Assembly: GCF_002019645.1 (NCBI RefSeq)
Contig: NZ_KV917374.1
Coordinates: 2,306,696 to 2,370,695, forward strand
Origin: Litchfieldia alkalitelluris
GTDB taxonomy: Bacteria; Bacillota; Bacilli; Bacillales; Bacillaceae_L
Reading direction: 5' to 3'
DNA length: 64,000 nucleotides
Shown here: one piece after another, positions 1 to 64,000 of the stretch
Position numbering within the stretch: the first letter of the stretch is position 1
How the letters are laid out: each line of letters opens with the position of its first letter
Position numbers and translations under genes: made by a program
The notes under the pieces: generated by a model
What the model saw: only the letters and a program-made list of their open reading frames with translations
What the model was told of the DNA's origin: nothing
The model's database searches: none

Positions 1-1
1 T

Positions 2-1711
2 GACAAATATCAAGGTCTTGACCGCTTTGAATGCCGTAAGCAAATTGTGAAAGACCTTCAAGAGCAAGATGTCTTATTTAAAATTGAAGAACACACACAC
101 TCTGTTGGTCACAGTGAAAGAAGTGGGGCAGTTGTTGAACCATATCTTTCAACACAATGGTTTGTTAAAATGCAGCCACTAGCTGATGAAGCAGTAGCGC
201 TTCAAAATAAAGAAGATAAAGTTAACTTTGTACCAGATCGTTTCGAAAAAACTTACCTGCATTGGATGGAAAATATCCGTGATTGGTGTATTTCTCGTCA
301 GTTATGGTGGGGTCATAGAATTCCTGCTTGGTATCATAAAGAAACAGGTGAGGTATATGTAGACCATGAGCCACCTGCAGATGAGGAAAACTGGACACAA
401 GATAACGATGTATTAGATACATGGTTCTCGTCAGCTTTATGGCCATTTTCTACAATGGGTTGGCCAGATGTTGAAAATGAAGATTACAAACGCTTCTACC
501 CTACAAGTGTACTTGTAACAGGTTATGATATCATTTTCTTCTGGGTATCTCGAATGATTTTCCAAGGACTAGAGTTTACTGGAAAGCGTCCATTCAAGGA
601 TGTTCTGATCCACGGACTTGTTCGTGATGCACAAGGACGTAAAATGAGTAAGTCACTTGGTAATGGTGTGGACCCAATGGATGTGATCGACCAATATGGT
701 GCAGATGCATTACGTTATTTCCTATCAACAGGAAGCTCACCAGGTCAGGATTTACGCTTTAGCATGGAAAAGGTTGAGTCGACTTGGAACTTCATTAATA
801 AAATTTGGAATGCTTCTCGTTTTGCATTAATGAACATGGAAGGCTTCAAATATGAGGATATTGACTTAACTGGTGAAAAATCAGTAGCCGACAAGTGGAT
901 TTTAACAAGATTAAATGAAACGATTGAAAATGTCACAAAGCTTGCTGAGCGTTATGAGTTCGGTGAAGTTGGACGATTACTATACAACTTCATCTGGGAT
1001 GATTTCTGTGATTGGTATATTGAAATGGCGAAGTTACCGTTATACGGTGAGAATGAAGAAGCAAAGAAAACAACTCGTTCAATTCTTGCTTATGTCTTAG
1101 ATAACACAATGAGACTCCTTCATCCATTCATGCCATTCGTAACAGAAAAAATTTGGCAAAGCCTACCTCACGATGGTGAATCAATTACGGTAGCAAGCTG
1201 GCCAACTGTGCGCCCAGAGCTTTCTGACGCGCGAGCTGCAAGTGATATGAAGCTACTTGTTGAGATCATCCGTACGGTTCGTAACATCCGTGCTGAAGTA
1301 AATACACCAATGAGCAAGCAAATCGAGCTGAAAATTAAGGCTAAAGACGAAACAATCCTTAATCAGTTAGAATCTAATCGTTCATATTTAGAGCGTTTCT
1401 GTAATCCAAGTGAATTAACAATCGCAACAGAAGTACCAAGTGATGACAAAGCAATGTCTGCGGTTGTAACTGGAGCAGAGTTAATTCTGCCACTTCATGG
1501 ACTAATTAACATTGATGAAGAAGTTAAGCGTCTGGAAAAAGAATTAGATAAATTAAACAAAGAAGTAGAGCGCGTTGATAAGAAGCTTGGCAATGAAGGC
1601 TTCGTTAAAAAAGCACCAGCAAAAGTAATTGAAGAAGAAAAAGCAAAGCAAGCGGATTATATTGAAAAGCGTGATGCGGTTCAGAAACGTATTACTGAGT
1701 TAAAAGGCTAA
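2..1711 (+). CDS. valS: Valyl-tRNA synthetase, 3' part (start outside window)
   Basis: This is a class I aminoacyl-tRNA synthetase that charges tRNA-Val in the cytoplasm. The frame is open from base 2, so about 570 C-terminal residues are present of the roughly 880 usual for ValRS. Visible are the [10 protein letters not shown] block of the catalytic fold, the KMSKS signature at about nt 641-655 (in [14 protein letters not shown]), the helical anticodon-binding region, and a charged C-terminal coiled coil at nt 1500-1708 typical of ValRS. The ATG/GTG starts inside the visible part are internal. In Bacillus the next gene is normally folC; here a giant protease gene intervenes. Identity is very secure. 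Confidence 0.97.
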
Positions 1712-1726
1712 CATATTGTTGTTAAA

Positions 1727-1756
1727 GACTGTCTAGGAAACTAGGCAGTTTTTTTG
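1727..1756 (+). terminator. Rho-independent terminator of valS
   Basis: CTGTCTAG and CTAGGCAG arms pair (one G-T) around a GAAA loop, followed by a run of seven T. It lies 15 bases after the valS stop codon. Confidence 0.85.
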
Positions 1757-1933
1757 TACCTTTGTACCTAACCCTTCATATGTCTTTAGGGCTACGAAGT
1801 AAATTGGATAATAGTACCATTTAATTATTTTTGTCTGAAAACTTGAAATTTTTTAAAAACTAAGAGGTAATTACCAATTATTGTTTAATTTACTATTATG
1901 GTCAGGGATGATCAAAATGTGGAGGTGCAATGA

Positions 1934-4900
1934 TTGATAAAGATGAAGTGGAAAAAGCAAAGAAAAAGTCTCGCAATTATTTTTAGTATCACCATTATGT
2001 TATCGACTCTTTTACCACACCTAGGATTTGCAGCTAGTAAAACAGAGGTGAAAGATCTCCAAATTGAAGATGTCGAGATTGAGAAACAACGTGAAACGGA
2101 ATTTTTGCCAAAAAGTAGCGAAGAAGTTGAAACTGAGGAAGATGGGTTAACATCACTATTATCTGGACTAGGATGGGAACCTACGTTGGACTCCTCTAAG
2201 GAAGAAATCTCAACTGAGAAGGTTGAGTCAGATGTATACAAGCAATTAAAGAAACAGGATACTGTCGATGTTATTGTGAAACTGAAAGATCAAGTAGATA
2301 TGGAAGCTCTTTATACTGAGGGAAAAGGCAAGGCGAAACGGGTAGAGCGACTTACATTAGTGAAACAAAGACTCGAGGACAAAGCCAAAAACTCTCAAAA
2401 AGGAGTGAATCAAGCATTATCAAACCTTGAAAAAAAGGGAAAAGCAAAAGTAAAGCAATCATTGTGGATTACAAATAGCATCGTCGCTTCAGTCGATCAA
2501 GACGCATTAGAAGAATTAAAGGGAAGAGACGATATTGAGAAAATTACATTAGATGCTATTCTTCAGTTGCCAGAGCCAATTGTGGAAGAATCAAAACCAC
2601 GTCTTCCTGAATGGGGTTTGGAGAAAATATACGCTCCAAAGGTTTGGGGAGAATACGGTGAAAAAGGCGAAGGCATTGTTGTGGGAATCATGGATACAGG
2701 GGTAGATGGAAACCACGAAGCATTAAAAAATAATTATCGTGGCAAAGACGGAAATCATCAATATTCATGGGCTGATTTCTCAGGTCAAAATTATAAAACG
2801 CCAACAGATGGGAATGGTCATGGTACACATGTGGCCGGGACTGCTGTTGGAGGAGGTGCAGGTGAACCGATTGGGGTAGCGCCTGAAGCAGAGTGGATCG
2901 CTGCAAAAATCTTCACAGATGGTGGCTCTACAACTCTATCAGCCATTCATTCAGCCTTCCAATGGTTTATGGCACCTGGTGGGGATCCAACGAAAGCTCC
3001 GGATGTTGTTAATAACTCATGGGGCAATGCAAATTCTTATAATCTTGAATTTTATGAAGATGTTCAGGCATGGGTGGCTGCCGGAATATTCCCTCTGTTT
3101 GCAGCGGGAAATGATGGACCAGGGACACAAACAATTGGATCGCCTGGTAGTTTCTTAGATTCATTTGCCATTGGGGCAACAGATAGCTATGACCAAATTG
3201 CTTATTTTTCAAGTCGTGGTCCAGTATTTTGGACGGATGAAAACGGCAATCAAGTTCGTCATATTAAGCCAGATGTAGCCGCACCAGGTCACCATATTTA
3301 TTCGGCATGGCCAACACAGTTGGGTGAAGGTAAATATCGTACAATCAGTGGAACATCGATGGCAACACCACATGTAGCGGGAGCAATTGCTCTTTTACTA
3401 GGCGTTCAGCCAGACCTAACAATTGAAGAAGTAAAAGACCTTTTAAAAGGAACGGCTAGAGTTGAGCCACATATGGGTATCTTGCCAAATGATATGTACG
3501 GCTCAGGAATCGTAAATATTTATCAAGCGGTCACAGAAGCTGCGTATGCAGGTGAATTAAAAGTGAAGATATTATCTGAGAGCGGAGAACCTGTATTATC
3601 AACTGTTGAAATTCCTTCAGAAAATAAGCTAGTAAATGTCTCCGAGGACGGGGAGTTTTCTTTCAAGCTTAGAGAAGGAACTCACAAAGTTACTGTGAAC
3701 GCGTTTGGGTTTGAGACATTTCAAGGCGAAGTTAAGGTTACGAAAAATGAACTCACAGAAGTTACGTGGGAGTTGAAAAAATCTCCTACCTTTACAATCT
3801 CAGGATCAGTGGTAGATCAAGCATCACAAGCTGTTGTACCTTTTGCATATGTACGATTAAAGGGTACGCCTCTTTCAGCAGTTCGAAGTAATCTCAGCGG
3901 TGAATATAAAATCGAAGATGTTCCTGCAGGTGAGTATGAACTCGTTGTTTCTGGTGAAGGGATAAAAGGACAAGCATTAAAGGTAACAATTAATGCAAAC
4001 CTTCAACAAACGATTGAAGTTGAATTGAGTAAATCTAACACAAATTCAGAATGGACCACAGCGAACAATAACTACCAACGTAATGCTGTTTCTCCTAATG
4101 CGATTGATGTGGACAAACTAACGTTAAGCTGGAATTATTCAACCGAGACAAAAGGAGACATATTGTTCTCTACTCCGGCTGTCACAGAAGATAGCATTGT
4201 GTTAACAACTGAATATGGATGGATTGTTGTGTTAGACTCACAAACCGGCGAGGAAAAGTGGAGTATCCGTTTTGGTTCGATGAACCGTTCATCTCCTACT
4301 GTTGTTGATGGGAAAATCTATTTATCAGGTGGCGCAGATGGAACGATCTATGCTTTAGATGTAAAAACTGGCACTGTTCTTTGGAGTAAGTTAATTGAAC
4401 AAACAACAGTATATGAATCTCCTCTTTATCGTGATGGAGTGTTATATGTTGGATCAGGGGTTACCGAAGCGGCCAAGGTATATGCGTTAGATGCAGATAC
4501 TGGTGAGATTCTTTGGTCAAAGGATGTTGGGGCATCTTCATTCTTTGGGGGAACACTTGGAACTGATTATTTATACATTGGAACCTATGAAAATAGTACC
4601 ATTCGGGCATTAAGCTTAGAAGATGGTACTGAAATATGGAATGCAACAGTTAGTAACGAAGGATTTGCATCAAGACCTGTTTACAAAGATGGATTTATTT
4701 ATGTGAACAGTACGAATTTTGGCAGTCAAACAGGTACTCTCCATGTATATGATGCAAACACAGGTGAAGAAAAATGGAGCTTTGCAGGGATTGGGGATAC
4801 TCAAGCGGGTTCACCAATTGTATATGAAGAGCTGGTGATTGTGAGTTCTGCTGTTCAACCAATTTTAAGAGCATTAGACCGTGAAACTGGCGCAGAGGTA

Positions 4901-7900
4901 TGGACTAACAAGTCTGTTGGTACAACCCCACACAATGGTTCAGTCTCAGCTAATGGTGTGTTATTTTATGCTGGAACTAGTGGGGTACTTTATGCGTTGG
5001 ATGTGTATTCGGGGCAGGTGATGAAGGAATTTTCGTTACCAGATTATAGTACATCCGGTTTACCAATTGTTGCTGGAAATGTTGTTGTTCCTTACCGTTC
5101 AGGAATCCAAAGCTATTTATCTCCAGGAATTTTAAAAGGAACAATAAAAGATGATGCGGGAAATCCAATTGATGGAACGGTCTCAGTTCTGGAAACAGGT
5201 GAAGTAGTAAAAAACAATGCTGAAGGAGCATTTGAATTAAAGCACAAACCAGGATCTTTCACAGTTAAAATTGCACAATACGGCAAACAACAAGTACTAG
5301 AACCAATCACCTTTGTGTCCGGGTATACGGAAACAAAAAATTATTCATTAGTACCGGCTGGAGTTGGGTCGTTAAAAATTGAGGCAATTGATCAACGAAC
5401 ACAGTCTGGTTTAGGGGATGTGAAGCTATATCTTAGTGGAACACCAATCGAGGGTGTGACTAATGAGCAAGGTATGTTTGAAGTTGCTGAAGTGTTTGAA
5501 GGAACGTACGAGCTTACGATGACTTTAAATGGATATATTGAAGTGAAGAAAAACATTACCATAAGTAAAAATCAAGATAATCCGATTAAAATTGAACTTC
5601 AGCCTGTAGATATTGCTGTTTTAAATGATTGGAATAGTGAAGTGACTTCATTATTAAATGTAAATGGCCATACAGCAGAAGAGCGCGATTGGGATATTGT
5701 CGATGATATTCATCGCTATCAGGTTGTGTACTTAAACGGGGCATATGGCTCTGGTGGCTGGCAGCCAGATGAAACACAATTTAAAGAATTAGTTGAAAAA
5801 GCAAAGCAACATGATGTTAGTTTGATTTTTGCTGATGCGTGGGGCTCAAGCTATGGTTCAATCAGACAGTTGACTAATTTTCTGAATGATCCTAAAGAGA
5901 TTGCCCATCATTATGGCTCTGGCATCGTTAGAATGCAGATTGATCAAGAACATCCAATCTTTGAAGGATATCAAAAAGGAGATCGAGTGAACTTATACAG
6001 TCGAACAGGTGATTTTGCTTGGTTCAATGATTTCTCAGGACGTCATCTTGGCTCGATTGGAAGCACAACACAAGGATTTGTTGGTACAGGGGTAGCTTAT
6101 AAAGCTGTATCAGAAAATAGTGCTCATTTGTTATTAGCGAGTCATGGTGCAGCACCTTGGATTTCTCCATTACAAGGCTGGCTCTCAGATCAACAGAAAA
6201 TTTTATTAAACGGAATTGACTTCCTACAAAATAGTTCATTTGGTAAAGTTACAGGTACAATCACAGATAGTGCTGGAAATCCAATTGAAGCCGAAGTTCA
6301 AATGGTTGAAACTGGTGTGATAGCAAACATAAAGGAATCAGCGTTTGAAATGTATCATGATGAAGGAAAATTTGAAGTCGAAATTCGCGCCTCTGGGTTT
6401 GAGACACAACGTATTCCTGTAACAATTAGCAAAGATGAACCAGTTACTTTAACTGTCGTTTTACAATCTTCTTCAGGAGGCAGTTTAGCTGGAATCATTG
6501 TTGATGATACGTCAAAACAACCGATTACTGAAGCTAAGATCACAGTTTTAAAGAATAGTGAAGTTGCTTCAGAAGTGGTTACTGGTGAAAATGGACGTTT
6601 TGAAATAACAGGATTAGAAAATGTTAGCTATCAAGTGAAAATTGAAAAAGAAGGCTATATTCTTCACGAACAGACGGTGGTCGTAGCTAATCAATCTGAT
6701 CAATTGGAAATTGCTTTAACCACAGTTCCAGCTATAGCTGTTTTAGGAGATTACTATTCTAGCTCAACCAATTTTGCGTCAATCTTCTCTGAAATTGGCG
6801 TAGGAGTTACAAGCCTAAGCACAAGTAATGTTGTTAAGAGAATCTCAGAGTTTGATGTGGTTTTTGTCAATGATGTTTCCACATACTCGTTCTCTAAAGC
6901 ACAATTTGAAGAGCTACTCAAAAACGCTGATGAAGCGGGAACAAGTTTAATTTTTGGAGATTCCTATTTCTCTAGTACAGGAGTTAATTTGCTCGTAAAT
7001 TATCGTGAAGATCCACAATCACGAGGCACGATTTATAAAACAACTGTTGCAGCGCAATATAAGGTACTCAAGAATCATCCAATTCTTGCAGGTGCTAAAA
7101 AGGATGAACTAATTGAATTATTGCTTCCATCAGGAAGTCGTGTTGGATATTTTAACGATTATAGTGGGTATCCACTCGCCACGATTCAACATGAAGGAGA
7201 TACTTCTTCAAAAGGTCTAGGTGTCGCGTATAAGCCTCGGACGGCAAACAGTGTTGAGTTGTTAATGAGTGGACATGGATTTTCATTCTATCATAATGCT
7301 TCACACTATACGGACGCTGGAAAACAAATGTTCATTGATGCAGTTTTATGGGCAGCAAAAGCGAAGTTTTCAACAGTTTCAGGAACGATAACTGATGAAG
7401 AAGGCAATTCACTTCTAGCTGATGTCACAGTCAAAGGAGAACCTTTTGCAACAAAAACAAATGTTGAAAATGGTGAATTTTCAATTGCGATGGAAGATGG
7501 CAGCTATGAAATTGAGGTTTCGGCATTTGGCTACGAAAACCAAGTAATACCTGTAACTGTAGGTCCTGACTCAGAGCCAATTCAAATTCAAATGAACGTA
7601 AATGAAACCGTTGGATCGATTTCAGGAATGATTGAAGATAAGGTCGATGGAAATCCTTTTAGTGATGTCGAGATAAGTGTAATTGGGACTCCGCGCCAAG
7701 CAGTATCAGACACTCAAGGTAAATTCACACTTGGGAAGTTGCTACCTGACACGTACACCGTGGTAATGAAAAAGGATGGCTACGTGGTTAATGAACAGGT
7801 GGTTGAAGTTAAAGCAGGAGAAACAACCAATCTATCTGTTAAAATGAAGCCGTCACCTACGATTGGTGTCATCGTTGATGTTACTTCATCTGGAAGAATG

Positions 7901-10900
7901 ACAATGAAAGAATATCTTCTAGAAAAAGGCTACAAAGTGATGGATTTACACTATACGGATCTTGATAAAATCAGTGAAGTAGACTTAATCATCGCTAATT
8001 CAGATTATGATAATAGTAGAATACCAACAAAGGCAGAGTTTGAAGCCTTCCAGGAAGAACTAGACACGACAAAAACATCGGTGATTTGGACTGGTCAGTT
8101 TGGTGGTAGAGGATCGATCCGATATCTATACCAATATGAAAATAATCCAGCAGAGGAAATCGCTGGTTCAAAAGCAGGAATGAAGTTAAAAGGAATCAAA
8201 GAGCATCCAATTCTTGAAGGAGTAGAATTAGAGACTCTCCATGATATGCCGACGTATTTTGATTATTATTATACATTTGATGGATATGATGGGACGACAA
8301 TAGCTGAGGTTCATCATGAGGCAGATGGAAAAATAGGTGATACGGTTGCATTTAAAGGTCGTACATCAGAATCTGTGGAAATATTACTTGCCAATATGAC
8401 ATTTAGTCATGTATTCCATCCAGGGGATACACGATATTTTGATCCAACACGTGAACAAATCTTTAATAATGCAGTTACTTGGGCATTAGATCAAGAAGAA
8501 GCATTGGTCTCAGAACTCTATGGATCTATCAAAAATAACCATGATTTAGAAGTTCAATCCACTGTAACTGTTAAGGAAACCGGAAAGGTAGTCAAAACTG
8601 ATGAAAAAGGTCTCTTTTATCTAGGCTTACCAGAAGGTACGTATACACTTGAAGTGAAAGCATTCGGTCACTTCACGAAAGAATTTACGGTTGAAGTGAA
8701 AAACGGTGAGAGGTACGACCTAGAATTTGTAATTGAATCAGATCAACTTGGAACTGTAACGGGGACGGTGAATGATGGACAGACCGGAGATCCAATTGCA
8801 GGTGCGCAGATTTCTATTATCGGAACCCCAATTATGGCAACAACCGATGAAAGTGGAAGCTTCAAAATTGGAGTGCCGATGGGTGAATATGATATTAGGG
8901 TATCAGCGAGTGGCTATGCTGCACAAGTAAAGAATGGTATAGTCATTGAAGATGGTGGCGAGTATCAGCTATCCTTCTCACTAGCACCTTCTGAGAAGAT
9001 TGGTATTGTGGCAACTTCATTAAATGGTGACAGACTTCTGCCATTTTTATCAGAACGAGGCTATGATGCTGAATATCTGGAAAATACAAACTTAGGATTA
9101 ATTCAAGACCGTTTAGATGAATTTGCCTTAATCATCTTAAATGATATTCATTATAGTTCAACAAACGATGATATTCGTGAGTTCATCGAAGCAGCAAAAC
9201 AAAAAGAAGTAAGTATTATCTTTGGATCTCAGTATAATAACGGTTCGATTCTTGACCTTCGTGATGTCTATGGAGATCCTGCAAGCGTTCGTTCTGGTTA
9301 TGTACCAAGATCAATTGATGTAAAAGTCGTACATGATCATCCAATCTTTGCTGGGTTGACTGGTGACGAAATTAAAATCTTAAGCAACGGTACAAGTAAT
9401 CAGCAATATGCAGTATACGAGAATTATAGCGGGACAACCATTGGTCAGCTTTCACATGAAGACCAAGGAGTACTAGGTGACGGAATTGGCTATCAATTTA
9501 CAAGTGCAAATAGTGTACATGTACTTTTATCGGGCTTGCAGGTTAGCTCATATGGGTATCCAGAGAGTCGCTGGACTGAAAATGCAAAAACACTTTATAC
9601 AAATGCGATTGACTGGGCAATCTCTGCTAGCTTAGGAGAGATTAAGGGAACTGTCACAGATGAAGAAGGACAACCTATTGCAAATGCAAAAGTAGCTGTG
9701 ATTTCAGCGAATGTAGAAACGGTGACAAATGCAGCAGGAGAATATCGAATTGGAATTGGCACGGGTAGCTATGAGGTTGAGGTGGCTGCTAGAGGTTTTA
9801 TCTCTTCTGTTAAAACAGCAGATATAACGACACTTGGTGAATCAGTCACACTTGATTTTACACTAAAAAAGGTTGAAGGAGTTTCCGTCTCAGGTATTGT
9901 AACAGACAAGCTCACAGAAGAACCCGTTTCTGAGGCTACAGTCACTCTTACACCAGTTGGCGATAACCTAGATTACGAAGAAACATCTGATGAAAAAGGA
10001 TTCTATCAGTTCAAGGACTTACTTGAAGGAGAGTATGAATTAGTCATTAAAAAAGATGGGTATATCGTTTATAGTCAGGTGATTACAGTTGGAATTGAGG
10101 ATGTATCTGTCAATGTTTCACTAGATGCGATACAGGTAGCCGTTCTCGGTGATTACAATCAGAAGCTTGAAGCGTTCTTAACAGAACAACAGTTATATGC
10201 TGAAGCAAGGGATTGGGATGTAGTTCAAGATATTGCAAACTACAAGTTAGTTGTGGTTAACACAAATAAGGGGACACCTGAACAGCTACAGAAGCTGATT
10301 TCTGTAACTGATGAACAAAAGGTGAGTGTTGTCTTCTTAGGAACGTGGGGTCTTGAGGATGGATCAATTCAACTTTTAGAGCAGGCTATTGGTTATCCAC
10401 AGCATGGGATGGATGGCTATAACGAAGGTGCTGTTTATATTAAAGTACATGAGAAACATCCAATTTTTGAAGGATTACCAGAATTGATAAAAATTCACTC
10501 TGAAAAAAGTCCATATGGCACATTTATGAACTATCCTGGCCATGTCATAGGTGATTTACTCGTTGATGAAGAGTTAAAAGGCAGCTCAATCGCTTATGAA
10601 TTCCGTAGTATTGAGCATATGCACTTACTTCTTTCATCATATGCGGTGACTAATATCATTGGCCCTGACTATGGCTGGACTGAAGAAGGAAAACAACTCT
10701 TCACGCAAAGCTTGCGTTATGCAATGGATGGTATTCAGGAAATTCCTGCAATACCAGTGTTAGAAACACCGGATGAAACGAATTTTCAGGATGAACCGGT
10801 GATTATTACAGGGAAGTCAGAGCCATTAACAACCATAGAGCTTTATGATACAAAAGGTAAAACTGACAGTCTTCTTGCTTCAGGTAAAACGAAGGCAGAT

Positions 10901-11032
10901 GGAACGTTTGAAATTGAGCTAGAGTTGAAAAATGGTAGCTATTTCATTAGTTCGACGGCTGAAAACTTTGCTGGTAAGACTGAGAAAAGTAATCAAATTA
11001 AGATAGTTGTAAGTGGGAAGCCGAAACGATGA
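1934..11032 (+). CDS. Giant secreted subtilisin-like (S8, bacillopeptidase F type) multidomain protease
   Basis: A 3032-residue secreted serine protease, far longer than B. subtilis Bpr (about 1430). The TTG start is chosen because GGAGGTG at 1921-1927 sits 6 bases upstream; an ATG at 1943 is the alternative. Order: signal peptide (1-34); I9-like propeptide (about 95-195); S8 domain (about 224-533) with D254 in MDTGVDG, H296 in GHGTHVAG, S475 in SGTSMATPH and N360/N361; two carboxypeptidase-regulatory-like (CpD) domains (about 540-705); PQQ-type beta-propeller (about 705-1064, six TGxxxW blades); two more CpD domains; then five modules with a 374-380 residue period starting near 1226, 1600, 1977, 2357 and 2735. 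Each module is a Rossmann/amidotransferase-like domain of about 200 residues, and the first four are followed by two CpD domains. An Ig-like domain ends the protein. No LPXTG anchor is seen, so release is likely. Substrate is unknown. Confidence 0.93.
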   Translation: MIKMKWKKQRKSLAIIFSITIMLSTLLPHLGFAASKTEVKDLQIEDVEIEKQRETEFLPKSSEEVETEEDGLTSLLSGLGWEPTLDSSKEEISTEKVESDVYKQLKKQDTVDVIVKLKDQVDMEALYTEGKGKAKRVERLTLVKQRLEDKAKNSQKGVNQALSNLEKKGKAKVKQSLWITNSIVASVDQDALEELKGRDDIEKITLDAILQLPEPIVEESKPRLPEWGLEKIYAPKVWGEYGEKGEGIVVGIMDTGVDGNHEALKNNYRGKDGNHQYSWADFSGQNYKTPTDGNGHGTHVAGTAVGGGAGEPIGVAPEAEWIAAKIFTDGGSTTLSAIHSAFQWFMAPGGDPTKAPDVVNNSWGNANSYNLEFYEDVQAWVAAGIFPLFAAGNDGPGTQTIGSPGSFLDSFAIGATDSYDQIAYFSSRGPVFWTDENGNQVRHIKPDVAAPGHHIYSAWPTQLGEGKYRTISGTSMATPHVAGAIALLLGVQPDLTIEEVKDLLKGTARVEPHMGILPNDMYGSGIVNIYQAVTEAAYAGELKVKILSESGEPVLSTVEIPSENKLVNVSEDGEFSFKLREGTHKVTVNAFGFETFQGEVKVTKNELTEVTWELKKSPTFTISGSVVDQASQAVVPFAYVRLKGTPLSAVRSNLSGEYKIEDVPAGEYELVVSGEGIKGQALKVTINANLQQTIEVELSKSNTNSEWTTANNNYQRNAVSPNAIDVDKLTLSWNYSTETKGDILFSTPAVTEDSIVLTTEYGWIVVLDSQTGEEKWSIRFGSMNRSSPTVVDGKIYLSGGADGTIYALDVKTGTVLWSKLIEQTTVYESPLYRDGVLYVGSGVTEAAKVYALDADTGEILWSKDVGASSFFGGTLGTDYLYIGTYENSTIRALSLEDGTEIWNATVSNEGFASRPVYKDGFIYVNSTNFGSQTGTLHVYDANTGEEKWSFAGIGDTQAGSPIVYEELVIVSSAVQPILRALDRETGAEVWTNKSVGTTPHNGSVSANGVLFYAGTSGVLYALDVYSGQVMKEFSLPDYSTSGLPIVAGNVVVPYRSGIQSYLSPGILKGTIKDDAGNPIDGTVSVLETGEVVKNNAEGAFELKHKPGSFTVKIAQYGKQQVLEPITFVSGYTETKNYSLVPAGVGSLKIEAIDQRTQSGLGDVKLYLSGTPIEGVTNEQGMFEVAEVFEGTYELTMTLNGYIEVKKNITISKNQDNPIKIELQPVDIAVLNDWNSEVTSLLNVNGHTAEERDWDIVDDIHRYQVVYLNGAYGSGGWQPDETQFKELVEKAKQHDVSLIFADAWGSSYGSIRQLTNFLNDPKEIAHHYGSGIVRMQIDQEHPIFEGYQKGDRVNLYSRTGDFAWFNDFSGRHLGSIGSTTQGFVGTGVAYKAVSENSAHLLLASHGAAPWISPLQGWLSDQQKILLNGIDFLQNSSFGKVTGTITDSAGNPIEAEVQMVETGVIANIKESAFEMYHDEGKFEVEIRASGFETQRIPVTISKDEPVTLTVVLQSSSGGSLAGIIVDDTSKQPITEAKITVLKNSEVASEVVTGENGRFEITGLENVSYQVKIEKEGYILHEQTVVVANQSDQLEIALTTVPAIAVLGDYYSSSTNFASIFSEIGVGVTSLSTSNVVKRISEFDVVFVNDVSTYSFSKAQFEELLKNADEAGTSLIFGDSYFSSTGVNLLVNYREDPQSRGTIYKTTVAAQYKVLKNHPILAGAKKDELIELLLPSGSRVGYFNDYSGYPLATIQHEGDTSSKGLGVAYKPRTANSVELLMSGHGFSFYHNASHYTDAGKQMFIDAVLWAAKAKFSTVSGTITDEEGNSLLADVTVKGEPFATKTNVENGEFSIAMEDGSYEIEVSAFGYENQVIPVTVGPDSEPIQIQMNVNETVGSISGMIEDKVDGNPFSDVEISVIGTPRQAVSDTQGKFTLGKLLPDTYTVVMKKDGYVVNEQVVEVKAGETTNLSVKMKPSPTIGVIVDVTSSGRMTMKEYLLEKGYKVMDLHYTDLDKISEVDLIIANSDYDNSRIPTKAEFEAFQEELDTTKTSVIWTGQFGGRGSIRYLYQYENNPAEEIAGSKAGMKLKGIKEHPILEGVELETLHDMPTYFDYYYTFDGYDGTTIAEVHHEADGKIGDTVAFKGRTSESVEILLANMTFSHVFHPGDTRYFDPTREQIFNNAVTWALDQEEALVSELYGSIKNNHDLEVQSTVTVKETGKVVKTDEKGLFYLGLPEGTYTLEVKAFGHFTKEFTVEVKNGERYDLEFVIESDQLGTVTGTVNDGQTGDPIAGAQISIIGTPIMATTDESGSFKIGVPMGEYDIRVSASGYAAQVKNGIVIEDGGEYQLSFSLAPSEKIGIVATSLNGDRLLPFLSERGYDAEYLENTNLGLIQDRLDEFALIILNDIHYSSTNDDIREFIEAAKQKEVSIIFGSQYNNGSILDLRDVYGDPASVRSGYVPRSIDVKVVHDHPIFAGLTGDEIKILSNGTSNQQYAVYENYSGTTIGQLSHEDQGVLGDGIGYQFTSANSVHVLLSGLQVSSYGYPESRWTENAKTLYTNAIDWAISASLGEIKGTVTDEEGQPIANAKVAVISANVETVTNAAGEYRIGIGTGSYEVEVAARGFISSVKTADITTLGESVTLDFTLKKVEGVSVSGIVTDKLTEEPVSEATVTLTPVGDNLDYEETSDEKGFYQFKDLLEGEYELVIKKDGYIVYSQVITVGIEDVSVNVSLDAIQVAVLGDYNQKLEAFLTEQQLYAEARDWDVVQDIANYKLVVVNTNKGTPEQLQKLISVTDEQKVSVVFLGTWGLEDGSIQLLEQAIGYPQHGMDGYNEGAVYIKVHEKHPIFEGLPELIKIHSEKSPYGTFMNYPGHVIGDLLVDEELKGSSIAYEFRSIEHMHLLLSSYAVTNIIGPDYGWTEEGKQLFTQSLRYAMDGIQEIPAIPVLETPDETNFQDEPVIITGKSEPLTTIELYDTKGKTDSLLASGKTKADGTFEIELELKNGSYFISSTAENFAGKTEKSNQIKIVVSGKPKR

Positions 11033-11450
11033 AATAAAATGAGGGCTGCGAATCTATTGGTTCGCGGCTTTTTATGGTTTGGTGCAAGTTTACTTAGTTA
11101 GCGGAGTTCCAAACGCTGCGATCCACCTGCTTTCCGCGGGGCGGCCCGTGAGCCTCCTCGTCGCTTTTTGAGCTCCTGCGGGGTCTCACGAGACCGCTAG
11201 ATCCCGCAGAAGTCAGCTCTTCGCTCATTCCACACTATGGAAGACATTTAATACTTCATGGTGCGAATATTTAATTAGCATGGATTTCTTAAGGTTTATA
11301 GTCAATTTAGCAATGGGATTTTTTGTAAAAAAGAACATTCCCATTTTACAGCCCAAAATTTAATTAATGAAAAATATTGTGTAAGTATGTCATAATGTAA
11401 TAGGGTTTAGACTAGCATCTATGATGATTTTTATAAGGAGACAATGAAGT
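11033..11450. other. Intergenic region between the protease gene and folC
   Basis: A 418-base gap. It holds a possible terminator just after the stop (GCTGCGAATC and GGTTCGCGGC arms around a short loop, then five T, near 11043-11073), one inverted copy of repeat A, and a copy of the repeat linker (CATGGTGCGAATATT) near 11259. The last 40 bases carry the folC ribosome-binding site AAGGAG at about 11436. No further gene is visible. Confidence 0.6.
11104..11235 (-). repeat. Repeat A, copy 1 (inverted)
   Basis: GC-rich structured repeat in the orientation starting GGAGTTCC and ending CATTCCACAC. It contains the internal hairpin with CTCCTGCGG, GGTCTC, GAGACC and CCGCAGA(A)G blocks. The arm next to CTTCTGC appears to lack four bases compared with the other copies, so the closing stem is damaged here. 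The CATGGTGCGAATATT linker follows about 25 bases further on. Confidence 0.85.
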
Positions 11451-12746
11451 ATGATACATACATATGAAGAGGCGTTGCATTGGATTCATTCGAGATTAAG
11501 ACTTGGGATTAAGCCTGGGTTAAAGCGGATGGAATGGATGATGGAGCGTTTGAACCATCCTGAACAAAAAATTAAAGGTATTCATGTTGCGGGGACAAAT
11601 GGGAAAGGATCGACGGTTTGTTATTTGAGAAATATCTTGCAAGAAGCCGGATATACGGTCGGTACGTTTACGTCACCTTATTTTGAGATGTTTAATGAAC
11701 GAATTAGTGTAAATGGGAAGCCAATTAGTAATGAGGACATCGTTAACCTTGTTAATATAGTAAAGCCTTTATCCGAAGAACTTGAACAAACAGAACTTGG
11801 TTCACCTTCAGAGTTTGAAGTCATCACAGCGATGGCATTTTATTACTTTGGGACAAGTACGGATATTGATATCGTTGTTTTTGAAACAGGACTTGGAGGT
11901 AGGTTAGATTCTACTAATATCTTTGTACCGTTGGTTTCTGTTATCACAAATATTGGCTTTGACCACATGGATTTATTAGGTAACTCTTTAAGTGAAATTG
12001 CCTTTGAAAAAGCGGGAATCATTAAGCAAGGTGTTCCAGTAATTACGAGTGTTGAACAGAAGGAAGCTCTAGAGGTAATTGTGAAACGGTCAAAAGAGCT
12101 AGAATCACGCTACCATGTTATGAACCATGATTATTTTATTAAAGATCATCATTCCATTACTGAAGGTGAACAATTCACGGTAAGAACTCCGAATGAAATC
12201 ATCGAGGACTTAGAGATTACGATGAGAGGTGTTCACCAAGTGAAAAATGCTGCTTTAGCAACTATGGTTATTCAGCATTTACATCTAGAGGGTCATGTGA
12301 AAGTTCCCACTAGTGCAATTAAGACCGGCTTAAAACAGTCTATTTGGATTGGGAGATTTGAACAAGTATCCTCTAACCCAACCGTTATTATCGATGGTGC
12401 TCATAATCCAGAAGGAATTGAGAGTTTGATCAATACAGTGGATCGTCACTTGGAGAATCGATCCATTCACATCATTTTCTCAGCTTTAAAAGATAAGAAA
12501 TTAGAAAAAATGCTAGAACCACTAGCAAGCATCGCAGAAACAATCACGTTTACTAGCTTTGATTTTCCTAGGGTCACTTCAGCAAGGGAATTGTATGAAA
12601 TGTGTGACCACCCTGAAAAGAATTATATGGAGTCATGGAAAGACGCAATTGATACTGTAAGATCAACGCTTAAAGAAGATGATGTACTTCTTATAACAGG
12701 TTCACTTTACTTTCTATCAGAAATTCGACCATATGTCCTACGATGA
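11451..12746 (+). CDS. folC: Folylpolyglutamate synthase / dihydrofolate synthase
   Basis: A cytoplasmic Mur-ligase-family enzyme that adds glutamate to folates (and usually to dihydropteroate), using ATP. The 431-residue length is normal. The P-loop GTNGKGS lies at residues 48-54; TSPY, FETGLGGRLDSTN and DGAHNP (315-320) follow in the family order. The ATG has AAGGAG 10 bases upstream. In B. subtilis folC follows valS and precedes comC; here it is separated from valS by the giant protease and from the prepilin peptidase by the cyclase and pilus genes, so both flanks carry insertions relative to that species. Confidence 0.96.
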   Translation: MIHTYEEALHWIHSRLRLGIKPGLKRMEWMMERLNHPEQKIKGIHVAGTNGKGSTVCYLRNILQEAGYTVGTFTSPYFEMFNERISVNGKPISNEDIVNLVNIVKPLSEELEQTELGSPSEFEVITAMAFYYFGTSTDIDIVVFETGLGGRLDSTNIFVPLVSVITNIGFDHMDLLGNSLSEIAFEKAGIIKQGVPVITSVEQKEALEVIVKRSKELESRYHVMNHDYFIKDHHSITEGEQFTVRTPNEIIEDLEITMRGVHQVKNAALATMVIQHLHLEGHVKVPTSAIKTGLKQSIWIGRFEQVSSNPTVIIDGAHNPEGIESLINTVDRHLENRSIHIIFSALKDKKLEKMLEPLASIAETITFTSFDFPRVTSARELYEMCDHPEKNYMESWKDAIDTVRSTLKEDDVLLITGSLYFLSEIRPYVLR

Positions 12747-12794
12747 AAATTGACAAATTTTATATATTTTTAGGACGTTAGACCTATAAAAAAA

Positions 12795-12823
12795 GTGACA
12801 GTTTTCGAAAAATTTGATAAAAT
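12795..12823 (+). promoter_or_regulatory. Probable sigma-A promoter of the diguanylate cyclase gene
   Basis: GTGACA at 12795-12800 and TAAAAT at 12818-12823 are separated by 17 bases and lie about 50 bases before the TTG start. Each box has one mismatch to consensus. Confidence 0.5.
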
Positions 12824-12870
12824 ATGGTTAGCTACTAAAAAGATAAATTAACAGAGAGGGGGAGAGGAAA

Positions 12871-14592
12871 TTGAATGTAAGTGAAAAGGTCAAATATATT
12901 GTATGGTCTACGTGGATTGTTGTTTTTCCGATTGCCATGTGGGTCGTATACGATTATACGAATCATAAGATTCTTGGTTATGAAATAGATCTTGCAGGCT
13001 TCTTACTTATCACAGTTATCCTTTCTATCCTCCCTATTGTCGTGAATGGTACCCCGATTTTATTCCTTGAAGGGGTATCCTTAGTCATTTTCTTATACTT
13101 CGGATTATTTATTGAAATACTTTTTTCGCAACTGGCTATGTTGGTACTATTACTAAATATGAAAGTTGGCAAAAAAGACTGTTATCGTTTTCCTATTAAT
13201 TCACTGATGTTTTTAACCGTATCGCTTGTTGGTGGATTGGTTTATTACCTACTCGGTGGCACACATGGTGAACTTGATATGTCCTCTGGACAAGTCTTAA
13301 TCGCCATTTTAGGCTATGAATTATCTAAATTTTTCGCGAATCATACGATACTTTTTTATATTAAAAAGTCAGTATATAGTTTGAAGGCTCCTTATCTAAG
13401 TAAAGATTTATTGTGGGAAGGATTTTCTAAACTTTTTCACTTCCCAATCGGACTATTACTGTATATCCTTTATGTGGAAATAGGAGCAGTTTCTCTTTTT
13501 TATGTAGGAATTCCACTAGTTAGTTTGTCTATTATTCTACGATCATATTATTCAAGTCAGCGTATTAATGATTACCTACAAAAAACGAGTGAACTAGGTC
13601 ATGAACTAGCGGGTAAGCTTCAATATAATGAAGTGATTGACTTGTTTATTGAGAGAACAAGTGATATCTTATCTGTTGATTCCGCTTATATCTTAGATAC
13701 AGTTGGAGAGGAAAAGCTTAATCTAATCAGACAGCATGGAACAGGAGATAAACCTGAAACAAAGCCGTTTCATCCTATTTTTATCAATGAGGCGATAAGT
13801 GGCAATGTTTGGGCCAAGAAGAAATCTGTTTTATACCAAACAAGGAAGGAATGGGCACATTTAAATGAGTATTACCTTCCTGAATCTGTGGAAAGCATTT
13901 TAAGTGTTCCTGTTATCAGACATAAGAGGGTTGTAGCAGTCCTCGTCTTTGCTTCAAATCGACGGAGAGCATTTGAAAAATATCAGCTAAGTATTGTTGA
14001 AATTCTAGCATCCTACCTTGGTGTAGCAACTGAGAATGCAAGACATCATGCCGAAGCTAAAAATAAAAGTGAACGCTGTGCCTTAACTGGACTATATAAT
14101 TTCCGTTATCTAGAGGAATTACTAGATAAAGAGTTTATAAAAGTTCATCAAAAAGGTGAAGTAAAGCCACTTTCATTAATTCTACTTGATATTGATCACT
14201 TCAAAACAGTCAATGACACATATGGACATCAAAGTGGAAATGAAATTTTAAAGCAGCTTTCCATGCGACTCATCAACTTAATCGGTGATATCGGAACCGT
14301 TTCTAGATATGGAGGAGAAGAATTCGTCGTTCTTTTACCAGATACAGACAAAGAAACCACACACAAAATTGCCGAAACCATTCGCCAAATGATTGCAAAC
14401 CGACCATTTACAATTAGAGATGATTTAAATGGCGGAGCGAAATTAAAAATACGAATCACAGCAAGTATTGGATTTGCAACTGCACCTGAAGATGCGGAAG
14501 GTCCGATGGATATACTAAGACATGCGGATCGTGCGATGTATACTGGGGCGAAGCAGGCGGGGAGAAATAAGGTTGCGATGTATGTGAAATAG
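12871..14592 (+). CDS. Membrane diguanylate cyclase with GAF and GGDEF domains
   Basis: Predicted to make cyclic di-GMP from two GTP at the inner face of the membrane. About 230 N-terminal residues form a multi-helix membrane region (roughly eight hydrophobic segments), followed by a GAF domain (about 250-395) and a GGDEF domain (about 400-573). The active-site motif is RYGGEEF and the metal-binding LLDIDHFKTVND block is intact, so it should be active. The RxxD inhibitory site expected a few residues before GGEEF is not present. A TTG start follows a strong GAGAGGGGGAGAGG site. It lies directly beside the pilus locus, whose PilB carries a c-di-GMP-binding-type region; a functional link is inference. 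Confidence 0.9.
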   Translation: MNVSEKVKYIVWSTWIVVFPIAMWVVYDYTNHKILGYEIDLAGFLLITVILSILPIVVNGTPILFLEGVSLVIFLYFGLFIEILFSQLAMLVLLLNMKVGKKDCYRFPINSLMFLTVSLVGGLVYYLLGGTHGELDMSSGQVLIAILGYELSKFFANHTILFYIKKSVYSLKAPYLSKDLLWEGFSKLFHFPIGLLLYILYVEIGAVSLFYVGIPLVSLSIILRSYYSSQRINDYLQKTSELGHELAGKLQYNEVIDLFIERTSDILSVDSAYILDTVGEEKLNLIRQHGTGDKPETKPFHPIFINEAISGNVWAKKKSVLYQTRKEWAHLNEYYLPESVESILSVPVIRHKRVVAVLVFASNRRRAFEKYQLSIVEILASYLGVATENARHHAEAKNKSERCALTGLYNFRYLEELLDKEFIKVHQKGEVKPLSLILLDIDHFKTVNDTYGHQSGNEILKQLSMRLINLIGDIGTVSRYGGEEFVVLLPDTDKETTHKIAETIRQMIANRPFTIRDDLNGGAKLKIRITASIGFATAPEDAEGPMDILRHADRAMYTGAKQAGRNKVAMYVK

Positions 14593-14634
14593 AAAAAGGA
14601 GGACTCTTCAGTTTAGAGGGTCCTCCTTTTTCTA
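14593..14634. terminator. Bidirectional terminator between cyclase gene and minor pilin operon
   Basis: AAAAAGGAGGA and TCCTCCTTTTT form an 11-bp stem just after the cyclase stop. The A run on the left and T run on the right allow it to serve both convergent transcripts. Confidence 0.85.
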
Positions 14635-14664
14635 TTTCCCCTTTTTCTGGATGACACGATAGGA

Positions 14665-15771
14665 TCAATCATAGGTTACATCGAATTCATTGTCATTAAT
14701 TAGTAAATTTGAATTAGGGTCATAAATAACAACATTGGAAGCAAAGATACCAGGTACTCCATTACCACCACCGCCACCATTCCCGGATTTAGTTTCCTCG
14801 AGAAGTTGCGCACATGTTTTTGGTTTACCTTCTAGTCTAGTTTCGTTTTTTAACAAAGTAATATATTCACTCTTGCTATTTGGGGTAATTGTAAGTGTGC
14901 CATCAATACAAACAAAGGAGTTTGGCTTTGTAAGGATATCTTCATAGAAATAAGCATCCCCATGAATTATTAAATCTGAAATGTTTGTAGTGTCAAGTGT
15001 ACCATTTAGGTAAAAGTTGCCTGAGACTGTTATGTCTGATTGTGCACCTAGAATTGTTCCACCTTTAATAAATAAGTCATTTTGGATAATGAGTTCTGTT
15101 ACGTTGTTATAACCTGAGATTTGTAAATCTTTATCTGTATATATATTACTAGCTGTTATCGTTGACTTATTGGTTATGTTTAGACCGTCAGGGAAATATG
15201 CATTCCCATATTGAGTGTCCGATGATGGGCTGCATGTACCTACATCAGATGGCCCGCATGTTTTAAAATAACCAGGCATGGGTGGAAACATATTGTTCGT
15301 ATGTATTGGGAATCTAGCATTTAATCTTCGTTCACTATAGGCTGTAGATGATTCTTTTGCATAACCAATAGAAGTGAATTTAAATTCATGCTTTTTAATC
15401 ATAGGATTGAACTGACAACTAATATTATCAATACTATAAGAAGTTTCAGCATCAATTTGCCTATTAGTGTATCCGTTTGGTACAGGTGCTGTAACAATTC
15501 CGTTCACTTTTTGAGTAATTTGTGTAATACAAGGATCTGTAGAAATTAAACTTAAGTTCTCAGGCTTAGTATAAAAGGCTTTTAATTGTTGATAAAATTC
15601 TGTTACTCCCATTTCAGCAGCATCTGTTGCCTTTTGAGATACCTCCGTTTGGTTAACTTGTTTTGAACTATTAAACGCTTGTGCAGTAATCACAGTAGCA
15701 AAGATTGTAATTAAGGTAATTGAAGCAAGTACAACAACTAGAGAGGAACCCTTCTCATTTAAATATTTCAT
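14665..15771 (-). CDS. PilX/GspK-like minor prepilin with beta-helix-like body
   Basis: A 368-residue protein with a short charged leader, then NEKG followed by a long hydrophobic helix (SSLVVVLASITLITIFATVI). The Gly before the helix fits prepilin peptidase cleavage. The Glu normally at mature position 5 is absent, as in GspK-type tip pseudopilins. The body (about 185-300) is a series of short beta-type repeats rich in I, N, T and G, such as LIIQNDLFIKGG and ITVSGNFYLNG, resembling a beta-helix; a GNGGGGGNG linker and a short acidic tail follow. It is the last gene of a leftward three-gene operon. Tip or initiation pilin is the likely role; the exact family is uncertain. Confidence 0.7.
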   Translation of the reverse strand: MKYLNEKGSSLVVVLASITLITIFATVITAQAFNSSKQVNQTEVSQKATDAAEMGVTEFYQQLKAFYTKPENLSLISTDPCITQITQKVNGIVTAPVPNGYTNRQIDAETSYSIDNISCQFNPMIKKHEFKFTSIGYAKESSTAYSERRLNARFPIHTNNMFPPMPGYFKTCGPSDVGTCSPSSDTQYGNAYFPDGLNITNKSTITASNIYTDKDLQISGYNNVTELIIQNDLFIKGGTILGAQSDITVSGNFYLNGTLDTTNISDLIIHGDAYFYEDILTKPNSFVCIDGTLTITPNSKSEYITLLKNETRLEGKPKTCAQLLEETKSGNGGGGGNGVPGIFASNVVIYDPNSNLLINDNEFDVTYD

Positions 15772-15786
15772 TCTTTTTCTCCCTTT

Positions 15787-16230
15787 CTAATATCTATTAA
15801 TGACCGTTTTCACTTTATAAGGTTCCGAATGCTCATAGTTGCTTAGTGAAAACTCAATATATAAAGGTTTTCTTGAACTTACTTTTAAGTTGACATTATT
15901 CGCTACTTCTTTGTAATCACTTTGGCCAAGTCTACTTAACTTAACGACAATGTTAGAATTCTCTACCTTATTCCCATCAATCTTAATTTCATTTGTCGAG
16001 TAATTATAATCTATGATATAAGTACTTTTGGTTTGATGAATACGGGTTAATTGTGCAAGTATAAGGTTCGCCTCTTGACTCAGGCTTACTTTCTTTTTAG
16101 TAACCTCAAAATGATTTGCACTGTTTATGATTAATCCGGAAATTAACCCCATAATTAAAGAGAAGATCACTAAGGAAGCTAAAAGTTCTATTAAAGTTAA
16201 GCCTCTATTATTTAGTATATATTTTTTCAT
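15787..16230 (-). CDS. Minor prepilin (type IV pilin-like)
   Basis: A 147-residue prepilin with the classical class III signal: leader MKKYILNNRG, cleavage after Gly10, then LTLIELLASLVIF with Glu at mature position 5, followed by a 20-residue hydrophobic helix. The rest is a small globular domain with beta-strand character. It lies 11 bases downstream of the 390-residue prepilin gene and 15 bases before the PilX/GspK-like gene, so the three are co-transcribed. It probably forms part of the priming/tip complex of the pilus built by the rightward genes. Confidence 0.8.
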   Translation of the reverse strand: MKKYILNNRGLTLIELLASLVIFSLIMGLISGLIINSANHFEVTKKKVSLSQEANLILAQLTRIHQTKSTYIIDYNYSTNEIKIDGNKVENSNIVVKLSRLGQSDYKEVANNVNLKVSSRKPLYIEFSLSNYEHSEPYKVKTVINRY

Positions 16231-16241
16231 AATAGCCCTTC

Positions 16242-17414
16242 TTAACGATAGATTTTAAGTTCACTGTATTCAGTGGTCGAGGACCCACTCCATAAACGGA
16301 GGCCAATACACTTATTATATTGGTCGTATTCATTAATGTTTGCTAGGTTTAAAGATGAGTTCTTAAAAAGTGCAGTTTTAATAATATCATTTTGGATTAA
16401 GGTAATCTGATATTCTCTTTTTGAAGTAATCGGATTACTTAAATCAGAAACAAAGTTTGCTTGAATTTCTATGTCTAATGGTTGTTCGAAGTCTATGTTA
16501 TTAGTGTTAGTTGACTGAGAAATTAGGTCTACAGAGATATTATTAAACAACGAATCATCATCTTTTCCATTTTTTCTCAAGTTAAGAAACAATTTATTAT
16601 TTTGTGTTGGAAGAAAAGATATTACAAATCCGTTTTCTTCCTTATAATTTGTACTGGACTTAGTAGAAGTGGGATTTGATAATGATCCGTCTACTAAAAT
16701 TTCAAAACCACCATCGTCAGGTCCCTTAAATTCAATAGTGCCTTTAATTGTAAATTCGTCAATAGTAGGTTTTAATTTTAAAAATGTTGAATCTCCATTT
16801 TCAAATGTACTAAAAGGGTTCTTGTTCGAATTTTTCATATGAAGTGTATAGATGTACGAAGCTGGGTCTAAGAAAACTTCACTCTCTAAAGTTGCAGTAT
16901 TCATATTCAGAAACAAATCTTGGGCTGGATTGGATCGATAAGGAAGAGTGCTTAACTTAAATGTTTCTGAAGTATCTTTTTCAATGTATCCATATGTATA
17001 TGACAGTAATTGACTGTCATCACTATTCAGAACATTTACTTTTACTTTAATAAGATCTGAGGATTCATCTGAAAAGACTAATTCAGTGTTCGGAATAATA
17101 ATCCCAGGTTCATTTCTTGGATTTAATAATAGATTTAGCTGTGTTTCTTGAGTAATCGTATTATTTGTAGGGTTGATGGTATTAGATTGATACACATTAT
17201 AATGAGATAAAATATCAATTACTCTATTATTTTCTTGTAATAATGACAGAACCTCTCTCGCATCATTTGAACCTGATAGCATTTCTTCATTTTTCGTTGC
17301 GAAAATGGCTGCTTGTGCAAAAAACTTCATAAAAACTGTTAGTATAATGGTGATTATGACAATGGATGCCAATAATTCTATTAGTGTAAATCCATTTTCC
17401 CGTTTTAGGTGCAT
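16242..17414 (-). CDS. Large minor prepilin with LamG/concanavalin-like C-terminal region
   Basis: A 390-residue prepilin. Leader MHLKRENG is cleaved after Gly8, giving FTLIELLASIVIITI with Glu5 and the usual N-terminal helix. A prepilin-type head extends to about residue 200. The last 190 residues form a beta-rich region that ends in GLRLWSGSSTTEYSELKIYR, reminiscent of laminin-G/concanavalin-type lectin folds; this is by eye, not by search. The start is preceded by GAGGTGGG (as read on the minus strand). It is first in the leftward minor pilin operon. A pilin carrying a large binding domain could be the tip adhesin; this is inference. Confidence 0.7.
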   Translation of the reverse strand: MHLKRENGFTLIELLASIVIITIILTVFMKFFAQAAIFATKNEEMLSGSNDAREVLSLLQENNRVIDILSHYNVYQSNTINPTNNTITQETQLNLLLNPRNEPGIIIPNTELVFSDESSDLIKVKVNVLNSDDSQLLSYTYGYIEKDTSETFKLSTLPYRSNPAQDLFLNMNTATLESEVFLDPASYIYTLHMKNSNKNPFSTFENGDSTFLKLKPTIDEFTIKGTIEFKGPDDGGFEILVDGSLSNPTSTKSSTNYKEENGFVISFLPTQNNKLFLNLRKNGKDDDSLFNNISVDLISQSTNTNNIDFEQPLDIEIQANFVSDLSNPITSKREYQITLIQNDIIKTALFKNSSLNLANINEYDQYNKCIGLRLWSGSSTTEYSELKIYR

Positions 17415-17557
17415 TTTCCCACCTCTTTTTTCCTATTTCTTTCATTATACGATAAGATTAATAATATGTGGATAGTAGATTGTTCATTTTTCATTTTTTT
17501 ACAAATAACATCAATTTCCTCCTTTAATATTTTCCCTTTTTCATATAAAATGTAAAT

Positions 17558-17580
17558 TAGTCCCGTTTTTAGTGGGACTA
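17558..17580 (+). promoter_or_regulatory. Hairpin upstream of the rightward pilus operon
   Basis: TAGTCCC and GGGACTA form a perfect 7-bp stem around a 9-base loop, ending 28 bases before the first start codon. No U run follows, so it is not a simple terminator. It may be a leader structure or an operator. Confidence 0.4.
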
Positions 17581-17608
17581 TACTACTAATTATAGGGGTG
17601 GAAGCTTC

Positions 17609-18235
17609 GTGGGATATCTTTTTTCTTTTCTTGCATTCTTAATTTTATTACCAATAATTATAAAACTACCACTAGGTATAAAGTCTTCAACTAAAATATC
17701 CATGTTAGTATGTGCTTTTGCACTCTCGATGCTTGGTGTATTGGCAGTTCCATTTCTAGGAGTATTAAAAGTAGGATTAGTGCTTTTATTATTATCAATT
17801 ATCCTTGTATTACTACTTGAAAAAAGACTATCAGATTCAACTGCTCCAGTAGGAATGGTTGATGAAGTTGTTTCCAATAAACCTAAAAATAATTTAATTA
17901 TTGTACAAGACCAAGAAGATTCTGTCGTAACAAAGGGTGTAACAAGTACTGAAGATATATATGAAGAGGAGAGATTCCTTGAAGAACAGAAAGTTCCTTC
18001 TGAGCAAGAAATTGCATTGAATGAAGTGGCTGTTACAGTAGAAAAAGTAGATACAGATGAAATTGATGATTGGTTAAATTCAATTGGAACCAATGATCAA
18101 GAAGTGATCCAGCAATCGACGAACGTTGAAGAAGTGATTGAACTAAAACCATATAAATATGAACAAGATGATGATCTTGATACTTTGAGTGAATTAGTAT
18201 TTGATGAGCTTTCAGTAGAATCTAGTAAAAAATGA
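17609..18235 (+). CDS. Small membrane protein of the pilus operon, unknown function
   Basis: I do not recognise this family. The 208-residue protein has three hydrophobic segments in the first 75 residues (about 3-20, 28-48, 52-70), then a long acidic, low-complexity cytoplasmic-type tail rich in E, D, V and S. GTG start follows AGGGGTGG. It is the first gene of the rightward pilus operon, 34 bases before the VanW/G5-like gene and divergent from the minor pilin operon. Position suggests a role in pilus expression or assembly, but nothing in the sequence shows what it does. Confidence 0.6.
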   Translation: MGYLFSFLAFLILLPIIIKLPLGIKSSTKISMLVCAFALSMLGVLAVPFLGVLKVGLVLLLLSIILVLLLEKRLSDSTAPVGMVDEVVSNKPKNNLIIVQDQEDSVVTKGVTSTEDIYEEERFLEEQKVPSEQEIALNEVAVTVEKVDTDEIDDWLNSIGTNDQEVIQQSTNVEEVIELKPYKYEQDDDLDTLSELVFDELSVESSKK

Positions 18236-18269
18236 TACGTGTGGAAGTGATGAAAGGGGTACATAAGTT

Positions 18270-19499
18270 GTGAATAATCAATTAAAAGTAAAACTCGTTT
18301 TGATTTTAGTTTCATGCGTAGCATTTATCTTTGTATTTTCCCAAATAGGTACGATGACATATAGTGCCGTTGCATCAGGAGATAAATTTGAGACTGGAAC
18401 GAAGATTGGATCTGTTAATGTGGAAGGTTTAAGTAATGCCGAAGCTTTTAAACTTGTTGAATCTGAGGTTAATTCATGGCTGGCTGTAGGTGATATTACT
18501 ATTAGCTTTGGGCATGATACCGGTTCAGTTTTAAAGAATGATAGTCTTCAATTTTATGTAAAAGAGAGTATTGAAGCGGCCAAACATGGCATGGATAATC
18601 CTTTAATCGTTACGTATAAGGAAAGTTCATTAAATCAAGCAATTGAAACAAGCTCAAATAAAAAAATGAATTCATTTCAAGAGAATCAATTAATTCAAAA
18701 GCTTTTGAGTGATGCAGCAATGCTTACTACAGGACAAATCGAACTCGATTTATTAAGCTTTTTAGTTGTAGGTGAGCAAATCGTCGTTTCTGAGGCCGAA
18801 ATTCCTTTAGAAACAGCATCAGCTGAGCTTACTAAGTGGGTAAAGGATATTAAAGAAGTATCTCTAGAACCACATGGATCTTTTTCAGTTTTAAATATTA
18901 TAGAAGAGAATGGTTTTGAAGCTAGCGACGAAACGTTAAGTATTGTTGGAACAGCTATTTATGAAGTGATTTTACCAACAAATATTGATATTGTTGAGCG
19001 ACACCTTAGTGAGCATTTGCCAACTTATGCAAAGCTAGGATATGAAGCGCGAGTTGAAAATGATAGTAAAGATTTAATGCTCTATAATACAAATCCATTT
19101 GAATATAAAGTTACTTTTAAGTTAACCGATAAAGGCTTAAAAACAGAGTTGGTTGGACCGGAACTTCCTCATAAATACCGAGTTGAACTTGGAGAAGTAG
19201 AAGAAGTAAAACCAAAAACGATTAAGCAATATGATTCGAAATTAAGCTTTGGTTCTAAGGTAGTAAAGGTTGAAGGCGAAAACGGTACCTTATTGAATGT
19301 CACTCGAATTACAACAAAAGGAAAAAAGACAGAAGAAACATCAATCTCTGATGATTATTATCGTCCAGTACATAAGGTTGTTGCGTTAAGCCTTATTGGT
19401 AGTGGTTTAGTCACTACACCAGATGATAATGAGACACCAGATCCAGAAGACTCAGATGAAGAAGACGGCTTTTTCGATGATGACATAGATTTGAAATAA
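18270..19499 (+). CDS. VanW/G5-like secreted or membrane-anchored protein in the pilus operon
   Basis: A 409-residue protein with one N-terminal membrane segment (about 6-30). TGTKIGSVNVEGLSNAEA at about 42-60 is typical of the peptidoglycan-binding region found at the front of VanW-family proteins. The later NPFEYKVTFKLTDKGLKTELVG segment resembles the VanW core, and the VKVEGENGTLLNVTRI...DDYYRPVHKVV stretch resembles a G5-type end. The tail is very acidic. GTG start follows GAAAGGGG. Located between the small membrane protein and pilB with short gaps, it may connect the pilus machinery to the cell wall; this is inference from domains and position. Confidence 0.65.
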   Translation: MNNQLKVKLVLILVSCVAFIFVFSQIGTMTYSAVASGDKFETGTKIGSVNVEGLSNAEAFKLVESEVNSWLAVGDITISFGHDTGSVLKNDSLQFYVKESIEAAKHGMDNPLIVTYKESSLNQAIETSSNKKMNSFQENQLIQKLLSDAAMLTTGQIELDLLSFLVVGEQIVVSEAEIPLETASAELTKWVKDIKEVSLEPHGSFSVLNIIEENGFEASDETLSIVGTAIYEVILPTNIDIVERHLSEHLPTYAKLGYEARVENDSKDLMLYNTNPFEYKVTFKLTDKGLKTELVGPELPHKYRVELGEVEEVKPKTIKQYDSKLSFGSKVVKVEGENGTLLNVTRITTKGKKTEETSISDDYYRPVHKVVALSLIGSGLVTTPDDNETPDPEDSDEEDGFFDDDIDLK

Positions 19500-19524
19500 T
19501 AGATTCATAAAGTAGGGGGAGAAT

Positions 19525-21186
19525 ATGCGAAATACTCGTAAAAGACTAGGAGATCTACTAGTTGAAGGTGAATTAATATCAGAGGAACAATTACAACAAG
19601 CCCTTGCTGAAAAGTCTCAGTCTCAAAAACTAGGAGATGTTCTTTTACAACGTGGATATATCACAGAACAACAACTAATCGAAGTTCTTGAGTTTCAATT
19701 AGGAATCCCTCATGTTAGTTTGTTTCGATATCCAATCGATACAAGCTTAACAACATTAATTCCAAAAGAAGTCGCACAACGAAATTTATTGGTCCCATTA
19801 AAAAGGGATGGAGAAAAATTATTTGTGGCCATGGCGGATCCTATGGATTTTTATACAACAGAGGATTTAAGGCTAGCAACCGGATTTCAAATTGAAACGG
19901 CGATTGCATCAAAAGATGACATCGTCCGTACAATTAATAAAATTTATGATCTTGATGAAGGGGTTAAAGATTTTATTGAAGAATCATCGATTGATGTTCA
20001 GGAAGAGCGAGGTTCGGCAGCTAACGATGATTCACCAGTTGTGAAACTTGTAAATCAAATCCTACAAAATGCGGTAGCCCAAAAGGCTAGTGATATACAT
20101 ATTGATCCACAGGAAACAAAAGTGGTTTTAAGATACAGGGTAGATGGAGTATTAAGGACTGAACGCTCTTTACCGAAAAATATGCAAAGTGTCTTAACGG
20201 CAAGGATAAAAATTATTGCGAACTTAAATATCACTGAAAGTCGTGTTCCACAAGACGGACGTATTAAGGTGAATCTAGATTTTCAGGCAATCGATTTACG
20301 CGTATCAACATTACCAACTGTTTATGGCGAAAAAATTGTTATGCGTGTACTTGATTTAAGTGGTGCCTTGAATGATTTACCACAGTTAGGCTTTAATAAA
20401 GTGAACTTAGAGAGATTTGTAAAATTAATTGAGAGTCCAACAGGTATTGTGTTGATTACTGGACCAACAGGGTCTGGTAAATCCTCGACATTATATGCTG
20501 CTCTTAATCGATTAAATTCAGAAGAAGTTAACATTATTACAATTGAAGATCCTGTTGAATATCGACTTGACGGGATTAATCAAATCCAAGTAAACAGTAA
20601 TGTCGGGATGACTTTTGCAAGCGGACTTCGTGCGATCTTACGTCAGGATCCTAACGTCGTGATGATTGGGGAAATTCGTGACCAAGAAACAGCAAATATT
20701 GCAGTTAGAGCGTCTCTAACAGGTCATCTTGTACTAAGTACCATTCATACAAATGATTCACTTGGTACCATTTCTCGTTTAATGGATATGGGCGTAGAGC
20801 CATTCCTAGTCGCTTCTTCATTATCAGGAGTTGTGGCACAACGTCTTGTCCGAAGAGTGTGTAAAGACTGTGCTGAGGATCAAGTACCAACTAACCGTGA
20901 GTTAGAAATTTTTGCGAGACGTGGTATTAAAATCGATAAAGTAAGACGTGGAAAAGGCTGTGGTAACTGTAACATGACAGGTTATAAAGGTCGTGTTGCT
21001 ATTCATGAGTTACTTGAAATGAATGATGAAATGCGTCGTGTAATTATGGACGGGCATTCATTGACCAAGCTTAGAGAAATTGCAATAAAAAATCGAACAA
21101 TCTTTTTAATTGATGACGGACTAATAAAGGTAAAGCAAGGGATCACGACAACCGAGGAAGTACTTCGTGTAGCCATTGCTGATTAG
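19525..21186 (+). CDS. pilB: Type IV pilus assembly ATPase PilB
   Basis: A cytoplasmic hexameric GspE/PulE ATPase that powers pilin polymerisation. The N-terminal 60 residues form an MshEN-type region with two 24-residue motifs: R7-K30 (degenerate, Gly shifted and Gln replaced by Lys) and K35-Q58 (LGDVLLQRGYITEQQL, matching the c-di-GMP-binding consensus). The catalytic domain has Walker A GPTGSGKS at 313-320, Asp-box and Walker B (VMIGEIRDQETA), His box (LSTIHTND) and a four-cysteine zinc site (CKDC...CGNC). The 553-residue length is normal. RBS AGGGGGAG lies 8 bases before ATG. It is followed directly by pilT. B. subtilis ComGA lacks this long N-terminus. Confidence 0.95.
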   Translation: MRNTRKRLGDLLVEGELISEEQLQQALAEKSQSQKLGDVLLQRGYITEQQLIEVLEFQLGIPHVSLFRYPIDTSLTTLIPKEVAQRNLLVPLKRDGEKLFVAMADPMDFYTTEDLRLATGFQIETAIASKDDIVRTINKIYDLDEGVKDFIEESSIDVQEERGSAANDDSPVVKLVNQILQNAVAQKASDIHIDPQETKVVLRYRVDGVLRTERSLPKNMQSVLTARIKIIANLNITESRVPQDGRIKVNLDFQAIDLRVSTLPTVYGEKIVMRVLDLSGALNDLPQLGFNKVNLERFVKLIESPTGIVLITGPTGSGKSSTLYAALNRLNSEEVNIITIEDPVEYRLDGINQIQVNSNVGMTFASGLRAILRQDPNVVMIGEIRDQETANIAVRASLTGHLVLSTIHTNDSLGTISRLMDMGVEPFLVASSLSGVVAQRLVRRVCKDCAEDQVPTNRELEIFARRGIKIDKVRRGKGCGNCNMTGYKGRVAIHELLEMNDEMRRVIMDGHSLTKLREIAIKNRTIFLIDDGLIKVKQGITTTEEVLRVAIAD

Positions 21187-21196
21187 GGTGAATGGG

Positions 21197-22237
21197 ATGG
21201 AAGAAAAATTAAACTTTATATTACGGTCAGCACATGAATTAAAAGCTTCAGATATCCATTTAACGGCAGGTGTCCCACCGATATTTCGTATTCAAGGGGA
21301 TTTAAAGCGATATGGGAAAGAAATGCTACTACCAAAAGACATTGAAGCGATGGCTAAATCAATTATCCCAGTTAAGATGTGGGAAGTTTTTCTTGAAAAA
21401 GGGGAGCTAGACTTTTCACATGGTATACCAGGCGTTTCCCGATTCCGTGTGAATGCTTACCGTCAACGTGCAAATGTGGCGTTAGCATTTCGTGTGATTC
21501 CAACTGAAATACCAACAGTAGAACAACTTGACCTTCCTGAAATTATGAAAAAAGTCATGGAAAAACCTCAGGGTCTTGTTCTTGTTACCGGTCCAACAGG
21601 TAGTGGTAAATCATCTTCGCTTGCAGCCATGATTAACTATGTTAACCAAACACGAAGTAAACATATTATTACGCTCGAGGATCCAATCGAGTACTTGCAT
21701 AAGCATGGTGCTAGTATCATTGATCAACGGGAAATTGGGTTTGATACACTAAACTTTGCGAATGGGTTAAGAGCAGCATTACGTCAAGATCCTGATATTA
21801 TCTTAGTAGGGGAAATGCGTGACCTTGAAACAATTCACACAGCGATTACAGCTGCAGAAACGGGACACCTTGTCCTTGGGACACTTCATACTTCAAGTGC
21901 GCCTACAACTATTGACCGAATTATCGACGTGTTTCCATCAGAACAGCAACCGCAAATTCGTGTTCAGCTCGCATCTGTACTTGTATCAGTTATTTCACAA
22001 CGACTTTTCCCGACCGTTGATAAAAGAGGACGACGTGCGGCAACTGAAATCTTAATAAATACTTCAGCTGTTTCAAACTTGATTCGTAGTGAGAAGATTC
22101 ATCAACTTTATAATGTGATGCAAACAAGTCGCTCTGCAGGAATGCACACACTTGAAAGCAACATTTTAGAATTAGTACATGCTGGTGCCATTTCAAAAGA
22201 AGTTGCACAACCCTTCTTACAGGAGAAGATTGAATAA
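21197..22237 (+). CDS. pilT: Type IV pilus retraction ATPase PilT
   Basis: A cytoplasmic ATPase that depolymerises pili and drives retraction and twitching. It has the PilT fold with Walker A GPTGSGKSS, ILVGEMRDLETI (Walker B), GHLVLGTLHT (His box), and no zinc cysteines, distinguishing it from PilB. ATG at 21197 is preferred because GGGTG lies 6 bases upstream; the open frame continues back to 21176 inside pilB. Length 346 is normal for PilT. It overlaps pilC by one base. B. subtilis has no pilT, so this species should have retractable pili if the locus is expressed. Confidence 0.95.
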   Translation: MEEKLNFILRSAHELKASDIHLTAGVPPIFRIQGDLKRYGKEMLLPKDIEAMAKSIIPVKMWEVFLEKGELDFSHGIPGVSRFRVNAYRQRANVALAFRVIPTEIPTVEQLDLPEIMKKVMEKPQGLVLVTGPTGSGKSSSLAAMINYVNQTRSKHIITLEDPIEYLHKHGASIIDQREIGFDTLNFANGLRAALRQDPDIILVGEMRDLETIHTAITAAETGHLVLGTLHTSSAPTTIDRIIDVFPSEQQPQIRVQLASVLVSVISQRLFPTVDKRGRRAATEILINTSAVSNLIRSEKIHQLYNVMQTSRSAGMHTLESNILELVHAGAISKEVAQPFLQEKIE

Positions 22238-23442
22238 TGGCGCGCTATAAATATCAAGGCCGAGATAAAACAGGAAAAAAGTCTGGGGTCGTTACTAGTA
22301 AATCGAAAAAGGAAGCTGTGATTAAGCTTCGTGAAGAGGGCATACGTGTATTAAATATTGAAGAAGTACCGGAAACTTTTTTGACAAAGGATCTTTCAAT
22401 TGGGAATCCGGTAAAACTACAAGATTTTGTTATCTTCTTAAGGCAATTTGCAACATTAATTAAAGCCGGTGTGACTGTTGTTGATTCTATTAATATATTA
22501 GCTTCACAGACAAATAGTAAGGCTCTTAGTAAGGTACTTGGACAAGTAGAAGAGGATATCCGGGAGGGGAATTCACTGTCATCATCAGTTAGTAAACATA
22601 AGAAAATCTTTTCAAACTTGTTTATTAACATGGTCCGAGTAGGCGAACTTGGTGGAAGTCTTGATGAAACCCTAGAACGGCTTGCGGTTCATTATGAAAA
22701 GCAACATAAAACGAGGTCTAAGGTTAAGTCTGCCTTGGCATATCCAGCAGTTATTGGAGTTGTTGCGATAGGCGTAGTTATTTTCTTATTAATTGGAGTA
22801 GTACCAACATTTGTTGGCATGTTTGCTGACTTTGGGGCTGAATTACCTGCGATTACTCAATTTGTATTAAGTGCAAGTGTATTTACACAGGAATTTTGGT
22901 GGGTACTTTTATTAATCGTTATTGCGTTTATTTTAGCGATTGTATTGATTAGGCAACAAAAATCAACACGGTATTATTTAGATTTATTTATTCTAAGAAT
23001 GCCGATATTTGGGAAGTTACTGCAGAAATCGGCGTTAGCAAGAATGACAAGAACGCTTAGCTCACTTATGACTAGCTCTGTCCCCATATTACAAGCTTTG
23101 GTAATTGTCGAGAATGTGGTTGACAATGAAGTTGTTGGCGCTGTGATTAAAGATTCACGCACTGCTTTAGAACAAGGTCGCTCCATGACAGAACCAATGA
23201 AGAAACATTGGGTATTTCCTCCACTAATTACACAGATGATTGCAATTGGAGAAAGTACGGGATCGTTAGATGAAATGCTAGGAAAAGTGGCAGATTTTTA
23301 TGAAGATGATGTTGAAAACACTACAGACTCATTAAAATCGTTGATTGAACCACTGATGATTGTTTTTTTAGCTGGAATCGTCGGGACTATTGTTCTAGCA
23401 ATTATGGTGCCTATGTTTGATATGTTTAACCACATCCAATAA
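22237..23442 (+). CDS. pilC: Type IV pilus inner-membrane platform protein PilC
   Basis: A GspF/PilC polytopic membrane protein that couples the ATPases to pilin insertion. It has 401 residues with two repeated GspF domains (about 65-190 and 265-390): FLRQFATLIKAGVTVVDSI and the equivalent LARMTRTLSSLMTSSVPIL. Three membrane segments are visible (about 165-190, 222-245, 370-395). The ATG overlaps the pilT stop (TAATGG). The next gene, the major prepilin, lies after a 174-base gap with its own likely promoter, so pilin can be made in excess. Confidence 0.94.
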   Translation: MARYKYQGRDKTGKKSGVVTSKSKKEAVIKLREEGIRVLNIEEVPETFLTKDLSIGNPVKLQDFVIFLRQFATLIKAGVTVVDSINILASQTNSKALSKVLGQVEEDIREGNSLSSSVSKHKKIFSNLFINMVRVGELGGSLDETLERLAVHYEKQHKTRSKVKSALAYPAVIGVVAIGVVIFLLIGVVPTFVGMFADFGAELPAITQFVLSASVFTQEFWWVLLLIVIAFILAIVLIRQQKSTRYYLDLFILRMPIFGKLLQKSALARMTRTLSSLMTSSVPILQALVIVENVVDNEVVGAVIKDSRTALEQGRSMTEPMKKHWVFPPLITQMIAIGESTGSLDEMLGKVADFYEDDVENTTDSLKSLIEPLMIVFLAGIVGTIVLAIMVPMFDMFNHIQ

Positions 23443-23489
23443 AACACAACTATTTTACCATACTTACAAACGACATTTAAGCATTAGCT

Positions 23490-23519
23490 TTTACATTTTA
23501 AGTAAAATAATTGTAAAAT
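23490..23519 (+). promoter_or_regulatory. Possible promoter of the major prepilin gene
   Basis: TTTACA at 23490-23495 and TAAAAT at 23514-23519 are 18 bases apart, about 100 bases before the prepilin ATG. The surrounding sequence is AT-rich, so chance matches are likely. Confidence 0.35.
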
Positions 23520-23616
23520 ATGTGAAAAAAATGATGAAAGTAAGAAAAATATCAGTTATACTAAACTAGTATTTAAGTACTAATAATTCTATTATAAAAA
23601 GGGAGAGAATGGGAGA

Positions 23617-24066
23617 ATGATGAAAAAAGTACTAAAGAATCAAAAAGGTTTGACTTTGATTGAATTGTTAGCAGTTATTGTTATTTTGGGGATTATTGCT
23701 GCGATTGCAGTACCAGCAATAGGTAATGTAATTGAGAAAACTAGATTGGATGCTGTAAGAGCTGATGCAATGCAAGTATTAGATTCTGCAAAGATATATG
23801 TAGCTAGTGAGGGTGTCCCAGCTCCTGATGCAACTAGTGGTGTTCCTCAGATTACGGAAACTTTATTAACACCTTTTCTTGAACCAGTAAAAACATTAGA
23901 TACTTTTACTGTTCAGGTTAATCCAGCTGGTACGGAATATAAGATAACTTTTAAAACAAATACTATTAGTGGGAATGTATATGAAACAGAAGCTTATGTA
24001 GGAGATGCTGAATTATCTAAATCATCAAAAGAGTTTTTTGATAAGACTGGTCCGATAGTAAAATAA
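23617..24066 (+). CDS. pilA: Major type IV prepilin
   Basis: A 149-residue prepilin. Leader MMKKVLKNQKG is cleaved after Gly11; the mature N-terminus LTLIELLAVIVILGIIAAIA has Glu5 and the hydrophobic polymerisation helix. A short globular domain of about 115 residues follows with no cysteine pair. RBS AGGGAGAG precedes the start; ATG at 23617 and 23620 are both possible. Separate promoter region and downstream hairpin suggest it is expressed at a higher level than its neighbours. It is the best candidate for the main shaft pilin because the other three prepilins are a separate operon and two are unusually large. Confidence 0.88.
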   Translation: MMKKVLKNQKGLTLIELLAVIVILGIIAAIAVPAIGNVIEKTRLDAVRADAMQVLDSAKIYVASEGVPAPDATSGVPQITETLLTPFLEPVKTLDTFTVQVNPAGTEYKITFKTNTISGNVYETEAYVGDAELSKSSKEFFDKTGPIVK

Positions 24067-24074
24067 AACTAATA

Positions 24075-24109
24075 TAACAAATGTAGCTTCTAAAGGGCTA
24101 CATTTGTTA
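24075..24109 (+). terminator. Strong stem-loop between prepilin and peptidase genes
   Basis: A perfect 13-bp stem (TAACAAATGTAGC and GCTACATTTGTTA) with a 9-base loop lies 9 bases after the prepilin stop. Only two T follow, so termination may be partial. It probably stabilises the pilin mRNA end or reduces read-through into the peptidase gene. Confidence 0.55.
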
Positions 24110-24120
24110 TTAGGGAAAGA

Positions 24121-24909
24121 ATGATTTACTTGTTAAATATAATATATATAGAATATATCTTTGTAATAACTTTCATTTTTATACTAGGAATGGTGCTTGG
24201 ATCGTTTTTTAATGTGGTTGGCATTCGTGTTGCTTTAAAAAAATCAATTGTGTATCCTCATTCAACTTGTCCAAATTGTAAAATCCAACTGAAACCAAAA
24301 GAGTTAATTCCGGTTTTTTCATATTTACTACAAATTGGTAAATGTAAAAACTGCGGAGTTAAAATATCACCTTTATATGCAACTGTCGAAATGGTGACAG
24401 CAATTCTTTTTACGATTTCGCCAGTATTGGTGGGATGGTCAAAGGAATTGATTGTTTCATGGACATTGGTTTCATTGCTAATGATCATCTTTGTATCAGA
24501 TCTGAAATATATGATTATTCCAGATAGAGTTCTTCTTTTCTTTGCTCCATTAGTCCTAATCGAGAGAATATTTATTCCACTAACTCCGTGGTGGGATATG
24601 TTACTAGGGAGTGCGGTGGGCTTCTCTTTACTCTTTGTCATTGCTCTAGTAAGCAGAGGAGGAATGGGTGGAGGCGATATCAAACTTTATGCAGTTTTAG
24701 GCCTTGTATTAGGTTGGAAATTAACTCTACTTTCTTTCTTTCTAGCAACGATCATTGGTACCTTAATAGGAGTATTTGGAATGCTTATCGGCAAGGTCCA
24801 ACGTGGCAAGCCTATGCCCTTTGGCCCGGCAATTGTTCTAGGAACTTTATTAGCCTATTATTTTGGCGAAGACATTATCAACTGGTATCTTAATTTTGTT
24901 ATTCTATGA
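24121..24909 (+). CDS. pilD: Prepilin peptidase / N-methyltransferase (PilD/ComC type)
   Basis: A membrane aspartic protease that cleaves prepilin leaders and methylates the new N-terminus. The 262-residue protein has the cytoplasmic zinc loop with two CxxC pairs (CPNC and CKNC, about 52-82), and two catalytic Asp: one in SDLKYMIIPD and one in GMGGGDIKLYAVLG (GxGD). Seven to eight membrane helices are apparent. AGGGAAAG precedes ATG. It stands at the comC position between folC and spoIIB and probably serves both pilus and competence pseudopilins, if those exist elsewhere. Confidence 0.94.
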   Translation: MIYLLNIIYIEYIFVITFIFILGMVLGSFFNVVGIRVALKKSIVYPHSTCPNCKIQLKPKELIPVFSYLLQIGKCKNCGVKISPLYATVEMVTAILFTISPVLVGWSKELIVSWTLVSLLMIIFVSDLKYMIIPDRVLLFFAPLVLIERIFIPLTPWWDMLLGSAVGFSLLFVIALVSRGGMGGGDIKLYAVLGLVLGWKLTLLSFFLATIIGTLIGVFGMLIGKVQRGKPMPFGPAIVLGTLLAYYFGEDIINWYLNFVIL

Positions 24910-24932
24910 TTCTATTATAAGGGGTTATCGCT

Positions 24933-25907
24933 ATGGCTTTTGAACTATTTCCATCAAATCAAATTGCAAACATCATAATCAAAGACCACGTAATCCGTTA
25001 TACCGGAGTTAAACAGTCTGTACCGCTTGTTGTTCAAAAATATCGTGAACGGTATTTACCTCCAGGCATTGTTGAAGAAGGTAAAATTATTGAGAGAGAT
25101 ACATTACGTTTAATTTTAGAAGAATGTGTGTCAGAATGGGGTATCTCTAAAAAACAAGTGCGATTTACTATTCCAGATTCATTTGTTGTTATTAGAAGAA
25201 TTACTGTCCCTATTGATATTAAAGATGATGAGATTGTCGGTTATTTATACTCAGAGCTTGGCTCAACGATCCATTTACCATTTGAAGAGCCGGTACTTGA
25301 TATCAAAAAGTTATCTGAGATAGAAGATAAAAAAGAAATCTTGCTATTCGCTGCACCCGAAGATATCGCACTATCGTATTCTACTCTGTTACAAGAGGTG
25401 TCGTTAAAACCTATTGCAGCAGATATTTCTCCGTTATGCATGTATCGATTATTTGATTTTAAAGATAAAACAAATATCGAGGATCATATCCTACTTATTC
25501 AATTTGACTTATCAACGGTGAATTTGAGTATTTTTCATCAACACATTCCAATTTTTATGCGTCATATTCAATTGGAAACATCGATTGATGACTGGGATAT
25601 CCAAAATAATCGTTCAGGCTCCAAAGCGGAGATTAAATGGGTCAACGGAGAAAAGTCGTTAGATTCTGTTATTGAAGAAATTTATCGTGAAATAGATCAT
25701 GTGTTAAATTTCTATCAATTTTCGTTGATGAAAGGCAAGCAAGCTGTTACGAAGATTTTGTTTAGTGGAGATCATCCATATATCAATGATATGTACTCTC
25801 GTGTAATTGATCGATATGAAATTTCTGTATCTACATTAGAGTCAATTGAAAAGCTTCCACCTAATTATTATTTGCCGTTAGGTTTAGCACTAAAAGAGGT
25901 GCAATAA
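24933..25907 (+). CDS. pilM: Pilus assembly protein PilM (actin-like)
   Basis: A cytoplasmic actin-fold protein of the PilM/FtsA family that binds PilN at the inner membrane. The 324 residues show IANIIIKDHVIRYTGV at the start (ATPase-fold strand), the RFTIPDSFVVIRRITVP stretch typical of PilM-like proteins, and no membrane segment. The ATG follows AAGGGG. It begins 24 bases after the peptidase gene and overlaps pilN by one base. Sequence similarity to classical PilM is modest, as usual in Firmicutes, but the following INLLPKK-bearing gene supports the call. Confidence 0.85.
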   Translation: MAFELFPSNQIANIIIKDHVIRYTGVKQSVPLVVQKYRERYLPPGIVEEGKIIERDTLRLILEECVSEWGISKKQVRFTIPDSFVVIRRITVPIDIKDDEIVGYLYSELGSTIHLPFEEPVLDIKKLSEIEDKKEILLFAAPEDIALSYSTLLQEVSLKPIAADISPLCMYRLFDFKDKTNIEDHILLIQFDLSTVNLSIFHQHIPIFMRHIQLETSIDDWDIQNNRSGSKAEIKWVNGEKSLDSVIEEIYREIDHVLNFYQFSLMKGKQAVTKILFSGDHPYINDMYSRVIDRYEISVSTLESIEKLPPNYYLPLGLALKEVQ

Positions 25908-26581
25908 TGTTAGTTGAAATTAATTTATTACCTAAAAAGCAAATTAGAAATCGAGCTATTTTTCTAATAATCCTATTTATTTTTATACTTGCAATTATTA
26001 GTGCAACAGTTGTATTGTCAAAACACAATGAAGCTACATCTGAAAAACTACGTTTAGCATCACAACTTACAGCTCTAGAAACAGAAAGAGTAACGATTGA
26101 GCAAAGTATCTCACAAGGGCAAGAGACGAATAATGTCATAAAGCTTGAACGAACAGTCAAATGGGCTGAAGATTATTTTGTTGAAACAGTACCATTGTTG
26201 AAGCACTTATCGGGGCTTTTACCTGAGCGTGGCTTTATTCAATCTTTTACCTATACACAGGATGGAAATGTAAGTTATATTGTTCAATTTGATTCAAGTA
26301 CCGAGGTCGCCCATTATTTAGCTTCTTTAAATGAATCAAATTACCTTGTTAACTCAACAGTCAATAGTATTATGGCAAATGAACTTTCAGTAGAAGATGT
26401 TGGTACGATCACGGAAGAAGAAATTGTTGATCCTATTACAGGTGAGAAAACATTAATGACTACTTATGTTCCTCCAACACCTGAGGCTGATGAAGAAGTT
26501 GTTATGCCAAGATATTTAGCTCAATTTCAACTTCAGTTAAATAATGAGCAATTAAAGCTACTTCAAAAGGAGGGCGAATAA
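25907..26581 (+). CDS. pilN: Pilus assembly protein PilN
   Basis: A bitopic membrane protein of the alignment complex. The N-terminal VEINLLPKK motif at residues 3-11 is the PilM-binding signature of PilN. One membrane helix follows (about 18-38), then a coiled-coil stretch (about 40-75) and a periplasm-side-type ferredoxin-like domain. Length 224 is close to normal. The start ATG overlaps the pilM stop, and the stop abuts pilO, so pilMNO are translationally coupled. Confidence 0.88.
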   Translation: MLVEINLLPKKQIRNRAIFLIILFIFILAIISATVVLSKHNEATSEKLRLASQLTALETERVTIEQSISQGQETNNVIKLERTVKWAEDYFVETVPLLKHLSGLLPERGFIQSFTYTQDGNVSYIVQFDSSTEVAHYLASLNESNYLVNSTVNSIMANELSVEDVGTITEEEIVDPITGEKTLMTTYVPPTPEADEEVVMPRYLAQFQLQLNNEQLKLLQKEGE

Positions 26582-27364
26582 ATGACTCTCCGTTTTACGA
26601 AAAAACATATTATCATCGTATTATTTAGTGCGTTAGTTTTAGTTGGTGGTAGTTACCTAGCAATTATGTTACTAGTTGATCCTGTTAAAGCTGAAATTGG
26701 TAGCTTAGAGTCTAGTATTTCCACACAGCAAAAACTAATCGATGTATTAAAACAAAAGCAAAATAATAATGAAACACCTGTTGTTAGCTCTACTGAAATT
26801 CAGAAAAAAGTACCAGTAATTCCTCTTGTAGAGCAACTAATCTTAGATATTCAACAAGCTGAAAATGTATCAAAAAGTGAAATTACAAGTATGAGTTTTG
26901 CAGAAAGTGATTTTTCATTACCTGCTGAAATACCAGCATCGCAACCTGTTACAACAGAACCAACAGATTCTTCATCTCAGGAAACTACTGAGCAAACAGA
27001 GAGTGAAGAAGAGCCAGTTGTTTTTGACCCATCAGTTGTAGAAGGATTAAAACAAGTTACAGTTACGATATCCATCGAATCACCTGGATATTATGAGTTA
27101 GAAAAGTTTCTTTCCTTAATCGAAGACCAAACTAGAATCGCTAAAATTGACTCGCTAAACTTTACAGGAAAATCAGAAGTTGTTTCTGTAGCACAAGAAG
27201 ACCTTGATGAGCCTTTATCATATACTGTAACTCTATCAACCTTCTATATGTCAGCATTTCCTGAGCTTGCTATTGAAGCACCTAAGGTGAACTATCCAAC
27301 ACCAAGTGACAAGAAAAATCCTTTGTTTGTTAATACTTCTGAAGAAGATGAAGACGAGGAATAA
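26582..27364 (+). CDS. pilO: Pilus assembly protein PilO-like
   Basis: A bitopic membrane protein expected to pair with PilN. A helix at about 8-31 is followed by a coiled coil (LESSISTQQKLIDVLKQKQ), a low-complexity linker rich in E, S, T and P (about 115-145), and a ferredoxin-like domain with VTVTISIESPGYYELEKFLSLIE, which matches the PilO pattern. The tail is strongly acidic. It starts immediately after pilN and ends the operon at a good terminator. Secretin-related PilP/Q genes are absent, as expected for a Gram-positive cell. Confidence 0.85.
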   Translation: MTLRFTKKHIIIVLFSALVLVGGSYLAIMLLVDPVKAEIGSLESSISTQQKLIDVLKQKQNNNETPVVSSTEIQKKVPVIPLVEQLILDIQQAENVSKSEITSMSFAESDFSLPAEIPASQPVTTEPTDSSSQETTEQTESEEEPVVFDPSVVEGLKQVTVTISIESPGYYELEKFLSLIEDQTRIAKIDSLNFTGKSEVVSVAQEDLDEPLSYTVTLSTFYMSAFPELAIEAPKVNYPTPSDKKNPLFVNTSEEDEDEE

Positions 27365-27372
27365 CCAGTTAG

Positions 27373-27408
27373 ACACGAGACTAAAGCAAAAAGTCTCGTG
27401 TTTTTTTA
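27373..27408 (+). terminator. Terminator of the pilus operon
   Basis: ACACGAGACT and AGTCTCGTGT form a 10-bp perfect stem followed by a T run, 9 bases after the pilO stop. Confidence 0.9.
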
Positions 27409-27548
27409 TGCCTACTAAATTTGCTTGTGAGAAATTTGACGAAAACCTTTCCCATCAAGACGACAAATGTCTTGTTATTTTTCATTAGTACTATGCTAGC
27501 ATAATAGAAAGTGTCTAGTCGTTCTAGTATATTAGGGGTGGTGAAAAA

Positions 27549-28667
27549 ATGGACAAGGGTAACAATCGGATTTCAATTAAAATTAATGGGCAAGAACGCA
27601 GTATGGAGGAAAACTCTACTGAAGATTATAAACAGAAGAAGGATTCTAGTCATTCGAATGATGATGTTCTTCAACCTTTTATTTATAAGAAGGAAATGGC
27701 AGCTGCCAAAGAAGAAGAAGATAATGACGAATTTTCTTGGGTTCTTCCCGATGAGGATTCAGAGTCTTCCAACTCTAGCAATGTGGTTCAAATAGAGGAT
27801 GTTAGAAATAAGTCTAAAAAACCAAATCCTTATTTTAAATCCAAGTCCTCACTTCCAAAAGGAAAAAGATTGCATGGAAATAATAATTCCTATCTTAAAA
27901 CATTACTAGTTTCCATTTTACTAGCAGTGGTTGTAGGGTTAGGTTTAGGTACAATGATCTTGAACTTTATTTCTGATACTGAAAGTGCTTCGAGCAACCC
28001 AGAAACTCCTTCAACACCAATAGTAGCGACACCTGCTGGAGAAGATGATCAAGGCAAGGGGACAGAAACTAAAACAGGTAGTTTAGATCTAGCTCCAATC
28101 CAAGCGGCGGTTGTTCAAGAAGGTAAGTATGGAAATAAGGATTCAGCCAGTGGATTAGCTAAGGACATGAGAGCTCTTGGCATTCCGTCTGCATCTGTTG
28201 AAATGGACGGTTTTTATTATGTTTTTGTTGGGATAGGTTCTTCTAAGGCTAGTGTTGATGAACTTGATAAAATTTTTGAAGATAAAGCTGGAAAGGAATC
28301 TTTTCACAAAGACATAGAAATCTCAGGTGGTAGTTTTTCAAATGTAACTGAACAAGATGCAATTTATATTAAAGGAAGTCAGACACTTTTTTCGCAATTA
28401 TTATCTATTTCATCTAATTCGTTTGCATCAAGTAGCATCTCTGACGATGAATGGTCAAAAGTCACGGCTACATTTACTGACCTAGAGAAGCAAGACACAT
28501 CAAAACTAAGTGAAGGACTACAATCATTTTCGTCTTCTATTATCGAGGCCTATAACCAACTAAAAACATATAAAGACTCCAAAAACGAAGAATCACTTTT
28601 AAAATCTCAACAAGAACTATTAAACGCTTTTTTAAACTACCAATCATGGAAAAATTCACTTTCTTAA
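27549..28667 (+). CDS. spoIIB: SPOR-domain sporulation protein SpoIIB
   Basis: SpoIIB helps septal peptidoglycan thinning and engulfment at the start of sporulation. The 372-residue protein has a charged cytoplasmic N-terminus (GNNRISIKINGQE), one membrane helix at about 118-140, a linker, and a SPOR domain (about 180-270, AAVVQEGKYGNKDSASGLAKDM) that binds denuded glycan. Position right after the prepilin peptidase region and before maf matches B. subtilis comC-spoIIB-maf. AGGGGTGGTG lies just before the ATG. A 7- to 8-bp hairpin with a T run follows the stop. Confidence 0.88.
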   Translation: MDKGNNRISIKINGQERSMEENSTEDYKQKKDSSHSNDDVLQPFIYKKEMAAAKEEEDNDEFSWVLPDEDSESSNSSNVVQIEDVRNKSKKPNPYFKSKSSLPKGKRLHGNNNSYLKTLLVSILLAVVVGLGLGTMILNFISDTESASSNPETPSTPIVATPAGEDDQGKGTETKTGSLDLAPIQAAVVQEGKYGNKDSASGLAKDMRALGIPSASVEMDGFYYVFVGIGSSKASVDELDKIFEDKAGKESFHKDIEISGGSFSNVTEQDAIYIKGSQTLFSQLLSISSNSFASSSISDDEWSKVTATFTDLEKQDTSKLSEGLQSFSSSIIEAYNQLKTYKDSKNEESLLKSQQELLNAFLNYQSWKNSLS

Positions 28668-28692
28668 GGAACTAATTACTAGTTCCTTTTTT
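28666..28692 (+). terminator. Terminator of spoIIB
   Basis: AAGGAACT and AGTTCCTT arms pair perfectly around a 7-base loop, followed by a T run. The left arm overlaps the stop codon. Confidence 0.8.
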
Positions 28693-29065
28693 TATATTTT
28701 TAAATGAAAAGGAATTTTAATTACTTAGTTTGGAATGAGCGAAGAGCCACTTGACTCCTGCGGGATCTAGTGGTCTCGGGAGACCCCGCAGGAGCCCCAG
28801 TGGCGACGAGGAGGCTCCCGGGGACCACCCCGCGGAAAGCAAGTGGATCGCAGCGAATGGAACTCTTAAATTCAAGGTCTCAATAGGAAAAGTTTATTAT
28901 TAATCATTTTAATAAATACAGAAGGATAATTCCCACAATATGTTTTACAATAGAATTATCTACGTTGAAAATCAAATTTTCGAAAATTGTCTAGTGAAGC
29001 TGAATTTGATACGATAATGTAGTATCTTCCATTTTGATCAAAACTAAAGTTAAAGGGTGATTTAC
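28668..29065. other. Intergenic region between spoIIB and maf
   Basis: A 398-base gap. After the spoIIB terminator it holds a complete repeat A copy (28731-28866). The remaining 200 bases are AT-rich, presumably with the maf promoter; I see no additional gene. Confidence 0.5.
28731..28866 (+). repeat. Repeat A, copy 2 (full length)
   Basis: Reference copy of the family. The closing stem CCACTTG (28747-28753) pairs perfectly with CAAGTGG (28840-28846). Inside are a nested hairpin (CTCCTGCGG with CCGCAGGAG, enclosing GGTCTC and GAGACC) and alternative partners GGAGCC and GGCTCC. The ends read TGGAATGAGCG and GCGAATGGAACTC. Confidence 0.9.
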
Positions 29066-29635
29066 ATGCAGCAACGCCTCATCTTAGCCTCAGGTTCTCC
29101 ACGAAGAAAAGAACTTCTTAGTAATCTTCAGTTAACCTTCGATGTGATTGTAAGTGAAATTGAAGAAGTTGTTGATGAAACCATGACACCTGCAGAGGTC
29201 GTAATGTCATTAGCAAGCCAAAAAGCAGAGGACATCGCAAAGGAACATCGTGACGCCTACGTGATAGGGTCGGACACGGTTGTCGTTTTTCAGGATGAGA
29301 TTTTAGGAAAGCCTAAAAATGAAGAAGATTCCTTTCGCATGCTAACGATGCTTTCAGGTAATACACATCATGTCTACACAGGAGTAGCAATTTCATATCA
29401 ATCAGAAACCTTTACATTTTATGAAAAAACAGAAGTGACCTTCTGGGATCTAACAGAAGCAGAAATCCACACGTATATTAAGAGTGGTGAGCCAAAAGAT
29501 AAAGCAGGCTCTTATGGAATTCAAGAGCTTGGTTCAGGACTTGTGAAAAATATCAATGGTGATTATTTTGCTGTTGTTGGGTTACCTGTGTCACGAACAA
29601 TCCGGGAATTAAAGAGACTAGGTTACAATTTGTAA
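29066..29635 (+). CDS. maf: Maf nucleotide pyrophosphatase
   Basis: A cytoplasmic Maf/HAM1-type pyrophosphatase that removes non-canonical or modified dTTP/UTP and is linked in Bacillus to septation arrest. The LILASGSPRRKELL signature lies at the N-terminus, and SDTVV plus GKP blocks follow. Length 189 is normal. ATG at 29066 is chosen over an upstream GTG at 29057 since AAAGGGTG sits 7 bases before it. Next gene radC follows after 95 bases, as in B. subtilis maf-radC-mreB. Confidence 0.95.
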   Translation: MQQRLILASGSPRRKELLSNLQLTFDVIVSEIEEVVDETMTPAEVVMSLASQKAEDIAKEHRDAYVIGSDTVVVFQDEILGKPKNEEDSFRMLTMLSGNTHHVYTGVAISYQSETFTFYEKTEVTFWDLTEAEIHTYIKSGEPKDKAGSYGIQELGSGLVKNINGDYFAVVGLPVSRTIRELKRLGYNL

Positions 29636-29730
29636 TTTGTTTTTAACTCACTAATTACCCTTGCATTCTCCCAAGAAATTCATCAACCGTTATTATTTCA
29701 TTTCTTTTTAAATAAAGGAGGAAATAATAG

Positions 29731-30417
29731 GTGAGTTCAACATTAATGATTCGAGATTTTCCAATTGATGAAAGACCACGGGAAAGAATGTTATCTGAAG
29801 GTCCTGGAAGCTTATCGAACCACGAGCTTTTAGCGATTATTTTAAGAACAGGGACAAAAGAGGAAAGTGTTCTTCAGCTTTCAAATCGATTGTTGAATCA
29901 ATTTGAAGGACTAAGGATGTTAAAGGACGCGACCGTTGAAGAAATTACAAGCATTAAGGGAATTGGAACGGCTAAAGCTGTTCAAATAATGGCCTCCTTG
30001 GAGCTTGGTCGTAGAATTGGTCGCTTACAGTATGAAGACCGTTATACGATTCGATCGCCAGAAGATGGAGCAAATTATTTAATGGAGGAAATGCGCTTTT
30101 TAACTCAGGAGCACTTTGTTTGTCTTTATCTTAATACAAAAAATCAGGTGCTACATAAGCAAACGATTTTTATTGGAAGCTTAAATGCATCGATTGTACA
30201 TCCCCGAGAGGTCTTCCGTGAAGCCTTTAAACGTTCGGCTGCATCTATTATTGCACTGCATAATCATCCCTCTGGCGACCCCACTCCAAGCCGTGAGGAC
30301 ATTGATGTAACGAAACGATTAGTCGAGTGTGGTAAAATAATTGGGATAGAGCTTTTAGATCATCTTATCATCGGCGAAAATAAATATGTTAGCTTAAAAG
30401 AAAAAGGGTATCTATAA
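29731..30417 (+). CDS. radC: RadC-family protein with JAB/MPN domain
   Basis: A RadC/YsxA homologue of 228 residues. An N-terminal helix-hairpin-helix type region (IKGIGTAKAVQIMASLELG) precedes a JAB/MPN metalloprotease-like domain with the HxHPSGDPTPSxxD zinc motif (HNHPSGDPTPSREDID). GTG start is supported by AAAGGAGG 10 bases upstream. Despite the name, a role in DNA repair is not established in the family, and its substrate is unknown. It precedes mreB, the standard Bacillus order. Confidence 0.95.
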   Translation: MSSTLMIRDFPIDERPRERMLSEGPGSLSNHELLAIILRTGTKEESVLQLSNRLLNQFEGLRMLKDATVEEITSIKGIGTAKAVQIMASLELGRRIGRLQYEDRYTIRSPEDGANYLMEEMRFLTQEHFVCLYLNTKNQVLHKQTIFIGSLNASIVHPREVFREAFKRSAASIIALHNHPSGDPTPSREDIDVTKRLVECGKIIGIELLDHLIIGENKYVSLKEKGYL

Positions 30418-30518
30418 CCCCTATTTTTTTTCAAATGGTTGAGATATAATAATGGTTATGGGTTTTTGAGAAATGGAAAAGCTTTAGGATTTTCGTATCA
30501 GAAAGGAAGATACTTAAT

Positions 30519-31538
30519 ATGTTTGGAATTGGTACAAGAGACCTTGGTATAGATTTAGGAACAGCCAACACATTAGTTTTTGTAAAAGGAAGAGGAATTG
30601 TTGTAAGAGAGCCATCTGTAGTTGCTCTGCAAACAGATACAAGAAATATTGTCGCAGTTGGAAATGATGCAAAAAACATGATCGGTCGTACACCAGGAAA
30701 TGTTGTTGCGCTTCGTCCAATGAAGGATGGAGTAATTGCTGACTATGAAACAACCGCAACGATGATGAAATATTACATAAGACAAGCTGTCAAAAAAGGA
30801 TATTTTGCTCGTAAGCCATATGTCATGGTATGTGTACCATCAGGAATTACAGCCGTTGAAAAGCGTGCAGTTATTGATGCGACTAGACAAGCTGGGGCAC
30901 GAGATGCTTATACCATTGAAGAACCATTCGCTGCGGCAATTGGTGCAAATCTACCTGTTTGGGAACCAACTGGTAGTATGGTTGTTGATATTGGTGGAGG
31001 AACGACTGAAGTAGCGATTATTTCACTTGGAGGAATTGTTACAAGTCAATCGATCCGTGTGGCTGGTGATGAAATGGATGATGCAATCATTCAATATATT
31101 CGTAAAACCTACAATCTTATGATTGGAGACCGTACGTCTGAAGCAATTAAAATCGAAATTGGTTCAGCCGGTTCACCAGAGGGTGTAGATAATATGGAAA
31201 TTAGAGGTCGTGACCTTTTAACAGGTCTTCCTAAAACGATTGAAATCACAGCTCAAGAAATTTCTGGAGCTTTACATGATACCGTTTATGCGATTGTTGA
31301 TTCAGTGAAAAACACACTTGAAAAGACGCCACCAGAGCTTGCTGCTGATATCATGGACCGTGGTATTGTGCTAACAGGTGGTGGAGCATTACTCCGCAAT
31401 CTAGACAAAGTCATTAGTGAAGAAACAAGTATGCCTGTATTAATTGCTGAAGATCCTCTTGATTGTGTAGCAATTGGAACAGGGAAAGCATTAGATCATA
31501 TTGATTTATTTAAAAATAAGTCAAATGACTATCGTTAA
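30519..31538 (+). CDS. mreB: Rod-shape actin homologue MreB
   Basis: A membrane-associated actin-like filament protein that directs lateral cell-wall synthesis in rods. Actin-fold phosphate loops are seen: DLGTANTLV near the N-terminus, [10 protein letters not shown] in the middle and GGGALL near the C-terminus. Length 339 is normal. An N-terminal MFGIG segment fits the usual hydrophobic start. AGAAAGGAAG precedes ATG; a TATAAT-like sequence lies at 30445-30450. It starts the mreB-mreC-mreD-minC-minD cluster, all in the same direction with short gaps. Confidence 0.98.
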
Positions 31539-31567
31539 ATAGTAATTAGAAATAAGAGGTGTAGGTC

Positions 31568-32431
31568 ATGCCACAATTTTTTCTAAATAAACGACTTATA
31601 TTGTTACTTGTTAGTATCATCTTCTTAGTGGCATTGATTGGTTTTTCATTACAAGAGCGAGATAAATTAACATGGCCAGAGCAGTTTGTTAAGGATTCGG
31701 TCGGCTGGGTTCAATCGATTTTTCATAGGCCTTCCCAATCCTTAGCTGGCTTTTTTAACAATATAAATGAAATTAAACATACGTATGAGGAAAATAAACT
31801 TCTCAAAGAAAAACTTGATGCTTATGTTGTGCTTGAAACAGAAGCACAAGCTCTTAGAAAAGAGAATGAAGAATTACGTGAAATTTTAGACAAAACAGAA
31901 AGCCTTGATCAGTTTGAAAGCATTCAAGCAACCGTTATTAATCGTGAACCATCACTTTGGTATGATTTAATCACGGTAAACAAAGGCAGTCAGCATGGTG
32001 TTGAAGCCAATATGGCTGTAATCACAGCTAAGGGTTTGATTGGCAAAGTTAAAAATGTGTCAGCATACCATTCAACGATTCAGCTTTTAAGTTCTCCAGA
32101 CCGAAAAAATCGGATCTCAGCATATGTTCAAAGTGTAAAGAATGAATTCTTTGTGATTGAAGGATATGACGAGGAAAAAGAGTCGCTTTTATTAAAAGAG
32201 ATACCATACGAAATTGAAATTGAAGAGGGTCAACAAGTGCTTACATCAGGTTTAGGTGGAGTTTTTCCACGTAATTTACTGGTGGGTGAAATAACAGAAG
32301 TGGTTGCCGATAATTATGGATTAACGAAGACAGCTTATGTTAAGCCTGCTGCTGATTTCTATGAAATTCAAAATGTCATTATCGTCGAACGAAAAATGGA
32401 AGCTGTTGACGAAGAAGGTGATGGAAGTTGA
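31568..32431 (+). CDS. mreC: Rod-shape protein MreC
   Basis: A bitopic membrane protein that organises the elongasome outside the cytoplasmic membrane. The 287-residue protein has one N-terminal helix (about 7-26), a coiled coil (about 65-115, ENKLLKEKLDAYVVLETEAQALRK region), and the two beta-barrel domains of MreC with SLWYDLITVNKGSQHGV and VLTSGLGGVFPRNLLVGEI. The stop overlaps the mreD start. RBS AGAGGTG precedes ATG. Confidence 0.97.
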   Translation: MPQFFLNKRLILLLVSIIFLVALIGFSLQERDKLTWPEQFVKDSVGWVQSIFHRPSQSLAGFFNNINEIKHTYEENKLLKEKLDAYVVLETEAQALRKENEELREILDKTESLDQFESIQATVINREPSLWYDLITVNKGSQHGVEANMAVITAKGLIGKVKNVSAYHSTIQLLSSPDRKNRISAYVQSVKNEFFVIEGYDEEKESLLLKEIPYEIEIEEGQQVLTSGLGGVFPRNLLVGEITEVVADNYGLTKTAYVKPAADFYEIQNVIIVERKMEAVDEEGDGS

Positions 32432-32940
32432 TGAAGAGGTTTATCCTCCCTATCATCCTATTACTTTTATTCATCAGTGAAAGTATTTTTGTTGATGTAT
32501 TACCTTCATCTTTCATAAATGGAGACTTTTTATTAGTACCACGGTTTTTAGTTGTGACAATTGTCTTTATATCAATCACAGGCAATCGTACAGAGGGCAT
32601 GGTTTTAGGTGGTATTTTTGGATTATTAACCGATATTGTCTATACAGGTATTTTAGGAATATATATGTTTAGTTATCCCTTGATTGCCTATCTTATTTCG
32701 AAATTAGCTAGAATTCTACAAAATCACATTGTTATTATTTCGATACTAAGTGTGATTGGAGTTCTTTTAATAGAGTGTTTTGTTTATCTAGTAAATATAT
32801 TAATTGGATTTACATCGATATCCGTTGAAACCTTTTTATATGAAAGACTGATTTCCACGCTTCTTTTAAATGGTGTGTTTATCGCATTAGTTTCATATCC
32901 ATTATTCAAATTAGTAGAAAAGCTTAATGTCGACGAATAA
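32431..32940 (+). CDS. mreD: Rod-shape protein MreD
   Basis: An integral membrane partner of MreB and MreC, 169 residues with five to six hydrophobic segments covering nearly the whole protein. ATG at 32431 overlaps the mreC stop (TGATG); a TTG three bases earlier is in frame but less likely. Sequence conservation is low as usual for the family; the call rests on hydropathy, length and position between mreC and minC. Confidence 0.93.
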   Translation: MKRFILPIILLLLFISESIFVDVLPSSFINGDFLLVPRFLVVTIVFISITGNRTEGMVLGGIFGLLTDIVYTGILGIYMFSYPLIAYLISKLARILQNHIVIISILSVIGVLLIECFVYLVNILIGFTSISVETFLYERLISTLLLNGVFIALVSYPLFKLVEKLNVDE

Positions 32941-33022
32941 TTGTGTCGAATGAAAAAACTTTTGTTGGATTAGAGGAAATACTTAGTTCTTTGTTGAAAT
33001 ATAAAGCATTGAGGTGAACATC

Positions 33023-33709
33023 TTGAAGGGACAAAAACAACAATTTGTTACAATAAAGGGCACAAAAGATGGTTTAACATTACATCTCGATGATCAATGT
33101 TCATTTCGAGAGCTTGTGTATGAATTAACAGAAAAATTAGCATTAAATCAAAAACAAACCGAAGATAGTCCGTTACTTGCTGTACGGTTAAAAGTTGGGA
33201 ATCGCTTTTTAACAAAAGTGCAAGAAGAAGAGCTCAGAACAATTATTAGGAGTAAGAAAAACTTAATCGTTGATTCGATCGATAGTAATGTCATCACGAA
33301 AAGTGAGGCGCTTGAGCTTAAGAAAAAAAACGAGATTGTGTCGGTGACCAAAATTGTACGTTCTGGACAAGTTCTAGAGGTCGAGGGTGACCTCTTATTA
33401 ATAGGTGATGTAAATCCAGGTGGGACGGTTATTGCTACAGGCAATATCTTTGTATTAGGTTCACTACGTGGGATCGCAAAAGCTGGTTTTGATGGAAATA
33501 AAGAGGCAGTAATTGCAGCTTCATTGATGAAGCCATCACAATTACGAATCAGTGATATAATGAATAGAGCACCTGACACTCGTAAAGATGATGAACAAAA
33601 TGATATGGAATGTGCATATGTTGATGAAAATGAAATGATTGTAATTGATCGATTACAACAGTTAATTCATTTGAGACCTAATTTAACAAGGTTAGAAGGG
33701 GGAATCTAG
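33023..33709 (+). CDS. minC: Septum-site determining protein MinC
   Basis: The FtsZ polymerisation inhibitor that works with MinD to block division near the poles. The N-terminal domain starts [19 protein letters not shown], close to the B. subtilis protein. The C-terminal beta-helix domain (about 115-225) has the [25 protein letters not shown] pattern. TTG at 33023 is chosen: GAGGTGA lies 5 bases upstream and the resulting N-terminus aligns with known MinC; the in-frame GTG at 33014 lies within that site. Two bases separate it from minD. Confidence 0.96.
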
Positions 33710-33711
33710 CT

Positions 33712-34512
33712 GTGGGAGAGGCAATTGTAATAACATCAGGAAAAGGAGGCGTCGGTAAAACGACGACTTCAGCCAATATCGGCACGGCTCTTGCCCTACA
33801 AGGTAAACGTGTTTGTTTAGTAGACACTGACATTGGTCTTCGAAATTTAGACGTGGTAATGGGATTAGAAAATCGAATTATCTATGATTTGGTTGATGTT
33901 GTTCAAGGTCGCTGTAAGCTTCATCAAGCACTTGTGAAGGACAAGCGCTTTGACGACCATTTATTTTTACTTCCTGCCGCTCAAACGAGTGATAAAACAG
34001 CAGTAAAACCAGATCAAATGAAAAAGCTCATCGATGAGCTAAAACAAGATTTTGACTATATCATTATCGATTGCCCTGCTGGGATTGAACAAGGCTACCA
34101 AAACGCTGTTGCTGGGGCAGATCGTGCGCTTGTCGTTACGACACCAGAAATATCAGCAGTTCGAGATGCAGACCGAATAATTGGATTGCTAGAAAAAGAG
34201 AAAATTGAGCCACCAAGACTTATCATCAACCGTATCCGTAATCATATGGTGAAAAATGGTGATATGCTTGATGTTGATGAAATCGTCACACATCTTTCGA
34301 TTGATTTAATTGGTATTGTTGCTGATGATGATAGCGTTATAAAAGCTTCTAACAATGGCGAACCAATTGCACTAGACGGAAATAGTAAATCTGGAATCGC
34401 TTATCGTAACATTGCGAGAAGAATCCTAGGTGAAAGTATTCCACTTCAATCACTAGACGCTGATGACAAAGGCGTGTTTACAAAACTTAAAAAGTTCTTT
34501 GGAGTTCGTTAA
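33712..34512 (+). CDS. minD: Septum-site determining ATPase MinD
   Basis: A ParA/MinD-type ATPase that recruits MinC to the membrane. The deviant Walker A GKGGVGKTT lies at residues 10-18, DTDIGLRNLD follows, and the C-terminal FTKLKKFFGVR is the amphipathic membrane-targeting helix. Length 266 is normal. GTG start follows AAGGGGGA. In Bacillus polar placement depends on DivIVA/MinJ; no minE is present. A terminator follows. Confidence 0.98.
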   Translation: MGEAIVITSGKGGVGKTTTSANIGTALALQGKRVCLVDTDIGLRNLDVVMGLENRIIYDLVDVVQGRCKLHQALVKDKRFDDHLFLLPAAQTSDKTAVKPDQMKKLIDELKQDFDYIIIDCPAGIEQGYQNAVAGADRALVVTTPEISAVRDADRIIGLLEKEKIEPPRLIINRIRNHMVKNGDMLDVDEIVTHLSIDLIGIVADDDSVIKASNNGEPIALDGNSKSGIAYRNIARRILGESIPLQSLDADDKGVFTKLKKFFGVR

Positions 34513-34531
34513 AAAACGAGACTACAAGATT

Positions 34532-34577
34532 AAAAGAGTTAGTTCCTCAGGAAGTTTGAGAGCTAGCTCTTTTTTTG
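34532..34577 (+). terminator. Terminator after minD
   Basis: AAAAGAGTTAG pairs with CTAGCTCTTTT (one wobble) across an asymmetric loop, followed by T's, about 20 bases after the stop. Confidence 0.7.
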
Positions 34578-34626
34578 ATAGGCAGGAGCTTTGTGATTCA
34601 TCTTTGTAAACTTTCCCGTGGGAATT

Positions 34627-34830
34627 GGAACTCATCATAAGTGGAAAAATTCCGGCTAATGTATCTAATAGGGGCTTAAGAAGCAGATATAAGCGGAGAA
34701 ATTCCGGTTAACATCTCTAATATATGACTAAATCTAAAGATTATGGTCATATAAGCGGAAAAACTCCGGTAATTTTTAGGGAAATGTTGATATTTCCCAT
34801 GATAAGCGGAATTTTTCCGTTTAAATTCAA
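34627..34830 (+). repeat. Repeat C, copy 1 (four ATAAGYGGA...TCCG units)
   Basis: Four related units start at 34637, 34689, 34751 and 34802. Each reads about ATAAGCGGAnnnnnTCCGG, with CGGA and TCCG arms able to pair. Spacing is 52, 62 and 51 bases. The whole 200-base stretch has a diverged relative at 54356-54555 with nearly identical unit spacing (51, 62, 51) and conserved interstitial sequence. Confidence 0.8.
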
Positions 34831-34986
34831 AAGTCTTTTAAACTCACTATAAACATATTAGAGTGGCGTCCTTTCCTTTCAGAAAAAGAGCCTTTTTCCC
34901 ATTTTTCATCTATTCCAATAGACGACCCTTGTGATACACTTAATCTATCAGAAATTACCAAATGTTGACTGATAGGAGGCGCTCTC

Positions 34987-35373
34987 TTGAAAAACAAAAT
35001 AAATCTTGAAATCACTTTAGGCATTATCTCAGTCATAACAGGAGCAATCTATTTGATAGGTGTCTATGGACCTACAGAAGCAGAAATCGCAAACTGGGGA
35101 TTCATTGCTACAATCTTAGGTGGTTGTATGATCTTCTTTGGTATTAATAAAGGAGAAATTACTAATTTGTTTAAAATCATTCTCCTCGGTTTCTTATTAC
35201 TAATACAACTCCCGGCAATATTTCTTTGGTTCATGTTCCATGGCAGTAACATCTCAGACGGTACACCCCCAACACAATTCATCGCCCACTGGATCTTCGC
35301 CACACCACACATCATGATCGTACTAATCGGAGTTGCAATTATTGTCACAACACTAAAACAAAAAACGGCGTAA
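34987..35373 (+). CDS. Small four-helix membrane protein, unknown
   Basis: I do not recognise the family. The 128-residue protein is almost entirely hydrophobic with four likely membrane helices (about 9-28, 35-52, 62-84, 102-122), a cytoplasmic-type KGEITN loop and a short GSNISDGTPPTQF extracellular-type loop. The TTG start is supported by AGGAGG at 34974-34979, 7 bases upstream, which makes this a real gene rather than a chance frame. It stands alone between repeat C and the repeat A/B array, where B. subtilis has minD followed by spoIVFA, so it is an insertion relative to that order. Confidence 0.75.
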   Translation: MKNKINLEITLGIISVITGAIYLIGVYGPTEAEIANWGFIATILGGCMIFFGINKGEITNLFKIILLGFLLLIQLPAIFLWFMFHGSNISDGTPPTQFIAHWIFATPHIMIVLIGVAIIVTTLKQKTA

Positions 35374-35434
35374 GAGCTTTCTAATACATAGAAGGTTCTT
35401 TTTTGTTTATGATGTCTACCCTGAAAAAAGAAAA

Positions 35435-35551
35435 GCGGAAGGCACTCGTTCATCGGCGACAGGCATAAGGCAAGCCGGCTGGAAGGTTGCTCTTTAACCT
35501 TCTAGATGGATTGACTTAGACCTGAGAGCCGATAGCCTGGAGCTAGACACT
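35435..35551 (+). repeat. Repeat B, copy 1
   Basis: Contains CATCGGCGACAGGCATAAG, a central AAGGTT/AACCTT hairpin and GAGCCGATAG. The outer AGGCACT arm no longer matches its partner because the right arm has lost bases, so this copy is partly decayed. Confidence 0.85.
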
Positions 35552-35631
35552 AAGCTAAGTATAATTTTTCATCCTCCATGGTGCGAATATTTCATTAGCA
35601 TAGATGTCTACCCTAAGAATACAAAGTTAGC

Positions 35632-35770
35632 GGAGTTCCATGAGCTGCGATCCACTTGCTTTCCGCGGGGTGGTCCGTGAGCCTCCTCGTCGCCAGGGGC
35701 GGGCTTCTGCGGGGTCTCACGAGACCACTGGATCCCGCAGGAGTCAAGTGGCTCTCCGCTCATTCCACAC
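35632..35770 (-). repeat. Repeat A, copy 3 (inverted, full length)
   Basis: CCACTTG at 35652-35658 pairs with CAAGTGG at 35745-35751, preserving the closing stem. Internal CGGGGTCTC...GAGACC hairpin is present; the loop between the two inner hairpins is longer (CCAGGGGCGGGC). Confidence 0.9.
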
Positions 35771-35847
35771 TGAGGAGGAAACATTTTTTCATACTCCATG
35801 GTGCGAAATACTTATTTAGCATGGATGTCTACCCTGAAAAAAGAAAT

Positions 35848-35966
35848 GCAGAAGGCGCTCGTTCATCGGCGACAGGCATAAGACAAGCCGGCTAGAAGGT
35901 TGCTCTTTAACCTTCTAGCAGGATTGACTTAGACCTGAGAGCCGATAGCGCCTGGAGCTAGACACT
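35848..35966 (+). repeat. Repeat B, copy 2 (best-preserved structure)
   Basis: Three nested stems are perfect: AGGCGCT (35853-35859) with AGCGCCT (35947-35953); ATCGGC (35865-35870) with GCCGAT (35941-35946); and GCTAGAAGGTT (35891-35901) with AACCTTCTAGC (35909-35919). Confidence 0.9.
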
Positions 35967-36049
35967 ACGCTAAGTATAAAGTTTTTTCATCCCCCATGGT
36001 GCGAATTAAATTAGCGTAGATGTCTACCCTGAAAATACCTAATGATGTA

Positions 36050-36185
36050 GAGTTCCATGAGCTGCGATCCACTTGCTTTCCGCGGGGTGGCCCGTGAGCC
36101 TCCTCGTCGCTTCTGAGCTCCTGTGGGGTCTCACGAGACCACTGGATCCCGCAGGAGTCAAGTGGCTCTCCGCTCATTCCACACT
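36050..36185 (-). repeat. Repeat A, copy 4 (inverted, full length)
   Basis: CCACTTG at 36069-36075 pairs with CAAGTGG at 36159-36165. Internal hairpins are preserved with one change in CTGTGGGG. Nearly identical to copy 3 except in the inner loop. Confidence 0.9.
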
Positions 36186-36259
36186 AGGTGAATCCACTAT
36201 TTTCATACGCCATGGTGTAAATTCTCATTCGCATGGATGTCTACCCTGAAAATAGAAAT

Positions 36260-36380
36260 GCTGAAGGCGCTCGTTCATCGGCGACAGGCATAAGACGAGC
36301 CGGCCAGAAGGTTGTGCTTTTTAACCTTCTTGCCGGATTGACTTATGACCCCGAGCCGATAGCGCCTGGAGCTAGACACT
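36260..36380 (+). repeat. Repeat B, copy 3
   Basis: AGGCGCT/AGCGCCT and ATCGGC/GCCGAT stems are intact. The central hairpin has a longer loop (GTGCTTTTT) and CC-to-GG changes near its base. Confidence 0.88.
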
Positions 36381-36461
36381 AAGCTAAGTATAATTTTTCA
36401 TCCTCCATGGTGCGAATATTTCATTAGCATAGATGTCTACCCTAAGAATACAAAGTTAGCG

Positions 36462-36546
36462 GAGTTCCATTCGCTGCAATCCACTTGCTTTCTGCGAGGC
36501 TCACCACATGGCACGCGGAAAGGGCGTGGATCGCAGTGAATGGAAA
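36462..36546. repeat. Repeat A, copy 5: inverted pair of half elements
   Basis: The left part (TTCCATTCGCTGCAATCC...) and right part (...GGATCGCAGTGAATGGAA) are both the right end of repeat A, facing away from each other around GGCTCACCACATGGC. It is therefore a snap-back duplication of about 34 bases, not a simple truncation. A further fragment (GAATGGAACTC) lies at about 36570-36582. Confidence 0.75.
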
Positions 36547-36702
36547 GTTTACTCAGTTTGTGTCCCAAGTGAATGGAACTCTTTGCGGAGTTTTTTTATT
36601 AAACCTATCTAATAAATAACCAATTAATCTACGACAAATAGTCATATCCCTTAAGGACAAGTCATAAACTTGTACAAACTTCGTTTAAGGGAATGGTGTA
36701 TT

Positions 36703-37494
36703 ATGAGTCATCGCGCGAATGAAATTAGAAAACGAATAGCCAAAAGAAAACGAGAACGACTTCCAAGTTCTCCCTCACCAAACAGAAGAGGACCAACTCC
36801 TTTTCTAATGAATGAGGAAGAGAAATATGGTCATGATTCCTTTTCATCTTATGATGGAGGTCCAGGAGAGGGCGGACATCCACTTTTCCGAAAAGAAGTC
36901 TTCATGTTCAAAATTCTTGTTTCGGTTTGTCTTGTATTAGTTGTTGCTATCTTATTTAAAAATGGATCAGCTCAGTTTGACCCGGCACGGACCTTTGTAT
37001 CAGAAACGATGCAAAATGATTTTCAATTTACAGCCGTATCAGAATGGTATGAGGAACAATTCGGAAATCCATTAGCATTGTTCCCGACCGAAAAGGAAAA
37101 AGAGACGGAGTCTGAGGTCGCAAATGTCCCTCAATATGCAGTACCAGCAACAGGTAGAGTACTTGAGAGCTTTGAGAAAAATGGTCAAGGCATCATGGTT
37201 GAAACTGGAAGTAATTCTTCTGTAAAAGTGATGGATAGTGGAACTGTTATGTTTGCTGGCACAAGGGAAGACACTGGGAAAACAGTCATGATCCAGCATG
37301 CAGATGGTAGTCAAACCTGGTATGGCAACTTAGAATCGATTGCAGTCCCACTTTATACGTATGTCAAGGTAGGGGATGAGGTAGGTAAGGTTACAGATAC
37401 GGAAAATGAGAAAGGAATGTTTTATTTTGCCATCAAGCAAGGTAATACATTTATCGATCCGATTCAGGTGATACAGTTTGATAGCCTTGATTAA
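36703..37494 (+). CDS. spoIVFA: Stage IV sporulation protein SpoIVFA
   Basis: SpoIVFA anchors and inhibits the SpoIVFB protease in the outer forespore membrane until the sigma-K checkpoint signal. ATG at 36703 gives MSHRANEIRKRI, matching the B. subtilis N-terminus, and AAGGGAATGGTG precedes it; an upstream TTG at 36670 is rejected. A single membrane helix lies at about 66-84. The C-terminal part (about 165-262) is a LytM/M23-type beta domain (GNLESIAVPLYTYVKVGDEVGKV) that seems non-catalytic. Length 263 is normal. It overlaps spoIVFB. Confidence 0.95.
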   Translation: MSHRANEIRKRIAKRKRERLPSSPSPNRRGPTPFLMNEEEKYGHDSFSSYDGGPGEGGHPLFRKEVFMFKILVSVCLVLVVAILFKNGSAQFDPARTFVSETMQNDFQFTAVSEWYEEQFGNPLALFPTEKEKETESEVANVPQYAVPATGRVLESFEKNGQGIMVETGSNSSVKVMDSGTVMFAGTREDTGKTVMIQHADGSQTWYGNLESIAVPLYTYVKVGDEVGKVTDTENEKGMFYFAIKQGNTFIDPIQVIQFDSLD

Positions 37495-38344
37495 GCTATT
37501 TTCAAAAATTCATATTCATCCATTATTATGGGGACTAATAGGACTTGCAATTGTTACTGCCCATTTTAGAGAACTTCTTCTACTGTTCGTCATTGTATTT
37601 GTCCATGAAATGGGTCACGCGCTTTGTGCCCATTTTTTTTCATGGAGAATAAAACGTATTCTTCTCCTTCCCTTTGGGGGCATGGCTGAGATGGAGGAGC
37701 ATGGAAATCGCCCGTTAAAAGAGGAAATTCTGGTGACAATTGCTGGACCTATTCAACACATTTGGATGGTTGCGGTTGCCTATCTGCTCTATTCGATCTC
37801 ATTCATTTCCCAATCAACATTTGATCTTTTTGTCTTCCAAAATATGATGATTTTTTGTTTTAATCTGCTCCCAATTTGGCCATTAGATGGTGGAAAACTG
37901 TTATTTGCTTTATTTTCATGGAAGCTGCCATTCTTTCAATCTCATAAAATGATGCTTTTATCTTCCTGTACAGCGATTGCTTTATTTTTAATTGGGTTAA
38001 TCATCATCAATCCAATGCAATTAAATTTATGGATCATTGTTGTTTTTCTCATTTATTCAGTGTTTGACGAATGGAAAAATCGACATTATGTGTTAATGCG
38101 ATTTTTGCTAGAAAGATATTACGGAAAACGGAACAACATTTTAATGCTGAAGCCCTTAGAGGTAGATGAGAAGGATAAAATTCAAGATATTTTATGGTTA
38201 TTTCAAAGAGGGTATAAGCATCCGATCGTTATTTATAAGAATGGAAAAAAGCAACTTCCGATTGATGAAAATGAACTATTATATGCATATTTTTCAGAAA
38301 AAAAGACCACTGAAACGGTTGGAGAAGTATTTTATTCATATTGA
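37478..38344 (+). CDS. spoIVFB: Intramembrane metalloprotease SpoIVFB
   Basis: A site-2 protease family (M50) enzyme that removes the pro-sequence of sigma-K in the mother cell. The HEMGH zinc motif lies in the second membrane segment (about 43-47) and the third ligand in NLLPIWPLDGGK (Asp). Six membrane segments and a C-terminal CBS-like cytoplasmic region (about 215-285) are visible. TTG start with AGGTG 7 bases upstream; an in-frame TTG 9 bases later is an alternative. The 17-base overlap with spoIVFA indicates coupling, as in B. subtilis. Confidence 0.95.
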   Translation: MIALIKLFSKIHIHPLLWGLIGLAIVTAHFRELLLLFVIVFVHEMGHALCAHFFSWRIKRILLLPFGGMAEMEEHGNRPLKEEILVTIAGPIQHIWMVAVAYLLYSISFISQSTFDLFVFQNMMIFCFNLLPIWPLDGGKLLFALFSWKLPFFQSHKMMLLSSCTAIALFLIGLIIINPMQLNLWIIVVFLIYSVFDEWKNRHYVLMRFLLERYYGKRNNILMLKPLEVDEKDKIQDILWLFQRGYKHPIVIYKNGKKQLPIDENELLYAYFSEKKTTETVGEVFYSY

Positions 38345-38406
38345 CGTAGCCTGAGAAAATCGGTAAATTGATAGCATCAAGTTACGTCAAAGTGAGGCTT
38401 TACATA

Positions 38407-39864
38407 GTGAGAAAAATGATAGTGAATTGCACGTCTACTGAAAAGAGACTTGCTATTATCGAAGAAGAACAAGTTGTAGAAATTAAAATTGCTCAGCCTG
38501 GGACCAGAGAACATATTGGGGACATTTATGTTGGAAGAATAACGGATGTTATACCTGGAATGCAAGCGGTATTTGTGGACATCGGCACAGGAAAAAACGG
38601 CTATCTCCATCGAGATCAATTAGTATCGTATCATCTTTCACCTTTAACTAAAGAGCAAAAGAAAGACAAAAGTGTTTCTTCCTTTGCTTCTCAAGGTCAA
38701 GAGATCTTAGTTCAAGTTGTGAAAGAAGGGGTCGGAGGCAAAGGGCCAAGACTAACTGAAATGGTTGAACTTTCCGGAAGTCACCTTGTTTATATGCCAA
38801 AAGGCAAACAGCTTTCTGTTAGTAAAAAAATGCGTACTGAAGAGGAACGAGAAAAGTGGAGACGATTTGGTGAGCAAGTTTGTAATGAGGAAGAAGGAGT
38901 TATTTTTCGAACATCCTGTGAAAATCAACACGATGAGATTGTGCTTCAGGAGTTAACACAACTTAGAGCTACAGCTGAAGAAATCGTTACTAGACAGAGA
39001 GAAAGAAATAAGCCTGGAATTGTGTTTGAAGCCTTATCGATGGTTCGGAGGCTTCTTCAGGATGAAAATATGGAAAAAATTACCGAACTCATTGTTGATG
39101 ATTTTGAAATCTTTCAAGAACTTAAACGAGAATATCCTGATAAAATACAGCGATATCAAAGGAAAGAAAATATTTTTACGTCATATGGAATCGATCTTGA
39201 GCTTGAAAAAGCATTACATAAAAAAGTTACTTGTAAAAATGGTTCTTATATTATTATTGAAAAAACAGAAGCTTGTACGGTCATTGATGTAAATTCTGGT
39301 AAATTCAAGGCGGAAACTAGCCAACGAGATACTGCTCTTTTAACAAATATTGAAGCAGCAAAGGAAATTGCTCGTCAACTTCGGCTCAGAAATATTGGTG
39401 GAATAGTTTTAGTTGATTTCATCGATATGAAAAATGTAAAAGACCAACAAAAGGTAATTGATTCATTTAAAGAAGTAGCTAAAAAAGATCGCCTGTTAGT
39501 GAGAGTTCTTGGATTTACCGCTTTAGGTATCCTTGAAATTACGAGACAAAAAACAAACCAAAGTTTGTCAGAGATTCTGCAGTCACCGTGTTATTTATGT
39601 AACGGAACAGGAAAAAGCCTTAGTATTGAAAGTATGTACTATCAAATGGAAAGGCAATTACTGGAGTATCATGGCAGTGATTATGAAGCTGCATGGATTG
39701 AAGTTACTCCTGAATTACGAGAATTCATTGATAAAAAGAAGCGAAAACCCTTAGAAGAAAAATTATCTCTTTCTATTTTTATCACAGAACGATATAATGG
39801 AGAGCGTGGTTATCATATTCGTCATCTCGGTTCAGTCCAGGAAGTGCAGAATCGAGTAGAATAG
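38407..39864 (+). CDS. rng: Ribonuclease E/G family endoribonuclease
   Basis: A single-strand-specific endoribonuclease of the RNase E/G family, involved in RNA processing and decay. The S1 domain (GDIYVGRITDVIPGMQAVFVD) is split-type, the catalytic metal Asp residues lie in TVIDVNSGKF and VDFIDM, and the zinc-link cysteines in CYLCNGTG. Length is about 485, RNase G-like, without an RNase E scaffold tail. GTG at 38407 follows GTGAGG; ATG at 38416 is also possible. B. subtilis lacks this enzyme, but in other Bacillaceae it sits here between spoIVFB and rplU. Confidence 0.93.
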   Translation: MRKMIVNCTSTEKRLAIIEEEQVVEIKIAQPGTREHIGDIYVGRITDVIPGMQAVFVDIGTGKNGYLHRDQLVSYHLSPLTKEQKKDKSVSSFASQGQEILVQVVKEGVGGKGPRLTEMVELSGSHLVYMPKGKQLSVSKKMRTEEEREKWRRFGEQVCNEEEGVIFRTSCENQHDEIVLQELTQLRATAEEIVTRQRERNKPGIVFEALSMVRRLLQDENMEKITELIVDDFEIFQELKREYPDKIQRYQRKENIFTSYGIDLELEKALHKKVTCKNGSYIIIEKTEACTVIDVNSGKFKAETSQRDTALLTNIEAAKEIARQLRLRNIGGIVLVDFIDMKNVKDQQKVIDSFKEVAKKDRLLVRVLGFTALGILEITRQKTNQSLSEILQSPCYLCNGTGKSLSIESMYYQMERQLLEYHGSDYEAAWIEVTPELREFIDKKKRKPLEEKLSLSIFITERYNGERGYHIRHLGSVQEVQNRVE

Positions 39865-39885
39865 GTATCTATTTTTAAATTTTTA

Positions 39886-39913
39886 TTGACACTAGACTCA
39901 CGATTATGATAAT
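39886..39913 (+). promoter_or_regulatory. Promoter of the rplU operon
   Basis: A perfect TTGACA at 39886-39891 and GATAAT at 39908-39913, 16 bases apart, precede the L21 leader. This is the best sigma-A match in the window. Confidence 0.8.
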
Positions 39914-39924
39914 ATTCTTATGTT

Positions 39925-40034
39925 ATTGTTTGTAGCACCCTTGCTACAACCGCACAGACCAGGTATTAAGATTTTAGTAGTAAAATGCTAAAGCACCTGC
40001 CGATGGCGAGTCTTAGTCCAAATTATAGGAGGTG
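39925..40034 (+). ncRNA. Ribosomal protein L21 leader
   Basis: A structured leader between a strong promoter and rplU. TGTAGC (39931-39936) and GCTACA (39943-39948) form the first hairpin; GACCAGGT pairs in part with AGCACCTG, and a CGATGGCGAG segment precedes the AGGAGGTG site. Such a leader is known upstream of rplU in Firmicutes, where ribosomal protein binding is thought to give autoregulation. Exact ends are estimates. Confidence 0.8.
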
Positions 40035-40039
40035 CAATT

Positions 40040-40348
40040 ATGTACGCAATTATTGAAACTGGTGGTAAGCAAATCAAGGTTGAAGAAGGCCAAGCAATCT
40101 ACGTTGAGAAATTGAACGGAGAAGCTGGTGAAACAGTTACTTTTGACAAAGTATTATTCGTTGGTGGCGAAAACGTGAAAGTTGGTAGCCCAACTGTTGA
40201 AGGTGCTTCTGTAACAGCTAAAGTTGAAAAACAAGGTCGCGCTAAGAAGATCGTTGTTTTCAAATATAAAGCTAAAAAGAACTACCGTAAAAAGCAAGGT
40301 CACCGTCAACCATACACTAAAGTTGTTATCGAAAAGATCAACGCTTAA
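40040..40348 (+). CDS. rplU: 50S ribosomal protein L21
   Basis: Large-subunit protein L21, 102 residues, with [18 protein letters not shown] at the N-terminus and the basic [26 protein letters not shown]-terminal region typical of bacterial L21. A strong AGGAGGTG lies 7 bases before ATG. It is first in the rplU-prp-rpmA operon, behind an L21 leader. Confidence 0.99.
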
Positions 40349-40358
40349 GGGTTAACGG

Positions 40359-40995
<637 letters not shown>

Positions 40996-41004
40996 TACTT
41001 CCTA

Positions 41005-41040
41005 GAAAACTCTAGCCGCTAAGGTTAGAGTTTTCTTTTT
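41005..41040 (+). terminator. Terminator of the rplU-prp-rpmA operon
   Basis: GAAAACTCTAGCC and GGTTAGAGTTTTC pair with one wobble around a 5-6 base loop, then a T run. Confidence 0.88.
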
Positions 41041-41200
41041 GTTGTCGTATTTTAGCAAAAGGTCTGTTATAATTTTCATGGGGAAAACTTAGAAATTCTA
41101 AGTAAGTATATAAACATACTACATACATATCAGAATGAAAATAAACCTATAAAAGGACAATAAGAAAATCGGTGAAACTTTCTTATATAGGAGTTACGTG

Positions 41201-41737
41201 ATGAAAAAGGATTGGAATACTGTTGAGATTTTAAAACACTCCAGGCACGATTGGTTAAATAAAATTCAGTTAATCAAGGGCAATATTGCTCTTGAAAGAT
41301 TAGATCGTGTGAAGGAAATTATAGAGGAAATTGTAATAGAAACACAAAATGAAACGAAACTGACGAATTTGCAGCTTCCTTCATTAGCTGCTTTTTTGAT
41401 GACATATAATTGGGAACAGCATAAATTTACAATTGAGTTTGAAGTCTTAGGAGAATTGATAAACTTATCAGAGTATGATCAGTCCCTAACTGAGTGGTGT
41501 GAACAGTTTTTCTCATTGCTTGAGAAACACGTTGACGCAAACGGTGAAAATCATTTATTTGTTTCGGTTGAATTGTTCGAGGAAGAAACTCGTTTTCTTT
41601 TTGATTTTAGTGGAATAATAGAGAATACAGAAGTGATTACCCAATCACTCAAAAAGAAAACACTAAAGAACATTGAGCTCATTGATTGTAGTGTACATAC
41701 CCATGAATTAACAGTAAGTGTTCGTTTAGTTAAGTAA
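41201..41737 (+). CDS. spo0B: Sporulation phosphotransferase Spo0B
   Basis: Spo0B relays phosphate from Spo0F-P to Spo0A in the sporulation phosphorelay. The N-terminal helical hairpin carries the phosphorylated His in LKHSRHDWLNKIQLIKG (the His of RHDWLN). The rest is a degenerate kinase-like domain. ATG at 41201 has AGGAG 7 bases upstream; a GTG at 41198 is in frame. Length 178 is close to normal. spo0B-obg is the standard Bacillus order. Confidence 0.95.
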   Translation: MKKDWNTVEILKHSRHDWLNKIQLIKGNIALERLDRVKEIIEEIVIETQNETKLTNLQLPSLAAFLMTYNWEQHKFTIEFEVLGELINLSEYDQSLTEWCEQFFSLLEKHVDANGENHLFVSVELFEEETRFLFDFSGIIENTEVITQSLKKKTLKNIELIDCSVHTHELTVSVRLVK

Positions 41738-41786
41738 TCTTTGAACAAAAGCCAAGTTTTAGGCTTATAAGACCGGAGGGAATCAA

Positions 41787-43076
41787 ATGTTTGTCGATCA
41801 AGTCAAAGTGTTTGTAAAAGGTGGAGACGGTGGTAACGGAATTGTAGCCTATCGTCGTGAGAAATATGTGCCAATGGGTGGTCCAGCAGGTGGAGACGGT
41901 GGTAAAGGTGCTGACGTCATCTTTGAAGTAGAAGAAGGACTACGTACATTAATGGACTTCCGTTATCAACGTCATTTTAAGGCAAAACGTGGAGAACATG
42001 GAATGTCTAAAAATCAGCATGGGAAAAATGCTGAGCCGATGATTGTTAAAGTTCCACCTGGAACCGTGGTATCAGATGTGAATACGGGTGAGGTTATTGC
42101 TGATTTGACTCAACATGGTCAGAGAGCAATCATTGCTAAAGGTGGTCGTGGTGGTCGAGGAAATTCTCGTTTTGCTACACCAGCTAACCCTGCTCCTGAA
42201 ATTGCCGAAAATGGTGAACCAGGACAAGAGCGCGATATTCAATTAGAGCTAAAGGTTTTAGCTGATGTTGGTTTAGTTGGCTTCCCGAGTGTTGGAAAAT
42301 CAACGCTTTTATCAGTGGTTTCATCTGCAAAACCAAAAATCGGTGAATATCACTTTACAACCATCGTTCCAAACCTTGGAGTAGTGGAAACTGAAGATGG
42401 TCGTAGCTTTGTTATGGCTGATTTGCCTGGACTGATTGAAGGGGCACATCAAGGAGTAGGTTTAGGACACCAATTCCTTCGTCATATTGAGCGCACACGT
42501 GTTATCGTCCATGTGATCGATATGTCTGCATTAGAAGGACGCGATCCATATGAAGATTACCTAACAATTAATGAAGAATTAAAAGAGTATAATCTTCGGT
42601 TAACTGAAAGACCACAAATTGTTGTTGCTAACAAAATGGACATGCCTGATGCCGAGGAAAATCTTGAAGCATTTAAAGAGAAGCTTAATAATGATGATGT
42701 AAGAATTTTCCCAATCTCAGCAGTAACACGTCAAGGGGTTAGAGACTTATTATTTACAGTTGCTGATTTAATTGAAACAACACCAGAATTCCCTATGGAA
42801 ATCGAAGAAGAAGTATCAGACAAGCGTGTTGTTTATCGTCATGAAAAAGCGGAAAATGACTTTGAACTTTCTAGAGACCCAGATGGAGCGTGGGTAATCT
42901 CCGGAGATAAAATTGAAAAGCTATTCAAAATGACCAACTTAGAACGTGAAGAATCAATCCGTAGATTCTCAAGACAAATGCGCGGCATGGGAATTGACGA
43001 CGCACTACGCGAACGCGGAGCAAAACATGGCGACACAGTTAGATTAATGGAATTTGAATTTGAATTTGTTGAGTAA
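41787..43076 (+). CDS. obg: GTPase Obg
   Basis: An essential ribosome-associated GTPase linked to 50S assembly and to stress and sporulation signalling. The Gly-rich Obg fold (about 1-158), G domain with GFPSVGKS (P-loop), DLPGLIEG (G3) and NKMD (G4), and the C-terminal OCT domain (about 350-429) are in order. Length 429 matches B. subtilis. ATG follows GGAGGGAA. Repeat A lies between it and pheB. Confidence 0.98.
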
Positions 43077-43117
43077 AAAAATATTCGCACCATGAAGGAT
43101 GAAAAGTATTAACATAG

Positions 43118-43249
43118 TTGGAATGAGCGGAGAGTCACCTGACTCCTGCGGGATATAGCGGTTTCGGGAGACCCCACAGGAGCCATAGGCGACGAGGAGG
43201 CTCCCGGATCGCCCCGCGGAAAGCAGGTGGATCGCAGCGAATGGAACTC
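43118..43249 (+). repeat. Repeat A, copy 6, flanked by split linker
   Basis: The closing stem is TCACCTG (43135-43141) with CAGGTGG (43224-43230): relative to copy 2, T-to-C on the left is matched by A-to-G on the right. Left flank (43082-43095) is the linker part ATATTCGCACCATG; right flank (about 43263-43278) is TTTTCAGAGTAGACA, the other linker part. It interrupts the spo0B-obg-pheB-pheA cluster. Confidence 0.9.
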
Positions 43250-43353
43250 GCTCAACTAGTTATTTTCAGAGTAGACAATATATTAAAGATAAGAGTTTGG
43301 ATGGGTATGTCATATAGACAAAAAGAGATATACCTTGAGGGGTGGGGAGAAAC

Positions 43354-43806
43354 ATGACCAAAAAACTAGATGAAAAATTTTATCTTGTACGTGAAGACGT
43401 CTTACCAGAAGCCATTCGAAAAACACTAGAGGCAAAAGAATTAATTGAACGTGGCAAAGCAGAATCAATCGCTATCGCCACACAGCAAGTAGATTTAAGC
43501 CGAAGCGCCTTCTATAAATACCGTGATACGGTTTTTCCTTTTCATACAATGGTAAAGGAACAAATCATTAGTTTGTTTTTTCACTTAGAAGATCGTTCAG
43601 GAACACTATCACAGTTGTTAGCCGTGGTGGCTGAAGTAGGTTGTAATGTCCTCACCATCCACCAAACGATACCACTAAGAGGAAAAGCTAATGTTACATT
43701 ATCACTAAATACTTCGGGTATGTCTGTGGAAATTACCGAACTGATTTCCAAACTAAAACGTCTAGAATTTGTAGATAAGGTAGACATCCTTGGTACAGGC
43801 GCATAG
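43354..43806 (+). CDS. pheB: ACT-domain protein PheB
   Basis: A small cytoplasmic ACT-domain protein of 150 residues, encoded next to prephenate dehydratase and probably sensing an amino acid. The C-terminal ACT domain reads [23 protein letters not shown]. An N-terminal helical region ([18 protein letters not shown]) precedes it. ATG at 43354 is chosen because GAGGGGTGGGGA lies 5-10 bases upstream. The stop lies 14 bases before pheA. Confidence 0.94.
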
Positions 43807-43820
43807 GGGGAGAATCAGTT

Positions 43821-44675
43821 TTGAAGGATTTAAAATTAATTGGTTATTTAGGACCGAAAGCAACATTTTCTGAGCAAGCAGTTAAAACCTTTTTTCCAAA
43901 CAGCACTCGTAAGTCATATGATACGATTCCTTCGTGTATTGATGCAGCAGAAGAAGATCAAGTTGATGCAGCTGTAGTACCGCTTGAAAATACAATCGAA
44001 GGATCTGTAAATTTAACGTTAGATTACTTAATCCATGAACAGCCACTCCAAATTGTTGGAGAAGTGACTGTCCCGATTCAGCAACATTTGATGGTACACC
44101 CAAACCACGCAGACGATTGGACGAGTCTAGAAAAAGTTTATTCTCATCCACATGCCATCGCACAATGTCATAAGTTTTTGCATCAAACATGTCCAGAAGC
44201 CAAAATTGAGTATGTAACATCAACAGCGGCAGCTGCGGAATATGTAAGTCAGAATAGTGAACGACCAGTTGCAGCAATTGCGAATGAACTTGCTGCAAAA
44301 GAATATGGATTAATAATTGTGAAGCGCGATATTCATGATTTTGACAATAATCACACGCGATTTGTTGTTCTTCATAAAGCAGACCATCAACTAATCGTAG
44401 ACGGATTAGAGAATAAGGGCTATAAAACTACCTTGATGATTACATTGCCATCCGACCAAGCCGGAGCACTACACCAAGTACTCTCAGCATTTGCATGGCG
44501 TAAGCTTAATTTGTCAAAAATTGAATCCAGACCAATGAAAACAGGATTAGGTAATTATTTTTTCATCATCGATATCGAACAACAAATGGATGAGGTTTTA
44601 ATTCCCAGTGCAATTGCTGAATTGGAAGCGTTAGGTTGTTCAGTTAAAGTATTAGGTAGTTATCCTTATTTTTAA
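43821..44675 (+). CDS. pheA: Prephenate dehydratase
   Basis: Converts prephenate to phenylpyruvate, the committed step to phenylalanine. The N-terminal catalytic domain starts GYLGPKATFSEQAV and ends with the NNHTRFVVL (TRF) motif containing the catalytic Thr. The C-terminal ACT domain has GALHQVLSAFAWRKLNL and the ESRP block for feedback by Phe. TTG start follows AGGGGGA. Length 284 is normal. A terminator follows. Confidence 0.97.
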   Translation: MKDLKLIGYLGPKATFSEQAVKTFFPNSTRKSYDTIPSCIDAAEEDQVDAAVVPLENTIEGSVNLTLDYLIHEQPLQIVGEVTVPIQQHLMVHPNHADDWTSLEKVYSHPHAIAQCHKFLHQTCPEAKIEYVTSTAAAAEYVSQNSERPVAAIANELAAKEYGLIIVKRDIHDFDNNHTRFVVLHKADHQLIVDGLENKGYKTTLMITLPSDQAGALHQVLSAFAWRKLNLSKIESRPMKTGLGNYFFIIDIEQQMDEVLIPSAIAELEALGCSVKVLGSYPYF

Positions 44676-44680
44676 AACCT

Positions 44681-44709
44681 AAAGAGGACCGTAGAAGGTC
44701 TTTTTTTTA
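44681..44709 (+). terminator. Terminator of pheA
   Basis: AAAGAGGACC pairs with GGTCTTTTTT using two G-T pairs, with a 6-base loop and T run. Moderate stability. Confidence 0.65.
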
Positions 44710-44770
44710 TGGGAAAAAATGTACTTCAAGATAATAACAAGTTAATTAGAAATTACTAAAGGGAGGTGAT

Positions 44771-44866
44771 TTGCTGGATAAAGAGGAATTTAAACTCACA
44801 TCTTCTGAAATTAGTTCATTATGGGCCAGTATATTAATGACAACTAGGCACCATACGAATGAATAA
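44771..44866 (+). pseudogene. Frameshifted remnant of a DUF3231-type gene
   Basis: TTG follows GGGAGGTG at 5 bases. The 31-residue frame contains KLTSSEISSLWAS, matching the N-terminal pattern of DUF3231 proteins (LTxxEIxxLWxxYMNDS). Just after LWAS the other frame reads YINDN then stop, so one base has been lost or gained at about 44829. The rest of the gene is missing and repeat A begins 22 bases later. The family call is from memory. Confidence 0.5.
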
Positions 44867-44887
44867 TTGTATGAAGTAATTACTAAG

Positions 44888-45066
44888 TGTGTAATGAGCA
44901 AAGAGCCACTTGACTCCTGCGGGATATAGCGGTCACATGAGACCCCGAAGGAGCCAAAAGCGACGAGGAGGCTCATGGACCGCCCCGTGGCATCCCGCGA
45001 GTGGATTGCAGCGATTGGAACGCTCTAACCCTGGGGAAAGCGAGTGAACTGTAGCGAATGGAATTC
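44888..45066 (+). repeat. Repeat A, copy 7, with duplicated right end
   Basis: CCACTTG (44906-44912) pairs with CGAGTGG (44998-45004) using one G-T pair. The right end is present twice: GATTGCAGCGATTGGAACG, then GGGGAAAGCGAGTGAACTG...GCGAATGGAA up to 45062. The inner hairpin is somewhat decayed (CCCCGAAGGAG). Confidence 0.8.
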
Positions 45067-45085
45067 CTTCACACTAAGAAATTAT

Positions 45086-45127
45086 AAAAAAAAAGTTATC
45101 TCCTTGAATAGGAAATAACTTTTTTTT
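45086..45127 (-). terminator. Terminator of the niaR transcript
   Basis: An A-rich arm AAAAAAAAGTTATCTCC and GGAAATAACTTTTTTTT pair around TTGAATA. Symmetric enough to act on both strands. Confidence 0.8.
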
Positions 45128-45132
45128 ACATT

Positions 45133-45669
45133 CTACGACTCAATCAAATACCCAGCCCTAGCAAGCGCCGCACAAGCCGCATCAAGCTTTGCAATCGAAT
45201 CTGCCTCTAACGTATGCAAATGAGTTCCATCCGTCAACGAAGATAAATAGGCAGCCTTCGTCTCAACGATTTTTGCGATAAACTGGTCAACTTCCTTTCG
45301 ATTGCTAACCATAATGGATGCAGTCAAATCTCCGTACACAGGATGCTCGATAATAACATCCTTTATCGTTACCCCATTATCAACAATCAGATAAAGCTCG
45401 TCCACTGTCTGATTTGGTTTATGGAAGCTAGCAATTACCCTTTGGTGGATTTCTTCTTTTCCTTGATGCTTAAGATAAATATATCCCTGACTAGTTGCAA
45501 TAATTGGTTCATTCCTTGCTTTAAGAAGAGAAATATCCTGAACAATAATTTGACGGCTTACATTTGCTTTTGCAGCTAAATCTCCGCCTGTAATAGGATC
45601 TCTTTCATTCTTTAATAGCTCTAAAATGAATTCACGACGTTCTTCTCCTAAGATTTTTTTATCTTTCAT
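45133..45669 (-). CDS. niaR: NAD biosynthesis repressor NiaR (YrxA)
   Basis: A niacin-responsive DNA-binding repressor of de novo NAD genes. The N-terminal winged helix (about 10-60, GGDLAAKANVSRQIIVQDISLL) is followed by a 3H-type metal/ligand domain (about 75-175) with conserved His in HQRVI, EHPVYGD and GTHLHTLE. Length 178 is normal. It lies downstream of the NifS-type gene, in the same direction, 17 bases after its stop, as yrxA-nifS in B. subtilis. Target is likely the nifS-nadB intergenic region. Confidence 0.93.
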   Translation of the reverse strand: MKDKKILGEERREFILELLKNERDPITGGDLAAKANVSRQIIVQDISLLKARNEPIIATSQGYIYLKHQGKEEIHQRVIASFHKPNQTVDELYLIVDNGVTIKDVIIEHPVYGDLTASIMVSNRKEVDQFIAKIVETKAAYLSSLTDGTHLHTLEADSIAKLDAACAALARAGYLIES

Positions 45670-45686
45670 ATAACGTCACCTTCTCT

Positions 45687-46814
45687 CTATTTTTTGTCCA
45701 GTATTTTATGAAAAACGGAAATAACGTGATCAATCTCTTTTGCTGAAGTTGAGCTGCCAAAGGATATACGTATAAATTGTTTCGCTTCTTCAGCTGTTTT
45801 ACCGATCGCTGTCATTGTTTTTGAAGGAGCTTGTTGACCGACTGAACAGGCGCTACCTGTGGAAATCGCAATCCCATGACGATTACATTCAAGCATCATA
45901 TACTGACCTTCTATTCCTAAAGTACGTAAGCCAACGATATGAGGTAATTGTCGATTTGGGCTTTCAATGATTTCAATTTTTTTCATGAAAGGTAGTAATC
46001 CCTGGGTTAGCTGTGCTCGTAATGATTGAAATTTGTCTTGGTTTACTGTCAAGCTATTACATTGATGTTGTGCTGCAGTGACAAAGGCTGCAATTCCTGG
46101 AAGGTTAATCGTGCCTGGGCGAAAGCCATTTTCATGGGTTGTATTTGGTAAAGAAGGTACCCATTTAACACTAGGTGATAGATAAACCGCACCGACTCCT
46201 TTTGGACCATAAATTTTATGACTAGAAATCGACAAACTATCTATCTTCATTTTTACCACATCAATAGGGAGCTTGCCAAAGGTTTGGACACAATCACAAT
46301 GTAATAAAATATTATATTTTTTTAAGAGAACTCCAATCCCTATAATATCTTGAACAACTCCAATCTCAGAATTAGCATGCTGTATAGATGCTAAGATCGT
46401 CGTTGGTTGAATTGCATTTTCAAGAACTTCTATATTCACTCTTCCAAATTGATCTACAGGAAGATAGGTAACCTCGTAACCTTCGCTTTCAAGCTTTTGA
46501 AAATAATGTTGTAAGGAAGAGTGTTCAGTGGAAGTTGTAATAATATGATTTCCTTTTGCAGAATTCCCCTTAATTAGTGATTCGAGAGCTAGTATATTAG
46601 ACTCTGTTCCACCACTTGTAAAATAAATGCCTTCTTTTTTTGCATTGATCAATACTGCTAGTTCATTACGACAATTTTCAAGTAAGCTTTTTGCGTTTGT
46701 CCCAATATCATGTAAGCTGCTTGTATTTCCGAACCAATTTTTAGCTACTTCAGTGTATACCTGAATGGCTTCTTCACTCATAGGCGTCGTTGCAGCGTAA
46801 TCTAAATAGATCAT
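45687..46814 (-). CDS. nifS: NifS-type cysteine desulfurase of the NAD operon
   Basis: A PLP-dependent enzyme supplying sulfur for the Fe-S cluster of quinolinate synthase NadA. The N-terminus MIYLDYAATTPM, the PLP Lys in SLSISSHKIYGPKGVG and the active Cys loop in STGSACSVG are present. The start at 46814 is chosen because GGAGG lies 8 bases upstream; that site lies inside the longer open frame from 46829. Length 375. It is divergent from nadB and co-directional with niaR. Confidence 0.94.
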   Translation of the reverse strand: MIYLDYAATTPMSEEAIQVYTEVAKNWFGNTSSLHDIGTNAKSLLENCRNELAVLINAKKEGIYFTSGGTESNILALESLIKGNSAKGNHIITTSTEHSSLQHYFQKLESEGYEVTYLPVDQFGRVNIEVLENAIQPTTILASIQHANSEIGVVQDIIGIGVLLKKYNILLHCDCVQTFGKLPIDVVKMKIDSLSISSHKIYGPKGVGAVYLSPSVKWVPSLPNTTHENGFRPGTINLPGIAAFVTAAQHQCNSLTVNQDKFQSLRAQLTQGLLPFMKKIEIIESPNRQLPHIVGLRTLGIEGQYMMLECNRHGIAISTGSACSVGQQAPSKTMTAIGKTAEEAKQFIRISFGSSTSAKEIDHVISVFHKILDKK

Positions 46815-46887
46815 AGATTGTTCCTCCATTTAAAAATAAGGCATTAAGCTCTATTAGAAATTTTAACAGATTATTTGCAAGAAAAAA

Positions 46888-46931
46888 GTCTTGTCATTTA
46901 AGTTGATATGTGTAAATATAGGTGACAAGAC
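46888..46931. promoter_or_regulatory. Inverted repeat and promoter between nifS and nadB
   Basis: GTCTTGTCA (46888-46896) and TGACAAGAC (46923-46931) form a perfect 9-bp inverted repeat. TTGTCA at 46891-46896 and TAAATA at 46913-46918 (16-base spacing) could be the nadB promoter. The symmetric layout fits an operator for both divergent operons, with NiaR the obvious candidate. Confidence 0.55.
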
Positions 46932-46958
46932 AGTTAAAAGTATAGGAGGCGTAGAATC

Positions 46959-48530
46959 ATGCCTTTTGCTGATATTATAATTATTGGAAGCGGAATTGCT
47001 GCATTAAGTGCTGCAAAGCAACTTGCTAAACAAAAAAATGTGATGATTATCACAAAGTCTAAAGTGGAAGATAGTAATTCAATGCTTGCCCAAGGCGGTA
47101 TCGCTGCTGTTATTGATAAAGATGACGTATGGAGGGAACATTACAGAGACACGGTTGTAGCTGGGTGTTACCATAATGATCAAAAAGCAGTGAAAAAGCT
47201 TGTGAAAGATGGAACATGCTCAGTTAAAAAGCTGATTCATGAAGGTATGCTGTTTGATCGAAATGAACAAGGAGAATTCCATTTAGGTCAAGAAGGCGCA
47301 CATAATCGTCGGCGAATTTTACATGCTGGTGGAGATGCAACCGGAAAAGAACTTGTTCAGTTTATGTTTAAACAGCTTCAGGAACAAGTGAATATTATCG
47401 AAAATGAAATGGCTATAGATTTAATCATCCATGATGGAAAGTGCATCGGACTAAAAACAATTAATAATAACGATCATGTGAAGAAGTATTATGCTAATCA
47501 TGTAATTTTAGCAACAGGTGGTTGTGGAAGTTTATATAAGGTGTCTTCTAATAACGAAACTGTTGTTGGAGACGGCTTTAGTATGGCCTATCGTGCAGGC
47601 GCGGAGCTTGCTGATCTTGAGTTTATGCAATTTCATCCGACGATGTTATATACACAAGGTGGATCTAAGGGTCTAGTATCGGAAGCAGTTAGAGGTGAAG
47701 GGGCTTTCCTTGTGAACAACCATGGTGTAAAAATTATGGAAAATGTTCATGTGCAAAAAGATTTGGCACCTAGAGATATTGTTGCTAGGGCGATTCATCA
47801 TGAAAGAAGTTTAGGAAATGATGTATTTTTAAATATCTCAATGATTTCAAATTTCAAGCAACGTTTCCCGACAATTACGGCTTTATGTGAGGATGCAGGT
47901 ATTGATATTACAGCTGGATTAATTCCTGTTGCGCCAGGAGCCCATTTTATTATGGGCGGGGTAAAAACGAACCTCCATTCCGAAACGAGTATACCTGGCT
48001 TATATGCGGTTGGAGAGGTTGCGTGTACGGGGGTTCATGGAGCAAACCGTCTTGCGAGTAATTCTTTATTAGAAGGAATTGTCTTCGGTGAAAATCTAGC
48101 AAACTATATTCTTAGTAAAAAAAGCGTCACTTCTATACAAAGCTCAACCAAAACGGAATATGCTCATCAAAAAATCGATATTGAATTACCTACAAGATTC
48201 GAAATACAGGAAATGATGACCTCTTTTGTTGGAATTGAACGTGATCGAAAAGGTCTTTTATATGTAAAAAATTGGTTTGAGAAATATCTCCATTTAGGGT
48301 GGCTCTCAACATCTCTGAAAGAGGGAACAAAGGAACAAATCAAAACGATTAATATGTTATCCAATGGATGGTTAATTGCGACATCTGCCCTACTTCGAAC
48401 GGAGAGTAGAGGAGGACATTATCGAACCGACTATCCATTAAGTAAAACACACTGGCAAAATAAACAGGTGGTCAGACAAAAGGATAAAGAACTAATTTCT
48501 TTAGTTGAACCACTGTTAGGAGTGAAATAA
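46959..48530 (+). CDS. nadB: L-aspartate oxidase
   Basis: An FAD enzyme oxidising L-aspartate to iminoaspartate, first step of de novo NAD synthesis. The Rossmann motif IIIGSGIAALSAAKQL lies at the N-terminus; SMLAQGGIAAV, QFHPTMLY and GEVACTGVHGANRLASNSLLEG follow, typical of the succinate dehydrogenase flavoprotein family. Length 523 is normal. TAGGAGGCG precedes ATG. It is immediately followed by nadC. Confidence 0.97.
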   Translation: MPFADIIIIGSGIAALSAAKQLAKQKNVMIITKSKVEDSNSMLAQGGIAAVIDKDDVWREHYRDTVVAGCYHNDQKAVKKLVKDGTCSVKKLIHEGMLFDRNEQGEFHLGQEGAHNRRRILHAGGDATGKELVQFMFKQLQEQVNIIENEMAIDLIIHDGKCIGLKTINNNDHVKKYYANHVILATGGCGSLYKVSSNNETVVGDGFSMAYRAGAELADLEFMQFHPTMLYTQGGSKGLVSEAVRGEGAFLVNNHGVKIMENVHVQKDLAPRDIVARAIHHERSLGNDVFLNISMISNFKQRFPTITALCEDAGIDITAGLIPVAPGAHFIMGGVKTNLHSETSIPGLYAVGEVACTGVHGANRLASNSLLEGIVFGENLANYILSKKSVTSIQSSTKTEYAHQKIDIELPTRFEIQEMMTSFVGIERDRKGLLYVKNWFEKYLHLGWLSTSLKEGTKEQIKTINMLSNGWLIATSALLRTESRGGHYRTDYPLSKTHWQNKQVVRQKDKELISLVEPLLGVK

Positions 48531-48531
48531 C

Positions 48532-49377
48532 TTGAACCAAATTAAATTACAACAATTATTACAAGCTTTTTTTATAGAAGATATCGGTGAAGGTGATCTT
48601 ACAAGTCAATCTATTTTTCCAAAATCAAGAATTGGCGAAGGGAAAATGATTGCAAAGGAAGCGGGAATTGTTGCTGGAGTTGAATTAATTAAAACAGGAT
48701 ATTTATTGCTCGACCAGACAATTGAAGTTCAACTATTAAAGGAAGATGGTGATTACCTTGAGAAAGGAGAAATCATCGCGACCGTAAAAGGACCAATGGG
48801 TCAACTACTAACAGGTGAACGTGTGATTTTAAATTTATTACAGCGAATGAGCGGAATTGCGACTCTAACAGATAAGGCGGTAAAAGCGTTAAACAGTGAT
48901 CATACAAAAGTGTGTGATACAAGGAAAACCACACCTGGTTTAAGAATGCTTGAAAAATATGCAGTAACCTGTGGTGGTGGGTATAACCATCGATTTGGAC
49001 TGTATGATGCAGTCATGATTAAGGATAATCATATTGCCTTTGCTGGCTCAATTACGAACGCTGTGAATGCGGTTCGGGCAAAAGTAGGGCATATGGTCAA
49101 AATTGAAGTTGAAACGGAAAGCAAGGAACAAGTTCTTGAAGCAATTGCGGCAAATGCTGATGTAATTATGTTTGATAATCGTACACCTGAAGAAGTGAGT
49201 GAATTTGTGAAGCTTGTACCTCCTACAATTAGAACGGAAGCATCAGGCGGCATTACACTAGATGATTTAGCTTCCTACCAACATACAGGTGTTGATTTTA
49301 TCTCGCTTGGAGCTTTAACACATTCGGTGAAGGCACTTGATATTAGTTTTAACGTTAGTGATAAGGGGGAATTATAA
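48532..49377 (+). CDS. nadC: Quinolinate phosphoribosyltransferase
   Basis: Converts quinolinate and PRPP to nicotinate mononucleotide. The [10 protein letters not shown] motif near residue 17, the [12 protein letters not shown] and [18 protein letters not shown] blocks, and the C-terminal SGGI...[13 protein letters not shown] segment are all present. TTG start with TAGGAGTG 7 bases upstream. Length 281 is normal. The stop overlaps nadA by one base. Confidence 0.97.
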
Positions 49378-50483
49378 TGAATATTTTAGAGCTTCTAAAA
49401 AAAGATCAAGATCAACAGATGCCTGAAGAATATAAGCAGTTATCAGTAGAAGAAATGGAAAATAGAGTGAAAGAAATAAAAGAAAGAATGGGTACCTCTT
49501 TATTTATTCCTGGTCATCACTATCAAAAAGACGAGGTTGTTCAATTTTCAGATTCAACAGGAGATTCTCTTCAATTAGCTCAAGTGTCTGCACAAAATAA
49601 GGATGCTAAATACATTGTGTTTTGTGGTGTTCATTTTATGGCTGAAACAGCTGACATCCTTACAAGCGATGAACAAGTGGTGATTTTGCCTGATATGCGT
49701 GCAGGCTGTTCGATGGCCGATATGGCAAATATGGATCAAACAGAACAGTGCTGGGAAGTATTAATGGAAACGTTTGGTGATACGATTCTTCCATTAACGT
49801 ATGTAAATTCAACTGCTGCTATCAAAGCCTTTGTTGGTAAAAATGGTGGAGCAACGGTTACTTCATCTAATGCACAGGAAATGGTGAAATGGGCATTTAC
49901 ACAAAAAGAACGAATTCTTTTCTTGCCTGACCAACATCTAGGTAGAAATACGGCATATGACATTGGCATTCCATTAGACCAAATGGCTGTTTGGAACCCC
50001 ATTTCAAATAAATTTGAATATGAAGGCGATTTAAATGATGTAAAGGTGATTTTATGGAAAGGACACTGTTCGGTTCATGAAAACTTCACAGTCGCTAATA
50101 TCAAAGAAGTAAGAGAAACAAAACCAGATATGAAGATTATTGTTCATCCAGAATGCTCACGAGAGGTTGTAGCTCTTTCAGATGATAATGGGTCAACAAA
50201 GTACATTATAGATACGATTAACAACGCACCAGCGGGCAGTAAATGGGCAATTGGTACAGAAATGAACTTAGTTAAACGAATCATTGATCAACATCCTGAT
50301 AAAGAAATCATTTCACTTAACCAAAACATGTGCCCCTGTTTAACAATGAATCGAATTGATTTACCGCATTTGTTATGGACATTAGAAAGCTTAGAACAAG
50401 GTAAGGTTGTAAACCAAATTTCAGTAGAAGAAGAAATCGCAAGAGATGCTGTTTTAGCATTAGAAAGAATGCTTCAGCGTTAA
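49377..50483 (+). CDS. nadA: Quinolinate synthase
   Basis: An Fe-S enzyme condensing iminoaspartate with dihydroxyacetone phosphate to quinolinate. Likely cluster cysteines are in [18 protein letters not shown] and MCPC; further Cys occur in GCSMAD and GHCSVHE. Length 368 matches the long Bacillus form. ATG overlaps the nadC stop. It ends the nadBCA operon at a terminator. Confidence 0.97.
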
Positions 50484-50496
50484 GATGCTATAAATG

Positions 50497-50531
50497 AACC
50501 CAAGTCACAGGTCGTGATTTGGGTTTTTTAG
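50497..50531 (+). terminator. Terminator of nadBCA
   Basis: AACCCAAGTCAC and GTGATTTGGGTT pair with one G-T, followed by a T run, 14 bases after nadA. Confidence 0.85.
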
Positions 50532-50601
50532 TATTTGGATAAAATACTTAAGTCAATGACCGGGTAAGACACGATAGGTGTGGAGGAGATAAAATTGTGA
50601 A

Positions 50602-50685
50602 GTCGTGGATAAAACTGAAATAGTCGTGGATAAAACTGAAAATGTCGTGGATAAAATCGAAAAAGTGATGATAAAAGTCCAAAGC
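50602..50685 (+). repeat. Repeat D: 21-bp tandem repeat
   Basis: Units start at 50602, 50623, 50644 and 50665 with core GTCGTGGATAAAACTGAAA; the last unit is diverged, and a poor fifth unit may precede them at about 50580. Confidence 0.8.
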
Positions 50686-50845
50686 CGCTGTTAAACAACT
50701 AAAAGTCGCGGAAAGACTTATAAATACAAACTTTTAACGAGTTTTAATCTAAGATATATTTATGTTAAAAAAACAAAGTTTATCATAATCCGTTTCATTT
50801 GCGCATAAGTTTTTGTGAAGAATAGTGGCAATCTGCCTATCGTCA

Positions 50846-50853
50846 CATACAAT
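50846..50853 (+). promoter_or_regulatory. Sigma-E-type -10 element of safA
   Basis: CATACAAT equals the sigma-E -10 consensus and lies 33 bases before the safA start. A convincing -35 is not seen at the expected spacing. B. subtilis safA is known to be transcribed early in the mother cell. Confidence 0.45.
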
Positions 50854-50885
50854 GTATAGACTTATGTACAGGAGGGGAAAATCAC

Positions 50886-52637
50886 GTGAAAATCCATATT
50901 GTGCAAAAAGGGGAGACTCTTTGGAAAATATCTCAAAAATATGGCGTAGATTTTGAAGAACTTAAGAAATTAAATTCCCAACTGAGCAATCCTGATATGA
51001 TTATGCCTGGGATGAAAATAAAAATCCCAAGTGGGAATGTTCATGTGAAGAAAGAGCAAGTTGCAAATACTAGTCCGGTTCAGAAAGAAGCACAAGTGCC
51101 GAAAGAACAGCAAGTGCAGAAAGAACAAGTAAAGAAAGAACAAGTAAAGGCAGAGCATCCTTACAAGGATATATCGCCAGCACCTTCGCCGGTTCTAGGT
51201 GTTGAAGAAGCACTTCCTAAGAAAGAAGCTGTAAAGCCAACACCAAAGGCACCATACGTACCTAAAATGCCAACATCTATTGATGTGGACGTAGATCTAA
51301 ATAATCAAATGAATGTCAATATGCCGATCAGTAAGACGAATGTGTTTCCAGGAATGATGAAGCCAGAATGGGATGAAGTTGAATCAGTCAAAGAGGAGCT
51401 TCCACCAAAAATGCCTAAAATGCCTGAAATGCCAAACTTACCTAATGTACCAGCAGGTTATACACCACCACCACAAGTCGCTGGAGTAACGGACACACCT
51501 TATTGTGAGCCAATGACACCGGTGATGCCAGGAGCAGGATTTGACTTTCCAGGAGTACCACCAATGCCTGGTGGCGCGCCAGTAGGTCCAGTACCAGGAG
51601 GTTATCCACAGGTGGCACCAACACAGGGATTCCAACCGAATGTGCCTACAGATTTTGATGAAGATGATGATCTAGATTTACCACCTGCTCCACCATGGAA
51701 CACAGGAGTACCAGGAGCAGCAGCTGGAACTCCATATCCAGGAGCACCAGGAGCAGCAGCTGGAACTCCATATCCAGGAGCACCGGGAGCAGCAGCTGGA
51801 ACTCCATATGCAGGAGCACCGGGAGCAGCAGCTGGAACTCCATATCCAGGAGCACCGGGAGCAGCAGCTGGAACTCCATATCCAGGAGCACCGGGAGCAA
51901 CTGGAACTCCATATCCAGGAGCACCAGGAGTAGCTCCAGCGGGAACACCATACATGGGAGCACCAGATTTTGCGCCAACAGGAGCACCATATATGGGGAC
52001 ACCGGGAGTAGCTCCAGTAGGAACTCCGTACATGGGAACACCTGGAGCAGCACCGTTTAATCCTGCACCATATGGCGGTTATGCAACACCTCCTGGTTAC
52101 GGTTTTCAGGGACCAGTTGGACCAATGAGAAATGAATATCCTGTTTTACCAGGAATGTATGAGGAAGATTTTGAGGATGACGTAGATGCTGATGACACAC
52201 CTGGAGCTTATAATGGACCTGGAACTGTAGCACCTGCAGGATATCAAGGATATCCACAACCACAGATGCCACCAATGGGATACCAAGGATATCCTCAACC
52301 ACAGATGCCGCCAACGGCTTATCAGCAGCAACCATTCCCTCCTCATGGGAAAGATTGTGGATGTGGTGGTCCTACACCAATGCCACCACAAGGTTATCCA
52401 GGAGGCCCAGGGTATGGAGGCGCACCAAGTCCAGGCTATGGAGTGCCAGCCCCAGGAGGATATCCGACAGCACCAGGATACCCTGCTCCAGCGCCGGGGT
52501 ACGGTGTGGCACCAGGGTTCGCACCTGGTACACCAACATATGGCATGGGAATGAATCCTTATGACCCAACAAGATCAATGCCATACAATCCGATGTTTGA
52601 ATTACCTGATTTCGATGATGAAGAATCTGATGATTAA
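50886..52637 (+). CDS. safA: Spore coat morphogenetic protein SafA
   Basis: SafA organises the inner coat and binds the cortex in the mother cell. The N-terminal LysM domain (residues 1-50, [20 protein letters not shown]) binds peptidoglycan. A Lys/Gln/Glu-rich linker and a MP-rich segment follow. Residues about 275-390 hold nine to ten tandem units of 12-13 residues ([12 protein letters not shown] type), encoded by a 36-bp DNA repeat. The C-terminal part is rich in P, G, Y and M with [11 protein letters not shown] repeats and an acidic end. At 583 residues it is much longer than B. subtilis SafA (about 387). GTG start follows CAGGAGGGG. Position after nadA matches B. subtilis. Confidence 0.93.
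51710..52050 (+). repeat. 36-bp coding minisatellite inside safA
   Basis: About nine tandem units of 36-39 bp, the first five nearly identical in DNA, later ones diverged ([20 protein letters not shown]). The identity at synonymous positions shows recent expansion. It leaves several other frames on both strands open. Confidence 0.9.
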
Positions 52638-52649
52638 CTAAATTTTTAG

Positions 52650-52687
52650 GAGCCTTGCTGAATATCAGTGAGGCTCTCTTTTTTTAC
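52650..52687 (+). terminator. Terminator of safA
   Basis: GAGCCTTGCTGA and TCAGTGAGGCTC form a 12-bp stem with two G-T pairs and a three-base loop, followed by a T run. Confidence 0.88.
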
Positions 52688-52718
52688 ATCCCACTTTAAT
52701 ATAATAAAGAATTATCGT

Positions 52719-52913
52719 TCAATCTTTCAGTTCCAAATCAACTTTTTTTCGATACTTTTCTGTCTCTTCTTTATTAAGCTGATATACTTGTTCGACCCTT
52801 GGAGGCTTCCTAGTAGGATCTAAGTAGGCAAATGCGACGCCTAAAAGATATCCCAAAGCAAACATGCTCTTTTTAGTGGTTTTGAATTTTCTTCTTTTTC
52901 TAATACCCATCAT
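52719..52913 (-). CDS. Small basic hypothetical protein with one hydrophobic segment
   Basis: Not recognised. The 64-residue product has a strongly basic N-terminus (MMGIRKRRKFKTTKK), a hydrophobic stretch (about 17-30, FALGYLLGVAFAYL), then a charged C-terminus. GAAGGTG lies 8 bases before the ATG pair. It lies convergent to safA and divergent from the cortex lipoprotein gene, in a sporulation neighbourhood, but nothing shows its role. Confidence 0.55.
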   Translation of the reverse strand: MMGIRKRRKFKTTKKSMFALGYLLGVAFAYLDPTRKPPRVEQVYQLNKEETEKYRKKVDLELKD

Positions 52914-53118
52914 CTACCAACACCTTCTTTTGTATTAAACTAACCATTATAATCAGTAATCAGTTTTAGTGTTTAAAATTAAATCTCCCAACAATTTATT
53001 AGGTTCTCAAATACTAACAGCTATAATAATTCCCCTTTTAGGCAATCTATATATGAGCGTCAAAAAGTATTAAATTACTTGATACATTTTTGATGTGAAG
53101 AAAAAGGGGGTAATTGCG

Positions 53119-54282
53119 TTGAAGAAAACACTATTTACATTATCTGCAACTGCAATAATGATGGGTGGTCTTGTTGGGTGTGCTGGCAATAATGATGCAA
53201 TGGACACTAACTACAATACCAATGCAACTCGACCGATTGGTTATTACTCCAATGAAAATACAGAACGAAATGGTAACGCTCGTACACTTACAGATAACGA
53301 CGGTCCTATAACAGAAATGTTAGACCGTGCAGGAGATCGTGATAATAATCGTGGTGCTAGAACAAACCGTACTCTTAATGAACGTAATTGGGGTACAAAT
53401 AACACTGGGGATGTAAATCATAGACGAAATAACACTGGGATCTTCAGTAACCGTAATGAGAATAACAATGGTTTATTAGGTCGTAACAACCATAATTACC
53501 GCAATGGGAACGGAGTACTTGATAATGATAATAACACAGGTATCTTCGGAACAAATAATAACCGAACAAACAATTTTGGTACATTAGGTAACAACCGTGA
53601 CCAACATGCAGGTGTTAATAGAGCAAACGATAATCGTTTCTTTAATTTTGGTGCGGTAAGAGATAACAATCATTACGGTACCAACAATACGACTCATAGA
53701 AGTAATAACTTCTTTAGTGGTCTTCGTGATAATGGTAACTTTGGTACATTAGGAACAGACCGTGATAATCTTGATGGAAACTATGCAACTTCACCATATG
53801 CAGTACCTGGTAATCCCTATGCTGCTCGTGGAAACAAAACAATGGAACATAACAAACATGATCGTGCGGATTTAAATTATCATGGACATGTTGATGACAA
53901 TACAGACCAAGCAAGAAACTCTGCCTATTACACAAATTACAATGGTGATTTAGCAGACCGTATTGTTGAGCGTGCTGAGCGTGTCAAAAACGTTGATGAT
54001 GCTCATGCTGTTGTTATGGGTGATGATGTTGTCGTAGCTATTGATACAAATGATAACAATGACAAAAATGTCACAAATGAAGTTGAAGATTCAATTAAAT
54101 CTTTGACAAAAAACAAAGATGTTCGTGTGATCACTGATGAAGCTACATTTACTCGTGTACGTGACATTAATAATGATATGCGTACAGGACACACAACTCC
54201 AGATACGATTAATGAAGATTTAGGCGATTTATTTGAAAACATTGGACAAACCATTCGTCGTCCTTTTTCAAACAACAAATAA
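53119..54282 (+). CDS. coxA: YhcN/CoxA-type sporulation lipoprotein, Asn-rich
   Basis: A lipoprotein of the YhcN/YlaJ/CoxA spore-cortex family. TTG at 53119 is chosen because a GGGGG site lies 8 bases upstream; GTG at 53095 is in frame. The signal peptide ends in the lipobox LVGC (Cys near residue 20). Residues about 30-240 are extremely rich in N, D, R and T with NNHN, NNTGIF and RDNN-type repeats. The C-terminal YhcN/YlaJ domain (about 285-365) reads ADRIVERAERVKNVDDAHAVVMGDDVVVAID. B. subtilis coxA follows safA, which supports the symbol. Length is about 387, longer than B. subtilis CoxA. Confidence 0.85.
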   Translation: MKKTLFTLSATAIMMGGLVGCAGNNDAMDTNYNTNATRPIGYYSNENTERNGNARTLTDNDGPITEMLDRAGDRDNNRGARTNRTLNERNWGTNNTGDVNHRRNNTGIFSNRNENNNGLLGRNNHNYRNGNGVLDNDNNTGIFGTNNNRTNNFGTLGNNRDQHAGVNRANDNRFFNFGAVRDNNHYGTNNTTHRSNNFFSGLRDNGNFGTLGTDRDNLDGNYATSPYAVPGNPYAARGNKTMEHNKHDRADLNYHGHVDDNTDQARNSAYYTNYNGDLADRIVERAERVKNVDDAHAVVMGDDVVVAIDTNDNNDKNVTNEVEDSIKSLTKNKDVRVITDEATFTRVRDINNDMRTGHTTPDTINEDLGDLFENIGQTIRRPFSNNK

Positions 54283-54300
54283 TCGTTAATTAATGGTTGG

Positions 54301-54329
54301 GTCAGTCCTTTCTGGGCTGGCTTTTTTTG
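54301..54329 (+). terminator. Terminator of the coxA-like gene
   Basis: GTCAGTCC and GGGCTGGC pair with two G-T pairs, loop TTTCT, then seven T. Confidence 0.8.
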
Positions 54330-54355
54330 GAAAATTGATATTTAGGGGAGGGGAT

Positions 54356-54555
54356 AGGACTCATAAGAGGAAAAAGTCCCGCTATTACATTTAGTTGGGG
54401 CTTAAGAGGCAATATAAGGGGAGAAATTCCCGTAAAATTCACTAATGTATGACTAAATCTAAAGGTTAGGTTCATATAAGTGGAAATTCTCCCGTTATTT
54501 TTAGGGAAATGTTGATATTTCCCAGTATAAGTGGAATTTTTCCCTTTAAATTCAA
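54356..54555 (+). repeat. Repeat C, copy 2
   Basis: Four units start at 54363, 54414, 54476 and 54527 with spacing 51, 62 and 51, as in copy 1. TCCGG of copy 1 is TCCCG here. The interstitial segments GGGGCTTAAG, TATGACTAAATCTAAAG and TTTTTAGGGAAATGTTGATA are conserved between the copies. Confidence 0.8.
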
Positions 54556-54835
54556 CCACAGTGGGATCAATAGTATACAATGTTTTCGTGGAAGAAGTGT
54601 GGTGGAGAAATGAACTCTTTGTATGATAAAGGAGTAAAGGGCATAGAATACAATTTATCGGATTTTCACTAAACAAAAGGATCGGGCTTTGCTCGGTTTT
54701 TCTTACGATGAAAAAAAGTTGGATAACTTTACTATATTTGGTCACACTATTTGTATGAGGAGCTTAGCACTGTTGTAATCTAAGTCCAAAGCAATATCCC
54801 AATCAATTAAGTAACTTTCGTAAGAGGTGGTTATT

Positions 54836-55378
54836 ATGAAACGTATTCTTTACATATTAGGAGTTATCGCTACATTTCTTTGTATGACAGGCTTTCAAAC
54901 GGCTTCAACTGAAGGGAATGCTACGACAAATCAAAATCCTGTGGATGATAGTGATTTTGAGGTGACTGGGCCTTTAACAATGACAGTGATATTAGAGCGT
55001 GTTTATTTAGATGGAGAAGTTAGTGAAGAGATTGTTGAAGAAACGATTTGGGCTATGGAAGACTTTTGGGCGGAATATGCTGATTGGCAAATGATACACT
55101 CAGACGAAGAACAAGTGGTATTCCAGCAACATGTTGATGATATCTCGCCATTATTAAAATCAAATGGCTACTTTGGAATAAGTGAAGATGGAGTCTTAAC
55201 CATTTTTGATGGCCGACCTTCAAAGTCCAATAAGGTGATACAATCATTTTTCCAAATAGACATTGAAAAGCTTGAAAGTAGACAACATAATATGTTGAAA
55301 AAAGGGATAAAGGTTGGATCGAAATCTGAATATATCAATGTGATTGAAATATTCAAAACCTTTACAGCTTCCCCATGA
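54836..55378 (+). CDS. bofC: Sporulation checkpoint protein BofC
   Basis: BofC is secreted from the forespore and delays SpoIVB signalling to pro-sigma-K processing. ATG at 54836 follows AAGAGGTGG; the earlier GTG lies inside that site. A signal peptide (about 1-22) is followed by VILERVYLDGEVSEE, MEDFWAEYADW, DDISPLLKSNGYFG and IQSFFQIDIEKLES, all close to B. subtilis BofC. Length 180. It precedes ruvA, as in B. subtilis. SpoIVFA and SpoIVFB, the downstream parts of the same checkpoint, are encoded 17 kb away. Confidence 0.93.
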   Translation: MKRILYILGVIATFLCMTGFQTASTEGNATTNQNPVDDSDFEVTGPLTMTVILERVYLDGEVSEEIVEETIWAMEDFWAEYADWQMIHSDEEQVVFQQHVDDISPLLKSNGYFGISEDGVLTIFDGRPSKSNKVIQSFFQIDIEKLESRQHNMLKKGIKVGSKSEYINVIEIFKTFTASP

Positions 55379-55392
55379 AAGATTACGTAGAT

Positions 55393-55427
55393 AGACTAGT
55401 GAGTTTTTTTAGCTCCTAGTCTTTTTC
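55393..55427 (+). terminator. Terminator of bofC
   Basis: AGACTAG and CTAGTCT pair around a T-rich loop that includes GAG/CTC, followed by five T. Confidence 0.75.
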
Positions 55428-55498
55428 CTGTTTATATGTCTTTTTTTCGCGAATATGATAAAATGGTGTACAGCTATGAAGAGGAGAGGTCTAAGTAA

Positions 55499-56113
55499 GT
55501 GATTGAATTTATTAGAGGAAAAATAGATTATGTAAGTCCAGAATACATTGTGGTTGAAAATAATCAAATTGGCTATTTAATGTATACACCAAACCCATTT
55601 GTATTTCGAAAAAATGAGAAAGAAATAGTCACCATTTATACATACCAACATGTGCGCGAAGATATTTTAGCGTTATATGGTTTTAAAACGAGGGAAGAAA
55701 GAGCTTTGTTTGTTAAACTCTTAAACGTATCAGGAATTGGTCCGAAGGGTGGCTTAGCTATTTTAGCATCAGGACAACCACAACAGGTTGTTTCAGCGAT
55801 AGAAAATGAAGATGAAAAATTCCTTGTTAAGTTCCCAGGCGTCGGGAAAAAAACAGCTCGACAAATGATTTTAGATCTTAAAGGAAAACTACAGGATATG
55901 ATTTCACCAACAGACATTGATTTATTTTCTGATGACTATGAAGCTGAAATCAAACCAAGCAATACATCATCAGCATTAGAAGAGGCGATCGAGGCCCTAA
56001 AAGTACTTGGCTTTGCGGAACGTGAAATAAATAAGGTTGTACCACAGTTAATGAGTGAAGTGATGACAACCGATCAATATATTAAAAAAGCTCTACAAAA
56101 GCTTCTTAAATAA
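55499..56113 (+). CDS. ruvA: Holliday junction DNA helicase subunit RuvA
   Basis: RuvA binds Holliday junctions and loads RuvB for branch migration. The OB fold starts [21 protein letters not shown], two helix-hairpin-helix motifs follow ([26 protein letters not shown]), and the C-terminal UBA-like domain (about 155-203) contacts RuvB. GTG start follows AGAGGAGAGG. Length 204 is normal. ruvB begins 11 bases later. Confidence 0.98.
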
Positions 56114-56124
56114 GGGGGAGTATG

Positions 56125-57126
56125 ATGGAGGAACGTCTTGTTTCAGGTGAACCAGATTTTGAGGATTCATCCCTTGAACAAAGTTTAAGGCCCCAGACAC
56201 TTAATCAATATATTGGCCAAACCAAGGTGAAAGAAAATTTAGCGATCTTCATTAAAGCGGCCAGAATGAGGGAAGAAACGCTTGATCATGTGTTATTATA
56301 CGGCCCGCCAGGTCTCGGTAAAACGACGCTTGCAACCATTATTGCAAATGAAATGGGTGTAAATATCCGTACAACCTCCGGGCCAGCAATTGAAAGACCA
56401 GGAGATCTTGCAGCGATATTGACAGCTCTTGAACCAGGGGATGTATTGTTTATAGATGAAATCCATCGTCTTCAACGATCTGTTGAAGAGGTTCTTTATC
56501 CTGCTATGGAGGATTTTTGCTTAGATATTGTGATTGGAAAAGGTGCAGGTGCACGCTCAGTCCGTATTGATTTACCGCCTTTTACTCTTGTAGGCGCAAC
56601 CACACGTGTAGGATCTTTATCAGCGCCCTTACGTGACCGCTTTGGTGTTCATAGTCGCCTTGAATATTATGATGAAAAGCAATTAGCTGATATTGTAGAA
56701 AGAACTGCTGAAATTCTTCAGGTTGAGATTCATCCACATGCAGCAGAAGAGGTTGCACGGCGTTCTCGGGGAACACCAAGGATTGCTAATCGATTACTAA
56801 GACGTGTCCGTGATTTTGCTCAGGTTAGTGGTGAAGGGATTATTACCACGGAGATTGCCGATTCTTCATTAGAATTACTACAGGTAGACCGTTTAGGTTT
56901 AGACCATATTGACCATAAATTACTTAAAGGGATTATTGAGAAATTCCGAGGTGGACCAGTGGGACTTGATACTATTGCAGCTACGATTGGTGAAGAGTCA
57001 CATACCATTGAAGATGTGTACGAACCATATTTGCTTCAAATTGGTTTCTTGCAAAGGACGCCTCGTGGGAGAATTGTCACAGAGATTGTTTACAGGCATT
57101 TTCAGATGGCTGTTCCAGAGGAGTGA
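56125..57126 (+). CDS. ruvB: Holliday junction DNA helicase ATPase RuvB
   Basis: AAA+ motor for branch migration. Walker [10 protein letters not shown] and Walker B FIDEIHRL are intact; [18 protein letters not shown] (sensor 1 and Arg finger region) and the C-terminal winged helix [10 protein letters not shown]...[16 protein letters not shown] follow. The second ATG at 56125 is preferred because AGGGGGAG ends at 56120; the first ATG at 56122 is too close. Length 333 is normal. Confidence 0.98.
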
Positions 57127-57130
57127 GAGT

Positions 57131-57322
57131 ATGGGGAAAATGTTCATCATAATTGGTATTGTTTTTGTAATTATCGGTATGATTTGGCAGTTCATTGGAA
57201 AACTACCTGGTGATATCGTTTTTAAAAAGGGAAATACAACATTTTATTTTCCAATTGTTACTTCCATTGTCGTCAGCGTTATTTTATCATTAATTTTTTA
57301 TGTGATTGGACGTTTTCGATAA
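57131..57322 (+). CDS. DUF2905 small membrane protein
   Basis: A 63-residue protein with two membrane helices (about 4-19 and 39-60) and the short GKLPGDIVFKKGNTTFYFPI segment that marks DUF2905. AGGAGTGAG precedes ATG, and it starts 4 bases after the ruvB stop. It is commonly placed between ruvB and queA in Bacillaceae. Function is unknown. Confidence 0.88.
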   Translation: MGKMFIIIGIVFVIIGMIWQFIGKLPGDIVFKKGNTTFYFPIVTSIVVSVILSLIFYVIGRFR

Positions 57323-57381
57323 TAAAAGTCGTGATGCTATCATCACATAAAAGATTATTTTAAAGAATAGGTGAAGATTAG

Positions 57382-58410
57382 ATGAAGGTTGATTTATTTG
57401 ATTTTGATTTACCAGAAGAATTAATTGCCCAAACTCCATTAGAGGATCGTGAAGCATCACGCTTAATGGTTCTTCATAAGGAAACAGGTGAAATTAAACA
57501 TACACACTTTCGTTCAGTATTAGATTACTTGAATGAAGGTGATTGTTTGGTTTTAAATGATACAAGAGTGTTGCCTGCAAGATTATATGGAACCAAAGAT
57601 GATACAGGTGCAAAAATAGAGGTTTTGTTACTTAAACAAATTGAGGGAGACCATTGGGAGACCCTTATTAAGCCTGCTAAACGTGTAAAACCAGGAACAG
57701 TCATTAACTTTGGTGATGGATTGCTTAAGGCTGTTTGTACAGGTGAAAGTGACCATGGCGGGAGAGTATTAGACTTTCAATATGATGGTATTTTTTATGA
57801 GGTGTTAGACCAACTAGGTGAAATGCCACTTCCACCTTATATAAAAGAACAGCTTGATGATCGTGATCGTTATCAAACTGTTTTTGCAAAAGAACGGGGT
57901 TCAGCCGCTGCACCAACAGCAGGTTTGCACTTTACCGAACAACTCTTAGATGATATTAGAGCTAAGGGAGTTCATGTTGCATTTATTACATTGCATGTGG
58001 GTCTTGGAACCTTCAGGCCAATGAGTGTAGATAATATCGACGAGCATGAAATGCATGCTGAATTTTACCAAATGACTGCTGGAACGGCACGACTGTTAAA
58101 TGACGTAAAAAAGAATGGTGGTAAAATCGTCTCTGTCGGTACAACATCGACTAGAACACTTGAAACCATTGCAACAGCTAATCATGGGGAATTTGTAGAA
58201 AGTAGTGGGTGGACAGATATCTTTATTTTCCCTGGATATGAATACAAAGCCATTGATGGTCTAATCACCAACTTCCATTTACCAAAATCAACACTCATTA
58301 TGCTTGTAAGTGCACTAGCGGGACGTGAAAATGTCCTCCATGCATACCAAACAGCAGTAAAGGAAAGATACCGTTTCTTCAGCTTTGGAGATGCAATGCT
58401 TATTATTTAA
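57382..58410 (+). CDS. queA: S-adenosylmethionine:tRNA ribosyltransferase-isomerase
   Basis: Transfers the ribosyl moiety of SAM to preQ1 in tRNA to make epoxyqueuosine. The N-terminus [52 protein letters not shown] and GTTSTRTLE motifs are typical. Length 342 is normal. ATG follows ATAGGTGAA. Together with tgt downstream it gives queuosine modification; repeat A copy 8 now separates the two genes. Confidence 0.98.
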
Positions 58411-58444
58411 GACTGAATAGTTTCTAAAGAGGTATACACACTTA

Positions 58445-58577
58445 GTGTGGAATGAGCGTAGAGCCATGCCACTCCTGCGGGATATACGGTATAGGGGAGA
58501 CCCCACAGGAGCTTTGCGACGAGGAGGCTCCCCACGCCGCCCGCGGAAAGGGCATGGATCGGAGCGAATGGAACTAC
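58445..58577 (+). repeat. Repeat A, copy 8, inside the queA-tgt interval
   Basis: The closing stem is CCATGCC (58464-58470) with GGCATGG (58551-58557): a different sequence from other copies on both arms, yet perfectly paired. The inner hairpin CTCCTGCGG...CCACAGGAG is kept with one change, and GGTCTC is replaced by GGTATA. It interrupts the queA-tgt gene pair. Confidence 0.9.
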
Positions 58578-58611
58578 ACTACCTGAGTTTTTTTAAATAT
58601 TTTATGAATGA

Positions 58612-59781
<1,170 letters not shown>

Positions 59782-59907
59782 CTTCTATTGGTAGTGGAGC
59801 TAACGTTAGTCAAATTAGTTTTGCGTAAATTCCGTTATCATCCAATTTGACTATTCTTTTGTAATAGGGAAAAGGGAAGAACATATTTTTGAAAGGGGTG
59901 ACAATAA

Positions 59908-60168
59908 ATGGAAATTTTAGGTACAGTTGGACCATTAATCTTAATGTTTGCGATTTTCTACTTCTTATTAATTCGTCCACAGCAAAAGAAACAAAAAGCT
60001 GTAGCACAAATGCAATCAGACCTTAAAAAGGGTGACAAGATTGTAACAATCGGCGGCTTACATGCAATCGTTGATGGAATTGACGAAGATAAGGTTATCC
60101 TTAAAGCTGGAGATGGATCACGTCTTACATACGACCGTCAAGCTATTCGTGACGTAAGAAATGACTAA
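59908..60168 (+). CDS. yajC: Preprotein translocase subunit YajC
   Basis: An accessory membrane protein of the Sec system, 86 residues. One N-terminal helix (about 5-22, GPLILMFAIFYFLLIRPQQKKQK) carries the RPQQK signature, followed by a small beta domain (GDKIVTIGGLHAIVDGI). AAAGGGGTGAC precedes ATG. tgt-yajC order is conserved. Confidence 0.97.
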   Translation: MEILGTVGPLILMFAIFYFLLIRPQQKKQKAVAQMQSDLKKGDKIVTIGGLHAIVDGIDEDKVILKAGDGSRLTYDRQAIRDVRND

Positions 60169-60539
60169 TTCATAGCGAGAAAAAAGCTATCTTTTTGTGT
60201 TTTTATAACATGAAGAGGTGGCTTTTTTTATTTTGGCGTTTAGGGGATGGATTAAAACTATATAGAAATATGTGCCGAAATGATCCTAAGGATTTCTGAT
60301 GTGCTTACTTGGGATAATATAGGAGGTGAAGTGAATCAAAGGCCTGCAATGATGAAGTTACTCCAGCAAAAGGAGAGACGAAGTGAATCATAGGCCTGCT
60401 TTGACGTAGTTACTCCCGCAAAACCAGCGACGAAGTCAATCAATAGCCTTGCAGTGATACGATTACTCGAGCAAATTCACCACTAAAACAAAAAAAGAGA
60501 TGCAATAAAAACTCGTGCACCTCTTCCTTAACAAGCATA
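60169..60539. other. Intergenic region between yajC and yrzE
   Basis: A 371-base gap between convergent genes. A weak ATAGC/GCTAT hairpin with T's follows yajC (60172-60196). A 52-bp tandem repeat (E) fills 60328-60483, and an AAAAAAGAGATGCA/TGCACCTCTTC hairpin at about 60491-60526 may be the terminator for yrzE. No gene is seen. Confidence 0.5.
60328..60483 (+). repeat. Repeat E: three 52-bp tandem units
   Basis: Units start at 60328, 60380 and 60432 with shared blocks GAAGTGAATCA, AGGCCTGC and AGTTACTC..GCAAAA. Units are about 75-80% identical by eye. Confidence 0.8.
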
Positions 60540-60923
60540 TCAATCAGCAGTTCTAGAAGGCGTCGTCATATTTACTCCAAAAATTCCACCAATCATAGCT
60601 GTCGCTAAAAATCCTGCATGATAAACACTTTGCTCTGTTGTAAACGTTGCATCATGTCCTAAGTACTGGAATATGAACACAACTAAGCTGTAAAGAAGTC
60701 CTGTTGTCCCACCCATTAACCAGCCTTTTTCTTTTCCTTTTCCACCTGAAATAAAGCCCCCGATAAACAATGCTAAGAATGAAACACCTACAATAATCCA
60801 CTGTAGAGATGCTTCTTGCACAGATGAGAACCTTAATATTAGTGAGAAAAGTAAGCTAGTGAGTACAATCACTGCAAAAATGGCTGTGATTCCATAAGCT
60901 GTTGCCAATCCAATTTTCTTCAT
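60540..60923 (-). CDS. yrzE: TIGR04086-type membrane protein (YrzE)
   Basis: A 127-residue membrane protein with four helices (about 5-30, 40-58, 68-90, 98-117), starting MKKIGLATAYGITAIFAVIVLTS. The start at 60923 is chosen because GGGGAGGAG lies 6 bases upstream; the longer frame from 60995 is not supported. B. subtilis yrzE occupies the same place between yajC (yrbF) and yrbG. Function is unknown. It is read opposite to yajC. Confidence 0.85.
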   Translation of the reverse strand: MKKIGLATAYGITAIFAVIVLTSLLFSLILRFSSVQEASLQWIIVGVSFLALFIGGFISGGKGKEKGWLMGGTTGLLYSLVVFIFQYLGHDATFTTEQSVYHAGFLATAMIGGIFGVNMTTPSRTAD

Positions 60924-61093
60924 GTTATCTCCTCCCCAAATGATAATCCTAAAAAACTTCGGAAACTGTCCTAGTACGAGCATATTCATGTCCAAAAAAA
61001 AATAGAATACAAATATTTTTTAGGACTACCATCATATGATTAATAAAGAAGATTTCTACTTAGAGGATATGGGACATGGAAGGGGATTGAGGG

Positions 61094-62383
61094 ATGGTTA
61101 CAACGTTAGCACTAGTGATATTTGTCCTAAGTTATATAATCATTATGTCTGAAAAATTAGATCGGGCCCTGATTGCTTGTACAGGTGGCGTATTAATGCT
61201 GATTGTCGGTATTTTTACAGTTGAGACTGCCTTTTTAAAATACATAGATTGGAGTACAATTGCGTTATTATTATCAATGATGATTATTGTAACCATCACT
61301 AGTAAAACAGGGGTATTTGAATTTGTTGCTATCATGTTAGCAAAGCTGGTTAATGGAAGAGGGGTTCCATTATTATTTGCGATTGCTCTTGTGACGGCAA
61401 TAGGTTCTGCATTTTTAGCAAATGTGACAACCGTTTTATTATTAGTACCAATTGTTTTAACGTTGGTAAAGATATTACAGGTTCCTGCGGTACCATATCT
61501 TGTTGTCATTATTATTTCTTCGAATATTGGAGGAGCTGCAACATTAATTGGTGACCCACCCAATATAATGATTGGTCAAGCTGTGGAGCATTTAACCTTT
61601 AATGCATTTTTAATACACCTTTCACCAGTGGTAACACTTATTTTTTTCATTACTTTCATTGGACTTGCGTTATTGTATGGCAAGAGGCTAAAAGTATCAA
61701 AACACAATCAATTAAAGCTCAAACAAATTGATGCACTAGAATATGTTACCTTTGATTCTGTGTTGTTTAAGTCTGTTGGGGTTTTAATTCTTACAATTTT
61801 CGGATTTATTTTTCATCCATTTATTCATGTAGAGTTAACAAGTGTAGCTATGGCGGGTGCGTTGCTACTTCTTCTATTAACTCATCAAGAACACAGAACT
61901 GATGATGTGTTTAAACAAGTAGATTGGGGCACTTTATTCTTTTTTATCGGACTCTTTTTACTCGTGGGTGGGTTAGAAGAAGTGGGGGTAATTGACGAGC
62001 TATCAAGAGGAATGATTTATTATACAGAAGGGGATTTACCAAAAACAGCGATGCTTATTTTATGGATGACTGGCATTTTATCTGGATTTGTTGATAATAT
62101 TCCATTTGTTGCTGCAATGATACCAGTTATAAATGAATTCAAGGAATATGGAATGACTAATCTAGATCCTTTATGGTGGTCATTGGCCTTAGGAGCGTGT
62201 CTTGGTGGAAATGGTACCCTACTTGGATCCTCGTCGAACCTTGTTGTAGCAGGATTAGCTGCTAAGGAAAAGGAACATGTAAACTTTATTGAATTTCTAA
62301 AAGTTGGTTTACCTGTCGTCCTTGTATCACTTATCGTGTGTACGGTTTATGTTTATTTTCGATATTTGCTACCATTTATGTAG
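61094..62383 (+). CDS. ArsB/NhaD-superfamily ion transporter
   Basis: A 429-residue permease with about 11-12 membrane segments. Features of the ArsB/NhaD/CitM group are LANVTTVLLLVPIVLTL, NIGGAATLIGDPPNIMIG and the symmetric GNGTLLGSSSNLVVAG block near the C-terminus; these two loops form the substrate site in the family. The substrate (anion, arsenite or Na/H exchange) cannot be told from sequence, and no arsR or arsC is nearby. AAGGGG lies 8 bases before ATG. It is extra relative to the B. subtilis yrzE-yrbG order. A terminator follows. Confidence 0.9.
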   Translation: MVTTLALVIFVLSYIIIMSEKLDRALIACTGGVLMLIVGIFTVETAFLKYIDWSTIALLLSMMIIVTITSKTGVFEFVAIMLAKLVNGRGVPLLFAIALVTAIGSAFLANVTTVLLLVPIVLTLVKILQVPAVPYLVVIIISSNIGGAATLIGDPPNIMIGQAVEHLTFNAFLIHLSPVVTLIFFITFIGLALLYGKRLKVSKHNQLKLKQIDALEYVTFDSVLFKSVGVLILTIFGFIFHPFIHVELTSVAMAGALLLLLLTHQEHRTDDVFKQVDWGTLFFFIGLFLLVGGLEEVGVIDELSRGMIYYTEGDLPKTAMLILWMTGILSGFVDNIPFVAAMIPVINEFKEYGMTNLDPLWWSLALGACLGGNGTLLGSSSNLVVAGLAAKEKEHVNFIEFLKVGLPVVLVSLIVCTVYVYFRYLLPFM

Positions 62384-62420
62384 TAGTTAAAAAACGGTAC
62401 AAATTTAGATCGGAAAAATT

Positions 62421-62443
62421 GCCTCTCTATAGAGGTTTTTTTT
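62421..62443 (+). terminator. Terminator of the ArsB/NhaD-type gene
   Basis: CCTCT and AGAGG form a short stem (loop CTAT) followed by eight T. Confidence 0.75.
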
Positions 62444-62532
62444 CTATGAAAAAAAGGAAAGTTCTGGCCATTATTTTTTACATGTACTTGTTTATACTAA
62501 AGAGGAAATTTATAGTATGAAGGAGTCCATAA

Positions 62533-63171
62533 ATGGAGGAATATATCGTTATTGCTCTGCGTACGTTGATTTTGTACATAGCCATTGTCATTATCTTTCG
62601 TCTAATGGGAAAACGCGAAATCGGGGAGCTAAGTATCCTAGATCTTGTCGTTTTTATTATGATTGCAGAAATGGCAGTGAAATCCATTGAAAATCCCAAT
62701 GAATCGATGTTAAATACGTTGCTGCCGATGGCAATCTTGATGAGCATTCAAATTACACTCGCTTATCTTTCGTTAAAGAGCCAAAAGGTGAGAGATTTTG
62801 TTGATGGAAAGCCAACCGTCATTATCAATCAAGGGAAAATTGATGAGGAAGCAATGCGGAAGCAAAGATATAATTTTGAGGATTTACTGATTCAGCTGCG
62901 AGACAAAAATGTAAAAAGAGTGGCAGATGTCGAATTTGCCATATTAGAGCCATCTGGTAAGTTATCTGTCCTAGAGAAGAATAATAAAACCACTGAGTTT
63001 CCCTTAATACTTGATGGGGTTGTTCAAGAAGAGCATGTAATTGCTTTAGGAAAAACAAATCTGTGGCTTCGGCAGCAGCTTCGAGAGCTAGGGTATAAGG
63101 ATTTAAAAAAGATATCTTATTGTAGTTATGGTAATGGGACTTTTTTTATAGATTTAAAAGACGAAAAATAA
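62533..63171 (+). CDS. yrbG: DUF421 membrane protein YrbG
   Basis: A YetF/YrbG-type protein of 212 residues. Three N-terminal membrane helices (about 4-22, 33-52, 58-78) precede a cytoplasmic DUF421 domain (GKPTVIINQGKIDEEAMRKQR, LIQLRDKNVKRVADVEFAILEPSG). AAGGAG lies before ATG. In sporulating Bacilli DUF421 proteins include SpoVA-associated and germination-linked members, but the role of YrbG is not known. It is convergent with spoVB, as in B. subtilis. Confidence 0.9.
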   Translation: MEEYIVIALRTLILYIAIVIIFRLMGKREIGELSILDLVVFIMIAEMAVKSIENPNESMLNTLLPMAILMSIQITLAYLSLKSQKVRDFVDGKPTVIINQGKIDEEAMRKQRYNFEDLLIQLRDKNVKRVADVEFAILEPSGKLSVLEKNNKTTEFPLILDGVVQEEHVIALGKTNLWLRQQLRELGYKDLKKISYCSYGNGTFFIDLKDEK

Positions 63172-63208
63172 AAACAAGTAACCTTTGATAATGGCTACTT
63201 GTTTTTAT
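63170..63208. terminator. Bidirectional terminator between yrbG and spoVB
   Basis: AAAAACAAGTAACC and GGCTACTTGTTTTT pair (one mismatch) around TTTGATAAT. It overlaps the last codons of both genes. Confidence 0.8.
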
Positions 63209-64000
63209 TTTGTGGAAGAAAGATTGCTAGAGGTTTCCCGATGACTGGAATTCTTTCCATCTCTTCCTTTTTAATTAAATTGAAGACGATTAGTAAAATA
63301 CCATAAACAATAGACGTGATGATTAAAGCAAGAATGGTTTTATAAGCGAGAGACATTTCACTCATATATTCAAATGAATAATGACCTGCAAAACCAGCAC
63401 ATACCATCGTTAGAAAGCTTTTAATATAATCTTTTACATAGAAGCTATATGAAATCACTTTAACAATGGTAGAGAAATGTAATAGGGTGACAAGGACCAT
63501 TCCTATCATGATAGCTAATGCGGCACCCATAATGCCAAGTGATGGTTGTGAAGCCAAAATGAATATCAATGCTGTTTTAACGGCGGCACCGATAATGCTA
63601 TTAATCATGGCAGCACGGGCAAGGTCAAGTGCTTGCAATGTCGCCTGAAGTGGGCCTTGGAAATAGTGAAAAATGAAAAATGGTGCCATCACTTTCACGA
63701 AAATGGCTGCATTATTAGTTCCGTACATTAATTCCATGACTGGATCTGCAAAAACATATAAAACAACAACTGCTATTCCACCAGATACAAGTGATAACCT
63801 GAGAGCTTGTTTTAATCGATGCTCAATTAAGAGAGATTTCTTTTGAGCGGCGGCTTCACTAATAGCAGGTACAAGAGAGGTTGATAAAGCAGCCGTAATA
63901 AAAGATGGTAAAAACAGCAATGGCATCGCAAACCCGGTAAGTTCTCCATATTGCCTTGTTGCAATATGTGTAACCACTCCTGCAATCGCAAGACTTTGAG
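63195..64000 (-). CDS. spoVB: Stage V sporulation protein SpoVB, 3' part (start outside window)
   Basis: A MATE/MOP-superfamily flippase-like membrane protein needed for spore cortex synthesis. Only the C-terminal 268 or so residues are here; the frame is open to the window edge. Seven or so membrane segments are visible, with the FAMPLLFLPSFITAALSTSLVPAISEA block typical of SpoVB/MurJ-like transporters and PFFIFHYFQGPLQATLQALD further on. The position after yajC-yrzE-yrbG matches B. subtilis. Confidence 0.93.
   Translation of the reverse strand, partial: QSLAIAGVVTHIATRQYGELTGFAMPLLFLPSFITAALSTSLVPAISEAAAQKKSLLIEHRLKQALRLSLVSGGIAVVVLYVFADPVMELMYGTNNAAIFVKVMAPFFIFHYFQGPLQATLQALDLARAAMINSIIGAAVKTALIFILASQPSLGIMGAALAIMIGMVLVTLLHFSTIVKVISYSFYVKDYIKSFLTMVCAGFAGHYSFEYMSEMSLAYKTILALIITSIVYGILLIVFNLIKKEEMERIPVIGKPLAIFLPQNKNK

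Follow-up and report, generated by a model that had tools for sequence, protein, structure and literature searches.

A covarying rod-like fold in an abundant, probably MITE-like intergenic repeat of Litchfieldia alkalitelluris and its relatives

Why should a seven-base-pair stem in a non-coding repeat keep pairing while its sequence changes from copy to copy? This question is raised by a repeat (core A) that recurs in a 64,000-nt stretch of the Litchfieldia alkalitelluris genome (i.e., the window). A first-pass annotation of the window had listed six copies, whose closing stems changed in sequence and still paired, and had taken this as a sign of selection on a folded RNA or DNA. We found the closing-stem arms as it had described them in all six listed copies (6/6). 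The arms are separated by 80-86 nt in these six window copies, and chance pairing at 7/7 positions (G-T allowed, loop of 75-95 nt) occurs in the window at a frequency of 0.0016. Two window copies had been missed, at 11099-11240 (-) and at about 36439-36499 (-), and the former counts against universal closing-stem pairing because its 5' arm is deleted. The copies and arms in the window are as follows:

28723..28870 (+), full copy of core A, the subject of the finding; match to covariance model R1, 102.2 bits
28747..28753 (+), 5' arm CCACTTG of the closing stem (P2) of that copy, checked in the sequence; covaries
28840..28846 (+), 3' arm CAAGTGG of the same stem, checked in the sequence
43111..43254 (+), core A with TCACCTG/CAGGTGG; R1 match, 112.7 bits; arms 43135-43141/43224-43230
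44882..45028 (+), core A with CCACTTG/CGAGTGG; R1 match, 91.6 bits; arms 44906-44912/44998-45004
58440..58581 (+), core A with CCATGCC/GGCATGG; R1 match, 107.7 bits; arms 58464-58470/58551-58557
35628..35775 (-), core A within an array of A and B; R1 match, 96.5 bits; arms 35745-35751/35652-35658
36045..36189 (-), core A within the same array; R1 match, 109.5 bits; arms 36159-36165/36069-36075
11099..11240 (-), core A with the closing-stem 5' arm deleted; R1 match, 98.9 bits, and sequence
36439..36499 (-), 3' half of core A; nhmmer match to model positions 123-184, 37.6 bits

Overall, we consider it probable that repeat A belongs to a MITE-like family with a selected rod as its core, moved by IS1595 transposases in relatives and multiplied as units of its own in this genome, a role as RNA being favoured for the fold. 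Repeat A would thus be one member of a very large family whose elements are short, non-coding and MITE-like, and its core of ~140 nt would be kept by selection as a long rod hairpin with a conserved apical loop of ~28 nt. In relatives, an IS1595-family transposase acting in trans would recognise the inverted ends and make an 8-bp target duplication. In this genome, the core would sit in a different frame and would have multiplied as units of ~220 bp, partly in head-to-tail arrays.

The closing stem of repeat A is real. All seven of its pairs are intact in 77 of 100 distinct copies from this genome, in which the fully paired arm combinations met most often are CCACTTG/CAAGTGG (48 copies), CCACCTG/CAGGTGG (9), TCACTCG/CGAGTGA (7) and CCACTTG/CGAGTGG (4). 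Covariation was measured with an in-house script modelled on R-scape, using an APC-corrected G statistic and null alignments simulated along a tree built with FastTree. The helix-level covariation of the closing stem within this genome was 20.8 (null: 0.47 +- 2.54), a value reached by 0 of 300 nulls, and the stem thereby passes, at the helix level, the check for covariation beyond phylogenetic background that the annotation had proposed. P4a and P4b were also reached by 0 of 300 nulls each at the helix level in this genome. P3' showed no helix covariation here (118 of 300 nulls reach its score), and no single pair beat the null in this genome alone (best E 2.24).

The structure of core A is one long rod that ends in a sequence-conserved apical loop, with P1, purine loops, closing stem P2, an ACTC/AAAG loop, P3', P4 and the apical loop following one another. 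P1 is of the GTTGATT/ATCAAC type, two symmetric GGA/GGA purine loops flank a G-C/C-G step, and the ACTC/AAAG loop is conserved. P3' (CTGCGGG/CCCGCGG) is a long-range helix that covaries across relatives and holds a T-G pair in 98 of 123 copies. A variable GnGGnC..GTGAG stretch also pairs long-range, with CTCAC..GnnCCnC; the pairing covaries and is stacked on the closing stem to give one rod. The apical loop (28 columns) holds 1.72 bits per column as opposed to 0.99 elsewhere, although this high information, like the invariance of CCGCAGGAG and CGACGAGGAGGC, is partly imposed because the pattern used to gather relatives fixed these two sequences. The earlier view that selection acts on the fold rather than on primary sequence therefore stands for the covarying stem and does not extend to the apical loop, which is conserved in sequence.

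The inner helices that the annotation had drawn did not receive such support. The CTCCTGCGG/CCGCAGGAG helix is complementary in most copies and shows no covariation (129 of 300 nulls reach its score). Covariation was also not found for the GGTCTC/GAGACC helix (204 of 300 nulls), which is lost in diverged copies, or for the competing helix of the GGAGCC/GGCTCC type (GAGCC/GGCTC reached by 139 of 300 nulls). With six pairs forced, folding CTCCTGCGG/CCGCAGGAG as RNA costs 3 to 16 kcal/mol more than the rod in five of six copies, and in the sixth (L207) it gives the best fold; on these modelled energies, the pairing may be an alternative state. In principle, CTCCTGCGG/CCGCAGGAG could form a pseudoknot with P4, but this was rejected, as position 38 covaries with 102 and not with the loop. 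In four loci (L112, L120, L123, L202) we noticed by eye that the 5' arm of core A is replaced by another palindromic stretch, which is of the CTCGAAAATGC..GCATTTTC type in the last three.

Could such arms match in the absence of any selection on the fold, simply by being copied onto each other through template switching at imperfect palindromes? Long perfect arms in some copies (L207, L125) would fit such a process, as would the two GGA/GGA loops being fully paired in 14 and 19 of 123 copies and the near-symmetric substitution intermediates described below. However, the purine loops are unpaired within a covarying stem in most copies, and together with the ACTC/AAAG loop they are conserved and mostly unpaired between covarying pairs; that mismatch loops are kept in this position speaks for selection on the fold. 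Moreover, the matching of P3' and P4 is independent of that of the outer arms, and the model recovers the fold from 66 of 83 genera. We regard template switching as an improbable explanation of the fold. Gene conversion between palindrome arms, which the annotation had named as what would undo its own reading, likewise leaves the unpaired purine loops unexplained and may contribute where these loops have become fully paired.

The core fold covaries very strongly across relatives. In a sequence-only alignment (116 copies), the top seven pairs are all helical, two of them at E=0.04. Among the copies aligned to the covariance model (CM; 123 used), 8 pairs had E<=0.05 and 11 had E<=1, the 13 top-scoring pairs were pairs of the model, and the mean over the 32 model pairs was 52.1 (null: -0.06 +- 1.7, maximum 4.7 of 200), bearing in mind that the CM alignment leans towards structure because it was fitted to structure, which the sequence-only alignment was not. 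A separate counter gave 83.5% paired cells, compared to 67.5% in shuffled and 35-47% in slid alignments, and 638 cells changed on both sides, compared to 207 in shuffled ones. The covariance model was built from 34 sequences, i.e., 29 of 38 diverse copies and five window copies; the nine left out mostly had rearranged or missing arms. Realignment of 98 of the 115 remaining named loci, together with the window, gave 133 matches, of which 10 rows were dropped before the covariation test (identical or >15% gaps). Five rows of the relatives' pattern scan (L113, L122, L143, L146, L204) were also dropped, by eye, as chance matches in GC-rich coding DNA.

The fold was recovered in 114 of 150 genomes of the order, i.e., in 66 of 83 genera (21 candidates scored per genome, stricter filters), whereas a sample of the phylum yielded it in only 2 of 199 genomes, one being the window's own and the other of the same class. 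The repeat family is thus nearly confined to the window's own order in the samples taken. Carriers among the matches listed include Bacillus, Neobacillus, Cytobacillus, Gottfriedia, Peribacillus, Sporosarcina, Planococcus and Ureibacillus. The comparison with Rfam that the annotation had suggested brought up no Rfam 15 family for the repeat: at the gathering score, it had no match in the window or in 18 relatives' loci, and the element gave four weak rows far below gathering at a permissive threshold. No description of the repeat was recognised in the open literature searched. Such repeats tend to be written off as junk or recorded species by species; here, one fold that has no Rfam 15 match could be traced statistically through 66 of the 83 sampled genera of an order.

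How might such a repeat have spread? The annotation had not proposed a mobile element, though the evidence points to one. In relatives, the core lies between inverted ends (GGCTGTGTTAAA / GGCTGTTTTC / GGCTCTTTTC). Under a strict pattern, paired ends were found for 16 of the 117 copies in relatives' loci, and 101 of 117 were without a pair. The flanking 8-mers were alike at 7-8 of 8 positions in 10 of the 16 strict-ended copies (permuted mean 0.88, maximum 7; 10,000 permutations). Neobacillus sp. SuZ13 (G060) held 75 end sites (control: 4), which gave 14 close inverted pairs, picked by position with the flanks not looked at (14 of 20 stretches analysed; L290-L295 left out). Ten of these 14 elements measure 182-187 bp, two (L286, L287) measure 308 bp and by eye contain a B-like stretch inside the apical loop of A, and two are short forms that lack the full core, with flank matches of 7/8 (L289) and 5/8 (L288). 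The 8-bp flank identity in this genome was 6.93/8 (permuted 3.55, maximum 5.43 of 10,000) and exact in 4 of 14, and the per-base identity peaked at length 8 when lengths of 5-10 were compared.

Presence and absence could be followed at one orthologous intergenic site in nine genomes. The element is present in G060 and G066, with a diverged copy in G068 (outside the site alignment and looked at separately); four genomes align without the element and two hold unrelated sequence. With the element carried by three of nine genomes and lacking in six, the pattern may reflect insertion or an old presence with losses. The repeat shows features expected of a MITE: terminal inverted repeats and target duplication in relatives, and a short, dispersed, extragenic form with presence/absence differences. 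The inverted ends, the 8-bp duplications and the match of these ends to IS1595 transposons together argue for a MITE-like element with a selected fold. We infer from the common ends, the duplications and the presence/absence pattern that the whole element moves as DNA in relatives. Core A also occurs between other outer inverted ends (of the GGGCACTGAAAA and GGCTGGGACAAAA types) in L142 (Ureibacillus), L117, L153, L211 and L221; flank duplications around these copies did not appear in our scan, which suggests further carrier frames or terminators.

A candidate for the mobilising enzyme came from PF12762, with four loci in the 14 genomes searched. One of these (L319, in genome G001 of the window's genus) is an element 2,009 bp long that has GGCTCTTTTCGTATAGATTGTTGCT and GGCTGTTTTCGTAAACTTTGTTGCT at its ends; the ends of the MITE copies are GGCTGTTTTCGTATAGATTGTTGCT and GGCTGTTTTCTCAAAGTTTGTTGCT, and the left end of L319 matches the right end of the L207 MITE at 24 of 25 bases by eye. 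The transposase is Pfam DDE_Tnp_IS1595 (59.5 bits, cut-off 27). Such ends were not found at the other three of the four genome loci (L316-L318). The exact duplication at L319 (TAATATAA), and the matching ends with duplications of 7-8 of 8 at five of six plasmid IS1595 loci, should be read with the duplication having formed part of the score that chose the ends; a like search in 60 control loci gave no GG-ended pair with an exact duplication. The sixth plasmid locus (L325) had no such ends, and one of the five, from a Pontibacillus plasmid, has another end type (GGCTCTGTTAAAG..TGTTGATATT). Judged by these ends, at least two IS1595 end types provide frames in which the core is carried, and IS1595, named from the common ends, is probably the enzyme family that moves the element in relatives. 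Insertion sequences of this family resemble the relatives of repeat A in their ends and their 8-bp target duplication; in contrast to them, repeat A is non-coding with a conserved fold, and the IS1595 copy L319 lacks the core motif. None of the window's genome (G000), G042 and G060-G068 (nine genomes) gave a PF12762 match, and therefore the enzyme has been lost, was missed or is foreign there.

Other carriers were considered and set aside. An ISL3 mobiliser, guessed from the GG ends and 8-bp duplications, was rejected with DDE_Tnp_ISL3 in 0 of 3 genomes (G000, G060, G061), as was a Y1/RAYT mobiliser, since nothing significantly similar to the unit lay in the flanks (~1.5 kb) of eight Y1 transposase rows (best E 0.07). 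Spread by phage was also rejected: no phage record matched, and seven viral-contig rows were dropped as chance coding matches by eye. Five plasmid records had a match. We noticed in passing that each of the IS1595 elements L319, L320 and L321 has a further gene between its ends, on the opposite strand, namely an alpha/beta-hydrolase-like frame (by eye), DinB and a hypothetical protein, respectively. In addition, L245:1450-2247 (+) encodes a Y1-transposase-like protein of 265 aa whose C-terminal end is HTH-like (RAYT-like, by eye); it is followed by its own short, GC-rich direct repeats.

In the window's genome, the repeat is abundant and differently framed. The core sequence GCGACGAGGAGGCTC has 280 matches with <=2 mismatches in 5.43 Mb (reversed control: 1), and all 150 of the candidates scored with the covariance model, from 798 in the genome, match it. 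These 150 copies form 122 clusters, 22 of them multi-copy, without a replichore strand bias (45:26 vs 26:25, p=0.20). The unit consists of a small stem-loop (GTAGAC-nTCCATGC..GCACCATGG..TGAAAA), core A and then TTTTCAGGGTAGAC, and measures ~220 bp in arrays. A further GC-rich hairpin repeat, element B (TGTCTAGCTCCAGGCGC..CGCCGATGAACGAGCGCCTTC), has its unit frame in common with A. The array in the window comprises:

35401..36499 (-), head-to-tail array in the order B, A, B, A, B, half A (window coordinates); repeat analysis
35411..35536 (-), first of three hairpin elements B (others 35824-35949 and 36236-36361); direct repeat family D4
36239..36252 (-), unit end TTTTCAGGGTAGAC, also at 36022, 35827 and 35414; sequence

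Units in this genome are bounded by direct GTAGAC motifs and not by IS1595 ends, and IS1595-type inverted end pairs were not seen in the frame of the window's genome. A different, sequence-specific or single-strand mechanism (of the Y1/HUH type or site-specific) may act here, inserting beside the unit-end GTAGAC and building arrays. Such a mechanism would fit arrays that are all head-to-tail (0 of 122 clusters of mixed orientation), with a spacing of mostly 206-221 or 408-417 bp, and a fixed TTTTCAGGGTAGAC unit end, whose 33 exact sites in 464 kb follow an A core (18), a B core (13) or neither (2). Among 12 isolated copies from this genome, no clear target duplication emerged (mean best match 6.08/8 vs 5.87 +- 0.18), and GTAG is the tag of REP elements. 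However, unequal recombination alone likewise yields head-to-tail arrays, and the flanks of the eight Y1 transposase rows, as described above, do not significantly resemble the unit. Furthermore, a copy in G002 (L297) has the IS1595-type end GGCTGTGTTAAAG on its left and TGTAGAC on its right, and these mixed ends hint that the GTAGAC frame of this genome may be a worn IS1595-type frame. We consider a separate GTAGAC-directed mechanism rather unlikely, and retain the reading of a MITE-like family multiplied as units of its own in this genome. The site of the copy at 28731 gave no model match in the orthologous stretches of two genomes of the same genus (G001, L309; G002, L308).

If the element moves as DNA, why is a fold kept inside it? 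In 464 kb of this genome, a called ORF encloses 1 of 33 clusters (after removal of ORFs <250 aa that overlap copies), a gene on the same strand precedes 23 of 33 clusters (p=0.035), and the repeat strand is that of the genes in 16 of 22 co-directional contexts (p=0.052). The element would be read through within gene transcripts, and the shown strand would fold as a stable RNA rod, which would make an insertion tolerable or useful, e.g., by protecting upstream mRNA. On the shown strand, five of six copies tested have the rod as their lowest-energy RNA structure, as opposed to two of six on the other strand. Selection for such a read-through rod is our tentative preference as the reason for the fold, falling slightly short of an even chance, and a role at the DNA level ranks next.

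Under the latter reading, the fold would be selected as a single-stranded or extruded hairpin handled by the transposase or the replication machinery, with RNA irrelevant. Changes through wobble and A-C intermediates on the tree bear on this choice, and their ratio is close to even, at 68:43 for the comparison across species (p=0.02) and 54:44 for this genome (p=0.36), or about 14:7 and 4:6.5 on internal branches, compared to 18:0 in the stems of 16 tRNAs from the same loci, a control selected by a tRNA finder. Such near-symmetric counts speak against an RNA step and for a DNA fold; however, many copies are decaying, and in dead copies this too would bring the ratio towards symmetry, which leaves it compatible with RNA or DNA. 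The symmetric GGA/GGA purine loops are a motif stable in DNA. Both strands of the window copy as single-stranded DNA also beat shuffles (z -3.08 and -3.05), and three other copies gave z -1.65, -2.43 and -2.39. Against a DNA fold, transposition of the IS1595 (DDE) type is not known to need a folded core, short forms that lack the full core exist between such ends (L289 and L288), and the rod is the RNA minimum more often on one strand than on the other. We think a DNA-level role unlikely, and continue to favour the RNA rod.

A broader reading is possible, although we lean against it: the ~140-nt core may be an independent selected module, older than its carrier transposons, whose single fold has been kept in most of the order's sampled genera. 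It would sit in frames with two or more IS1595 end types and in another, array-building frame together with B, doing a job for host or element via its fold and conserved apical loop. If so, the core would be a common cassette that protects transcripts or binds proteins, present in each genome in hundreds of intergenic regions. With 280 core matches in this genome, any effect on transcript stability would be genome-wide. With the fold traced and the probable enzyme family named, the long retention of a precise internal fold by a miniature transposon becomes a testable question.

Several known repeat systems invite comparison. BOX elements of Streptococcus pneumoniae are modular, folded and intergenic, with tandem internal units. 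By description, repeat A shares the modular, folded, intergenic and tandem character of BOX; the two differ in host group and size, and in repeat A the tandem unit is the whole element, with B in its frame. REP/RAYT systems likewise have extragenic palindromic repeats, with GTAG at the unit end in this genome's repeat, but repeat A is much longer than REP, forms a multi-helix rod and has no Y1 gene linked by its flanks. The repeats bcr1-bcr3 of the Bacillus cereus group are described as intergenic, multi-copy, MITE-like and often in UTRs, and bcr3 as correlated with a longer mRNA half-life (PMC3446304); bcr1 is specific to the B. cereus group according to the title of Okstad 2004. As so described, they resemble repeat A in being intergenic, multi-copy and MITE-like in a Bacillaceae group, whereas, by description, the core of repeat A is found through the order and bcr1 is group-specific. 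Kristoffersen 2011 is also cited on the bcr repeats. Bhal-1 of Bacillus halodurans is a stem-loop family of 74 bp with 36 copies, according to Cozzuto 2008 (PMC2267715). By that description, Bhal-1 could be a piece of the repeat A family. Judged by these descriptions, bcr1-bcr3 and Bhal-1 are the nearest in kind to repeat A.

Other features of the window include a pair of 144-nt direct repeats, 87% identical, at 34687-34830 and 54412-54555, and tandem repeats of 36/39 bp at 51667-52042 in a long ORF region, a stretch apparently collagen-like and Gly/Pro-rich by eye. A ribosomal protein L21 leader (RF00559, 52.9 bits) lies at 39938-40023 (+).
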